Of a stretch of 46,488 nt of DNA, positions 1 through 46,488 are shown in pieces. This stretch comes from Candidatus Schekmanbacteria bacterium (GTDB lineage: Bacteria > CSSED10-310 > JACPHN01). The notes under the pieces are model-generated. The model saw nothing but the letters and a program-made list of their open reading frames with translations. It was not told the DNA's origin and searched no databases. The stretch covers positions 1 through 46,488 of the forward strand of contig JACPHN010000051.1 of assembly GCA_016188575.1 (NCBI GenBank), given 5' to 3'. Numbering within the stretch: position 1 is the stretch's first letter; each line of letters opens with the position of its first letter. Made by a program: the position numbers and the translations under genes.

Positions 1-507
1 GGTGGTTGCTCACCGGAATCACGACCTGGCAACCGGTGCTCAGCAGCTCCAGCAGGCGGGTGCCGTCAGGAGCCGTGAAGCGGTTGGTGCGCGGCGGCGG
101 CACGCACCGATAGCACCAGTGGCTCGCGGCGCTGCGGTCGCGGCCGCCGATCTCCGCCGTGGGCGGAAGCATGCGAGAGTCCAGGGTCAGTGTTGAGTTT
201 CGGGTTTCCAGTTTCGCGTTGAAGAGCTCACCCTCTTCGAGCTCGAAACTCCGGACTCGAGACGCGAAACCAGGGTCACTGCTTCAGGGGTGTCCAGATC
301 GATGCAGACGGCGAATCCGCCTGGCGCGGACGACGCCGGCGGCAGCCCGAGCAGTCGGCCGCGATCGACCTGCTGCCGAAACGTCGCCGCGAGCGCGGCG
401 GGCTGCAGGCGGAGCTGCTGCCAGGCCTGGCGCAGCGGTTTCTTGTCCCCGGGCGCCAGTGGTACCGAGTAGATGCCCGCCTGAAAATCCAAAAGCGCTG
501 CTTGCAC
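1..507 (-). pseudogene. bifunctional DNA primase/polymerase (prim-pol) domain protein, disrupted, cut by left edge
   Basis: The minus strand reads as the start of a prim-pol type replication protein of the kind found on plasmids and prophages. The first part, from a GTG at 507, has the family-like stretches PLAPGDKKPL and FAVCIDLDTPEA, the latter holding the acidic residues expected of a metal site. The second part, 180 down to 1, reads SHWCYRC, PPPRTNRF, then LLELLSTGCQVVIPVS, which resembles the prim-pol core. The two parts lie in different frames and are separated by an 80-bp insertion at 190-269. Removing the insertion plus one copy of the 9-bp duplication joins them in one frame as PEAVTLDSRMLPPTAEIGG. 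As it stands the frame stops at 187-189, so the gene is broken. The rest of the protein lies outside the window. The family call is from recognised motifs and the disruption is seen directly. Confidence 0.72.
181..278. mobile_element. 80-bp palindromic insertion with 9-bp target-site duplication
   Basis: CCAGGGTCA occurs at 181-189 and again at 270-278, flanking an 80-bp insert (190-269). The insert is rich in GAGTTTCG/CGAAACTC words and folds back on itself. AGTTTCGCGTTGAAGAG on the left pairs imperfectly with CTCTTCGAGCTCGAAACT on the right. The direct repeat looks like a target-site duplication, and the flanking coding frame is restored when the insert and one repeat are removed. The element encodes nothing, so it would have to be moved in trans. 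Confidence 0.7.
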
Positions 508-849
508 TCGCGCGGTCGCGTGCTCGGCCGCGCTCGCGGCTGCAGTCTCCGTGCGGCCAGGGTCACGTGGGTGCTGTCCACGGCCGTTTCGCCGCGTTCG
601 GCCGCGACCTCCAGACTCGACAGCGCCAGAAAATCCGTGGCCCGAAGATTGCCGGCGTCGGCCGAATCTGCCTTACACCTGAGGCCGCGACGATAGGGGC
701 GCGATTTATCGCGCCCGGTCACCGCGGCCGGGCCGCGGCACGGCGCCGGTACGGCTTGGCTCGGAGCGCCGCGCGGATTATCATGGCCAAAGACGCCGCG
801 GGATGCCCGCGCGCGCCTCGCGGTCCTATGTTCGCACCGGCGGTGAATC
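508..849. other. divergent intergenic region between prim-pol relic and glycogen synthase
   Basis: This 342-bp stretch separates two divergent genes and holds no convincing gene. It contains a perfect 8-bp hairpin at 697-716, described separately. No clear -35/-10 pair or ribosome binding site is visible upstream of the GTG at 850. Reading frames through it have the composition of shadow frames. Confidence 0.5.
697..716. repeat. GC-rich hairpin repeat unit
   Basis: GGGCGCGA (697-704) and TCGCGCCC (709-716) form a perfect 8-bp stem around a TTTA loop, preceded by CGATAG. Read on the minus strand it would translate as GRDKSRPY, a peptide signature I associate with a short dispersed intergenic repeat in many high-GC genomes. 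That association is from memory. There is no T-tract, so it does not look like an intrinsic terminator. Confidence 0.5.
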
Positions 850-2742
850 GTGGTTGCCAATCATCTGCGTGTTGCCCTCGCTGCCTGGGAGATCGGCAGG
901 CCGAGCTCGCAGCTTGGCGCGAAGGTCGGCGGTCTCGGGGTCGTCGTGGAGGAGCTCCCCCCGGAGCTGATCCGTGCCGCCGCGCGCCTGGGCGTCACCA
1001 TCGAGGTGGAGACTCTGTCGCCGTGCTTCGCGCACTACGACCGCTCACAACTGACGCCGGTGCGCGCGCCGCTGCCGGTAACGCTGGACCGGCACACGTT
1101 CGACTTCAGGGCCTACGAGCACACCTTCACCGAGCAGATCGCGACCCCGGATGGTCCGGCGGAGATCGCCCTGCGCATGGTCTACTTCTGGGACCCGCAT
1201 CAGCTCGGCTGGACCGGTCCGGATGCGATCTATGCGCACGACCCGCTGCTCGGCTTCCGGTTGTATGCGGCAGTCTCGCAGGCCATGGCCGAGTACATCC
1301 GCGGCGGTGAGTTCAACACGATCCACCTCCACGACTATCACGTCGGCCTGATCCCCTTCTATCTCGGCGCCGACTTTCTTCGCGACTGCCCGCCCCACCT
1401 GACCATCCACAACGCCAGCTATCAGGGCACGGTGCCTTATGGCCGTCACGGCTACGAGCTTCTCGAAGCCGTCGCTTTGCCTGGGCCGCCGCTTTTCCGC
1501 CGCTACTTCGAGTTCTTCGGCACGCTGAATCTGATGCGCGCGGCGATGCTCCGGGTGCACGAAGCCGGGGGCAAGATCACCACGGTCAGCGGTGACCTCG
1601 ACGCCACCTGGGGATACGCGGCCGAGCTGCGCCAGAACGAGTGGAGCCTGTACGCTCGCGCCACCGCCGAAACCGGCGTCTACCCCGGGCGCGTCTTCAT
1701 TCCTAACCGCGGTCTGGACCTGTTCGAAAAGCTCCCCATCCTCGGCATTACCAACGGCATGCGCGAGCGAAACCGGCCCGAGGAGCTGCCCGAGCTGTCG
1801 GCGAGCCACCTCATGAAGGTGCAGCGTAGCCGTGCCGGCGGCCAACCGCTGTTCAACCAGATCACGGTCCAGGAAGAGATGCTCGGGCGCGATCACCACT
1901 ACGATGCGCGCCATCTCCACGAGAAGGCGAATCTGAAGCGGTTGCTCATGCTCGAGTGTTTCGGCCGGGAACTGATTGGGCATCCGCCGCTCTTTGCCGT
2001 GGTGGGACGCCTGGTGGATCAGAAGAACATCGGGCTGGTCGCGGATTGCATCGAACCGGTGCTCCGCTATGCTCCCGACGCCTTGTTCGCCATCCTCGCC
2101 TCGTCCCAGGGACCGGGCGACAGCTACGGCCGCGCCGTGGAGGAGCGGTTTTTTGCCGAAGCCTGGCGATTTCCCGGAAATGTCTATTTCAACGACGAAT
2201 TCAACGCGCCGCTATCGCGGCTGGTGCTCGCCGGGAGCGATTTTGCGCTGATCCCCTCGCGCTTCGAGCCGTGCGGCCTCGTCGATTTCGAGGCCAGCCT
2301 GCTCGGGACCGTCGTCATCGCCAGGCGGACCGGTGGGCTGGCCAAGATCGCACGGTGCGGATACCTCTATGACTGGCTCGACATCTCTGACTGGTGGGGG
2401 GAAGTGCGCGCGCTGTCGGGGAAGATGATTGAAGCGATTCACAACTACCGCTACGCTCCCGAGCTCCATGGCGCTTTGATGCGCGCGGCGATGGCCATCG
2501 ACGCGGGCTGGGAGCGCTCAGCGGAGCAGTATGTCCAGATGTATCAATACGGCCTGCTGGCCGCGCGCTGGCAACAGCTCAAGCGCACGCGGCAGCCGCA
2601 AGAGGTCATCGCCATGCTGGAGAGCGACCTGGACGTGTTCGCGCGGTATTTTCGTCCGGCGGCGGCGGAGTATGGGGATCCCGCCGACTGGGCGCTGTAC
2701 GCGGAAATGCGCCGCCGCGGACAGGCGAGCGACAACGCCTGA
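850..2742 (+). CDS. glycogen/starch synthase family glycosyltransferase (GT5)
   Basis: GT5 enzymes add glucose from ADP- or UDP-glucose to the non-reducing end of an alpha-1,4-glucan in the cytoplasm. The N-terminal half has the substrate-loop variant AKVGGLGVVVEELP near residue 24, where classical GlgA has KTGGL, then IHLHDYHVGLIP and LTIHNASYQG. The C-terminal GT-B half has FAVVGRLVDQKNIGL, and IPSRFEPCGLVDFEASLLGT followed by ARRTGGLAK, the nucleotide-sugar and catalytic glutamate region. At 630 residues it is longer than typical GlgA (about 480), with extra sequence in the middle and at the C-terminus, so the acceptor could differ. The start is GTG at 850 and no good ribosome binding site is seen. 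No other glycogen gene is next to it. The stop codon lies inside a hairpin shared with the convergent gene. Confidence 0.85.
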   Translation: MVANHLRVALAAWEIGRPSSQLGAKVGGLGVVVEELPPELIRAAARLGVTIEVETLSPCFAHYDRSQLTPVRAPLPVTLDRHTFDFRAYEHTFTEQIATPDGPAEIALRMVYFWDPHQLGWTGPDAIYAHDPLLGFRLYAAVSQAMAEYIRGGEFNTIHLHDYHVGLIPFYLGADFLRDCPPHLTIHNASYQGTVPYGRHGYELLEAVALPGPPLFRRYFEFFGTLNLMRAAMLRVHEAGGKITTVSGDLDATWGYAAELRQNEWSLYARATAETGVYPGRVFIPNRGLDLFEKLPILGITNGMRERNRPEELPELSASHLMKVQRSRAGGQPLFNQITVQEEMLGRDHHYDARHLHEKANLKRLLMLECFGRELIGHPPLFAVVGRLVDQKNIGLVADCIEPVLRYAPDALFAILASSQGPGDSYGRAVEERFFAEAWRFPGNVYFNDEFNAPLSRLVLAGSDFALIPSRFEPCGLVDFEASLLGTVVIARRTGGLAKIARCGYLYDWLDISDWWGEVRALSGKMIEAIHNYRYAPELHGALMRAAMAIDAGWERSAEQYVQMYQYGLLAARWQQLKRTRQPQEVIAMLESDLDVFARYFRPAAAEYGDPADWALYAEMRRRGQASDNA

Positions 2743-2783
2743 GCGGGTCGCGCCTGCGCCGCGCTGCCGACCGGCGGCTCAGG
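2738..2783. terminator. bidirectional hairpin between convergent genes
   Basis: CCTGAGC (2738-2744) pairs with GCTCAGG (2777-2783), and inside it GGTCG (2746-2750) pairs with CGACC (2768-2772). The outer stem contains the stop codons of both converging genes (TGA at 2740-2742 and the complement of TCA at 2779-2781). There is no T-tract, so it may slow or block transcription in both directions without being a classical intrinsic terminator. Confidence 0.4.
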
Positions 2784-4425
2784 GGGCCGCGCCGCGCGCC
2801 CCGCCCAGGGTGGCGCGAAGCGGCGGCAGGCCGGCGTCCCGCGCGAGCTGCTCCAGGCGCGGCAGGCGCTCCTTACTGGTGTAGAGCTCGATGGTCGGGG
2901 AGAGAAAGTATCCCGCGAACATCGGGTCGAGCTTGCGGTAATGGTCCTGGTTGAGAAAGCTCGCGGTGAATCGCGAAACGAGCCGGTAACCCTGCGCGCC
3001 GTGCCGTACCAGGTCATAGGCGGCCGCCAGCGGGAGCTGGTCCCGATAGGCGCGGTCATAGTTCAGCGACGACAGTTGCACGAGGTCGTAGTCGGCGAAG
3101 AGGTGTGGGCTCGCGACGTGAATATCTTCGAATTGGTGCACGATGTAGACGTCACGCGAGAGGCGCGCGTGGTAGGGTTGGAAACCGAGAATGGCGACTC
3201 GGGAGTGCTTCGGCAAGAGCCGGTTGCACCAGTGCGCCGCCTGGATGCGGGTATCGTTGGTGTAGCGGGCCGTCGTCTGATACGTGAAGATGAGCGTATA
3301 GGCGAGCGCACCGGCCACAATCAGCGGTGGCAGGGGCCAGCGGTGTGGCCGGGGCTTTGTCAGCCACCGCTCCTGCTCGAGGGCGGCCACCGGCAGGATG
3401 GCGATTTCGATTGGCAAGTAGTAGCGCAGAGGGGTGAAGCTCCAGCTTCCCGTGACGGCGAAATACAGTGCGGCAAAGGCCAGCAGCACCAGCTCGGCCG
3501 GCCGGCGCCGCCAGGCGGCGCGCGCGACGGCGGCGAGCGAAAGGCCGTAGAGCGCGATCCCGAAGCTGAAGGGGAAGGCGGCGGCGAGCTGGTAGACATA
3601 GCGGTGATACTGCCACCCGGGGGCAGCGATACTGAAGCCGAGGTGGCTGCCGTGGACGTGCTCGTACTCGTGACGAATTCCGGCTACCGTGGTCTCGGGC
3701 TCGAGAAAGGAGAACGGCGTCACGAGAAAACAGCACAGCACCGCGCCCGCGGCCGTGACCGCCAGGCCGCGCAGCAGCGGCCGCCAGGGGCGGCGAGCGA
3801 GAAGCATGGCCGCCACCGGAGCGGCCAGCACCAGGAGAGCGGTGTATTTGGCGCCGACGGCGAGCCCCGCCGCCGCTCCGGTCAGCGCGTAGTCGCGCAT
3901 GCGGTCGCTATCCAGCAAGCGCAGCGCCAGAAGCAGTGCGACCGAAATCCAGAAGGTCATGAGCACGTCGGTAACCGCGACGTGGCTTTCCCACACGTGG
4001 ACAGGCAGGATCGCGACCCAGAGCCCGGCCAGGGCGGCGCCGAGGAGCCGCGCACCGGCCTTTTCGGCGATGAAAAAGGCAACGAGGCAGGTGGCAGCGC
4101 CGCACAGAGCGCTGATGAGCCGGGCGATGATATAGGGTTGCCAGGGCTCCATCATGAGGCCGGCCCGGTGGAGAATTCCCATGCTGCCGGCGATGAGGTA
4201 GTAGAAAAAGGAGGGGTAACCGGGGTAATGCAGGTCGAGATGGGAGCGGTCGATTTTCATGGCGATATCGACCACGAGCTGGTGCTCGTCAGGGTGCATG
4301 TCGACACGTTCCGGTGCTCCCCAGGCAAGGCCGAGCAGGCGCAGGCCCAGGGCCAGTGAAAACAGCGCCAGGAGCACGGTGGGCCGGCGGCTTGGTGCGG
4401 CTGAATGTGGTACAGTGTCGCTCAT
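2779..4425 (-). CDS. GT-C fold membrane glycosyltransferase (PMT/ArnT-like)
   Basis: This is a 548-residue polytopic inner-membrane protein. After an N-terminal helix (about residues 16-34) comes the periplasmic loop RVDMHPDEHQL, an acidic motif near residue 45 that matches the catalytic Asp/Glu loop of dolichol/polyprenyl-phosphate dependent mannosyl and arabinosyl transferases. Ten or so hydrophobic helices follow, then a soluble C-terminal periplasmic part. Such enzymes take a sugar from a polyprenyl-phosphate carrier and attach it to protein, lipid A or another envelope acceptor; the acceptor here is unknown. It is divergent from a second GT-C gene at 4702 with the same HPDE loop, and a GtrB-like carrier-charging enzyme lies at 6408. 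The start ATG at 4425 follows a repeat-rich regulatory gap. Confidence 0.8.
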   Translation of the reverse strand: MSDTVPHSAAPSRRPTVLLALFSLALGLRLLGLAWGAPERVDMHPDEHQLVVDIAMKIDRSHLDLHYPGYPSFFYYLIAGSMGILHRAGLMMEPWQPYIIARLISALCGAATCLVAFFIAEKAGARLLGAALAGLWVAILPVHVWESHVAVTDVLMTFWISVALLLALRLLDSDRMRDYALTGAAAGLAVGAKYTALLVLAAPVAAMLLARRPWRPLLRGLAVTAAGAVLCCFLVTPFSFLEPETTVAGIRHEYEHVHGSHLGFSIAAPGWQYHRYVYQLAAAFPFSFGIALYGLSLAAVARAAWRRRPAELVLLAFAALYFAVTGSWSFTPLRYYLPIEIAILPVAALEQERWLTKPRPHRWPLPPLIVAGALAYTLIFTYQTTARYTNDTRIQAAHWCNRLLPKHSRVAILGFQPYHARLSRDVYIVHQFEDIHVASPHLFADYDLVQLSSLNYDRAYRDQLPLAAAYDLVRHGAQGYRLVSRFTASFLNQDHYRKLDPMFAGYFLSPTIELYTSKERLPRLEQLARDAGLPPLRATLGGARGAAP

Positions 4426-4445
4426 CGTGCTGGCGTACCGCCCAT

Positions 4446-4577
4446 ATTTCTACGCTGAAATTAGGAGAAACTCGGACACTCTATACGTGAGAATGCGAGA
4501 GCGCAAGGCTTCGCGGCTGGCGTCTCACTGATTTCTACGTTGCAAATACGGATTGCGCCATATTTGCGCGTAGCAAG
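4446..4577. promoter_or_regulatory. repeat cluster between divergent GT-C genes, possible operator
   Basis: ATTTCTACGCTGAAATTAGG at 4446-4465 and ATTTCTACGTTGCAAATACG at 4531-4550 are near-identical direct repeats. A third copy lies in inverted orientation: TATTTGCGCGTAGCAAG at 4561-4577 complements CTACGTTGCAAATA at 4535-4548. The cluster is AT-richer than its surroundings and sits between two divergent glycosyltransferase genes, which fits a shared control region. No regulator is identified. Confidence 0.4.
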
Positions 4578-4701
4578 TAGGCTGCCGGCGACCTCGCCCG
4601 CGCTTGTGCCCGGCTGACCGTTGATCCATAGTGTGCGTGGGCGCCACCAGTACCTGCACCGTCCGCCCCAAGGTGGCGCAATCCTGGAGCTCTCCCGCAG
4701 C

Positions 4702-6411
4702 ATGTGCCGGTACCCTGCGCTCGCCGTCTTCGACCCTTCCCCAAAAACGTCGCGGCGCCTCCTGCTCGCCATCATTGCCGCCGGAGCGGTGCTGAGGGCG
4801 ATCGGTCTGCGCTGGGGGTTGCCATACGAGTTTCACCCGGACGAAACCACCATCGTCACCCTGGGCGCCGGTGCTGCCGAGGGACGCCTCAATCCCGGCT
4901 GGTTCATCTATCCGTCGCTGCAGATTTACGAAGCGGCGGCTCTGGGGGTAATCGCGCACTGGCTCGAGGCGAGCCGCGACTGGGTCGTGTTCGCCTTGCG
5001 CGCCCTGGTCGCCGCGCAGGGGGTGGCAACGATACCGCTGGTCTATGTGCTCGGTCGCCGCTTGTGGAGCCGCTCGGCAGGTCTTGCCGCCGCCGCAGTG
5101 CTCGCGGGGCTTGGTGCCGCGGTGCTGCACGCGCACTACGGAGTGACCGATGTACCCATCGGCTTCTTGACTTTGGCGAGCACCGTGGTGGCGATCCGCG
5201 CCGTCGATCGCGGCGCGTATCGCCTGGCGCTTTACGCCGCGGTGCTCACGGGTCTGGCGGCGACGACCAAGTACTCGGCCGCTCCTCAGCTTCTGATCCC
5301 GCTCTTGGCGGCCTGGTTCGCGACGCGCGCGGGCGGGGCTCGGAGGCCGCGCCGCGTTGCGGCAACGCTGCTGCTCGTGCCCGTTTTCGCGGCGGTGTTC
5401 GTGATGGGCACGCCCTACGCGGTGTTGGACCATCTGACGTTTCGCGAGCACCTGAGCCTGGAGGCGGAGTGGCAGCTCCATGCACAGGCTGGCGCGCACA
5501 TGCCGGCCGCGGAGGACTTGCCGCTGAGCCGGCGCGGCGTGGGCCAGATCCCGCTCTTGCTCTGGTCCGACCTCGGCCCTGTGGCGCTCGGCGTGATCGT
5601 TGTCGGCTTCATCGTTGCCATTGCTGGGCCCATCCTCCGGTCGCGGCGTCCCACGGCCGCCGCGGGGGCGCTGCCGGCGGAACGCGAACGGTTCGCCGCG
5701 TCGTGGTTCCCGCTGCTGTGGACGGTCGTGTACCTCGCGCTGCTGTTGCCTTCCGCGAAGGTGGAGCAGCGCTACCTCGTCCCTATTTACCCGTTCCTGG
5801 CGCTTTTTGGCGGGCGCGGGGCTGTGGCACTGGCGGCGCTGCTGTCCAGTGCCTGGAAGCAGAACCAAGTGACGGCGGGCCGCCTCGCCCTCGCCGGGGT
5901 GATGGCGGCGACCCTGGCATGGCCCGGACGCGAGGCAATCAAGGTGGACCGCCTGCTCGCCAGGCCGGACTCCCGCATCGCGGCTCGCCAGTGGATTCTC
6001 GACCACCTCCCCCCAGGAGCCGGGGTGGCCTGCGATTTCTACGCACCTCCGTTATCCAAGTCCGACGGCCTGCGCGTGCTGCGCAGCCCGTTCACGATAG
6101 CCAGTCAACAGCTTTCCTGGTATTGCCGGCACGGCTACTCGCATGTTGTTATTTCCTCGATGACGTACAACCGCTTTTTTCAGGATCCGTCCTTGCGATT
6201 CGTCCCCGCGCGCGCCTGGTATCGGCGCCTCGGCCGCGCCGGTAAGCGGCTCGTCGCGTTCCCCGGCGAGGAGCTCGGTTTCCACGACCCAACGATCAAG
6301 GTGTATCGGCTGACCGCCTGCTCCGGCGACAGCCTCTTGCCTGCCGGCGCATCTTCGCCTAACATGCGCTCCGACAGCACCACTCAATCACCATCACCCC
6401 GTGCTCCATGA
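4702..6411 (+). CDS. GT-C fold membrane glycosyltransferase (PMT/ArnT-like)
   Basis: This is a second polytopic GT-C enzyme (569 residues from the ATG at 4702; the frame is open back to a TTG at 4621). It begins with a short cytoplasmic piece, a helix (LLLAIIAAGAVLRAIGL) and then the acidic loop PYEFHPDETTI, equivalent to the catalytic loop of its divergent neighbour. Around ten further membrane segments follow, then a periplasmic tail with several aromatic residues. The gene overlaps the next one by four bases (ATGA at 6408-6411), so the two are translationally coupled. Together with the GT2 enzyme downstream it makes a plausible pair: one charges a polyprenyl carrier with sugar and the other transfers that sugar outside the membrane. 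The acceptor cannot be read from sequence. Confidence 0.78.
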   Translation: MCRYPALAVFDPSPKTSRRLLLAIIAAGAVLRAIGLRWGLPYEFHPDETTIVTLGAGAAEGRLNPGWFIYPSLQIYEAAALGVIAHWLEASRDWVVFALRALVAAQGVATIPLVYVLGRRLWSRSAGLAAAAVLAGLGAAVLHAHYGVTDVPIGFLTLASTVVAIRAVDRGAYRLALYAAVLTGLAATTKYSAAPQLLIPLLAAWFATRAGGARRPRRVAATLLLVPVFAAVFVMGTPYAVLDHLTFREHLSLEAEWQLHAQAGAHMPAAEDLPLSRRGVGQIPLLLWSDLGPVALGVIVVGFIVAIAGPILRSRRPTAAAGALPAERERFAASWFPLLWTVVYLALLLPSAKVEQRYLVPIYPFLALFGGRGAVALAALLSSAWKQNQVTAGRLALAGVMAATLAWPGREAIKVDRLLARPDSRIAARQWILDHLPPGAGVACDFYAPPLSKSDGLRVLRSPFTIASQQLSWYCRHGYSHVVISSMTYNRFFQDPSLRFVPARAWYRRLGRAGKRLVAFPGEELGFHDPTIKVYRLTACSGDSLLPAGASSPNMRSDSTTQSPSPRAP

Positions 6412-7409
6412 CCGAAAGCCGACATCGACTTACGCCGCGGTCTGATCCGGGGCTCCTCAGCCTCGTCATCCCGACCTACAACGAGGCGGCGGTGATTCCG
6501 CACCTGCGCGCGCGGCTGACGAGCTTTGCGGCGGAGCTTGCCGGCGCTGTCGAGCTCGTGTTCGTCAACGATGGCAGTAGCGATCAGACCCTCGACCTGC
6601 TACTCGACTGGGCAGCGGCGGACCCGCGCGTGAAGGTGATCGGTCTGGCCCGCAACTTCGGGCACCAGGCGGCGGCCACCGCAGGGCTCGATCTGGCGCG
6701 CGGCGACGCCGTCGTGCTGATCGATGCGGACCTACAAGATCCGCCCGAGGTCATTCACCAGATGCTGGCCCGGTATCGCGACGGCTACGACGTGGTCTAT
6801 GGCGTGCGCGCCTCGCGGTTGGGCGAGACCCGGTTCAAGCGCCTCACCGCATGGCTTTTTTACCGCTTCATGCGCGCTTTCATTCATCCGGACCTTCCCG
6901 CGGACGCCGGCGATTTTCGCCTGATCTCGCGGCCGTGTCTGGACGCTCTGAAGACAATGCGGGAGACCCATCGTTTCTTGCGCGGCATGGTCGCCTGGGT
7001 CGGGTTCGCGCAAACGGCGGTGCGCTACGACCGTCGTGCCCGGGAGCACGGCGAAACCAAGTACCCCTTGCGCAAAATGTTGCGGTTCGCCGCGACCGCC
7101 GCGGTGTCGTTTTCGCCGGCGCCGCTCAGGGTCAGTCTGGCTCTGGGGTTCGCGGTCGCTTTTCTCGGTTTCGCCGTTGCGGGCTACGCGTTCTTGCGAT
7201 ACGTCGCCGGTTATCCCTATGTCAGCGGATGGACGACGCTCGTTGTGCTGCTTTGTCTGATCGGCGGCGCCATTCTGATCTCGATCGGCGTGCTCGGGGA
7301 ATACGTCGGGCGCATTTACGAAGAGATCAAAGGGCGGCCGCTTTACCTGATATCCACCACGGCAAACCTGGACAGGGATGCCGGCGACCACGGAGATTGC
7401 GCATCATGA
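6408..7409 (+). CDS. GtrB/DPM1-like polyprenyl-phosphate glycosyltransferase (GT2)
   Basis: This protein likely transfers a hexose from a nucleotide sugar to undecaprenyl phosphate at the inner face of the membrane. The GT2 domain covers residues 15-235: SLVIPTYNEAAVIPHL, VFVNDGSSDQTLDLL, and the metal-binding VLIDADLQDPPEVI. Two C-terminal helices (about residues 240-265 and 275-300) are followed by the GtrB-type tail GEYVGRIYEEIKGRPLYLI. Its length (333 residues) is normal for GtrB/ArnC-like proteins. It overlaps the GT-C gene upstream (ATGA) and the VOC gene downstream (ATGA at 7406-7409), which is strong evidence for an operon. The sugar (glucose, mannose or other) is not determined. Confidence 0.88.
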   Translation: MTESRHRLTPRSDPGLLSLVIPTYNEAAVIPHLRARLTSFAAELAGAVELVFVNDGSSDQTLDLLLDWAAADPRVKVIGLARNFGHQAAATAGLDLARGDAVVLIDADLQDPPEVIHQMLARYRDGYDVVYGVRASRLGETRFKRLTAWLFYRFMRAFIHPDLPADAGDFRLISRPCLDALKTMRETHRFLRGMVAWVGFAQTAVRYDRRAREHGETKYPLRKMLRFAATAAVSFSPAPLRVSLALGFAVAFLGFAVAGYAFLRYVAGYPYVSGWTTLVVLLCLIGGAILISIGVLGEYVGRIYEEIKGRPLYLISTTANLDRDAGDHGDCAS

Positions 7410-7816
7410 TCGACCACATCAGCACCTACGCTACGGATTTCGCCGCCACCAAGAGCTTTTACCAGGCTGCTCTGGAATCGCTGGGTTACGGGCTGCAGGC
7501 GGACATGGTCGCGAGCTGGGACCCGGAATTTCCCGAACGGCGGCTGTGTGCCTTCGGCCCACCACAAAAGGCCGTGTTCTGGATCATCGAGGTGAAAGCA
7601 CCGGCGAGCCCTCGCCACGTCGCCTTCGCTGCCGCCGATCGCGACAGCGTCGCCCGCTTCCATGCGCGCGCCCTGGCCGCGGGCGGCACCGATAATGGCG
7701 CTCCGGGACCTCGTCCCCAGTACCACAAGCACTATTTCGGTGCCTTCGTGCTTGATCCGGATGGGAACAACGTCGAGGCGGTCTGCCACGTACCGCCGGC
7801 GGCGGCGAGCGCGTAG
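7406..7816 (+). CDS. VOC (glyoxalase/bleomycin-resistance fold) family protein
   Basis: This small 136-residue protein carries one vicinal-oxygen-chelate domain. It begins MIDHISTYATDFAATKSFYQ, typical of the first beta strand and helix, and ends with LDPDGNNVEAVCH, the usual last strand with its metal-ligand position. Such proteins are lyases, dioxygenases or binding proteins, and the substrate cannot be told from sequence. The ATG at 7406 overlaps the stop of the GT2 gene, so it is read from the same message. That may reflect operon convenience and not shared function. Confidence 0.85.
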   Translation: MIDHISTYATDFAATKSFYQAALESLGYGLQADMVASWDPEFPERRLCAFGPPQKAVFWIIEVKAPASPRHVAFAAADRDSVARFHARALAAGGTDNGAPGPRPQYHKHYFGAFVLDPDGNNVEAVCHVPPAAASA

Positions 7817-7965
7817 CAGCCGGACGGGCAGTTGCCGAGCGCTGGAAGCTCCCACCGCTCGAGCGGGGGGAAATTCGGGGCGCACGCGTCAGCGGGTGCG
7901 TCTGTGGCGGTGATCAGAGTCTCCTGTGGCGACTCGCCACCGCCTTCGCCAGGTCCGCTCCCTGC

Positions 7966-8001
7966 TGTCGGTCACGCCGACAGCGAACCGGCGGTGGATC
8001 C
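7966..8001 (+). repeat. possible decayed end of the MITE-like element
   Basis: AACCGGCGGTGGATCC (7986-8001) differs at one base from the end of the 136-bp elements (AACAGGCGGTGGATCC form at 34 kb). The preceding GTCACGCCGAC matches GTTACGCCGAC at the same place in the 34-kb copy. No matching second end is visible about 136 bp away, so only one end may remain. CTGTCGG and CCGACAG also make a 7-bp hairpin here. It lies in the 289-bp gap between the VOC and aldehyde dehydrogenase genes, which holds no gene. Confidence 0.35.
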
Positions 8002-8105
8002 GGGGCCGACCGACGCGTTGCGTCAGCGCCGCGCCGGAGCTACAATCCCCCGCTTGCCGGCCCACGACCCGACAGATTTCCCCAACCGTCCGTTCGAGGT
8101 GCGCC

Positions 8106-9722
8106 ATGTCAGCAACCGCTACCGCATCCCCCGCCGCCGCCACCGCTGCTCCCGACTCCGCAATCGCCACGATCGCATATAACCCCGCCACCGGCGAGAT
8201 CCTCGGCCAGTCCAGGCTCGACGACGTTCGCGACCTTCCAGCGCTCGTGGCGCGGGCCCGCGCCGCGCAAGCCACCTGGGAGAAGACGCCGGTGCGCAGC
8301 CGCTCCGCCGCCATGCTCCGCATTCGCGACTACATCGTCGCCCACGCCGACGAGCTCGCCGAAACCATTTCGCGGGACAATGGCAAGACCCGCGCCGATG
8401 CCATGGCGACCGAAATTGTCCCTGTGACCATGGCGATCAGCTACTACGCCCGCAAGGCACCGCGTTTTCTTGCCGACAGGCGGCTCATGCCGGGCAATCC
8501 CTTGCTCGCGTTCAAGCTCGCCAAGATCGCCCGCGTCCCGTTCGGCGTCATCGGCATCATCGCCCCCTGGAACTACCCCTTCGCCATTCCCTTCTCAGAG
8601 GTTGTGATGGGCGTGCTCGCCGGCAACGCCGTCATCCTGAAGACCGCGACCGAGACGCAACTGGTCGGCCGGGCGCTGGCCGCCTGCATGGACGCCGCCG
8701 GGCTCCCGGAAGGTCTGTTCACCTTCGTCAACCTCCCGGTGCGGCTCGCCGGTGACGCGCTCCTGGAAAACGGCATCGACAAGCTCTTCTTTACGGGTTC
8801 CGTGGGCGTCGGCAAGAAGCTCATGGCGAAGGCGGCCGAGACGCTGACGCCGGTGTCTCTGGAGCTCGGCGGCAACGACGCCATGATCGTCTGCGCGGAC
8901 GCCGACCTCGAGCGCGCGGCCGCTGGCGCCACCTGGGCCGGAATGCAGAACGCAGGCCAGTCCTGCGGCGGCGTGGAACGAATCTACGTCGAGGAGTCCG
9001 TCTACGAGCCGTTCCTGCACAGCCTCGCCGCGCGCGTTCGCCGCCTTCGCGTCGGCTACGACGATTCCTGGAACGTCGACATGGGTGCCATTACCACCAA
9101 GAACCAGCTCAATACGATTCGCGAGCACGTCGCCGAGGCGCTGGCGAAGGGCGCCAAGATCTACGCCCAGTCCGCTTGCCCAGGTGGCAACGGCGGCGCC
9201 GGCCTCTTTCACCCGGCGATGGTGTTGACCGAGGTCGATCACACCATGCGCGTCATGTGCGAGGAGACCTTCGGCCCCGTCGTCGGCGTCATGAAGGTGC
9301 GTTCGATCGATGAGGCCATAGAGCTCGCCAACGACTCGAATCTCGGCCTCACCGGCTCCGTGTGGTCGCGCAACCGCGCCGCTGCCGAGAAAATCGCCAG
9401 ACGGATCCGCGCTGGCGTCGTCATGATCAACGACCACCTCATGAGCCACGGTCTGGCCGAAACCCCCTGGGGCGGCTTCAAGGAATCCGGCATCGGCCGC
9501 ACTCACGGCGACATCGGGTTTGCAGAGATGACTGAGCCCCAGTGCATCGTCCACGACTACTTGCCAGGCGTGAAGAAGAACATGTGGTGGTATCCCCAGA
9601 GCAAGGGCGTCTACGACGGGCTCAAGGGCATTGCCAACTTGCTATATGGCAGCGACCTCGCAAGCCGCGCCGCCGGCCTCGGCCAACTCTTGCGCCTATT
9701 CCCGCGGACCTTCCGCTCGTAG
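8106..9722 (+). CDS. NAD(P)+-dependent aldehyde dehydrogenase
   Basis: This is a cytoplasmic aldehyde dehydrogenase that oxidises an aldehyde to the acid. The start ATG at 8106 is chosen because GAGGT ends five bases upstream; an open frame continues back to 7926 but has no family similarity. The protein is 538 residues. Cofactor-site motifs include GVIGIIAPWNYPFAIP; the general-base stretch reads LELGGNDAMIV, and the nucleophile cysteine is in QNAGQSCGGVERIYV. MCEETFGPVVGV and the late ETPWGGFKESGIGRTHG are also present. The C-terminus is extended by about 50 residues (after DYLPGVKKNMWWYP) beyond the usual fold. The substrate is unknown; succinate-semialdehyde-like or fatty/aromatic aldehydes are possible. 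No partner gene adjoins it. Confidence 0.9.
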   Translation: MSATATASPAAATAAPDSAIATIAYNPATGEILGQSRLDDVRDLPALVARARAAQATWEKTPVRSRSAAMLRIRDYIVAHADELAETISRDNGKTRADAMATEIVPVTMAISYYARKAPRFLADRRLMPGNPLLAFKLAKIARVPFGVIGIIAPWNYPFAIPFSEVVMGVLAGNAVILKTATETQLVGRALAACMDAAGLPEGLFTFVNLPVRLAGDALLENGIDKLFFTGSVGVGKKLMAKAAETLTPVSLELGGNDAMIVCADADLERAAAGATWAGMQNAGQSCGGVERIYVEESVYEPFLHSLAARVRRLRVGYDDSWNVDMGAITTKNQLNTIREHVAEALAKGAKIYAQSACPGGNGGAGLFHPAMVLTEVDHTMRVMCEETFGPVVGVMKVRSIDEAIELANDSNLGLTGSVWSRNRAAAEKIARRIRAGVVMINDHLMSHGLAETPWGGFKESGIGRTHGDIGFAEMTEPQCIVHDYLPGVKKNMWWYPQSKGVYDGLKGIANLLYGSDLASRAAGLGQLLRLFPRTFRS

Positions 9723-9840
9723 CTCCGCACCACCTGACGTCTCGGGGTGGGCGGCCAGCACCTTGGTCGCCGGCCCCGCTTCCACCCCCGTCACCAGCCG
9801 TCACGCAGCCCCGCCGGTGTTCCGAACGCCACCAGATGCC

Positions 9841-12693
9841 ATGACCCCCACCGAGCTCGACCACATCCTCATCACCGGCGCCTGCGAGCACAATCTCAAG
9901 AGCGTCGACCTCGCCGTTCCCAAGAAAAAGCTCGTCGTCTTTACCGGCCCAAGCGGCTCGGGGAAGACGTCGCTCGCTTTCGACACCCTGTATGCCGAGG
10001 GCCAGCGCCGCTACGTGGAGAGTCTTTCCGCCTACGCGCGCCAGTTTCTCGGCCAGGCGGAGAAGCCCAAGTACGACAAGATCAGAGGCCTCTCGCCGGC
10101 GATTTCAATCGATCAGAAGACGACGAGCCACAACCCTCGGTCCACCGTCGGCACCGTGACCGAGATCTACGATTACCTGCGCCTGCTCTACGCCCGGCTC
10201 GGGCAGCAGCGGTGCTACTCGTGCGGCCGCCCGGTTGGCCGCATGAGCGCGCAGACGATCGTCGGCGAGATCATGAAGCTCCCCGCGGGAACGCGCTTTT
10301 ACGTCCTCGCGCCGCTGGTGCGTAACCGCAAGGGCGCTTTTCAGGCGGTTTTCGACCAGGCCCGCCAGGGTGGGTTTGCGCGCGTGCGCGTCGACGGTCT
10401 GGTTATCCGCCTCGATGAGTCCGCCGCTGTCGACAAGAAGCGAAAACACGATATCGATATCGTTGTCGATCGCCTGGTCGCCGGCCCGGACCTTACCGAG
10501 CGGGTGACGGACGCCGTGGAAACCGCACTGCGCGTCGCCGAGGGGCGCTGCGCCGTTCAGGTCATCGACGGCGAGGAGACCCTGTACAGCGAAAACCTGG
10601 CCTGCGCGCGGTGCGGCCTGAGCTTCCCGGAGCTATCGCCACAGAGCTTTTCCTTCAACAGCCCGCTCGGGATGTGCCGCACCTGCAATGGCCTCGGCAC
10701 GCAGCTCACGATGGATCCCAACCGCGTCGTGCCGGACAAGGACCTTTCGGTGCGCGCGGGCGCCATTCGCCCCTGGGCCAACACCATGATCGTGCCGTCG
10801 AGCTGGACGAGCGCGGTCCTGGAGGGACTCGCCGCGCAGTACGGAATCGACCTCGACGCGCCCTTCCGCCTGCTGCCCGCCGAGCACCAGGAGATCCTGC
10901 TGTTCGGCGCGCCGCAGAAGGTGGCCGTGCGCTGGCAGCGCGACTCCAGCGCCGGGTCCTCCCGCCTGACCTTCGAAGGGGCAATCAACGCGCTCATGCG
11001 GCGCATGAAGGAGACGACGTCCGAGATGATGCGGGCGTACTACGCTACCTTCATGACCTCCGAGCGATGCACCGCTTGCAACGGCACCCGGTTGCGCCCC
11101 GAAAGCCGCTCCGTATACATCGCCGAACGCTCCATCGCCGACGTCTGCGCCCTCCCCGTACGCGAAGCGCACGCGTTCTTCGAGTGCCTCAGCTTTTCCG
11201 GTGGGCACCGCATCGTCGCCGAGGAAATCCTCAAGGAGATTCGCCAGCGGCTCTCCTTCCTGATGTCGGTGGGCCTCGGCTACCTGGCAGTCGATCGGGC
11301 CAGCCCGTCGCTGTCGGGCGGCGAGAATCAACGGATTCGCCTCGCCAGCCAGATCGGCACCGAGCTCACGGGCGTCATCTACATCCTGGACGAGCCGTCG
11401 ATCGGCCTGCACCAGCGGGACAACATCCGCTTGCTGTCGACGCTGAAACACCTGCGCGACATCGGCAATACCGTGATCGTGGTCGAGCACGATGCCGAGA
11501 CGATGCTCGCCGCGGATTGGATCGTCGACTTCGGGCCGGGTGCCGGCGCCCGTGGCGGGCACATCGTCTACTCCGGACCACCCGACCGCATCGGCGAAGA
11601 GCAGGGCTCTGTGACGGGCCGCTATCTGTCCGGCCGGGAAGAGATTCCAGTCCCTGAGCGGCGGCGGTCGCCCGTTCGCGGCCGCGCCATTACGGTGCGC
11701 AACGCCCGCGAAAACAACCTCGCGGGCATTGACGTGAGCATCCCCATCGGCCTGTTTACCTGTATCACCGGAGTGTCCGGGGCGGGCAAGAGCACGCTGG
11801 TCAACGACATTCTTTTCCCGGCGGCCCGCCGGCGTCTCGGGGGGATGTCCGAGCACATCGGCGCACACGACGGCATCGAAGGCCTGGACTCCATCGACAA
11901 GGTCATCGAGATCGATCAGAGCCCGATCGGTCGCACTCCGCGCTCGAACCCCGCCACCTATACCAAGCTCTTCGATCCGATCCGCCTGCTCTTCGCCGAG
12001 CTTCCCGACGCCCGCATTCAGGGCTATGACCCGGGTCGCTTCTCGTTTAACGTGCGCGGCGGCCGCTGCGAGGCCTGCGAGGGAGACGGGACCGTGAAGG
12101 TGGAGATGCACTTCCTCGCCGATGTCCACGTGCCTTGCGAGCAGTGCAAGGGAAAGCGATTCAATGACGCGACCTTGAAGGTCCGGTTCAAGGGGAAGAA
12201 CATCGCGGAGGTGCTTGAGCTGACCGTGGACGAAGCGCGCGAGCTGTTCGACGCCATGCCGAAGATCACCCGCATCCTCGACACGTTGATCGACGTCGGC
12301 CTCGGCTACATGCAACTGGGACAGCCGTCCACGACGCTTTCGGGTGGCGAGGCGCAACGCATCAAGCTATCCCGCGAGCTGGCCAAAATCGCCACCGGGG
12401 ATACCCTCTACATTCTCGACGAGCCGTCCACAGGGCTACACTTCGAGGACATCCGCAAGCTGCTGTCGGTCATCGGCCGCCTGGTTGACGCCGGCAACAC
12501 CGTGGTGATGATCGAGCACAACCTGGACATCATCAAGACGGCCGACTGGATCATCGACCTCGGGCCCGACGGCGGTGACGCGGGTGGGCAGATTGTCGCG
12601 GCCGGGTCACCGGAACAGGTCGCGGAAATCGCGGGCAGCTTTACCGGCCAGTTCCTCCGGGGAGTGCTGCAGGGCCGGCGGTGCTGCGTCTGA
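9841..12693 (+). CDS. uvrA: excinuclease ABC subunit A (UvrA)
   Basis: UvrA is the damage-sensing ATPase of nucleotide excision repair, working with UvrB and UvrC. From the ATG at 9841 it is 950 residues, the usual size. It starts ITGACEHNLKSVDLAV, then Walker A TGPSGSGKTSLAFDTLY. The first ABC module continues with CYSCGRPVG and CARCGLSFPEL (metal-site cysteines) and CTACNGTRL, then signature LSGGENQRIRLASQIG and Walker B IYILDEPSIGLHQRDN. The second module has TGVSGAGKSTLVNDIL, the C-terminal zinc finger CEACEGDG...CEQCKGKR, signature LSGGEAQRIKLSRELAK and ILDEPSTGLHFEDI. An in-frame extension to 9631 overlaps the previous gene and lacks similarity. It converges on the kinase gene at 12705 with 11 bp between the stops. 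No uvrB or uvrC is nearby. Confidence 0.96.
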   Translation: MTPTELDHILITGACEHNLKSVDLAVPKKKLVVFTGPSGSGKTSLAFDTLYAEGQRRYVESLSAYARQFLGQAEKPKYDKIRGLSPAISIDQKTTSHNPRSTVGTVTEIYDYLRLLYARLGQQRCYSCGRPVGRMSAQTIVGEIMKLPAGTRFYVLAPLVRNRKGAFQAVFDQARQGGFARVRVDGLVIRLDESAAVDKKRKHDIDIVVDRLVAGPDLTERVTDAVETALRVAEGRCAVQVIDGEETLYSENLACARCGLSFPELSPQSFSFNSPLGMCRTCNGLGTQLTMDPNRVVPDKDLSVRAGAIRPWANTMIVPSSWTSAVLEGLAAQYGIDLDAPFRLLPAEHQEILLFGAPQKVAVRWQRDSSAGSSRLTFEGAINALMRRMKETTSEMMRAYYATFMTSERCTACNGTRLRPESRSVYIAERSIADVCALPVREAHAFFECLSFSGGHRIVAEEILKEIRQRLSFLMSVGLGYLAVDRASPSLSGGENQRIRLASQIGTELTGVIYILDEPSIGLHQRDNIRLLSTLKHLRDIGNTVIVVEHDAETMLAADWIVDFGPGAGARGGHIVYSGPPDRIGEEQGSVTGRYLSGREEIPVPERRRSPVRGRAITVRNARENNLAGIDVSIPIGLFTCITGVSGAGKSTLVNDILFPAARRRLGGMSEHIGAHDGIEGLDSIDKVIEIDQSPIGRTPRSNPATYTKLFDPIRLLFAELPDARIQGYDPGRFSFNVRGGRCEACEGDGTVKVEMHFLADVHVPCEQCKGKRFNDATLKVRFKGKNIAEVLELTVDEARELFDAMPKITRILDTLIDVGLGYMQLGQPSTTLSGGEAQRIKLSRELAKIATGDTLYILDEPSTGLHFEDIRKLLSVIGRLVDAGNTVVMIEHNLDIIKTADWIIDLGPDGGDAGGQIVAAGSPEQVAEIAGSFTGQFLRGVLQGRRCCV

Positions 12694-12704
12694 GAGCGGT
12701 GGCT

Positions 12705-15700
12705 TCAGCGCTCTCCGACCCCTCGATCAGCGGTGTTGGCGGCGCGCACCGCCTCCTCCAGGCCGGCCAACGCGCCCGCCAGTTCCGGCGGCACCGCGGC
12801 CGCCCACGTGGAGCGCGCGAGCGCCCGCACCTCGGCCAGCGCCGGCGTCGCGTCCAGCCCCCTGGCCAGCGCGTTGTGGCCGACCTCGACCAGGCACTCC
12901 GCCAGGTCGCTCGGAACTGCCAGCTTCCTGAGCACACCAGTGGCTTCAGCGAGCAGCCCGCTCGCACGTTCCAGGTCCGTTCCCGCCAGGCGTAGCGCCC
13001 GTGCAAGCCCGATCCCGGCGTAGGCGTGCCACGCTGCTTGCGCGGCGCTCCACAGCGCCGCGCGCGCTTGCTCATACTGGACGAGCGCGGAGCCGATGGC
13101 ACCGGAACGTTCCAGCAGCGCCGCCAGCTTCAGGGATGACACCGCCTTTCCGAAGGCGTCGCCGACCTGCTCCTGGAGCTGCATCGCCACATCGAGGTGC
13201 GCTCGGGCCGAAAGGAGCTCGCCTTGTGCGGCGGCGACGTCGCTGAGGCATTGCACCGCGATCGCCTCGCTACGGAGGTCCGCGGTGGCGCGCGCCGTCT
13301 CGATCGCCCCGTCGAGCCTCACCTGCGCACTGTCGATATCTCCGAGCGTGATCTCTACCATGCCGAGGTTGATGAGCAAGGTCGCGAGTCGCCGCCGGTT
13401 GCCCGCATCGCCCTGGAGCTGCAGCGCGGCTTCATATCCGCGCCTTGCCGCCGCGAGGTCTCCCTGCGCGTGAGCAATCGATGCCAGGTTGGTGGTGGTG
13501 ATCAATACGCCGTCGCGGTCGCAGGCCGCGAGGTAGCGGTCGCGCGCGCTCTGATAGCAGTGCTCGGCTGCGGAAAACCGAGCTGCCGCGAAATGGACTC
13601 GACCCATGGCGTTGAGCGCGTCGGCAATGAGGCGTTCTTCGGCAGCCGCTGCCGCCAGCGCATGCGCGCGCGAGGCGGCCGCTACTGCCTCGGGATGCCG
13701 GCCAAGATGGACGAGCTCTTCGGTACGCGCCAGCTCGATTTCCGCGGCGAGCCCGCCTGCCCCTTGGTGCCGCGCGGACGCGGCGGCAAGGTCGAGCTCC
13801 GCCAATGCAGCGTCGCGTTGGCCGCGCAGCGACAGGACTTGCTTCGCATAGCCGAGGTGCGCGGCGGCCCGGCTCCGGTCGTCCCGCGCAGCGGTCCGAA
13901 AATAGCCGCGAAAACACTCCTCGGCCTCGGCCAGCGCGAATGCTGCCGTGGCCGTGTCAGCCGCTTGGAGATAGCGCCGAGCGGCGCGCAGTGCGTCGCC
14001 GCCGAGCTCCCAATGGCGCGCGACCAGCCCGAGCTCGCACCGCTCCAGCTCGCGGTCTCCTGCATCAAGCACCTGCGCTGCCCGCAGATGGGTTGCCGAC
14101 CTTTCATCCGGCGTCCCGAGCTCGTACGCCATCGCGCCGAGCCGGTCATGCACGAACCACGGCGTTCCGCCGGGCCCGGCGAATTCGACGACGCTCGCCC
14201 TCTCCAGCGCTCGGAAGTCATCGTCGAGCGCCTCAGGTGCGGCGCCGAGGACCGTACCGAGGAGCTCGAGCTGCGCGACGCGCCGGCCCGCCACTGCGAG
14301 ACCGACCGCGGTCCGCCGCGCGGCCGCGGGGAGCTGCTGGAACCGCCGGCGTAGCAGGTCATCCACGGCTTCTGCGAGCGGGATCTCGCGGTAGCTGTCG
14401 GCCTCGCGATCGGCGGCGCGGATCGCCTCGTTGACCCGCCACCCCTCGCCGCTGTATCGGCGCAGCGCGCCTGCCGCCACTGCGCTGTGCAGAAACTCGG
14501 CGACGAAGAGCGGAACGCCGCTGCTCGCATGCACCAGGAAGTCGGCGAGGACCGGCGAGACGCGCTGGCCGCCGAACATGTCGTGGACCATGCTGGCGAC
14601 GGCTGGCGCCGGCAACGGCGGAAGCTCGACGCGCCTGGCGGCCGCGAGCGCCGGATGGCGCGCCGTCGACTCGGTTGCGAAGGCTCGGGCCGTCGCCCCG
14701 ACGAGAGCCAGGCGCAGGCGACCCAAGGCGGCCGCGGCTGCGACGGCGTCGATTACCTCCAGCTCCACGGGATCTGCCTGGTCCAGGTCATCGATCACGA
14801 CGGCTACAGGCGCGACGCGCGTGAGGTGATCAAGCACGGCAACAATAGCCCCGGACAGCTCGGTAATGGAGAGCGGCACCGGCGCTGGCGGTCCATCGGG
14901 CCCCGCTGTCACTCCAGGGAGGGTCGCCACCAGCGGCTGGACTCGGCACAGGGTTGGCGCGTGCGCGCCGAAGATCGTTGCCGCCGCGGCGTCCCCCCAC
15001 TCTCTGCACAGGTCCGAGGTCGCGAGCAACAGATCGCCAATAATGGTGCTTGCGGCGGCACCATCGCGCCGCCAGCGCGCCGACCAGCCCGAGGCGGCGA
15101 GCACTGTCAGTCCGCGCGCCGCGGCGCGCTGCGCCACCTCCAGGGCCATCCGGCTCTTGCCTACCCCGGCATCGCCCGCGATGAGCAGCACGCTGCCTTG
15201 CCCGCGCTCCAGCGCGTGCAAGCTCTGGTCGATCCGCGCCGTCTGCTCCTCCCTACCCGCCAGTCGCGGCCGGAAGAGATAGCACTTTGGCGGTGGCAGG
15301 CTGGGCTTGCCAGGGAGCTCGGCGCCATGGCGTGCCAGCGCGTCCGCCACGTCCTCGGCGTGGCCGATTCGCTCGTCCGGTGACTTGGCAAGCAGGCCGA
15401 GAACCAGCGCATCCAGCCCCGAATCGATCCCGGGGTTGAGCATCGACGGCGGCAGCACCGGGCGGTTCAAATGATTTCGCACGAGCTCCGCCGCGGACCG
15501 GCCGGTGATCGGCGGCTGCCCCGTCAGTAGCTCGTAAGCGAGACAGCCCAGGGCGTACAGATCCGTCCGGGCATCCAGAATTCCACCGCGAAACCACTCC
15601 GGCGCCATGTATAGCAGCGTTCCAGCGCCAAGACCCGACATCGAAATGTCATCCCGCGTAACCGAGCCGCCGAACGACCGGATCAGTCCGAAGTCGATGA

Positions 15701-16325
15701 TCACCGGTGCGCCGCGCTCCGTGACGACGATGTTCTCCGGCTTCAAGTCGGCGTGGAGCAGTCCCTCACCGTGAAGATAAGCAAGTCCGTGGCTGATCGC
15801 GCGCAAGATCGAGAGTGCGCACCGCACCGCATTGACCGGCCCGCGCCAGTGCGGCAATTCCGCCGGGAGCACGGCTTCCGGACCGGGTGCGCGGGGCGCG
15901 ATCCTGAGGTCGCTGTCCGCAAGGGTCCGCGTCCACCACTGTGGCGTGCTCCCCGAACCAACCCCGGCACCGGTTGCGGTGAACGCGGGTCGCGTCGTCG
16001 TGGATCCCGAATTCGCGACGGCATTGCGCTTTTCCACGACGACCCGCAACGACTCACCCCGCAGCAGCGGCATGGCGTACCAGGGTAGGCCGGCGTGCAC
16101 GCCGTGGGCGCGGATGGGCACCACGTATGGGTGCCGCAAGATCGACAAGACGCGGATTTCGCGCCGGACCGCCTGGAGCATGACCGCTTTGGCGTCACGC
16201 ACGAGCTTCAGCGCCACCTGCTCGCCGGTTTCGGTGTCAACCGCGCGATAGACGCTCCCCATGCCGCCGCGGCCAAGGAGCTCGCCGAGCTCGTAGCGGT
16301 CGACCTGACGCGGCGCGTCCCGCAT
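12705..16325 (-). CDS. serine/threonine protein kinase fused to AAA ATPase and helical repeat (TPR-like) region
   Basis: This large cytoplasmic signalling protein has 1206 residues from the ATG at 16325. Residues 5-330 form a eukaryotic-type kinase: LGRGGMGSVYRAVD (glycine loop), VALKLV (catalytic Lys), LLHADLKPENIVV (catalytic loop, HAD in place of HRD), IIDFGLIRSFGG (DFG) and LLYMAPEWF (APE). An insert rich in Thr and Pro lies between the N- and C-lobes. Residues about 360-650 hold an AAA_16/STAND-like ATPase with Walker A IAGDAGVGKSRMALEV and acidic Walker B AVVIDDLDQADP. The rest is alpha-helical repeats of TPR type. The layout matches large kinase-ATPase regulators of Myxococcota and similar phyla, thought to gate responses to bound partners. 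A MITE-like element sits 37 bp upstream. An in-frame extension to 16421 reads through part of that element and is not a likely start. Confidence 0.88.
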   Translation of the reverse strand: MRDAPRQVDRYELGELLGRGGMGSVYRAVDTETGEQVALKLVRDAKAVMLQAVRREIRVLSILRHPYVVPIRAHGVHAGLPWYAMPLLRGESLRVVVEKRNAVANSGSTTTRPAFTATGAGVGSGSTPQWWTRTLADSDLRIAPRAPGPEAVLPAELPHWRGPVNAVRCALSILRAISHGLAYLHGEGLLHADLKPENIVVTERGAPVIIDFGLIRSFGGSVTRDDISMSGLGAGTLLYMAPEWFRGGILDARTDLYALGCLAYELLTGQPPITGRSAAELVRNHLNRPVLPPSMLNPGIDSGLDALVLGLLAKSPDERIGHAEDVADALARHGAELPGKPSLPPPKCYLFRPRLAGREEQTARIDQSLHALERGQGSVLLIAGDAGVGKSRMALEVAQRAAARGLTVLAASGWSARWRRDGAAASTIIGDLLLATSDLCREWGDAAAATIFGAHAPTLCRVQPLVATLPGVTAGPDGPPAPVPLSITELSGAIVAVLDHLTRVAPVAVVIDDLDQADPVELEVIDAVAAAAALGRLRLALVGATARAFATESTARHPALAAARRVELPPLPAPAVASMVHDMFGGQRVSPVLADFLVHASSGVPLFVAEFLHSAVAAGALRRYSGEGWRVNEAIRAADREADSYREIPLAEAVDDLLRRRFQQLPAAARRTAVGLAVAGRRVAQLELLGTVLGAAPEALDDDFRALERASVVEFAGPGGTPWFVHDRLGAMAYELGTPDERSATHLRAAQVLDAGDRELERCELGLVARHWELGGDALRAARRYLQAADTATAAFALAEAEECFRGYFRTAARDDRSRAAAHLGYAKQVLSLRGQRDAALAELDLAAASARHQGAGGLAAEIELARTEELVHLGRHPEAVAAASRAHALAAAAAEERLIADALNAMGRVHFAAARFSAAEHCYQSARDRYLAACDRDGVLITTTNLASIAHAQGDLAAARRGYEAALQLQGDAGNRRRLATLLINLGMVEITLGDIDSAQVRLDGAIETARATADLRSEAIAVQCLSDVAAAQGELLSARAHLDVAMQLQEQVGDAFGKAVSSLKLAALLERSGAIGSALVQYEQARAALWSAAQAAWHAYAGIGLARALRLAGTDLERASGLLAEATGVLRKLAVPSDLAECLVEVGHNALARGLDATPALAEVRALARSTWAAAVPPELAGALAGLEEAVRAANTADRGVGER

Positions 16326-16361
16326 CGTCACGGGTGGGCCCTGCCGTGGTCGGCTACGCAA

Positions 16362-16497
16362 TGAATCCACCGCCTGTTCGCCTGCAAGCTGTGCGGAAAG
16401 CGCATCACGAAGACCCCCCACCTCACCTCGCCGCGCCCGCAGGGGGAGGTGCGGAGGGGGGCGCTGTCGCGTCCACGTCCAACAGGCGGTGGATTCA
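16362..16497 (+). repeat. 136-bp inverted-repeat (MITE-like) element, copy A
   Basis: The element has perfect 17-bp terminal inverted repeats: TGAATCCACCGCCTGTT at 16362-16378 and AACAGGCGGTGGATTCA at 16481-16497. The interior is related to the copy at 33996-34131 on the other strand: GTGCGGAAAGCGCAT, then ACGAAGACCCCCCACC, followed by a GC-rich fold-back. It encodes no protein. No clear flanking target duplication is seen. It lies in the 300-bp divergent gap between the kinase gene and the lipoprotein gene at 16626; the rest of that gap holds nothing recognisable. Confidence 0.72.
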
Positions 16498-16625
16498 GGA
16501 CCGGCGGCAGGCTTGCGGTGCCGCGAAGCCTCGCTAGAATTGGTTCCCGGCTTTCACGGTGGCGAGCTTGCCACCCTGGTGAAATAAACCTCTTCAGATT
16601 ACTAATCCCTGCAAGCGAGACGCCC

Positions 16626-17354
16626 ATGAAACGCTTCTGCCCTTTGCTCTTGGCGCTGCCGCTGATTGTCCTCTCGTCGGCGTGTCACCGCAAGGACCCT
16701 CCCGACGACACTCCGACCATTCCCGCGCTCGAGCTTATCGACCTTGCGATCCCGTCCGCGGCAACCAGCGCTGCCGCCCGCGAGGTGCTGGCGACCTATG
16801 CCGCGCTCACTGACGTCCCCCGCAATCTCTTTCGCCCGCCCGCGCACGTTCGCCCTACCGTCGTCAACACGGAGGGTGGCAAGCGCTGGACGTGGCAGTA
16901 TGGGCAGCGGGGATTGACCCTCGAGCTGACCGCGACTCGCGACAACGAAATCTACTACTGGGTGCTGCGGGCGACCGGGACCGACACGGCCACCGGGCTC
17001 ACCTACCGCGACGATATCGCGCTCGAGATGACGGTGAATAACCTCGAGGCCATTGCTGGCCAGGGCAACGTATATCAGCCCGGCGTCAGCGGCGTGCTCC
17101 TCTCCATACACTTCTTTGCGCCGGGATCCGCCATCACCTATTCGGCCGAATCGCCCTCCGAAACCTCAGGGAAATACACGGTGTTCCTGCAGACGAACGG
17201 AGCTGGCTCCCTGGACTATCGGTTTGGCGGCTTTGTGAGCCTCTACGCCACCTATTATGAAAGCGGTCGCGGCGAGATGTGGCGCTACAACGCCAGCGGT
17301 TACCTGTCATCGCACACTTGCTGGAACGCGGCCGGCGCCGAGACCGATTGCTGA
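16626..17354 (+). CDS. predicted lipoprotein of unknown function
   Basis: This 242-residue protein starts at the ATG at 16626, with a signal sequence MKRFCPLLLALPLIVLSS followed by a lipobox cysteine (LSSAC at about residue 20). It should therefore be exported and lipid-anchored. The mature part has no motif I recognise. It looks like a beta-rich domain (WTWQYGQRGLTLELTATRDN and VFLQTNGAGSLDYRFGG). It ends with two cysteines (HTCWNAAGAETDC) that could form a disulfide. It stands alone, divergent from the kinase gene and convergent with the Clp gene. The function is not known. Confidence 0.8.
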   Translation: MKRFCPLLLALPLIVLSSACHRKDPPDDTPTIPALELIDLAIPSAATSAAAREVLATYAALTDVPRNLFRPPAHVRPTVVNTEGGKRWTWQYGQRGLTLELTATRDNEIYYWVLRATGTDTATGLTYRDDIALEMTVNNLEAIAGQGNVYQPGVSGVLLSIHFFAPGSAITYSAESPSETSGKYTVFLQTNGAGSLDYRFGGFVSLYATYYESGRGEMWRYNASGYLSSHTCWNAAGAETDC

Positions 17355-17359
17355 CGTGC

Positions 17360-17394
17360 CGGCAGCGGCGAAACCGTTGGCGCGCCGCCTGCCG
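17360..17394. terminator. GC-rich hairpin between convergent genes
   Basis: CGGCAGCGGCG (17360-17370) pairs with CGCCGCCTGCCG (17383-17394), giving about 11 pairs with one bulged C and a 12-nt loop. It lies just after the lipoprotein stop and 21 bp beyond the stop of the facing Clp gene. No T-tract follows on either strand, so a role in both directions is inferred from position only. Confidence 0.4.
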
Positions 17395-17414
17395 ATCCCA
17401 ACCAAAGCGTGCCG

Positions 17415-18749
17415 TCAGACGGCCAGGCGGAAGGTCAGCTCGTCGGCTCCAACGGCGGCGTCGGCGATCAGCGTGGCGTGCGGTCGCAGCGAGCCCTCCA
17501 GAAGGCGATCCGCCAGCGGCGATTCCACCCAGGTCTTGATGGCGCGCAGCAGCGGCCGGGCGCCGTAACGCGGGTTGATGGCGCGGCGTGCCAGGAAGGC
17601 GAGCGCGGTATCGGAGAACGTGATGCTCACGCCCAGACGCTCGAGCCGTGCCGCGACCCGGCCGAGATGAAGCTCGAGAATGCGCCGCACGTCCTCGGCT
17701 CCGAGCTGCCGGAAGGCGACAATCTCGTCGATGCGATTCAAGAACTCCGGATTGAAGGTTTGCTCGAGCGCCTTTCGCATCGCGCCGGAGCGCTCCCGGT
17801 TGCTGGCGCCCGGGGCCCCCGGCCCTGAGCGAAATCCGGGGCGGCTCGCCAGCGCCTCGACCTCCCGCGCCCCGACATTGCTGGTCAGCACGATCAGGCA
17901 CTTTCCAAACGCCACGTGGCACCCCATACTATCGGTCAGTACGCCATCGTCCATCATCTGCAGCAGCAGGTTGTGTACCTTGGTATGCGCCTTTTCGACC
18001 TCATCGAAAAGGACGACCGAGCTCGGGTGCGCCTTGATGGCTTCAGTAAGCGTTCCCCCCTCTCCGTGTCCTACGTACCCCGGCGGTGCCCCGATCAGCT
18101 TCGCGTACTCGTGTGGCTGGGCGTACTCGCTGCAATCGATGCGTACGGGAATGGCCTCCGGTCCCATCAGCGCCACGGCGATTGCCTTGGCGAGCTCCGT
18201 CTTGCCCACGCCCGTTTGCCCGATGAACAAGAAGGTGCCGATTGGGCGCGCCTCATCGCGCAGTCCCGCGTAGGCCCGCCGCAGCGCCCCCGAAACCACA
18301 TCGATCGCCTCGGGCTGCCCGATCACCCGCCGCGATAGCTCCTCCTCGAGCCCCATCAGGTCCACATCCTCGCCCACGGGCATCTTGCCGCTCTCGGCAC
18401 CCGCTTCAACCAGGTAGAGCGGCGGGAGCTTTTCCGAGTCCGCGACCTCCAGGCTGACGTTGCGGATGTCGAGCTCCGGATTGACCGCGACACACAGCTC
18501 GTACAGGTCGCGCTCGAGCTCCGGGAGGCGGATCTTGCCGGCCTGCACGTCAGGTCGCAGCGTCGGCAAGAGCTCGTCGTGATAGTTGACGACCGTGGTC
18601 TGAACGATGAGCGTGCGGTAGCTTTCACCGTCTTTGGGCCGAATGCCGCGAAAAATCTTCTCGCGCTCCGCATCCGAGTACACGCGCAGCTTTACGAAGC
18701 GGTCCAGACGCTCCGAGTATTTCATTCTTATGTTGGTCATCAGGCGCAC
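17415..18749 (-). CDS. single-module Clp/Hsp100-type AAA+ ATPase with atypical N-terminal domain
   Basis: This 444-residue protein starts at the GTG at 18749, chosen because GAGGT lies six bases upstream. Its C-terminal 310 residues match the second AAA+ module of ClpA/ClpB/ClpC: VIGQPEAIDVVSGALRRAYA, Walker A IGQTGVGKTELAKAIA, pore-loop-like GAPPGYVGHGEGG, Walker B SSVVLFDEVEKAH, sensor region LTSNVG, arginine-finger stretch FNPEFLNRIDEIV, and the D2-small domain with NPRYGARPLLRAI. The first AAA module and the usual Clp N-domain are absent. The first 130 residues are charged and of unknown fold. I do not see the IGF/IGL loop that would mark ClpP binding. It sits 57 bp downstream of mnmA on the same strand, probably in one transcript. 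It may be a remodelling factor and not a protease subunit. Confidence 0.82.
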   Translation of the reverse strand: MRLMTNIRMKYSERLDRFVKLRVYSDAEREKIFRGIRPKDGESYRTLIVQTTVVNYHDELLPTLRPDVQAGKIRLPELERDLYELCVAVNPELDIRNVSLEVADSEKLPPLYLVEAGAESGKMPVGEDVDLMGLEEELSRRVIGQPEAIDVVSGALRRAYAGLRDEARPIGTFLFIGQTGVGKTELAKAIAVALMGPEAIPVRIDCSEYAQPHEYAKLIGAPPGYVGHGEGGTLTEAIKAHPSSVVLFDEVEKAHTKVHNLLLQMMDDGVLTDSMGCHVAFGKCLIVLTSNVGAREVEALASRPGFRSGPGAPGASNRERSGAMRKALEQTFNPEFLNRIDEIVAFRQLGAEDVRRILELHLGRVAARLERLGVSITFSDTALAFLARRAINPRYGARPLLRAIKTWVESPLADRLLEGSLRPHATLIADAAVGADELTFRLAV

Positions 18750-18806
18750 GCCACACCTCTTTTCCTGGGCGAAAGCGAGCACTTCGGGTGGTTCATGCAG
18801 TACCAA

Positions 18807-19901
18807 TTATCGCGAAAGCCTGCTCTCGATCCATGCCCCGCCGAGGACAGCCTCAGCCTCATAGAATGCGGCGAGCTGGCCGGGAGCGATGGCGCGCTGG
18901 GGCGCGACAAAGCGGACCACGCACGCATCTGCGCCGAAGCGGGTGAGCAATGCCGGCACCGGGGCGGCCCGATAGCGCACCTGCACGCTTACGTGTATCC
19001 CCTCTTCGGGAATGGGGGAGCCGTTCCACACCAGACCGTTAGCGGTAAAGCCGAGGGCACAAAGATCATCCTTCGACCCGACGACGACCTCTGCCGCATC
19101 CGCGCGAATGTCGACGACGTACGCCGGTTGCCCGAGCGAGATTCCAAGCCCTTTGCGCTGTCCGATCGTGAAGGCGTGAATGCCGTGGTGCCGGCCGAGA
19201 ATCTTCCCACGCGTGTCGACTAGCGCTCCCGGGCGGATGCGCCCCGCGGCTTCGGGTCTGGAGGAAACGAAAGCTCCATGCCCGGTTGACGGTACGAAGC
19301 AGACTTCCTGGCTTTCGGGCTTCGCGGCCACCGGGAGCGCAAACCCTTGTGCCAGCTCGCGGACTTCGCCCTTGGTGAGCTCGCCGAGCGGGAAAACGGT
19401 GCGTTCGATCTGGTGCGCGGACAGCAGCGACAGGAAGTAGCTTTGATCCTTCGCGCGGTCGCGTCCCCGGGCGAGACGGGCGCCACCGTGGGGCAGCAGC
19501 TCGCGTCGCGCGTAGTGGCCCGTCGCCAAAGCTTCTGCGCCCAGAGCAAGAGCGCGCGCCAGCAGCGCGCCCCACTTGATGAGCTGATTGCACCGCACAC
19601 AAGGGCTCGGAGTGCGCCCGGTGAGGTAGTCCGCGATGAACGGCGTGAGCACCTCGCGGCCGAACTGCTCACGCAGATTGAGGACGTAGTGCGGAATCGC
19701 CAGCACGTCGGCCACGCGCCGCGCATCGGCAACGTCGTCGATCGCGCAACAGCGCTGCTCGCCCCGCGCCTCTGCCGCGCTCGTTGTCCCGGGCGGCGCC
19801 AGGGTCGCTGTCAGCCCGATCACCTCATGACCTTGCTCGCGCAGCAAGGAGGCTGCCACCGAGGAGTCCACCCCGCCGCTCATCGCGACTGCCACACGCA
19901 T
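18807..19901 (-). CDS. mnmA: tRNA-specific 2-thiouridylase MnmA
   Basis: MnmA puts sulfur on C2 of the wobble uridine (U34) in Lys, Glu and Gln tRNAs, using ATP and a persulfide. The 364-residue protein begins MRVAVAMSGGVDSSVAAS, the PP-loop ATP site. The two catalytic cysteines are in SPCVRCNQL (about residue 98) and SQEVCFVP (about residue 198). GHYARRE, KDQSYFLSLL, TIGQRKGLGI and a C-terminal beta-barrel (VRYRAAPVPA, VRFVAPQRAIAPGQLAAFYE) complete the family pattern and normal length. The start ATG at 19901 matches the family N-terminus. The Clp-like ATPase lies directly downstream, and the amidase gene ends 45 bp upstream on the same strand. Confidence 0.95.
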   Translation of the reverse strand: MRVAVAMSGGVDSSVAASLLREQGHEVIGLTATLAPPGTTSAAEARGEQRCCAIDDVADARRVADVLAIPHYVLNLREQFGREVLTPFIADYLTGRTPSPCVRCNQLIKWGALLARALALGAEALATGHYARRELLPHGGARLARGRDRAKDQSYFLSLLSAHQIERTVFPLGELTKGEVRELAQGFALPVAAKPESQEVCFVPSTGHGAFVSSRPEAAGRIRPGALVDTRGKILGRHHGIHAFTIGQRKGLGISLGQPAYVVDIRADAAEVVVGSKDDLCALGFTANGLVWNGSPIPEEGIHVSVQVRYRAAPVPALLTRFGADACVVRFVAPQRAIAPGQLAAFYEAEAVLGGAWIESRLSR

Positions 19902-19946
19902 GGTCTACTCTCGGGGTGGCTCCGACGCCCGATCGTCCTCTGGCTC

Positions 19947-21884
19947 CTACTTGGCGGTGATCGCCGGCGTGCCGAGCGACCGCATATATCGGGCGATACC
20001 TTCATACAGATTCTTGGCGATGTTGGTGCGGTAGGTGGCGGTGCCGAGCAGGCGTTCCTCCTCCCGGTTGGTCACAAAGGCGATTTCTGCCAGCGCGCTC
20101 GGTACCTCGGAGCCGATAAGGACGTAGAACGGCGCCTTTTTCACCCCGAGGTCCGGGACGTTCCGGCGCTCTCTTCTCAGGCCATCGATCATGCTGGTCT
20201 GCAGGTGCTGAGCGAGCTCGCGCGACTCGGCGATCTTGCTGGCGCGAATGAGCTTCTTGAGAATGTCGCCGAGGTCCTTCATGCGCGCCGAAGAAGTCGC
20301 GTTCTCTCGTGCCGCCGTCTCCAGCGCGCCAGGGTCGGTAGTGAGGTTTAGATAGTAGGTCTCGACGCCCCTCGCCGCCTTTCGGCGGGACGCGTTGGCG
20401 TGAATGGACACGAAAAGATCGGCCCCGGAATTGGCAATTGCTGTCCGTTCCTCCAGAGGGATGAAGCGATCCGTGTCCCTGGTCATGATGATTTCGCAAT
20501 CGAGCTGTGCTTTCAGGAGGTCGCGCAAGCGGAGCCCCACATCCAGGACGATATCCTTTTCCCGGACGCCGGAGGGCCCCGTCGCTCCCGGGTCCTTGCC
20601 GCCGTGACCAGGGTCGATGACGATGCGGCCGATCCCCACTTGCAGGACGCGGGCGAGCCGGCTCGGGTCCGCCGTGCCTGCTTCGTCGGGCGCCGGTGTC
20701 GGCTCGGCCATGGCGCTGCCGGCGCCGAACACGTCAATGACGAGGCGGTAGGGGTCGTTGAGCGGAAACATGCGATAGCGGCCGATCGTCTCGAAGTCGA
20801 GCACGACGCGGCTGACTTCTGGCTGGTTCTGGGCGATGCGCACTGCTCGCAGCAAACCGTCTCCGACCGGGAAGGAGCGATTGTGCAGAGCCACGTCTAC
20901 GCGGGTCCCGAGCAGGTCGAAGTAGATGCGGTCGGGAGAGGTTAATTGTGCCGTCCTGACCTCGATCCTGTCGGTCACGTCGATAACGATCCGCGTGTAT
21001 TGCTTGGTGGAGCGAAAGCGCAGGTCGGTAACCGTGGGCGGTGCTCCGTGCCGGCGCCCCCCGCGCGAGCCAGCGGCGCGAGCTGTCGATTCGCTTTCCG
21101 GAGTCGGTGGCTCGGCGAAGAGCAGGTCCGGAGCGCCGGTCGTCTCGACAACTGCGCCGGAGGCGGGTGGGGAAGGAGGTTCGGACCCCTCCAGGCGGGC
21201 GAGGTGCTGGCGCGCAAAAGGCGCGAGCTCACTGCCGTCGTATCGCGCCAGCAACGCCCTGAACTCCGATATTGCCGCGGTGCTATCGCCGAGCAGGTTT
21301 TCGTTCAGGTACCCAAGATAGAACAGCGCCTCATCGGCGAGCTCGCTATCGGGATAAGACACAGCTACCTGCGCGAACGCCACGCGCGCCTCTTCCAAAT
21401 CCGCAGCCCCCTTCTGGGCGCGGTAGCGTGCGAGCTGTGCTCGCCCGAGCCAATAAAGAGCATTATCCGCGAGAGCATGCTGCGGATACAGCGTCGCGAC
21501 GTTGCGAAAGGCGCGAATGATGCTGTCCGCATCGCGCAGCCAGGCATCGTTTGGCGCCGCTGCCGGACTTGCTGCAGCAGCGTCAGGCGTCGCGGCTTCG
21601 AGATCCCAGGCGCGGTACTGCGCGAGCGTTTCGGCAAACAGTTCTTCCGCCTCGCGATCGAAGGCATCCGCCGCTGGCGCGTGAGCGTCCAGCACCGGGC
21701 TGAGCAGTAGCGCAAAGACCAGCGCCGCCGCACCTGTTCGCCCGCCGACGGCGCCCCAGCGCCCTGCCGCGCCCACGGCTGCCGAAGCCGGCAACCAGGC
21801 GATAACGGCGGACAAGCAAACTGAGCTGGGGATGAGGCGGCACATCTTTTTCGCTACTCCCGACGAGACCCATATTCCTAGCAC
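19947..21884 (-). CDS. N-acetylmuramoyl-L-alanine amidase (AmiC-like) with N-terminal repeat region and AMIN domain
   Basis: This is an exported cell-wall hydrolase that cleaves the amide between MurNAc and the stem peptide, used in daughter-cell separation. Order: an N-terminal hydrophobic export region, then a tetratricopeptide-like segment (about residues 75-225, with YPQHALADNALYWLGRA and YPDSELADEALFYLG, as in YbgF/Outer-lipo repeats). An AMIN domain (about 285-390) follows, and the zinc-dependent Amidase_3 domain (about 420-640) has IDPGHGGKDPGATG, a glutamate in VREKDIVLDV, LFVSIHANAS and a late glutamate in ALAEIAFVTN. The start GTG at 21884 is preceded by AAGGA seven bases away; an ATG at 21845 is an alternative. 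At 645 residues it is longer than E. coli AmiC because of the repeat segment. It is divergent from the kinase/Tol-Pal operon. Confidence 0.9.
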   Translation of the reverse strand: MLGIWVSSGVAKKMCRLIPSSVCLSAVIAWLPASAAVGAAGRWGAVGGRTGAAALVFALLLSPVLDAHAPAADAFDREAEELFAETLAQYRAWDLEAATPDAAAASPAAAPNDAWLRDADSIIRAFRNVATLYPQHALADNALYWLGRAQLARYRAQKGAADLEEARVAFAQVAVSYPDSELADEALFYLGYLNENLLGDSTAAISEFRALLARYDGSELAPFARQHLARLEGSEPPSPPASGAVVETTGAPDLLFAEPPTPESESTARAAGSRGGRRHGAPPTVTDLRFRSTKQYTRIVIDVTDRIEVRTAQLTSPDRIYFDLLGTRVDVALHNRSFPVGDGLLRAVRIAQNQPEVSRVVLDFETIGRYRMFPLNDPYRLVIDVFGAGSAMAEPTPAPDEAGTADPSRLARVLQVGIGRIVIDPGHGGKDPGATGPSGVREKDIVLDVGLRLRDLLKAQLDCEIIMTRDTDRFIPLEERTAIANSGADLFVSIHANASRRKAARGVETYYLNLTTDPGALETAARENATSSARMKDLGDILKKLIRASKIAESRELAQHLQTSMIDGLRRERRNVPDLGVKKAPFYVLIGSEVPSALAEIAFVTNREEERLLGTATYRTNIAKNLYEGIARYMRSLGTPAITAK

Positions 21885-21894
21885 GACGTCGTCC

Positions 21895-21923
21895 TTGACA
21901 CAACCAACAAGGCCCTGTACGTA
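21895..21923 (+). promoter_or_regulatory. sigma70-type promoter for kinase/Tol-Pal operon
   Basis: TTGACA at 21895-21900 is a perfect -35. After 17 bases, TACGTA at 21918-21923 is a partial -10. Transcription would start near 21930, upstream of the kinase gene. Directly upstream is a 10-bp palindrome ACGACGTCGT (21883-21892), a possible operator that overlaps the start of the divergent amidase gene. Confidence 0.5.
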
Positions 21924-22009
21924 GTTCGTGAAGCGCCGGCGACATGAGCGGACTCACCGCCCCCGGCTGCCCTCCTCGCCCGCCGGTTGGCGCCGCGCCC
22001 CGAGTCACC

Positions 22010-23509
22010 ATGAGCATCCCAACGTCACTCGGAAAATACGAGATCGTCCGAAAAATTGCCGCCGGAGGCATGGCCGAGGTGTACCTCGCCAAGCAGATCG
22101 GTCCAGGCGGTTTCGCCAAGTTCGTCGTCATCAAGAACATCCATAGCCACCTGTGCGGCGACGACGAGTTCACGACCATGTTCATCAACGAAGCGCGGCT
22201 GGCGGCCATGCTCAACCACCAGAATATCGTTCAGACGTACGACTTCGGAGCCACCAGCGGTACCTACTACCTGGCCATGGAGTACATCCGAGGGCACGAC
22301 CTGCGCGCGATCTACAGGGCGTGCCAGGCGCATGGCAACAAGATACCGTTTCAGCTCGCGATCTATATCACGCAACAGATCTGTAAGGGCCTGCATTACG
22401 CGCACCGGCTTGCGGGCGACTCGGGCGAACCGCTCGGGCTGGTCCATCGCGACATCTCCCCCCAAAACGTGCTGATCTCGTACGAAGGGGAGGTAAAAAT
22501 CACCGATTTCGGCATTGCGGTCATCGACAACCGCGGCGACGAGGACCAGACCGGGTCATTTAAGGGAAAAATCTCGTATATGTCGCCGGAGCAGGCCTCG
22601 GGAAAGCCAATCGATCATCGGTCGGACATCTTCAGCGTCGGCATCGTGCTGTACGAGCTCGTGGTCGGTCAGCGCCTCTTTCAAGGGGATTCAGACCTGG
22701 AGACGTTGCGGCGGATTCGCTCGGTGGACGTACCGGAGCTGACGGAGGTAGACCCGACCTTACCACCGCGGATGGAGCAGATCATTCGCCGCGCGCTTGC
22801 GGCTGACCCACGCCTGCGATACCAGACGGCACTTGAGCTTTATGAGGATCTGGAGCAGTTTTGCGCCGATCATCAGGTGCTGAATCAGGCGGCATTCCTG
22901 GCTTCGTTCGTACGCGACCTCTTTCCGGAGGAGCGGCCGGAGGAAACCTCAGGAAGCGGAGGCCAAAGCAGGTTTCGGACGATACCACTTGTCACTCCGG
23001 TGCGCCCGGCGCTATATGATGGCGCCGGAGTTTTTCGGGAGCGCGCCACCGAGAGCGTGAACGGGTATCAGGAAGCGGCGCCCGGCGAACGCGCCGAGGT
23101 CACCCGTGACGTGGCGGGCCGGGGTTACCGGTTGGTGGTGACGGCTGCCGTCGCGGCGCTGCTTGGCGCGGTGGGCTTGTGGTACCACGTGAGTCAGGCG
23201 CCGCCTCTGCCGGGTCCAGGCGGCGCCAACGAGGTTCCTGGTGGCGCCGCGAGCGGCGAGCTCACACGGCCGACTTCGCCGCTCGCAAGCATGGAAAAGT
23301 CGATTATGGTGTTCAGCGAGCCGTCCGGAGCGGAAGTGTTTGCGGACGGAGACTTTCAGGGCCTGACCCCGTGCCGCGTGCAAGTGGGGTCCCGCACTTC
23401 CGTGGAAATCGTGGTGTCGGCCCCCGGGCACGTGCCGTATCGGGACCGGCTGGTAGTTGAATCAGAAACCGGCGAGCCCAGACGTGTGGTTCTCCAAAAG
23501 GTCCGATAA
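22010..23509 (+). CDS. transmembrane serine/threonine kinase with C-terminal PEGA domain
   Basis: The 499-residue protein starts at the ATG at 22010 (MSIPTSLGKYEIVRKIA); an in-frame ATG at 21944 would add 22 Pro-rich residues. The kinase domain (residues 8-275) has all key parts: AAGGMAEVYLAKQ, FVVIKNIH (Lys), LVHRDISPQNVLI (HRD), ITDFGIAV (DFG), and ISYMSPEQASG for the activation segment end. A linker and one membrane helix (about 368-388, LVVTAAVAALLGAVGLWYHV) are followed by an extracytoplasmic PEGA domain (EPSGAEVFADGDFQGLTP). It overlaps the TolA/TonB-like gene, so it heads the same operon as tolB, pal and cpoB. A role in sensing or tuning envelope state is inferred from the operon; it is not shown by sequence. 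Confidence 0.9.
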   Translation: MSIPTSLGKYEIVRKIAAGGMAEVYLAKQIGPGGFAKFVVIKNIHSHLCGDDEFTTMFINEARLAAMLNHQNIVQTYDFGATSGTYYLAMEYIRGHDLRAIYRACQAHGNKIPFQLAIYITQQICKGLHYAHRLAGDSGEPLGLVHRDISPQNVLISYEGEVKITDFGIAVIDNRGDEDQTGSFKGKISYMSPEQASGKPIDHRSDIFSVGIVLYELVVGQRLFQGDSDLETLRRIRSVDVPELTEVDPTLPPRMEQIIRRALAADPRLRYQTALELYEDLEQFCADHQVLNQAAFLASFVRDLFPEERPEETSGSGGQSRFRTIPLVTPVRPALYDGAGVFRERATESVNGYQEAAPGERAEVTRDVAGRGYRLVVTAAVAALLGAVGLWYHVSQAPPLPGPGGANEVPGGAASGELTRPTSPLASMEKSIMVFSEPSGAEVFADGDFQGLTPCRVQVGSRTSVEIVVSAPGHVPYRDRLVVESETGEPRRVVLQKVR

Positions 23510-24338
23510 CGGAAGCGATCGCCCGTTGCCCCCGGCGAGGAGCTGGGGGGACGCGGCCGCCGAGCTGGCTGGCGACCTCGGCCCGCGTTTCAGCGCGATG
23601 ATCGGCCTGTCGATGGTTCTCCACCTTCTGCTCGTCTCCGTCTACTTCGGCCTGGACTACCGGAAAAGGCCAATACTCGTGGCGAGCAACCGCGTCGTGG
23701 TTTCACTGGTCGGTTCCACAAGTGCCCGCCCGCAGGCGGTGCCGACTGCGAAGGCAGGTCCGACACCCGACGCCAGACCTGCTCCGGTGTCCACTCCGCG
23801 CCCGCAGCCCGCGGTGAAGAAGAAGGATCCAAAGGCCAAGAAGAAAAAAACGCCCAAACCGGTTCCTACCGCCAAGTCGACGGCCAGACCGTTGACAACG
23901 GCTGTCCCACATCGTACTATGCCCGCGACGGCGAAACCTGTGCAATCGCCGGTGCCTGACGACGGCTCATATCGGTTCGCGCTTCCCGAGCTCGGCGTTG
24001 CGATGCCTGGGGTGAGCGCGAGCGGGGCGATGCGCCTGGACTCCGGGGACTTTCGCTTTGCCTACTACATCGAAGCACTTCGTAGAAAAATAGCGGCGAA
24101 TTGGGTGCCTCCCGTCGGGGGCGTAATGCCAGGCCATCAGTTGCGGTGTGTCGTCTACTTCCGGATTTCGAGACAGGGCGCGGTCGATAATGTCGAGATT
24201 GAGGAGAGTTCTGGATTGTCGCCGATGGACATGTCGGCTCTACGCGCGGTGCTTAGCGCCGCGCCCATGCCGCCACTGCCTTATGCCTTTACCGGAAACA
24301 CGATCGGCATTCACTTCTCCTTTGAGCTCGCCTCCTGA
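23457..24338 (+). CDS. TolA/TonB-like energy-transducing protein
   Basis: This 293-residue protein has a single N-terminal membrane helix (about residues 48-66, FSAMIGLSMVLHLLLVSVYF). A Pro/Lys/Ala-rich linker follows (about 85-160, with PRPQPAVKKKDPKAKKKK), then a C-terminal domain (about 190-293) of TonB_C type: YYIEALRRKIAANWVPP, VVYFRISRQGAVDNVEIEESSG, and ALRAVLSAAPMPPLP. This is the usual layout of the periplasm-spanning arm that links an inner-membrane motor to TolB/Pal. Its place just before tolB and pal supports a TolA role. The start is uncertain: the TTG at 23457 or the GTG at 23484 both overlap the kinase gene. TolQ and TolR, the motor subunits, are not in this window. Confidence 0.85.
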   Translation: MNQKPASPDVWFSKRSDNGSDRPLPPARSWGDAAAELAGDLGPRFSAMIGLSMVLHLLLVSVYFGLDYRKRPILVASNRVVVSLVGSTSARPQAVPTAKAGPTPDARPAPVSTPRPQPAVKKKDPKAKKKKTPKPVPTAKSTARPLTTAVPHRTMPATAKPVQSPVPDDGSYRFALPELGVAMPGVSASGAMRLDSGDFRFAYYIEALRRKIAANWVPPVGGVMPGHQLRCVVYFRISRQGAVDNVEIEESSGLSPMDMSALRAVLSAAPMPPLPYAFTGNTIGIHFSFELAS

Positions 24339-24348
24339 TCGCTCCGCC

Positions 24349-25737
24349 ATGATCGCCTCGTCGCAGTATCCCCGTGGCCCGCGCCGCTCTGCTCTCGCCG
24401 TCGCCGTGTTCCTGGCGCTCTCCACGCTCGGCCCGGTGCTGACGCGCCTTTCGTCCGCGGCGGCGCAGGGAGCGGATCCCGATATTGAGACGGGCATCTC
24501 CCTGACTGCTCCGAAACTGAGGATTGGCGTGGGGCCTTTCCTGCTGCATCGAGAACAAGCAGCTCCTTCGACGGGCGGTCCCGTGTCGGCGGTCGAGCTT
24601 CGCGACTTGCTCGCCGATGACCTGGCCTTCTTCGGGTACTTCGACGTCATCGATATCGGGGCCACCTACCCGGTGGAGTCCGGTCGCATTACGCGCGTGT
24701 CCGTCGACATTCCGCCCCCGCTTCCCCCAAGCGTGGGCACGGTTGACGCGCGGGTTACTGCTGACCTGTCGATTGTCGATGGCGGAACCGGCGCGTCCCT
24801 GACCGGATATCTTTTTGAGGGCAGCAAGGATCAGGTAATCCTTGGCAAGCGCTACCGCAGTGAACCCGATCTGGCCCGGCGCATGGTCCACTTGCTGGCG
24901 GACGAGATCGCGCTCACGCTGAGCGGCGAGCGCGGTGTCGCCCACACCCAGATTGCTTACATTTCGGATGCGAACAAGACCAAAGAAATCTACGTCATGG
25001 ATTTCGACGGTATTGGCAATCAACGCCTGACTACACACCGCAGCGTCGTCCTTTCCCCCTCCTACTCACCAAAAGGCGATCGCATCGCCTTTGTCTCCTA
25101 CGCCGATGGCTATCCCGGGATCTTCCAGTTCGAGCTGCAGCAAGGACGCAGCAAGCCGGTGGTCTCGGGGCCATTTCTGCACGCCGCGCCGGCGTATTCA
25201 CCCGACGGCAGCCAGATCGCCTTCGCGAAAAGCACCGACGACGATGACTCGGAGATCTTCATCGCCGGAGCCGACGGGTCCAACCCGCGCCGTCTTACCC
25301 ACCAACGCGGCATCGACGTATCACCCGTGTTCTCACCCACTGGCCGGGAGCTCGCCTTCGTCTCCGCACGGTCGGGATCTCCACAAATCTGGATTATCGA
25401 TGTGGAAGGTCTCAATCCCAGACGACTTACCTTCTCCGGCGGCTACAACGCTTCGCCCGCCTGGTCGCCCAAAGGCGATCTCATCGCCTTCTCGGCCCTG
25501 GTCGACGATGTGTTTCAGATCCGCACCATCAGACCCAATGGCGAAGAGCTCCGCCAACTAACTAACGGCCTCGGCAATAAGGAAGACCCGGACTTTTCGC
25601 CGGATGGCCGTCACCTCTGCTTCGCGTCCTCCGAGCTTGGCGCTTACCGCATTGCGGTGATGTTGCTCGACGGCAGCGGCAAACGACTCGTGTCGCAAGG
25701 CAGTGGGAACCACACTAGTCCAACCTGGTCACCATGA
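24349..25737 (+). CDS. tolB: Tol-Pal system periplasmic beta-propeller TolB
   Basis: TolB is the periplasmic component that cycles between Pal and the TolA side during outer-membrane constriction. The 462-residue protein from the ATG at 24349 has an N-terminal signal sequence (SALAVAVFLALSTLGPVL), a TolB_N domain (about 50-210, with LRDLLADDLAFFGYFDVI), and then a propeller of PD40 repeats. Examples are IAYISDANKTKEIYVMDFDG, LSPSYSPKGDRIAFVSY, AAPAYSPDGSQIAF, VSPVFSPTGRELAFVS, ASPAWSPKGDLIAFSA and PDFSPDGRHLCF. It ends HTSPTWSP, typical of TolB. It begins 10 bp after the TolA-like gene, and pal follows 28 bp later. Confidence 0.95.
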   Translation: MIASSQYPRGPRRSALAVAVFLALSTLGPVLTRLSSAAAQGADPDIETGISLTAPKLRIGVGPFLLHREQAAPSTGGPVSAVELRDLLADDLAFFGYFDVIDIGATYPVESGRITRVSVDIPPPLPPSVGTVDARVTADLSIVDGGTGASLTGYLFEGSKDQVILGKRYRSEPDLARRMVHLLADEIALTLSGERGVAHTQIAYISDANKTKEIYVMDFDGIGNQRLTTHRSVVLSPSYSPKGDRIAFVSYADGYPGIFQFELQQGRSKPVVSGPFLHAAPAYSPDGSQIAFAKSTDDDDSEIFIAGADGSNPRRLTHQRGIDVSPVFSPTGRELAFVSARSGSPQIWIIDVEGLNPRRLTFSGGYNASPAWSPKGDLIAFSALVDDVFQIRTIRPNGEELRQLTNGLGNKEDPDFSPDGRHLCFASSELGAYRIAVMLLDGSGKRLVSQGSGNHTSPTWSP

Positions 25738-25765
25738 ACGAATCCTGCTTGGAAAGGAGGATCCC

Positions 25766-26308
25766 GTGAAAAGAAGCTTCCTCTTGCTTGTTCTGATCGT
25801 GTTTCTGATTCTGGGGCTCGGAACAGGCTGCAAGAAGAAAGGTGCCGACAAGTCTCCGACGGATCGAGGTGTTCCGGCGACAGGCGAGAATGTCGGTGAG
25901 ACGGTGAAGCGCCCGGCGCAAAGCGAGGATGAGGGCTACCTCAACCGCGGCGACATGGCAAGCGCCAACATCGACAAGCTGGAGCGCGTGCACTTCGACT
26001 ACGACAGCGCCGAGCTGACGGCGGAGTCCCGCGGCATCCTGGACCGCAACGCCCAGTGGATGAAGGCCAATGGTGGCGTCAAGATCATTATTGAAGGTCA
26101 CTGCGACGAGCGTGGGACGACCGAGTACAATCAGGCACTCGGCCAGCGACGCGCGCGATCCGCGCGCGACTACATCGTCGCCCTTGGAGTTACGCAAGAC
26201 CGCATCTCGACGATCAGCTACGGCGAGGAGCGGCCCGTTTCCGAGGGACATGCGGAATCGGCATGGTCTCTGAACCGCCGTGCCGAGTTCAAGGCGCTGG
26301 GGTCATGA
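25766..26308 (+). CDS. pal: peptidoglycan-associated lipoprotein Pal
   Basis: Pal anchors the outer membrane to peptidoglycan. The start is the GTG at 25766, because AAAGGAGG lies just upstream; an earlier in-frame start at 25703 lies within tolB. The signal sequence KRSFLLLVLIVFLILGLG ends in GTGC, giving a lipidated cysteine at about residue 22. After a flexible linker the OmpA-like domain (about 70-180) has VHFDYDSAELTAESRGIL and IIIEGHCDERGTTEYN, then ALGQRRARSARDYIVALGV, which carry the Asp and Arg residues that grip diaminopimelate. It ends with the family RRAEF motif. Its stop overlaps the cpoB start by four bases. Confidence 0.95.
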   Translation: MKRSFLLLVLIVFLILGLGTGCKKKGADKSPTDRGVPATGENVGETVKRPAQSEDEGYLNRGDMASANIDKLERVHFDYDSAELTAESRGILDRNAQWMKANGGVKIIIEGHCDERGTTEYNQALGQRRARSARDYIVALGVTQDRISTISYGEERPVSEGHAESAWSLNRRAEFKALGS

Positions 26309-27225
26309 TCCGAGGCTACTCGATGAAGGCGCTTGGAGCTATCACGGCGACAGGCGCTTTCCTCCTTGCGGCCGCCACGAGCGGTTGTGGCGGCCGCATA
26401 GCCAGAATCGAGGAAAACGTCGACGCGCTGCAACGCCAGGTGGCTGGTTTTGAGGAAAACCTGACGCGGCAGAATACGCGACTGGAAAAGACGTTCGACG
26501 ACTTGGACCAGATCCTTGGCGAGCTACGCAAGGGCGGAGCGGACGTGCTGGCTGAGATGAGCGGCATTCGCGACCAACTCGCCGTGCTCAAAGGCACGAA
26601 CGAAGAGCTCGTGCATCACGTTCGGCTGCTGCGTGAAGGGCGGTCGGGCGGAATGGGCAGTAGTGCTCCGCCGACATTCGGGCTGCCGCCGAACCCTCCT
26701 CTGGATAGCCACGGAGCCGGTCGGCCAGCGGATGAGACAGCATTGGCTCCACGGGCAGCGACGGAGCCGCAACCGCGAGGGTCTGCTGGCGGCGAAGGGG
26801 AAACCCTTTCGCCTAGCCAGCAGTCGCCAACGCCCGCGGCGGACGCCGTGCCGCCTGGTCAGGCGTATCGCCAGGCCTACGCCGATTTCGTCAAAGGCCA
26901 GTACCAGCTCGCAATAGCCGAGTTTCAGAACTTTCTCAGCCAGTACCCTGGCGACGAGGCTGCCCCCAACGCGCAGTATTGGATCGCGGAGTGCTACTAC
27001 AGCCTGGCGAATTTCGAGCAAGCGCGCCGGGAATTCGACCGTGTCGCCAGCGATTACGCTGAGAGCGAGAAGGTCCCTGACGCCATGCTGAAGAGCGCCT
27101 ACTCGCAGATCAACCTTGGCGATCACGCCAGCGCCCGCGCTCAGCTCCAACGGCTGATCGAGGACTACGACAACACGCACGCGGCGACACTAGCGCGCCA
27201 AAAGTTGCGCGAGATTTCGCAGTAG
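26305..27225 (+). CDS. cpoB: cell division coordinator CpoB / YbgF-type TPR protein
   Basis: CpoB (YbgF) works with Tol-Pal to coordinate outer-membrane constriction with septal peptidoglycan synthesis. The ATG at 26305 overlaps the pal stop (ATGA). The 306-residue product has an export signal (LGAITATGAFLLAAATSGC) that may carry a lipobox cysteine, so it could be a lipoprotein, unlike the soluble E. coli protein. A coiled-coil follows (about 35-110: IARIEENVDALQRQVAGFEE), then a Pro/Gly-rich linker. The C-terminal TPR domain (about 200-306) has FVKGQYQLAIAEFQNFLSQY, NAQYWIAECYYSLANFEQA and LGDHASARAQLQRLIEDY. It is the last gene of the operon and is followed within 35 bp by a strong intrinsic terminator. 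Confidence 0.92.
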   Translation: MIRGYSMKALGAITATGAFLLAAATSGCGGRIARIEENVDALQRQVAGFEENLTRQNTRLEKTFDDLDQILGELRKGGADVLAEMSGIRDQLAVLKGTNEELVHHVRLLREGRSGGMGSSAPPTFGLPPNPPLDSHGAGRPADETALAPRAATEPQPRGSAGGEGETLSPSQQSPTPAADAVPPGQAYRQAYADFVKGQYQLAIAEFQNFLSQYPGDEAAPNAQYWIAECYYSLANFEQARREFDRVASDYAESEKVPDAMLKSAYSQINLGDHASARAQLQRLIEDYDNTHAATLARQKLREISQ

Positions 27226-27259
27226 CGGCCGATCGCCTACTTCTTCTCCCCGCTACCTG

Positions 27260-27294
27260 ACCGCCTCCCGCGACCAGCCGGGGGCGGTTTTTTT
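27260..27294 (+). terminator. intrinsic terminator of the kinase/Tol-Pal operon
   Basis: ACCGCCTCC (27260-27268) pairs with GGGGGCGGT (27280-27288), nine pairs including one G-U, around an 11-nt loop, followed by a run of seven T (27288-27294). It is a classical rho-independent terminator 35 bp after the cpoB stop. The group II intron relic begins directly after the T-tract. Confidence 0.9.
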
Positions 27295-27569
27295 GTGTCG
27301 GCGGGGCCTGGAGTGACCGCTCGCCCCGGGGTCGAAGACCGTGGCATGCCTGATCGTACTATGGCGCGGTAACCCGGCAGGCCCAGCGCGCACTTCCAAG
27401 GAGGGGAGTACGCCGTACGACGTGAGGAGAGAAGGAAAGCGGACGGGGCGCTGGGAGTCGGATGGTTTCGGAGTACTGAAGAAGGCGGGCAATACCGCTG
27501 GAGGGAAGGAGACCACACCGGGTACAGCGACGCGAGGAAACACCGGCCGGGCCCAGTCCCGGTGAACCG

Positions 27570-27761
27570 GTGGCAACGAAACTGCGGCGCATAGCAGAGA
27601 AGGCCCGCAGAGAGCCGAGCTTTCGGTTCACCAGTCAATTTCACTTGGTGGATGTGGAGCTTCTCTGCGGCAATGCTTCGAAATTCACTGCCATGCTCGA
27701 TCGGCACCCGCTACCGACCCCACGAATCCACGTGAACCTCATCCCACTCTATGCGAAGTGA
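27570..27761 (+). pseudogene. group II intron maturase/reverse transcriptase remnant (N- and C-termini fused)
   Basis: The 63-codon frame opens with ATKLRRIAEKARREPSFRFT and FHLVDVELL, the N-terminal pattern of intron-encoded reverse transcriptases. It continues directly into FTAMLDRHPLPTPRIHVNL, the typical C-terminal end of such proteins. The roughly 350 to 400 residues in between (reverse-transcriptase motifs including YADD, and the maturase X domain) are absent. The junction falls near codon 34. The frame happens to stay open across it, but the product would have no catalytic part. Confidence 0.8.
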
Positions 27762-27770
27762 CCGGGTGAA

Positions 27771-27941
27771 GAGCCGTGTGGCGTAAATGCCGTGTGGCGT
27801 CAATAGCGCAAGCACGGTTCCGTGAGGAGCCGATGGCAACCGGGTTTGGTCTGAAATCTTGCGCACCGCCGGGAAAGCAGGCGGCAATAGAGAACACAAA
27901 CACCAGACCTGCCACACCCGGGAGCCATCGGTCTACTCGAC
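27771..27941 (+). ncRNA. intron domain V (with 16-bp duplication) and extended domain VI
   Basis: Domain V starts GAGCCGTGTG at 27771 and ends AGCACGGTTC at 27820. It contains GCCGTGTGGCGTAAAT (27773-27788) followed by GCCGTGTGGCGTCAAT (27789-27804), a tandem duplication with one difference. Without one copy the domain is exactly 34 nt, the canonical length. Domain VI forms nested stems: CCGATGG (27830-27836) with CCATCGG (27925-27931), CCGGGT (27840-27845) with ACCCGG (27916-27921), and GGTCTG (27848-27853) with CAGACC (27904-27909). An apical CCGCC/GGCGG hairpin sits inside. It is much longer than a usual domain VI. Confidence 0.7.
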
Positions 27942-28025
27942 CCTTTCGACAGCGGAAGTCGTGGTCGCACCCGCCGCGTTTCAGCTCGCCGCGTCACGCA
28001 TCGGAAGGCCGTGCGCGGCGCCATG

Positions 28026-29180
28026 CTACTCGGCGGCAACAGTCGCCGTTGCCGATCGCGTCAGCCAGATCGGGGCGGGCTGGATCCTCTGCCCGTCCGA
28101 TTGCTCGACACGGACGTAGTAGTAATCCGTGCCGGACGGCAATGGCACCGCGACGTCCGCGGTTCCGGCGCCGGCGTCGTTGAAGCTTTCTTCAGCGACC
28201 ACAACGCCATTCTTGTACACCTTCAGCCCCGTCCACGCTTCACCGTCGGGATCGGAGAAATACACGTTGAGCGTGGGCGCGGAGTGCACGGTAAGGCGGC
28301 TGCCCATCTCGGCTCCATTCATCTGAAACGAGACATAAGCGTTGCTGTCCTCGCTAGTGAAGAAGCGGCGGGCGCGGAAGGCATCGATGAGGTCGGCGCG
28401 GGTCAAGCCCTCGGCCAAGACGCCGGTGCGGCTGACGTCTCTCGTACCCCACACGCGATCGTGAGCATCATCGCCCGAGACGGAGCCGAGCCACCACCCC
28501 TTCTGGATCGCTTCATCCAGGAAGGAGACCTGGCCATCGTAGCCCTTGTCTCGGCTGTCGAACTTGCTGCCGCTATTGAGCATTTCCAGGCCAACCATCA
28601 TCGGCGCGATATCCGACCGGTAGTTGAAATGATAGAACTCGTTGTTGAAGATGTCGTAGCTTCCGGGATGGTTGAAGGTCGCCACTGCCTCCGGATAGTT
28701 CGCAAGCCAGTCGAAAAAGTAGGAGATGAGGTGGTCCTTTTCCCAGTTTGTCCAGGATTCCGTGTTGACAACGCAGACGTGTCCCTGCATGGAGTTACTG
28801 TATTCGAAGGCGCGAAAGGCGACAAAGCTGCCATCGACCGTGTAGTCATCCGCTGCTTCCTTGGTCGCGGTCCAGCTCGCCTGCCCGATGTATGACTCCG
28901 CGTGGTCGGAGACGGCCATCCAATCGAGTCCTGCGGTATCGCGCGCATACTGAAACGCCACGGCGGGAGTATCGCTCTTGTCGCCGTGATAGTCGATAGA
29001 GTACGCGGTGTGCGCATGAATAAAGCCGTAGTACGCCGGCCAGTACTGTGCGGAGGCGGGGACGGGAGACCCAGATGTCACCGCGACGGACCCTTGCCCG
29101 GCGACCGCTACCGTCGAGGCGCAGACGCACGCGACGGCACAACATACGACCCATATTCTCTTACGCTGAAGTCCGAACAC
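28026..29180 (-). CDS. secreted PHP-fold metallohydrolase-like protein (CehA/McbA-type)
   Basis: The 384-residue protein starts at the GTG at 29180, chosen because AAAGGAGAG lies a few bases upstream; an ATG at 29207 lies upstream of that site. A signal peptide (IWVVCCAVACVCASTVAVAGQ) directs it out of the cytoplasm. The domain begins YYGFIHAHTAYSIDYHGDKS, a PHP-type His-x-His metal motif, then WMAVSDHAESY, later FNHPGSYD and SVSGDDAHDRVWG, all positions of metal ligands in this fold. The last 90 residues form a beta-rich domain (LNVYFSDPDGEAWTGLKVYK). The family contains phosphoesterases and carbaryl-type hydrolases; the substrate here is unknown. It lies downstream of a sensor kinase and sigma54-type regulator on the same strand, with a 196-bp gap that shows no clear sigma54 site. 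Confidence 0.82.
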   Translation of the reverse strand: MFGLQRKRIWVVCCAVACVCASTVAVAGQGSVAVTSGSPVPASAQYWPAYYGFIHAHTAYSIDYHGDKSDTPAVAFQYARDTAGLDWMAVSDHAESYIGQASWTATKEAADDYTVDGSFVAFRAFEYSNSMQGHVCVVNTESWTNWEKDHLISYFFDWLANYPEAVATFNHPGSYDIFNNEFYHFNYRSDIAPMMVGLEMLNSGSKFDSRDKGYDGQVSFLDEAIQKGWWLGSVSGDDAHDRVWGTRDVSRTGVLAEGLTRADLIDAFRARRFFTSEDSNAYVSFQMNGAEMGSRLTVHSAPTLNVYFSDPDGEAWTGLKVYKNGVVVAEESFNDAGAGTADVAVPLPSGTDYYYVRVEQSDGQRIQPAPIWLTRSATATVAAE

Positions 29181-29376
29181 GCTTCTCTCCTTTCGCACAG
29201 AAAACAACCTGGAGCACTGTTATGCAAAAACCTCGCCGGCGGTCGTTGGCCGGCCGCGACTGGCCTGCTCGGCGAAGAATGCACTGCCAGAGCGCTTCTC
29301 GCGCCATCGCGGCGCACCGTCCTGGCGAAGGCGTGGCGAGACGTATTCGGCACAGTGTGATCGCAAGTTGGGATAT

Positions 29377-30765
29377 CTACTGCCGAAAACTGTCCGCACT
29401 CAGACCGTGCTTCTTCAACAGCCGGTAGAAGGTGCCGCGGGGAAGCTGAGCCTCCTGCGCGGCCCGCGTCACGTCGCCATTCCACCGGCCGAGAAGTTCC
29501 TCGAGGTAGTTTTGTTCGAAGATGGCGAGGTGCTGCGTACGCAGATCGAAGAAGTTGCCCCGGCGCGCCGCCGGTTGGTCGCCTGACTTCCCGACGACCT
29601 CCTCCGGCAGATCCTCCACCGTCAAGACCTCATTTCGCGTCAAGGCGATGGACCGTTTCATCACGTTTTGCAGCTCGCGGATGTTTCCCGGCCACGAATA
29701 CCGAGTCAAGACCTCCATGACGTCCTGGCTGACTTCCGAAACCGGTTTTTCCATCTCCGACGCGAAGCGCTTCAGAAAGTGATAGACGAGCAGCGGGATA
29801 TCGTCCAGGCGTTCGCGCAGGGAAGGGATCTCGATGCGGACGACATTGATGCGGTAGTAGAGGTCTTCGCGAAACGCCTTGTTCTTGATCTGGTTGAGCA
29901 GGTCACGGTTGGTGGCTGCCACCACGCGGACATCGACATCGATCTCCTCCTTGCCACCGACCCGCCGCACTCGACGCTCTTGCAAAACGCGCCGCAGCTT
30001 GGCCTGGAGCCGCAGGGGGAGCTCCCCCACCTCATCGAGAAAGAAGGAGCCGTGGTGGGCAAACTCGATGAGCCCGAGGCTGCGCGAGTGAGCTCCGGTG
30101 AATGCGCCTTTTTCGTGGCCGAAGAGCTCACTTTCCAATAGATGGTCAGGGATCGCTCCGCAGTCCACCGGTACGAATCTGGCCGAGGACCGGCGGCTGC
30201 GCTTGTGGATGCTCCTGGCAACGAGCTCCTTGCCGACGCCGGTCTCGCCGACAATGAGGACGTCCACATCCGTTTCGGCGACGCGGTCGATGGTATCGAA
30301 AATGGCGCGCATCGGCGCACTGTGCGAGACGATTTCGTCGAAGCAGAACGGTCGCTCCAACTGCCGCTGGAGCAGGCGATTCTCCTCGCGGAGCTTCTTC
30401 TCCTGAAGCAGGCGGTGGACGGTCGCCTCGAGCTCCTCGGGAAGGAACGGCTTGGTGATGTAGTCCGAGGCGCCCAGCTTCATGGCCGCGACCGCGGTCT
30501 CGACGGTTGGATAGGCCGTGAGCATCAGCACGATCAGGTTGGGATCGCACTCGCGCGCATGCTTGAGAAGCTCGACGCCGTCGATGTCCGGCATGCGGAT
30601 ATCGGAAATCATGAGGTCGAAAGTTTCTTCGCCCAAGATTTCGGCCGCGCGCCGGCTCCGGCGCTCCGTGACAATCTGCGTCTGCGGAATGTGCCGCAGC
30701 GTGTCAGCGCACACTTCCAGCATCCCAGGCTCGTCATCTACGACCAGTATGCGTCGGGTAACCAT
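29377..30765 (-). CDS. sigma54-dependent response regulator (NtrC family)
   Basis: This 462-residue activator has the classical three parts. The receiver domain (1-120) holds ILVVDDEPGM, the phospho-acceptor Asp in LMISDIRMPDIDG, and LMLTAYPTVE with KPF. The AAA+ domain (about 140-370) has Walker A VGETGVGKELVARSIHKRS, the sigma54-contact loop GAFTGAHSRS, Walker B SFFLDEVGELP, and the R-finger region EDLYYRINVVRIEIPSLRERL. A Fis-type helix-turn-helix lies at the C-terminus (RAAQEAQLPRGTFYRLLKKHG). It should activate RNA polymerase with sigma54 when phosphorylated. Its cognate kinase is 17 bp upstream in the same operon. Targets are not known; the nir/nor genes or the PHP gene downstream are the obvious candidates. 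Confidence 0.94.
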   Translation of the reverse strand: MVTRRILVVDDEPGMLEVCADTLRHIPQTQIVTERRSRRAAEILGEETFDLMISDIRMPDIDGVELLKHARECDPNLIVLMLTAYPTVETAVAAMKLGASDYITKPFLPEELEATVHRLLQEKKLREENRLLQRQLERPFCFDEIVSHSAPMRAIFDTIDRVAETDVDVLIVGETGVGKELVARSIHKRSRRSSARFVPVDCGAIPDHLLESELFGHEKGAFTGAHSRSLGLIEFAHHGSFFLDEVGELPLRLQAKLRRVLQERRVRRVGGKEEIDVDVRVVAATNRDLLNQIKNKAFREDLYYRINVVRIEIPSLRERLDDIPLLVYHFLKRFASEMEKPVSEVSQDVMEVLTRYSWPGNIRELQNVMKRSIALTRNEVLTVEDLPEEVVGKSGDQPAARRGNFFDLRTQHLAIFEQNYLEELLGRWNGDVTRAAQEAQLPRGTFYRLLKKHGLSADSFRQ

Positions 30766-30782
30766 TCCGGATCATCTCGGGT

Positions 30783-32219
30783 TTATTGCTTGATCTCAAC
30801 TGGAAACCTTATGATGAAAGTCGTCCCCTGTCCATCCTGGCTCTCCAGGTCGATTTCGCCACCCAGGCCGCGGACGAGCGCCAAGCAGATCGACAGCCCG
30901 AGTCCCGTGCCTGCTTGCTCTTTCGTCGTGAAGAATGGCTCAAAGACGCGCCGCTGGAGCTCGGTGGGGATACCGTGCCCGGTATCCGACACGCGGATTG
31001 CAACGGCTGGTCTGCCATTCGCCAGCGTTTCCGCTCCGCCGCTGCTGGATACTGATAGTGTCCCGCCATCGGGCATGGCGTCGATGGCGTTCAGGAGCAA
31101 GTTCAGCAAGATTTGTTCGATGTCGGCTGCGTTGGCTCTGACGGGTGGCAAGGACCGGTCCACATCGAGTGCGACGGTGATGCCGAGCGATTCGGCTTGC
31201 TGGCGAATCAGCAATACAGCGTGGCCGACGGGTGCCTGGAGCTCGATCGGTTCCGGAATCTGGTGTGCCGGCCGCGAGAACGACAGCAGGCCGCGCGCGA
31301 TCTGGGCGACGCGGTCCGCCAGCGCGACGATTTTTTGCACATCCTCGGCAACCTTCTCCGACATCTCAGTGCGGTGATCGGTCAGCAGCAGTCGTCCCTT
31401 CGCGCTGATGACGGCGATCGGGTTGTTTACCTCGTGGGCGACGTTGCCGGCGAGCTCTCCGACGGCGGCCAGCCTTCCGGCGCGGATCATCTGATCGCGA
31501 GTCCGTCGCTGGCTGGACACATCCATGGCGAGGATGGCGACGTGTGTCGCGGCTCCGGTCTCGTCGCAGATGGGCGCCGCGGTCAACTGTACGGCGCGAT
31601 GCTCGGGACCGGAGCGGCTGGGCAAGTCGACCTCCAGGGTGCTCGAGCAACGCGTCCTGAAGGTGTCCAAGGCGAGCGACCAGGCGCGCTGCCGAGCGCT
31701 GGTCACCTCGTCGAGGTGCGCCGCCGCGGGGGAACTGCCAAGAAGCTCGTGCCAACGCTCATTGATGACATGTGCAGTGCCGGTAGGGTCGACTATGAGC
31801 AAGCCGAGCCCGGCGGTGCGCAGCGCCTTGTCGATCAATTCTCGTTCCGCAACGGCACGCGCCGCCGTCGATCGCCCGTCCAGATGAGGGCTGCCGTCGC
31901 ATTCCGGCGGCGCTCCCGTCGCTACCTGGCGATTCACCTCGCCAATGGCGCCGGAATACGCGACCAGAAAATTCTGCGCCCTGCCGCCGTCATCGACGCC
32001 GCGCACGGACTGCGCCCTCGCCAGGCGTGAGGCGCCCCAGACAGCGCCCCCCGCGACCAGCAGGACACCCCCCGCTCCCAGGGCGTAGGGCAAGAAACCT
32101 GCCATGACCCGGTCATCGGCGGCTACCGAACCAGCTACCAGGATCAAGAATGCCGCCAGTAGGGCAATCCAAAAAAGCCGGAGCGTTGCCACCGGCTTGC
32201 TGCGAGAATCCACTCCCAT
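30783..32219 (-). CDS. membrane-bound sensor histidine kinase (NtrB-like, PAS-containing)
   Basis: This 478-residue kinase has two close N-terminal helices (about 13-33 and 42-64) with almost no periplasmic loop, so it probably senses within the membrane or cytoplasm. A PAS domain (about 125-250) has LLIVDPTGTAHVINERWHEL. The HisKA domain has the phospho-acceptor in ELAGNVAHEVNNPIAVI. The ATPase domain has NLLLNAIDAMPDGG (N box), VRVSDTGHGIP-like G1 (read AIRVSDTGHGIPTELQ), and FFTTKEQAGTGLGLSICLAL (F and G2 boxes). The domain order matches NtrB-type kinases paired with sigma54 regulators. The start ATG at 32219 follows GGAG at a suitable distance. An FNR-like box lies 24 bp upstream. Confidence 0.93.
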   Translation of the reverse strand: MGVDSRSKPVATLRLFWIALLAAFLILVAGSVAADDRVMAGFLPYALGAGGVLLVAGGAVWGASRLARAQSVRGVDDGGRAQNFLVAYSGAIGEVNRQVATGAPPECDGSPHLDGRSTAARAVAERELIDKALRTAGLGLLIVDPTGTAHVINERWHELLGSSPAAAHLDEVTSARQRAWSLALDTFRTRCSSTLEVDLPSRSGPEHRAVQLTAAPICDETGAATHVAILAMDVSSQRRTRDQMIRAGRLAAVGELAGNVAHEVNNPIAVISAKGRLLLTDHRTEMSEKVAEDVQKIVALADRVAQIARGLLSFSRPAHQIPEPIELQAPVGHAVLLIRQQAESLGITVALDVDRSLPPVRANAADIEQILLNLLLNAIDAMPDGGTLSVSSSGGAETLANGRPAVAIRVSDTGHGIPTELQRRVFEPFFTTKEQAGTGLGLSICLALVRGLGGEIDLESQDGQGTTFIIRFPVEIKQ

Positions 32220-32242
32220 GGCGCACGCTCCAACCTTTCAGC

Positions 32243-32256
32243 TTGAGACAGATCAA
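32243..32256. promoter_or_regulatory. FNR/NnrR-type binding site upstream of sensor kinase
   Basis: TTGAGACAGATCAA fits the FNR/DNR consensus TTGAT-N4-ATCAA with one mismatch (G for T). It lies 24 bp before the kinase start, downstream of the possible sigma54 site, so it may repress or mark a second promoter. Chance occurrence is possible. Confidence 0.4.
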
Positions 32257-32285
32257 CATCTGCATGCGTCCATCACACCCCGCGC

Positions 32286-32301
32286 GGCATTCCCTGTGCC
32301 G
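32286..32301 (-). promoter_or_regulatory. candidate sigma54 (-24/-12) promoter for the two-component operon
   Basis: On the minus strand, CGGCACAGGGAATGCC has GG at -24 and GC at -12 with the required 10-base spacing, plus CAC after the GG. It differs from TGGCACG-N4-TTGCA at the first T and the first T of TTGC. Transcription would begin near 32275 and run into the sensor kinase, which would make the operon autoregulated. Confidence 0.35.
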
Positions 32302-32411
32302 TCATGGGTTGCTTCTCCTCCGCCGGCCCATCCGCCCTCCACCGTAGCGCAACCCCGGGTGATAGCGTCCGGTGCCGGCCAGGCGCGGTGGTGCCCTGCG
32401 ACCACACTGCG

Positions 32412-33950
32412 CTAATGACTTGTTCCCGCGGAGCGGGTGATCTTGTTGTACACGTTGTACTTTCCCGACGGCTTGCGCGCCGGGATGCGCTTCACCTCTT
32501 CGAGCGTCACCGCATCGAAGACCACAATTGCGCCATCGTCCTCCCAGATGCTGAGCAGCGCGAAACGCCCATCGCGCGTGAACTCGACGTGAGCTGCAGT
32601 CTTGCCCGGCGCGGGCCGCAGCGTCTTGACAATTTCCAGCGTTTCCTTGTCGATTACGTGGACCGCATCCCGGTTTGGCCCGAAGAATACGTCTACCCAT
32701 GCATATCGCGTATTCTCGTGACTCCGCATGAAAAATCCCGGTCCGAGCGTCTCGATTCGCCTGACGACCTGCCAAGACTGCATGTCAATCACGCTGACAA
32801 CACCTTCTCCAAGGTTGGGCGTGGCAAGCACGGTACCTCCGGCCCGCTCCCACGTTATTCCTGAAGCCAGATGCGGCATGCCCGGCAATTCCAGGCGCGC
32901 CACTACCGACCCCGTATCAAGGTCGAGCACACGCCCTCTCTCGCCGTCCCGCGCTGCACCAATCAAATAACGATAGGACTGATCAAAGAAAAAGTCATCC
33001 AGGTAGGTTTCCGTTGCAATCGTACGCACCCCAACCCCGGCGGCGGGCGAGGTCCACGTGGTGCCGACCAGTTTGGCGGCGTCAGTGTCTACGGCCACTT
33101 CCCAGACTTCGCGGAGGTCCTTGACGGCGGCCACAAAGGTGTGGCGAGGCGGCGCCGCATACACTGCCGAGACCCTCGATGTCTTTCCGTCCTTGCCGGC
33201 AACCTCCAGAACCGCGCGGGCCCGGAGCGTCGCCGCGTCCAGTACGACCAGAGAATGCGGCAGGTAGTTTCCAACCAGCACCGTGCGCCCGTCACCCGAG
33301 ACGGCGAGATTTCGCGTGTTGATTCCGGCGCGGATCTCACAGCACATCTGGAGCGTATAGAGGTCAAGCTTGGAAACCCAACCGTCGCGCGAGGCGAAGT
33401 AGACGAAGCGGCCATCCGGAGAAAACTTCGGTCCGCCGTGGAGCGCGAAGCGAGTGGGGATCCGCGCAACAGGCTCGAGCTTGTCCCCGTCGAGCACCAT
33501 GGCGTGGTGGTCACCAAGCTCGACGACGACGAAGAGGTTCAGTGGGTCGGCGGTATGGACCGGCCGTGCGCCGGGGTCCGCCACAGCGCTGAGAACCGCG
33601 TGGGTCCGCTGAATCTCATCCATGCCCCAGCGTGGAACGGTGGCAAGCGGCGTGTAGATGAGATCGACCAGGCTGCGAATCCGGTCGGCTGAAAGCTGCT
33701 GTGCAAATCCCGCCATCTGCGAGGATGGCCGGCCGTTCGCGATAGTCCTGGTGGCCTCAGCCTTGTCCAGGCGGCCCAAGTTCTCCGGCAAGAGCGCCGG
33801 TCCGGTTCCGCCCAGGCGATCGGCGCCATGGCAGCTTGCGCACAAGTTGGCAAAATCGGTGCTGGCCGCAGGGGTCGAGGGCGCCGGCACGGCTTCGCTC
33901 GCTGCCGACCGGGCGGGAGCGCATGACCACAACATGGCCGCGGCGAGCAT
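32412..33950 (-). CDS. nirN: NirN-like cytochrome c / heme d1-binding propeller (dihydro-heme d1 dehydrogenase)
   Basis: NirN oxidises dihydro-heme d1 to heme d1 in the periplasm, the last step before insertion into nitrite reductase NirS. From the ATG at 33950 it has 512 residues, close to Pseudomonas NirN. A signal region (MLAAAMLWSCAPARSAASEA) is followed by a class I c-type heme domain with NLCASCHGADRLGG (heme site) and a methionine-bearing SSQMAGFAQQL. An eight-bladed d1-type propeller follows (about 125-512; FALHGGPKFSPDGRFVYFAS). It ends PSGKYNVYNKITRSAGTSH, which I associate with NirN and not with NirS (which ends FNVYNTQHDVY). A NirS role cannot be fully excluded. The open frame runs upstream through a MITE-like element, and a GTG inside that element's end (34004) is an alternative start. 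Confidence 0.78.
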   Translation of the reverse strand: MLAAAMLWSCAPARSAASEAVPAPSTPAASTDFANLCASCHGADRLGGTGPALLPENLGRLDKAEATRTIANGRPSSQMAGFAQQLSADRIRSLVDLIYTPLATVPRWGMDEIQRTHAVLSAVADPGARPVHTADPLNLFVVVELGDHHAMVLDGDKLEPVARIPTRFALHGGPKFSPDGRFVYFASRDGWVSKLDLYTLQMCCEIRAGINTRNLAVSGDGRTVLVGNYLPHSLVVLDAATLRARAVLEVAGKDGKTSRVSAVYAAPPRHTFVAAVKDLREVWEVAVDTDAAKLVGTTWTSPAAGVGVRTIATETYLDDFFFDQSYRYLIGAARDGERGRVLDLDTGSVVARLELPGMPHLASGITWERAGGTVLATPNLGEGVVSVIDMQSWQVVRRIETLGPGFFMRSHENTRYAWVDVFFGPNRDAVHVIDKETLEIVKTLRPAPGKTAAHVEFTRDGRFALLSIWEDDGAIVVFDAVTLEEVKRIPARKPSGKYNVYNKITRSAGTSH

Positions 33951-33995
33951 TCCGAAAAGTCGTCGCGCGCGCCGGCGGCAGCCCTGCGGGCGGCC

Positions 33996-34131
33996 TGGAT
34001 CCACCGCCTGTTCTCCGTCGGCGTAACTGTGTCTGCCTCCGTTCTTCCCCCCACAAGCGGGGGGAGGTGCGGTGGGGGGTCTTCGTAATGCGCTTTCCGC
34101 ACACTTCCTGGTCGCACAGCCGGTGGATTCA
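33996..34131 (-). repeat. 136-bp inverted-repeat (MITE-like) element, copy B
   Basis: This copy is inverted relative to the one at 16362-16497. One end reads TGGATCCACCGCCTGTT (33996-34012) and the other ACAGCCGGTGGATTCA (34116-34131), each with small changes from the perfect 17-bp ends of copy A. Shared interior blocks include GTGCGGAAAGCGCATTACG and GAAGACCCCCCACC on the minus strand. The centre folds back (CCCCCC next to GGGGGG). It lies between the siroheme decarboxylase gene and nirN, 46 bp from the nirN ATG. Confidence 0.7.
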
Positions 34132-34147
34132 GGGCGGCATGCCGCGC

Positions 34148-35176
34148 TCACTCCACTGCACCTGCGGGTAGCGGAGCTCGTTGCTCCCACCAACGCTCAA
34201 GCTCCGGAAGAAAATACCTGAGCCTGCACTTCTTGAGCTCCTTGCGACTGAACAGAATGGCGTAATCGCTGATGCCGACCAGCGCTGACAGCTCCCGAGC
34301 CCGCGCCGACACGGCATCCTCGGTCTGTCCGTGAAGCATCGTGTACAGCGTATAGGGAAAGCCATCAATGGCGCTGCGCGCGTAACAGTGGCTGACCTGG
34401 GGTGCTTGCGCCAGCGCTGTGCCGGTGGCGTCGCGCTCGTCGTCGCCGACCCTCCAGACGACCATGCCATTTGCCTGGATGCCCATACGCCGATGTCGAA
34501 ACGTGGCGACATACCGACGGATGGCACAGCCGTGATGCCGCCGGGCAACCGTGAGAAGCTCGTCTTCGGTCATGCCAGCGTCGCGGGCGAGTGCTGCGAA
34601 CGGTCGCTCGACCAGCGGCAGCGGCCGCTGCAGCGCCCTGAAGGCTGCTTGGAGCTCAGAGGTGACGGTGATTGGGCGGATCTCTTCGAGCGCCCGGTAC
34701 GACGTGTTGTTCTCCAGGCTGTCCAGTGCGAAGCGCACGCCGATCTTGTATGTGGCGGTGCGGCGCAAGGGAAAAAAGCCACTGACATTGGCTTCGCGCG
34801 CGAGCAGCCGAAGTGATGCTTCGATTCCCATTGGCGCCGGCACCGCGAGGGTAAACCACAAATTGTAGCGATGGTCGCGCAGGTAGTTGTGCGTCACGGT
34901 CGGGTGGCCGTTCACAATCCGGACGACTTCTTCCAGGCGTGCCGGCGATACCGTTCCGGCTACCAGCGCGGACTCGTAACCCAGGGCCTCGCCCTCGAGC
35001 ACCGCGGAGATCTCCCGAAGCTGCTCGCCGCGAAACCACTCCACGAGCTGCCCGAGGACTTGCTGCGCGGGTACCCCTAGATCGCGAGCAATTGCGTCAT
35101 ACGGCCGCGGGACAAAGGGAACGTCGTCCTGTACGCGGGCAGCGAGCGCTGATATCCACGATTCGTCCGGCATCAT
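34148..35176 (-). CDS. nirDL: siroheme decarboxylase, fused two-domain form (NirDL type)
   Basis: This enzyme decarboxylates siroheme to didecarboxysiroheme, the first committed step toward heme d1. It is 342 residues from the ATG at 35176, preferred because GGGAG lies nine bases upstream; a GTG at 35221 would overlap nirF. It is made of two AsnC/Lrp-like halves. Half one (about 1-165) has the active-site stretch VTHNYLRDHRYNLWFTL. Half two (about 170-342) has the partner motif VSHCYARSAIDGFPYTLYTMLHG. In Pseudomonas these are separate small proteins (NirD, L, G, H); here they are one chain. A winged-helix part is still recognisable at each N-terminus, but the role is catalytic and not regulatory. 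It begins 17 bp after the nirF stop. Confidence 0.9.
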   Translation of the reverse strand: MMPDESWISALAARVQDDVPFVPRPYDAIARDLGVPAQQVLGQLVEWFRGEQLREISAVLEGEALGYESALVAGTVSPARLEEVVRIVNGHPTVTHNYLRDHRYNLWFTLAVPAPMGIEASLRLLAREANVSGFFPLRRTATYKIGVRFALDSLENNTSYRALEEIRPITVTSELQAAFRALQRPLPLVERPFAALARDAGMTEDELLTVARRHHGCAIRRYVATFRHRRMGIQANGMVVWRVGDDERDATGTALAQAPQVSHCYARSAIDGFPYTLYTMLHGQTEDAVSARARELSALVGISDYAILFSRKELKKCRLRYFLPELERWWEQRAPLPAGAVE

Positions 35177-35193
35177 GGTTTCCATCTCCCGCG

Positions 35194-36387
35194 CTACAGT
35201 CCAGTCTTGAAGGCGCGCCACACGCCGAAGATCCCCGATGGCGAACGCAGCTCCTCGCTATCGACAATCTCGTAGCGATTGGCATCGACGACGACGAGCT
35301 TGTTGTCGCGGTTGGCCGAGACCAGCACATGCGCGCCACGAGGCGTGAAATCCATGTGGTAGATGCGTCCGCCGATCTCCAGCGTGCGCGTGACGGCGAG
35401 CGTCTCAGTGTCGACTACCTGAACGAACGAATCGTCGGCATCGCCCGAGAAGCTAACCCAGACTTCGCGTTCAGAGGGAGCCCGCACGGCGTAGACCGGG
35501 TGCCCGCGCAGCGGAACACTGCGCGCGAATGTCCACGTCGCGCTGTCCACGACGGCCAGACGCTTTTCACCAACCAGAGGCACGAAAACCTGCCCGCGAG
35601 CCACCGCCCATGACGCCATGTGCGGAAGCTTCACCGGCGTCGTGCGCACAAATGTTTCCGCGGGGTCGCGGAGCGAAACCGCGCGCACTCCCGCGTCCAG
35701 TCGCGCCAAATCCAACACCGAGACGCTGTCGGTACCCACGTGCCCGACGAGGTAATAGCGTCCGTCGGGCGTGATCATCGCGTCGTAAGGCATTGCTGCA
35801 AGCGTGGGGATACGCCGCTCGATTTCGGGTCCGGCTGCTCCCAGAGCGACAACCCAGATCTCCGCGGCTTCGATCGACACACAGACGAACGTGTTACCCA
35901 GCCCATCGACGACTCCGGTGACGCGCGCATCCATCTCCTGGTCACCGCGTTTAAAAGACGCGGGGAAGTGCTTGATCGTCTGCAGTGTTGCGACATCCAG
36001 AATCGACAGGCCGCCGGGGACATACTCGGCGACCGCGAGAAATCGGCCGTCCTGGCTGATCGCGTTGTCGATCGAGTTTTTCGATGTGAAAACCGTTCCA
36101 GCGACGGACAAGCTCTCCAGATCGATTCTCGTCAACTGACCACTGCGGGTTGCCAGAAAGCCGTAGCGCAGGTCCGGGGCAAAGGTCATGGTCGCGTGAT
36201 GGAGGTCGCCGAGGCCCGTGATGCGCTCCGGCAGCAGGCGCCGTTCCGCGAGATCGTATACAGCGAGGCTCGCGGATGACCGCTCGACGATGAAGACGCG
36301 TGCGCCGACCCCGCCGGCCGCAGCGCGCGCAGCGAGCCCGGAAACGCACGCGGATGCGCACACCAAGAGCAACAGAAGGCGCTTCAT
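35194..36387 (-). CDS. nirF: NirF, periplasmic heme d1 biosynthesis protein
   Basis: NirF acts in the periplasm in heme d1 maturation, before NirN. The ATG at 36387 overlaps the nirJ stop by four bases (ATGA), which fixes the start. The 397-residue product has a signal peptide (MKRLLLLLVCASACVSGLA) and then one d1-type beta-propeller without any CxxCH, as expected of NirF. Repeated blades include RVFIVERSSASLAVYDL, LSILDVATLQTIKHFP, YDAMITPDGRYYLVGHVG, PHMASWAVARGQVFVPLVGE and HVLVSANRDNKLVVVD. No N-terminal lipobox is obvious at the very end of the signal (ASAC is possible). It lies between nirJ and nirDL on one transcript. Confidence 0.92.
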   Translation of the reverse strand: MKRLLLLLVCASACVSGLAARAAAGGVGARVFIVERSSASLAVYDLAERRLLPERITGLGDLHHATMTFAPDLRYGFLATRSGQLTRIDLESLSVAGTVFTSKNSIDNAISQDGRFLAVAEYVPGGLSILDVATLQTIKHFPASFKRGDQEMDARVTGVVDGLGNTFVCVSIEAAEIWVVALGAAGPEIERRIPTLAAMPYDAMITPDGRYYLVGHVGTDSVSVLDLARLDAGVRAVSLRDPAETFVRTTPVKLPHMASWAVARGQVFVPLVGEKRLAVVDSATWTFARSVPLRGHPVYAVRAPSEREVWVSFSGDADDSFVQVVDTETLAVTRTLEIGGRIYHMDFTPRGAHVLVSANRDNKLVVVDANRYEIVDSEELRSPSGIFGVWRAFKTGL

Positions 36388-37607
36388 ACGCGTGCCTCGG
36401 TGACCGCCTGGTGGCTCGTGGCCGCATCGCAACCACTCCCCGCTCCCAGCTCCTCCGCGAGGAGCAGACAGGCGGGATCCTCGGCCCATACATCGCCGAA
36501 ATGCGCCAGCGCCCGTTCCCGGTGCGACCCCCGGCATAGCCCAACATGGGAGCAGGCGGCGCATCGCCCCCCCAGCCGCGCTTCCCGAGTGCGCAGCTCT
36601 TCGCGAAACGGGTGTTCGAGGATGTGCGCGAGTGGTTCTTGGCGGACCGACCCGAGCACGCCGCGATGCCAGAACTGATCGGGAAGCACGTGCCCTTGAT
36701 GGTCGATGGCCAGCAGCTTCTCGCCGGCCGAGTTTCCCCCTCGGCGCTCCAGCAACTCGCGAACCGCGCTGACACCTTCCGGAGGGAAGCGCGCGGCGAG
36801 CCAGCCGAGGAGAAGAACGCCGTCGGAATCGTTGGATCCGGTGACGACACGCGTCGGGCTGCCCTCCGCCGCGAGCACGGCGGCGCGCGCGAAGAGCTCG
36901 CGCAGGGACTCGCGAGCCTCCACACGAGTGAGATCCTCGGCCGCCATGGCGTGTCCCCTTCCCGCGTACACGAGATGGGAGACGTAGAAGCGATCGGCGC
37001 GATCGGCGCAGGCCATGGCGAGGACGTCGGGGAGCTGTTTGACATTTCGGCGCGTGATCGTCATGCGCACACCCGTCCGCAGGCCAGCCGCCCGCGCCAG
37101 GCGAAGACCGGCGAGAGCGCGGTCCGTGGCCGCAGCCAGTCCGCGGTATGCGTCGTTGAACGCGGGCACGCCGTCGATGCTGATGCCGACGTAGGAAAAG
37201 CCAACATCTGCCAGCTTGCCGGCGACTTCGGCGTCGATGAGCACACCGTTAGACGACAGGCACAGAGTCAGGCCCAGGGCGCGGGCGCGTGACGCGATCG
37301 CGAACAGATCCGCCCGCAAGAGAGGCTCGCCGCCGCTGAGGATGAGCGTATCGGCTCCCACCTCGGCGAGCTGTTCGGTCAGCGCGAGCGCTTCTGCGGT
37401 GGTCAGGTCCTTGGGTGAGGGTGCGGCGGTCGCCGCAGCGTAGCAATGGGGACAGGACATGTTGCAGTGGCGACAGACGTTCCACACAACTACGGCGACA
37501 CCAGTACCCCGGCGCCGGTCAAAGCGTAGCCGTGCACTGGCCCCTACGTCCGCCGCGCCGCGGCCGGCGTTTTTGGCCACGTCGACGAGGTCGCTGACCA
37601 TCAGCAT
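36384..37607 (-). CDS. nirJ: NirJ radical SAM heme d1 synthase
   Basis: NirJ is the cytoplasmic radical S-adenosylmethionine enzyme that removes the propionate chains of didecarboxysiroheme on the way to heme d1. The 407-residue protein has the 4Fe-4S/SAM motif CNMSCPHC (about residue 49, CxxxCxxC) and the SAM-binding GGEPLLR. GISIDGVPAFNDAYRG and TGVRMTITRRN fit the barrel. The C-terminal cysteine cluster CAACSHVGLCRGSHRERA, followed by WAEDPACLLL, is the second cluster region typical of NirJ. The start ATG at 37607 (or 37601) has no strong ribosome binding site. Its 3' end overlaps nirF. The gene 53 bp upstream encodes a c-type cytochrome. Confidence 0.92.
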   Translation of the reverse strand: MLMVSDLVDVAKNAGRGAADVGASARLRFDRRRGTGVAVVVWNVCRHCNMSCPHCYAAATAAPSPKDLTTAEALALTEQLAEVGADTLILSGGEPLLRADLFAIASRARALGLTLCLSSNGVLIDAEVAGKLADVGFSYVGISIDGVPAFNDAYRGLAAATDRALAGLRLARAAGLRTGVRMTITRRNVKQLPDVLAMACADRADRFYVSHLVYAGRGHAMAAEDLTRVEARESLRELFARAAVLAAEGSPTRVVTGSNDSDGVLLLGWLAARFPPEGVSAVRELLERRGGNSAGEKLLAIDHQGHVLPDQFWHRGVLGSVRQEPLAHILEHPFREELRTREARLGGRCAACSHVGLCRGSHRERALAHFGDVWAEDPACLLLAEELGAGSGCDAATSHQAVTEARV

Positions 37608-37659
37608 GGGCGAGCACGTAGGCGGATCATGTTTGCAAGGAGGCTTCGGACAGCGGGCC

Positions 37660-38160
37660 TCACCGACTTGTCGCCTTCCTGGTCGCCTCAGGATCGGCTG
37701 CCGCTGTTGGCTTCAAGGCGGCCTCGCCCGGCGCGGGTTGGCTCGCCGGGAGCGTTGCGGCGCCGCCGGACATTGCGTCGATGTAGGCCAGCACGTCCTC
37801 GATCTGCTGATCCGTGAGATTGGGGTTGGGCATGGGTACGTTCTTCCACTCAATCATGAGCTTGCGGCCCGTGGCATCAGACTGCCCCATGCCGATGGGG
37901 TCGCGCAGCCAGCGCCGCAGCCAGTCTCGCTCCCGGCGCCCGCTGACAGCTTTCAGGTCAGGACCGATGCGGTCGCCCTGCCCAACAGTGTGGCATGCCA
38001 TGCAGATGCGCTCGAAAGTTACTTTGCCGGCGTCGACGTCCGGCCGTCCGGGGACTGACGCCGGCGCCGCCGTTCCCGAATCACCGCCTGCCTGGCACGC
38101 CAGGAGCGCGGTCAGGCACAAGAAGCCCATTGCGACAGAGAGAAAACGGCAACACATCAT
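37660..38160 (-). CDS. c-type cytochrome lipoprotein
   Basis: This 166-residue protein starts at the ATG at 38160. The signal sequence LSVAMGFLCLTALLAC ends in a good lipobox (LLAC), so the mature protein should be lipid-anchored on the periplasmic side. One c-type heme site is present (RICMACHTVGQ) with a likely axial methionine in WKNVPMPNPNLTDQQIEDVL, giving a class I monoheme cytochrome. The tail is Ala/Pro-rich. In this position it may donate electrons to nitrite reductase or to the NO reductase, or serve NirN, like NirC/NirM in other denitrifiers. Which of these cannot be decided from sequence. Confidence 0.85.
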   Translation of the reverse strand: MMCCRFLSVAMGFLCLTALLACQAGGDSGTAAPASVPGRPDVDAGKVTFERICMACHTVGQGDRIGPDLKAVSGRRERDWLRRWLRDPIGMGQSDATGRKLMIEWKNVPMPNPNLTDQQIEDVLAYIDAMSGGAATLPASQPAPGEAALKPTAAADPEATRKATSR

Positions 38161-38283
38161 CGTGCTCGCTTCTTGGTGGGAATCCCGGCCAGCAAGGTGG
38201 GCCACGCCTCCCGGCCGTCGCGTCGCGTTAGCGTCGCCGCCGGCGGCCGCCTGGGGGCGAGGAGGCACCGCAACCGCCGGATA

Positions 38284-39492
38284 TTAGATGTTTATTTCGG
38301 CGCGCAACCAGATCACCTGCTCGTCGAGCATGGCCACGCCTGACTTGTTGCTGCTGTCCGCGCTGTAGCTCGCGAGCTTCAATATTGACGAGAAGCGATC
38401 GGACCACTTCTTCACGACCTGAAACTCTCCTTCGCTCCCGTAATCATCGTCGCCGGATTCTTGTCCATAAAGATGATATTGAGCCAGGAACTTGAATCCT
38501 TTCACGCCACCAGAGAAGCGCAGGTAGAGGTCTTCCAGCCCCAGCTTGAGGCCTCCGCCGTTGGTGGCGAGGAATTCATCGGACCAGCCGTTGAACTTGT
38601 GCGCCGTGCTGAAAAGCGTGTCGAAGGGCCGTTGGTCACCATCCTGGCCACTGATGTTGCTGTAGCCGGCGCCAGCCAAGAAGCCCGAGAACCTCCCACC
38701 GGCGAACACATTCAGCATGCTGCCTCCATCAAAATCCGCATCGGCGAGCTTGCGCTGCAGAGCATAGTCGGCAGCGTACTCGAAGTACGTCGCACCACCT
38801 CCCGCGGCAAAGCCGAGAGTCATCTTATCGCGGTCGGTCGGCTGGTCGCCAGGGGCGTCGAGAAAGTACCCGAATCCCGAAATCTTGGCATAGGGGGAGC
38901 CGGAGTAGTGGACGTGAAGCACCCCGAGGTAGTCCAGGTCTTGCTCCGTATTGGCGATGGTCTTGACTTGCCACAAGTAGCCAACGGTAAGGGTGAGCTC
39001 CTTCACCGACTTGTTGGCGAAAGTGAGCCCGTCGAAGGACTGCGCGTGCTGCCGCCACCCGACGTCGCCGATGAGGCGATGATCATCGAGCGTGAATTCC
39101 TGGCGGCCCAGTCGCAGCACGCTGCCGGGGATGGCCGCGGTCTCCAGGTATGCCTGATGAATCTGGACGCCCTCGACGTCGGCGACGGTGTCGTACCTGG
39201 CGTCTTCCGGCGCGTAGCGGTCAATGAGGGCAGCTACCGATTGTGCCTGGAGAAAGAAGTTGGATTTCGCGAAATCCCCTGTTCGATACCCGAGCCGGGT
39301 GCGCAGGGTCAGCGATAGCGCCGCGTCCTTGCCGTTATCCTTCAGATCGGATCGCTCCAGCGCCAGCCGCAAGTCTAGCGACGGCTGGCCGGACGCGAGC
39401 GCATCCAGAAGGGAGCTTGCGAACGCCTGAGAAGGCAACCATCCCAATGCCACCAGCACCGTGAGGAGAACAACTCTGCTGCTCATGACCAC
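38284..39492 (-). CDS. outer-membrane porin of the alginate-export/OprD-like type
   Basis: This 402-residue beta-barrel precursor starts at the GTG at 39492, preferred because AAGGAG lies six bases upstream; an ATG at 39486 is close. The signal peptide is VVLLTVLVALGWLPSQAFAS. The mature protein has the alternating pattern of membrane strands and a family-like block LRLGRQEFTLDDHRLIGDVG, then QHAQSFDGLTFANKSVKELTLT, seen in alginate_export porins. The chain ends with a strand reading EQVIWLRAEINI, without a terminal aromatic residue. It is the first gene of the leftward nir arm and shares its upstream region with the rightward NO-reductase genes. A role in nitrite or other anion entry is possible but only inferred. 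Confidence 0.8.
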   Translation of the reverse strand: MVMSSRVVLLTVLVALGWLPSQAFASSLLDALASGQPSLDLRLALERSDLKDNGKDAALSLTLRTRLGYRTGDFAKSNFFLQAQSVAALIDRYAPEDARYDTVADVEGVQIHQAYLETAAIPGSVLRLGRQEFTLDDHRLIGDVGWRQHAQSFDGLTFANKSVKELTLTVGYLWQVKTIANTEQDLDYLGVLHVHYSGSPYAKISGFGYFLDAPGDQPTDRDKMTLGFAAGGGATYFEYAADYALQRKLADADFDGGSMLNVFAGGRFSGFLAGAGYSNISGQDGDQRPFDTLFSTAHKFNGWSDEFLATNGGGLKLGLEDLYLRFSGGVKGFKFLAQYHLYGQESGDDDYGSEGEFQVVKKWSDRFSSILKLASYSADSSNKSGVAMLDEQVIWLRAEINI

Positions 39493-39647
39493 ACTTCTCT
39501 CCTTCCTGTACGGGAGCCCGCGCAGCGGGGTTCGGCGACGTCCGCCGGTCGTGCCTAGACCGCCGGCCTTCCTGTGGGGCCGGAATGGCCCCGGCAGTCC
39601 GACCCATTCGCCGAGGAGCAGCGTACGCCCGCTGAAGCTGGTGACGT

Positions 39648-39661
39648 ATGATATTTATCAT
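39648..39661. promoter_or_regulatory. FNR/NnrR/DNR-type palindrome between nir and nor arms
   Basis: ATGATATTTATCAT is a palindrome with the core TGAT-N4-ATCA of CRP/FNR-family nitrogen-oxide and oxygen regulators. Its centre is about 46 bp before a position expected for transcription start if CCTATT (39688-39693) is the -10 of the rightward genes, close to the usual class II spacing. It is also 155 bp from the start of the leftward porin gene, so it could serve both arms. Confidence 0.6.
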
Positions 39662-39744
39662 GGCGGTCCAGTCCCGCCGGGATCACCCTATTCCCACCTC
39701 GGTGCTTGTCCGGAATCCGTTACACCTGGGAAAAGGAGGGAGCG

Positions 39745-39909
39745 ATGACTGAACAAAAAGAAAGGCCCGGCGAGGAAACCCCACTCGGACAACGACTTCT
39801 CGATCGGCCTTTTGTCCTGCTGGTTGCTGGGGTGCTCGTGATGCTCGCGTTTTACACGCTGTGGGGAATTTTCGAGCTCGTAACGCTGCCGACAGCAACC
39901 TTGCCCTGA
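39745..39909 (+). CDS. small single-pass membrane protein in the NO reductase operon
   Basis: This 54-residue protein starts at the ATG at 39745, with a strong ribosome binding site AAGGAGGG five bases upstream. It has a charged N-terminus (MTEQKERPGEETPLGQ) and one helix, PFVLLVAGVLVMLAFYTLWG, and ends ELVTLPTATLP. It lies 19 bp before the CuA subunit gene, so it is likely a small accessory subunit of the complex. Small single-helix subunits are common in heme-copper oxidases. I do not recognise its sequence family. Confidence 0.8.
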   Translation: MTEQKERPGEETPLGQRLLDRPFVLLVAGVLVMLAFYTLWGIFELVTLPTATLP

Positions 39910-39928
39910 CGACTGCGGAGGAGAAAAG

Positions 39929-40513
39929 ATGCATTCGGCAATCGTGTCCCCGAAGGGGGTCTGGTGGAAACCCGCCGGAAAACAAGAGAAGCTCTGGGTA
40001 ACGATCGCATTCGTGTGGTGCATGATCCTGTTTGCCATGATGCCATTTTGGCATTTCAAAGGTGGGCAGAATCCGTCAGGAATGCGGTCGCGCGTTGACC
40101 CAAAGGATTTCGCCGCCAGAGCGCAAAGATTCGTCGAGGATTACAAGGTCGGGGACGAAAACGGCATTCCGGTGGTGGCGCCCCCGGCTGGTAGCGACCT
40201 CTACCTGGTCGCTCGGATGTGGGCGTGGTCGCCCATTCTGAAGCTCAAGAAGGGCGCGACATACACACTTCACCTGTCGGCTCTCGATGTCAATCATGGG
40301 TTCAGCCTCTACCCGATCAACATCAACTTCCAGGTTGTTCCCGGGTATGACTACGCGCTGACCGTAACCCCGAACGATGTCGGCGAATACAAGATCATTT
40401 GTAACGAATTCTGCGGCATCGGGCACCACTTGATGGTGGGCAAGGCGATCGTCGAAGAAGGCGAAAGTACCGCGTCGGCAGCGGCGGAGGTAAGCGAGGT
40501 AAACAATGAGTAA
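39929..40513 (+). CDS. heme-copper oxidoreductase subunit II with CuA site (NorY-like)
   Basis: This 194-residue protein is membrane-anchored by one N-terminal helix (WVTIAFVWCMILFAMMPFW) with a periplasmic cupredoxin domain. The CuA ligands are all present: the His in LSALDVNHGFSLYP and the cluster CNEFCGIGHHLMVG (two Cys, His, Met). It therefore accepts electrons from a cytochrome c or similar donor and passes them to subunit I. The start ATG at 39929 has GGAGGAG five bases upstream. Its stop overlaps subunit I by eight bases. The link to the NO reductase class comes from subunit I and the SenC gene; the sequence alone would also fit an oxidase subunit II. Confidence 0.88.
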   Translation: MHSAIVSPKGVWWKPAGKQEKLWVTIAFVWCMILFAMMPFWHFKGGQNPSGMRSRVDPKDFAARAQRFVEDYKVGDENGIPVVAPPAGSDLYLVARMWAWSPILKLKKGATYTLHLSALDVNHGFSLYPININFQVVPGYDYALTVTPNDVGEYKIICNEFCGIGHHLMVGKAIVEEGESTASAAAEVSEVNNE

Positions 40514-42239
40514 CGCAATGGCGGACACGCTTCAGGGCTGGGGGCGGAGGTGCCAGGTCACCGGCCTGAAGGTGCACAGCGAGGCCGAGAAGCTGATCAA
40601 GGTAAACGCGGTCGTCGCGGTCGTCGCCTTCCTGGTGGGCGTCATCGCCGCGATTGGACTGGTGCTGACGCGCTGGCAGGCGGTCCATCTGCTGCCAGCG
40701 GACTGGTATTATCGGCTCATGACCGTCCACGGCATGAACATGCTGATCTTCTTCATCCTCTTCTTTGAAATGGCCGTGCTCTACTTCGCCGGTCCCGTGC
40801 TCCTGAACTGCCGGGTGCCCGCACCGAAAGTCGGGTGGCTCGCCTTCGGTCTCATGGTTCTCGGCGCCGTCATGGTCGACGTGGTCATTTTCGCCGGCAA
40901 GGCGGACGTGCTGTTCACCTCTTACGTGCCGCTGCGCGCGCATCCGCTTTTTTACTTGGGAGTCATCCTGTTTGCCGTGGGTGCAATCCTGGTGACGTGC
41001 CTGTTCTTCGCGTCACTGGTAGTGGCCAAGCGCGAGCAGACCTATGAGGGGTCGGTGCCGCTGGTGACGTTTGGCGCGCTGACCGCGGCGATCATTGCGG
41101 CGATTACCTTGCTTCACGGCGCGGCGATCTACATCCCGACCTTTCTGTGGTCGCTCAATATCATTCCCATCGATCCTGAGCTCTATCGCGTGGTCTGGTG
41201 GGGGCTCGGCCACTCCTCGCAGCAGATCAATGTTGCCGCCATGGTTTCGGTCTGGTATCTGCTCGGTGGGCTCACCGTCGGCGCCGTGGTGCTGAACGAG
41301 AAAATCAGTCGCAGCGCCTTTTCGCTATACGTCCTGTTCATCTCCATGGCTTCTGCGCACCATCTGTTGGTTGACCCTGGCCTTGGCCCGGCATGGAAGG
41401 TCTGGAACACGAGCTATGCGATGTATCTGGCGGTGCTCGCGTCGATGATCCACGGCTTCACGGTGCCGGCAGGCATCGAGATGGGGCAGCGCCTGCGCGG
41501 GCTCGTCAAGGGCAGGTTCGAATGGCTGCGCAAGGCGCCGTGGGGCGATCCCGGGTTTTCCGGCATGTTCCTGTCACTGGTCATCTTTGGGTTTTTCGGC
41601 GGCATTACGGGAGTGACCTCGGGAACGGAGCAGATCAACATCATTGCGCACAACACGCTGCGGATTCCCGGACACTTTCACGTCACCGTCGTCGGCGGCA
41701 CCGCGTTGGCGTTCATGGCTGTCACGTACTACGTGCTCCCGCTCATCTTTCAGCGCAAGGTTGCCTTGTGGGGCCTCGCCAAGATCCAGCCGTATCTTTT
41801 CGGCGTTGGCATCGTCATCATGGCGATGTCGATGACCTTCGCGGGTTCCTTCGGCGTCCCGCGGCGGCACTGGGACATCACCTTTGCGGGCGCCGCTACC
41901 AGCGTCGAATTTCATCCCATGGTCGACATGCTGATGGGCACGATGGCCATCGGCGGCTTGCTGGCCGCAATCGGCGCGCTGGCATATATCGCGATCGCTG
42001 TGCTGTCGGTGTTCTTTGGCCAGAAAGTGGACTGGAGTCGCGTCGGCGACGGCGGAGCGGGGATTCCGCAGGGGGTGGCGAAGCTGCCGAAGCAGGCCCA
42101 CACCGGAGCTGCCGTGGAGCAGGTTCACCAGGCGGGAACGCCCGGCACGATGGTGCTCGTGGGTGTCTTTCTCACCGTGTTCGTGCTCTATTACTTTGTC
42201 AACTGGAAGATGCTGTCCATGGTTTGGAAGATAGGATAG
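40506..42239 (+). CDS. heme-copper superfamily subunit I, predicted nitric oxide reductase (NorS/eNOR-like)
   Basis: This 577-residue protein has about 12 to 14 membrane helices. It keeps the low-spin heme His (MTVHGMNML), the two metal His (SAHHLLVDPG) and the heme His pair (RIPGHFHVTVVGG). In the helix that carries the third CuB ligand it reads WWGLGHSSQQIN, where oxidases have GHPEVY. The His is kept, but the cross-linked Tyr four residues on is Gln. Loss of that Tyr is a hallmark of the NO-reducing branches of this superfamily, though cNOR and qNOR have Glu at this place. With a CuA subunit and a SenC gene the set resembles norSY-senC. It is predicted to reduce NO to N2O at the inner membrane. 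The ATG at 40506 has GAGGT five bases upstream. An oxygen-reducing role is unlikely but not excluded. Confidence 0.8.
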   Translation: MSNAMADTLQGWGRRCQVTGLKVHSEAEKLIKVNAVVAVVAFLVGVIAAIGLVLTRWQAVHLLPADWYYRLMTVHGMNMLIFFILFFEMAVLYFAGPVLLNCRVPAPKVGWLAFGLMVLGAVMVDVVIFAGKADVLFTSYVPLRAHPLFYLGVILFAVGAILVTCLFFASLVVAKREQTYEGSVPLVTFGALTAAIIAAITLLHGAAIYIPTFLWSLNIIPIDPELYRVVWWGLGHSSQQINVAAMVSVWYLLGGLTVGAVVLNEKISRSAFSLYVLFISMASAHHLLVDPGLGPAWKVWNTSYAMYLAVLASMIHGFTVPAGIEMGQRLRGLVKGRFEWLRKAPWGDPGFSGMFLSLVIFGFFGGITGVTSGTEQINIIAHNTLRIPGHFHVTVVGGTALAFMAVTYYVLPLIFQRKVALWGLAKIQPYLFGVGIVIMAMSMTFAGSFGVPRRHWDITFAGAATSVEFHPMVDMLMGTMAIGGLLAAIGALAYIAIAVLSVFFGQKVDWSRVGDGGAGIPQGVAKLPKQAHTGAAVEQVHQAGTPGTMVLVGVFLTVFVLYYFVNWKMLSMVWKIG

Positions 42240-42247
42240 GATTGCTC

Positions 42248-43165
42248 ATGATCGGCGAATCACGAGAAAGCTATGTGCCTCTGGGGCTACTCGGAGCGTG
42301 GATAGGGATCACGGTATCGTGGTGGATACTGGCGCTCGCGCCCTTGCCACCGGCGGCGCCGGAGTGGCTCTTGCGCACCCGCACGGTGTGTTTTGGCACG
42401 CTGAGCAATGGGCTGCCCGATGCTTATGGCTGGATCGTGCTCCTCGTCGGTCCGGCGGGGATGCTTGGAGCGCTCGTCGCGATCTGGTGGCGCGAGCTTC
42501 GAGCTAATTTTCGCAGCGTTTCGGTTACCGCGGCAGGGCGAGCCGTCCTCGCCCTGTTCGTGCTCGTGCCCGCCGCCGCGTCGGCGTGGCTTGGGCCGCG
42601 CGTTGCCGCCGGGCTGCGCGTGCCGGCAACGTTCTTGGAGGTGTCGCCGGCGCCCGAGACGCTGCCGGCGGACTACCCCATGACCGACAAGGAAGGGATC
42701 GATTTCTCGCTCGTCGACCAACACGGTGCGGAGGTTGGTCCCCGGAAATTCTCGGGTAGGCTGCTGTTCCTCACCTTCGCGTTTGCTCACTGCCAGTCAA
42801 TGTGTCCGCTCATCGTGCACACGACCAAGCGGGCGATAGCGGAGATCCCGGAGCTCAACCCTGTCGCGCTCATCGTCACGTTGGACCCGTGGCGCGACAC
42901 CCCGAGCTCCTTGCCGACGATGGCAGGCAGCTTTGGGCTCAGCGCCGACAGTCCCATACACGTGCTGTCGGGAGCTGTCGACTCGGTGGAGAAGGTGCTC
43001 GATACCTACGAAGTTCCGCGGGACCGCGACGACAAGAGTGGTGAAATCGTGCACCCGGCGCTCGTATACGTGATTGCTCCTTCAGGCCGCATCGCTTACA
43101 CGCTGAATAACGCCTCCGGCGAATGGCTCGCCGAGGCGGGGCGACGAGCCGTGCGGCTGCAGTAG
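42248..43165 (+). CDS. SCO1/SenC-type copper chaperone with N-terminal membrane segments
   Basis: This 305-residue protein begins with about three membrane helices (residues 10-30, 60-80 and 95-115), then a periplasmic thioredoxin-like Sco domain (about 140-305). The copper-binding cysteines are in AHCQSMCPLIV (CxxxC), and the distal His ligand is in SGEIVHPALVYVI. Such proteins load copper into the CuA site of the subunit II encoded upstream. The ATG at 42248 is nine bases after the subunit I stop and follows TAGGA. The extra N-terminal helices are unusual for Sco, which usually has one, and hint at a fusion with a small membrane subunit. It is the last gene of the rightward operon. Confidence 0.85.
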   Translation: MIGESRESYVPLGLLGAWIGITVSWWILALAPLPPAAPEWLLRTRTVCFGTLSNGLPDAYGWIVLLVGPAGMLGALVAIWWRELRANFRSVSVTAAGRAVLALFVLVPAAASAWLGPRVAAGLRVPATFLEVSPAPETLPADYPMTDKEGIDFSLVDQHGAEVGPRKFSGRLLFLTFAFAHCQSMCPLIVHTTKRAIAEIPELNPVALIVTLDPWRDTPSSLPTMAGSFGLSADSPIHVLSGAVDSVEKVLDTYEVPRDRDDKSGEIVHPALVYVIAPSGRIAYTLNNASGEWLAEAGRRAVRLQ

Positions 43166-43415
43166 CCTGGCGGGAGGGCGCGCCCGGCGGGAAGCGCCGC
43201 CGCGGCTGAAGGATGCGGACGTCGGGGCCGACGCTGACCTGCGCGGAAGTCCGTGGGGTAGTGTTTGGCGACGACGCATCGGCAGCCGGCAGCCCGCTGT
43301 GCGGGGGCCATGATCCGCCTGCGCACCCTGGCCTTGCCGCCGAGCTACGCCGGGCCTCGGTCCGCGCTCGAAGTCGACCCGATGGAAACCAGCGCGGGTC
43401 GCCCCATTACCGTTA

Positions 43416-44519
43416 TCAGGGTTGCCCGGGCGCGAGCTTCCAAGGGTTCTCGCCGCTTACCCAGTCCTGGAACCGGGCCGGGCGCTGCTGATCCGGAAGG
43501 CAGAACCAGTGCTCGATGCGCTTGCCGGGAAAGTCGCGGCGCTGGCGCTCGCACACCAGCTCCTCAATGCCACACGGCAGTCCGCCCTTGGCGTAGGGTT
43601 GCTCCCTGGCCAGGAGCGCCTCGTGCCAATCGGGAGGGTATGAGCCAAAGGCTTCCTCGAAGGCCTCGGCGACCACATAGGAAACGTGCGGAAGATTGGC
43701 CTCCCCGCGGCAATACGGGGTCGCCAGCACCGACTGCCAGGCGTAACGGGCAACTCGTTGCGCGGACGTCAGGTCTCCGAGCTCTCGGTAGGCACGGGAG
43801 AGAATCGCCGCGTCGAAGTAGGAGTACGGCGTCGCGGCGATCAGCTCCTCCCCGGCTTCCACCACGCGGCGCAGCCACATCGGCGCATCCGGCGCACCCA
43901 TCCGATTTGCCTTCCACATGGCAGCGTGGACCCGTCGCGAAAGCCGCTCCAAGTCCGCCTCTTCCGTTCCCGCGGGCTCGATCCACAAGTCCACGATCGG
44001 CCCCTCGTGGGAGTACGGATCGCGGGCGGCGACCTCCTTGGGAAGCGCGGCGCGGAGCCGGTAGTAGCCCGGCTCGAGATTGCTCGAGTCGAGCGACCAG
44101 GAAAGAGATTGCGGGGATGGCGCCGGAGCGCGCTGCAGAATGAGCGTCTTGGTATGGCCTTTCTCGACGGACCACGTGACTTGCCCCGCGTACGAGCCCG
44201 GGATATCGGCCGGCGACACCTCCTTGCGACCCAGAGCTTCCCAGGTACCCCTGATGTCGATGCGGTCCCCCGCGATGAAGCTGACCGGCGGCTTGGGACC
44301 GGCGATCACGAGGCGGGGTGGCAGATATCCGCACGTAAAAGTATTGCCTGCACTCGGCATCTCTTCCATCAGGTCGCACACCTGCCAGTCGTCGATACAG
44401 AACCGAGCGTCACCAACAGAGAGCCAGGCGGGCTCCTCCTGGGCGCCGGTCCGGGAAGCCGTAAGCAGGACGGAGGCAAGACAGGCAAGAACGATACGCT
44501 TACTCACGACTCTCTCCAT
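43416..44519 (-). CDS. secreted protein of unknown function
   Basis: This 367-residue protein starts at the ATG at 44519, overlapping the end of the upstream metalloprotease gene by 20 bp, which suggests translational coupling. An export signal (SKRIVLACLASVLLTASRTGA) is clear. The first part of the mature chain is beta-rich, with several cysteines (ARFCIDDWQVCDLMEE and TFTCGYLPPRLVIAG). The second part is helical and repeat-like (LIAATPYSYFDAAILSRAYR, LGDLTSAQRVARYAWQSV), resembling TPR packing. I recognise no family. Co-location suggests a partner of the protease. The 250-bp gap beyond its stop, toward senC, holds GC-rich fold-backs but no gene. Confidence 0.75.
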   Translation of the reverse strand: MERVVSKRIVLACLASVLLTASRTGAQEEPAWLSVGDARFCIDDWQVCDLMEEMPSAGNTFTCGYLPPRLVIAGPKPPVSFIAGDRIDIRGTWEALGRKEVSPADIPGSYAGQVTWSVEKGHTKTLILQRAPAPSPQSLSWSLDSSNLEPGYYRLRAALPKEVAARDPYSHEGPIVDLWIEPAGTEEADLERLSRRVHAAMWKANRMGAPDAPMWLRRVVEAGEELIAATPYSYFDAAILSRAYRELGDLTSAQRVARYAWQSVLATPYCRGEANLPHVSYVVAEAFEEAFGSYPPDWHEALLAREQPYAKGGLPCGIEELVCERQRRDFPGKRIEHWFCLPDQQRPARFQDWVSGENPWKLAPGQP

Positions 44520-46488
44520 GCAATCTGACCTGCGCCCTGTCCTCGGCATCCGCCGGCAGGCCTTCGCCGAGAATCGCTTGCCAGCGCGGATGCGTTAGGC
44601 TCGAGGTGCGGGGCAGGAAGTTGGTCACCATCGCCGACTCCCGATCGGCCTCCGGGCATGGATCATCGACGGGGCAAGCAGGCGAGCCCGGCTGCCGGTA
44701 GTGGGCGGCGCCGATCGCGTGCCCCACTTCATGGGCCACGGTGAAGGTCATCGCTTCGATGTCGTGGGGCTCAGACAGCGCGGTCTCGCTGCTGGTCGGT
44801 GGGCTGATGCAGGTGATCGCGTACAGGTGGATCTGGCTGCGGATCACGGTGTTCGGGTTGCGCGGTCCACCGGCAGAAGGCCAGAGGGTGCTGCCGATGC
44901 GGGGCAACGTCGGCGGGCATCCCGCTTCCCGGGCGTAGCTGTTCGTGAACCAGACGTACACCCCTCCCTGCGGTGCTCTCCCGAGCGCTGTCTCCCACCG
45001 CGGGTTGACGAGGATCCTTGGCTTCTCGTGAAAGAGGAACTCCCTGTTGTCCTCCCCCCACAGCTCGCGCACCGCCAGTCCCCAGCGCGGAGAAAGCAGC
45101 GCAATAGCCTCGGAAGCCAGCTCGGGAGCGACGTCGTACCTGCGACCGTCCGCACTGCCCAGGAACGCGGCCACGAAGAGGTCCTTACGTTCCGGAGAGG
45201 TGCGCACGAACCGCTTGTACGCCACGAACCCGCGAAATTCCTCGTACGCCGTGAAGCCGTCGCCCACGAGCCCTGCGGCGGGGTCGCCCGCAGCCGGCGG
45301 GTTCCCATCCAGGTCCTCACGCATGTCAGGGCGATCGGCGATCGGCGAAGTCACCCCATCCGCTGTCCATCCGGCATCGGGCAACCCACTCCGGTCGTCG
45401 TCGCGCGGAAGCTGGAGCAGCTCCTTGGCTGTCCCGCCCATCCCGGCGGGGAGCCCCACGTAGCTCTTCTCGCCCTCGACGTCCACCTGTACCGCGAAGT
45501 GCCCGTGCGCCCCGAAGTCGGTCGTGCTCGCCTCGATTACCGCGGTCTCCAGCGTCTCTCGGCTTTCCTCCGAGGTCGACCCCCTCGCGTAGTGCATCGG
45601 CACTCTGAAGCCGGCGTCCCGGAAGACCGGCGCCACGGAGCCGACTTCGAGCTCGGGGTAGGCGAAGGCGCCGGTCTCCGCGAGTTTGACCTCCATCGGC
45701 GCTCCGAGCCGTTGGTAGGTCACCCGGTAGGCTACGTCGTCCTCGTTGCCCGGAGCATCCGCGCGGTAGTTGGTGGCGATGCCCGGAAAGGCGCTGCTGG
45801 CGGTCGCGAAAGTGAGCGTGGCGCGGTCGGCAGCGTATTCCGGGACCGCCTCGAGGCGATAGCTCAGGGTGGCGGCGGGCTTGCCGGGGTCGGCGACGTC
45901 CCCCAGCGGCACGAAGCTGCGCGGCGTGTCCTGCTTGTAGCGGAACCGCCACCGCGTCTCCCCGTCGGTTTCGTTCCGCGCTGGCGGTCCACCGCCGCCA
46001 GCGAGGTCGCCGTCTCCGTCCCAGGGGATCCTTCCCGGGCCAGCGCGCCGGCCGCCGCTTTTGGGCTTCACCGGAATCTCGAAAAGCGTCCCGCCCATCG
46101 CGAGCCAGGAGGGGATGCGAAGGCCGCCCAGATACTCCTCTTCGCCCTCCAGGCAGCCGTCGATCAGATCGCTGCCGCAACCGTACCGCTCGGCGATCGT
46201 CGCCCCCGTCGCCCCACCGCCGTCGATCAACACGTATTCGACGTCGATCGCTTCCGACCGCGAGCGGTGCAGGCCGACCCTGGCCGCGAGCGGCGCCACC
46301 GGGCTGGACAGCACCTGCCAGCGCTGGTTGAAGTGATACCAGCCGTCTCCCTGCTCCTCTTCCAGGCATTCGCCGACCGAGCTCGTCAGGGACACCGAAA
46401 CGGGGATCGGATTCTGGTCGTACCACACCCACTCCTCGGGCTCGGCGTGGTGGCGGCAGTAGGGAAGCGCCGAATTCAGGCAGTCGTA
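44500..46488 (-). CDS. secreted metzincin-type zinc metalloprotease, N-terminus beyond right edge
   Basis: The frame stays open to the right edge, so the start and any signal peptide are outside; at least 662 residues are visible. Near the C-terminus lies VAHEVGHAIGAAHYRQPG, a complete HExxHxxGxxH metzincin zinc site, with a later AMVTNF that could be the Met-turn. The upstream 500 residues are mainly beta-structured with calcium-like acidic runs (DGDGDLAGGGG, LPRDDDRSGLPDAGW) and a Cys pair. These look like interaction or substrate-binding domains. I cannot assign a precise family (snapalysin, pappalysin and similar are possible). An extracellular or surface location is inferred. It is followed by an overlapping secreted-protein gene. 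Confidence 0.8.
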   Translation of the reverse strand, partial: YDCLNSALPYCRHHAEPEEWVWYDQNPIPVSVSLTSSVGECLEEEQGDGWYHFNQRWQVLSSPVAPLAARVGLHRSRSEAIDVEYVLIDGGGATGATIAERYGCGSDLIDGCLEGEEEYLGGLRIPSWLAMGGTLFEIPVKPKSGGRRAGPGRIPWDGDGDLAGGGGPPARNETDGETRWRFRYKQDTPRSFVPLGDVADPGKPAATLSYRLEAVPEYAADRATLTFATASSAFPGIATNYRADAPGNEDDVAYRVTYQRLGAPMEVKLAETGAFAYPELEVGSVAPVFRDAGFRVPMHYARGSTSEESRETLETAVIEASTTDFGAHGHFAVQVDVEGEKSYVGLPAGMGGTAKELLQLPRDDDRSGLPDAGWTADGVTSPIADRPDMREDLDGNPPAAGDPAAGLVGDGFTAYEEFRGFVAYKRFVRTSPERKDLFVAAFLGSADGRRYDVAPELASEAIALLSPRWGLAVRELWGEDNREFLFHEKPRILVNPRWETALGRAPQGGVYVWFTNSYAREAGCPPTLPRIGSTLWPSAGGPRNPNTVIRSQIHLYAITCISPPTSSETALSEPHDIEAMTFTVAHEVGHAIGAAHYRQPGSPACPVDDPCPEADRESAMVTNFLPRTSSLTHPRWQAILGEGLPADAEDRAQVRLHGESRE

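Follow-up and report, generated by a model that had tools for sequence, protein, structure and literature searches.

The window, i.e., the whole stretch of 46,488 nucleotides analyzed here, carries on its plus strand (39745-43165) four genes in the order small one-helix protein, CuA subunit II, subunit I, and SCO/SenC. The first gene (39745-39909), which was read from the sequence and is absent from the first-pass annotation, encodes a protein of 54 amino acids with one transmembrane segment. In 74 of 83 family loci, a homologue of 40-70 residues sharing the pattern D..FLLL..G......Y..WG..E is encoded ahead of subunit II, and the position and size are comparable to those of B-family small subunits; the protein is probably the small subunit of the complex. 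Subunit II (39929-40513) is a membrane-anchored CuA cupredoxin of 194 amino acids that matches CoxB (7e-13) and chain B of PDB entry 1ehk (6e-16), in which residue 15 aligns with its E20; its CuA ligands C158, E160, C162, H123, H166, and M169 are conserved. The start of the subunit I gene (40506-42239) overlaps the stop of subunit II by 8 nt, and the product, which begins with ATG and comprises 577 amino acids, is a catalytic heme-copper subunit (Pfam COX1, 2e-61) with the HSSQQ motif of the eNOR type. The SCO/SenC copper-insertion protein (42248-43165; Pfam SCO1-SenC, 1e-21) has an N-terminal membrane part and a CQSMC motif; the CuA subunit and SenC that the first-pass annotation had noted alongside subunit I are both in place. 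Downstream of SCO, two proteins lacking a Pfam match are encoded on the minus strand (43416-44549 and 44500-46488), the latter bearing a zinc-protease-like HEVGHAIGAAH motif.

The divergent heme d1 cluster and NirS

The operon is divergent from a heme d1 cluster on the minus strand, and a scan of the divergent region for promoters and terminators found none. The gene facing the operon encodes an outer-membrane porin-like protein (38284-39492; Alginate_exp, Pfam 6e-10), which is followed by a monoheme cytochrome c with a CMACH motif (37660-38268; Pfam Cytochrom_C, 1e-10), a possible electron carrier. The minus strand then encodes a NirJ-like radical SAM protein of heme d1 synthesis (36384-37607; TIGR04051, 1e-111, under the strict cut-off), a NirF-like d1 propeller without a cytochrome c domain (35194-36564; Cytochrom_D1, 3e-62), a fused siroheme decarboxylase of the AhbAB or NirDLGH-like type (34148-35221; NF040707 and NF040708, both over the cut-off), and a NirN-like protein combining cytochrome c with a d1 propeller (32412-34193; Cytochrom_D1, 2e-117). 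A PAS histidine kinase (30783-32219, minus strand; HisKA/HATPase_c) and a sigma-54 response regulator (29377-30765, minus strand; Response_reg and Sigma54_activat) adjoin the cluster, and a role in it is suggested for both by their position.

The 593-residue cd1 protein of the window was considered as NirS and rejected, as it groups with the NirN-like proteins of loci L066, L074, L081, L089, and L092 and not with the NirS encoded on contig C195. The latter (L177:7874-9859) is the true NirS of the genome; an Rrf2 regulator lies upstream of its gene, and two cytochrome c domains, each indicated by a CAGCH motif, precede its d1 domain. What may be the same two-cytochrome-c architecture has been called unique to Chloroflexi and co-occurs with eNOR in SURF MAG 42 (PMC8756737). 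Genes for cd1-type nitrite reductase or d1 proteins are also located near the family gene in L004, L055, L060, L066, L071, L074, L081, L082, L089, and L092.

Active site, relatives, and family assignment

Helix VI of subunit I reads WWGLGH236-S-S-Q239-Q240-I-N242, in which Gln240 occupies the site of the cross-linked Tyr of oxygen reductases. Q239, Q240, and N242 are invariant in all 85 aligned relatives, while Tyr is found at position 240 in each of the four B-family oxidases compared. The HSSQQ reading of the first-pass annotation, with Gln at the Tyr/Glu position, was thus exact; its contrast with the oxidases holds for the replacement of Tyr, although the apt oxidase motif is the B-family HPxVY rather than HPEVY. 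The six heme and copper histidines, which had been described as retained, are all present, i.e., His75 on helix II, His236 on helix VI, the pair His285-His286 on helix VII, and His390 and His392 on helix X. Five of these ligands are found in 85/85 aligned sequences and H392 in 82/85; in L003 and L004 (Thermus plasmids) and L082 (Aquificota), helix X has GHFK in place of GHFH, such that Lys replaces one low-spin heme ligand. Glu88 on helix II is invariant among the aligned relatives and missing from the four B-family oxidases.

A scan of ~85,000 prokaryote species genomes found at least 279 relatives, 80 of which were kept (54-75% identity). They belong to Gemmatimonadota, Acidobacteriota, Myxococcota, Spirochaetota, Balneolota, Bacteroidota, Calditrichota, Nitrospirota, Verrucomicrobiota, Pseudomonadota, and Aquificota. 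Relatives on plasmids include those of Thermomicrobium roseum, Defluviimonas, and Thermus thermophilus. Since Gln240 is found in 85/85 relatives from more than 10 phyla, it is a family trait and is not due to chance or to an error of sequencing. The distribution is patchy, as the gene is absent from all seven same-phylum genomes among 60 relatives of the window's genome.

This genome also encodes a divergent COX1-like paralogue of eNOR (hhalign E 2e-40; L178:7943-9505; G000, contig C245), which recurs elsewhere (e.g., L056:6778-8244, L069:6831-8243, and L061:6927-8342). It keeps the histidines of helices II, VI, and X (LVxHV, GGGHxxQ, and PAHYH) and is missing the CuB His pair of helix VII; in ten loci its gene immediately precedes that of eNOR subunit II, and eight further loci have it elsewhere within 9 kb. 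L151 and L152, from the eNOR-bearing genomes G195 and G074, are COX1-like proteins that keep the Tyr and have altered ligands (YH in helix VII and PGYFH in helix X).

The phylogeny was computed with IQ-TREE (LG+C20+F+G4 PMSF) from 65 rows, among which there is no bNOR, gNOR, cNOR, or qNOR sequence; L161, L003, and L097 were flagged as long branches. All 40 Gln-type rows form one clade (100/100), which is sister to the B-family O2 reductases (98/94) rather than inside them, the latter being the placement that the first-pass annotation had named as speaking against its reading. The window's protein falls in a ten-row clade (99/93) with those of Bdellovibrionota, Rokuibacteriota, Acidobacteriota, Myxococcota, Kiritimatiellota, and Spirochaetota. 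The sNOR of Ruegeria is one of eight Asn-type rows, which form a clade of their own (100/100).

The eNOR family (Hemp and Gennis 2008; Murali et al. 2024) is defined by Gln at the active site, a cupredoxin subunit II encoded just ahead of subunit I, and a single predicted proton channel; it occurs in Archaea, Chloroflexi, and Proteobacteria, and its tree includes homologues from Thermus and Rhodothermus (PMC8756737). PMC11388526 reports a biochemical characterization of eNOR, citing Murali et al. 2024. In the window, the six heme/CuB histidines, Gln in place of Tyr, and a CuA subunit II immediately upstream are all present, and we assign the complex to the eNOR family of heme-copper NO reductases with a probability of roughly 0.9. 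The non-canonical NO reductase class proposed in the first-pass annotation accordingly already has a name, to which Gln240, the CuA subunit, and the tree all point, and by which the complex is predicted to reduce NO to N2O. The name is drawn from the diagnostic residue, the subunit make-up, and the named lineages, with no named R. marinus or Natronomonas sequence as an anchor; the Thermus and Chloroflexota proteins of the Gln-type clade fit the lineages given as eNOR in PMC8756737. Haloarchaeal plasmid homologues were tried as further anchors and discarded, as all have Tyr. The window's complex shares with the family the Gln, the six histidines, the upstream CuA subunit II, a B-family-like fold, several K-type channel residues, and the linkage to nitrite reduction; no diagnostic difference was found. 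It comes from a rare, poorly sampled phylum. It is an ordinary, well-formed addition to a known but rarely annotated family and not a new kind of enzyme.

Other NO reductase classes differ at the same position. Where cNOR and qNOR have Glu and gNOR has Asp, the window has Gln240, and a CuA subunit II takes the place of the heme c subunit or quinol fusion of the former two. The bNOR or CuANOR of Bacillus has a similar operon with a CuA subunit, SenC, and a small membrane peptide (PMC3475470), yet Asn at the Tyr position; no named bNOR is in the tree. An Asn at this site is likewise given for sNOR (Table A4, PMC8756737), in which Ruegeria appears under its former name Silicibacter, and was seen here in Ruegeria and seven relatives. 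This residue and the separate Asn-type clade make an sNOR (NorSY-SenC) identity of the complex extremely improbable. The idea would come from the order subunit II, subunit I, SenC, which is also that of norSY-senC-orf1 (PMC4940428) and of the Ruegeria pomeroyi plasmid locus (L160), where CuA subunit II and SenC genes likewise lie beside subunit I. An oxygen-reducing role has somewhat better grounds and is still improbable; the complex would be a high-affinity, low-O2 B-family reductase whose cross-linked Tyr has been lost, or an enzyme reducing both O2 and NO that mainly serves O2. The sister relationship to the B-family oxygen reductases is in line with such a role, as are the CuA subunit, SCO, and the CyoE heme o synthase gene found near the family gene in many relatives, all as in oxidases, and a similar case has been argued for sNOR in Nitrosomonas (PMC6967387). 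Against it stand the loss of Tyr in 85/85 sequences, the linkage to nitrite-reductase and heme d1 genes, and a genome in which aa3 and cbb3 oxidases are encoded and no other NO reductase was found. The linkage itself is imperfect for the eNOR assignment, in that the operon lies beside heme d1 synthesis genes, yet nirS is on another contig. O2 reduction may be a side activity of the window's eNOR.

Fold, proton path, and proposed physiology

The AlphaFold2 model of subunit I (pLDDT 84.7, with lower confidence around residues 231-240) superposes on the B-family oxidase 7deg (Z 38.4, 2.2 A over 479 residues) and on the T. thermophilus ba3 enzyme 1ehk (Z 37.6, 2.4 A over 474 residues), although A-family chains match it as well as B-family oxidases do. 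The ba3 K-channel positions compared are Glu15 of subunit II and Ser309, Tyr248, Thr315, Thr312, Tyr244, and the active-site Tyr237 of subunit I. Four of these positions are kept and three are changed. Glu15 corresponds to E20 (84/84), Ser309 to S313 and Tyr248 to Y251 (each 85/85), and Thr315 to T319 (77 T, 7 S, and 1 A among 85), while Thr312 is replaced by H316 (His in 85/85), Tyr244 by V247 (82 V and 3 I of 85), and Tyr237 by Gln240. The likeness to the ba3 O2 reductase thus extends to the fold, the CuA subunit, and the Glu15/Ser309/Tyr248/Thr315 positions, whereas the window's protein carries the three substitutions and adds the invariant Glu88. Proton-channel retention, as suggested in the first-pass annotation, finds partial support, in that four residues are kept and three replaced.

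A proton path through subunit I is plausible from these residues. Most ba3 K-channel positions persist, but the changes of Thr312 to His316 and of Tyr244 to Val make energy conservation by NO reduction in this family possible at most. A tentative proposal, to which we give somewhat less than even odds, is that proton translocation is coupled to NO reduction in this family by way of a rewired K-channel, with His316 serving for Thr312. A further reading, which we hold to be less likely than not, is that the complex serves NO detoxification only, without electrogenic proton uptake, the channel residues being relics or the protons arriving from outside. The substitutions at Thr312 and Tyr244, besides that of the active-site Tyr, would agree with such a role; however, retention of the entry Glu of subunit II (84/84), of Ser313 and Tyr251 (85/85), and of Thr/Ser319 (84/85) suggests continued selection on the path.

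For the eNOR of the window, the sequence shows a route by which electrons can enter at the CuA of subunit II and pass via a bis-His low-spin heme to a high-spin heme/CuB site with three His on CuB; Gln stands in place of the Tyr from which O-O cleavage draws an electron and a proton. Two NO molecules would bind at this site to yield N2O and H2O (2 NO + 2 e- + 2 H+), the protons probably coming from the cytoplasm via a modified K-type channel with its entry at Glu20 of subunit II. A membrane-bound cytochrome b that carries two 4Fe-4S motifs and an FlpD domain adjoins eNOR in ~70 loci (e.g., L002:12402-13982 and L019:11419-12900), and the copy in this genome is unlinked to it (C14:1199-2578); this protein may be the electron feeder of eNOR. 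The NO would be supplied by the cell's own NirS (contig C195), for which the divergent cluster would make heme d1, so that the complex would probably carry out the NO-to-N2O step within a chain of partial denitrification.

The clear COX1 proteins of the genome are an aa3-type enzyme, a cbb3 CcoN-CcoO fusion, and the window's eNOR, in addition to the divergent COX1-like protein on C245; no cNOR or qNOR was seen at 93.8% completeness. At the same completeness, TIGR04246 found no NosZ, its matches being to CuA domains only, and PF18764 matched nowhere and hence provided no test; NosZ is likely absent.

If NO reduction by this family were proton-coupled, a step of denitrification would conserve energy, unlike that catalyzed by cNOR, and the channel residues listed above make this question testable. 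With eNOR as the sole NO reductase found, a NirS also encoded, and no NosZ detected, the organism is predicted to be a partial denitrifier that releases N2O, a greenhouse gas, from toxic NO. As eNOR is often misannotated as cytochrome c oxidase (PMC8756737), genomes such as this one would be scored as lacking a NO reductase, and their N2O production would be overlooked.
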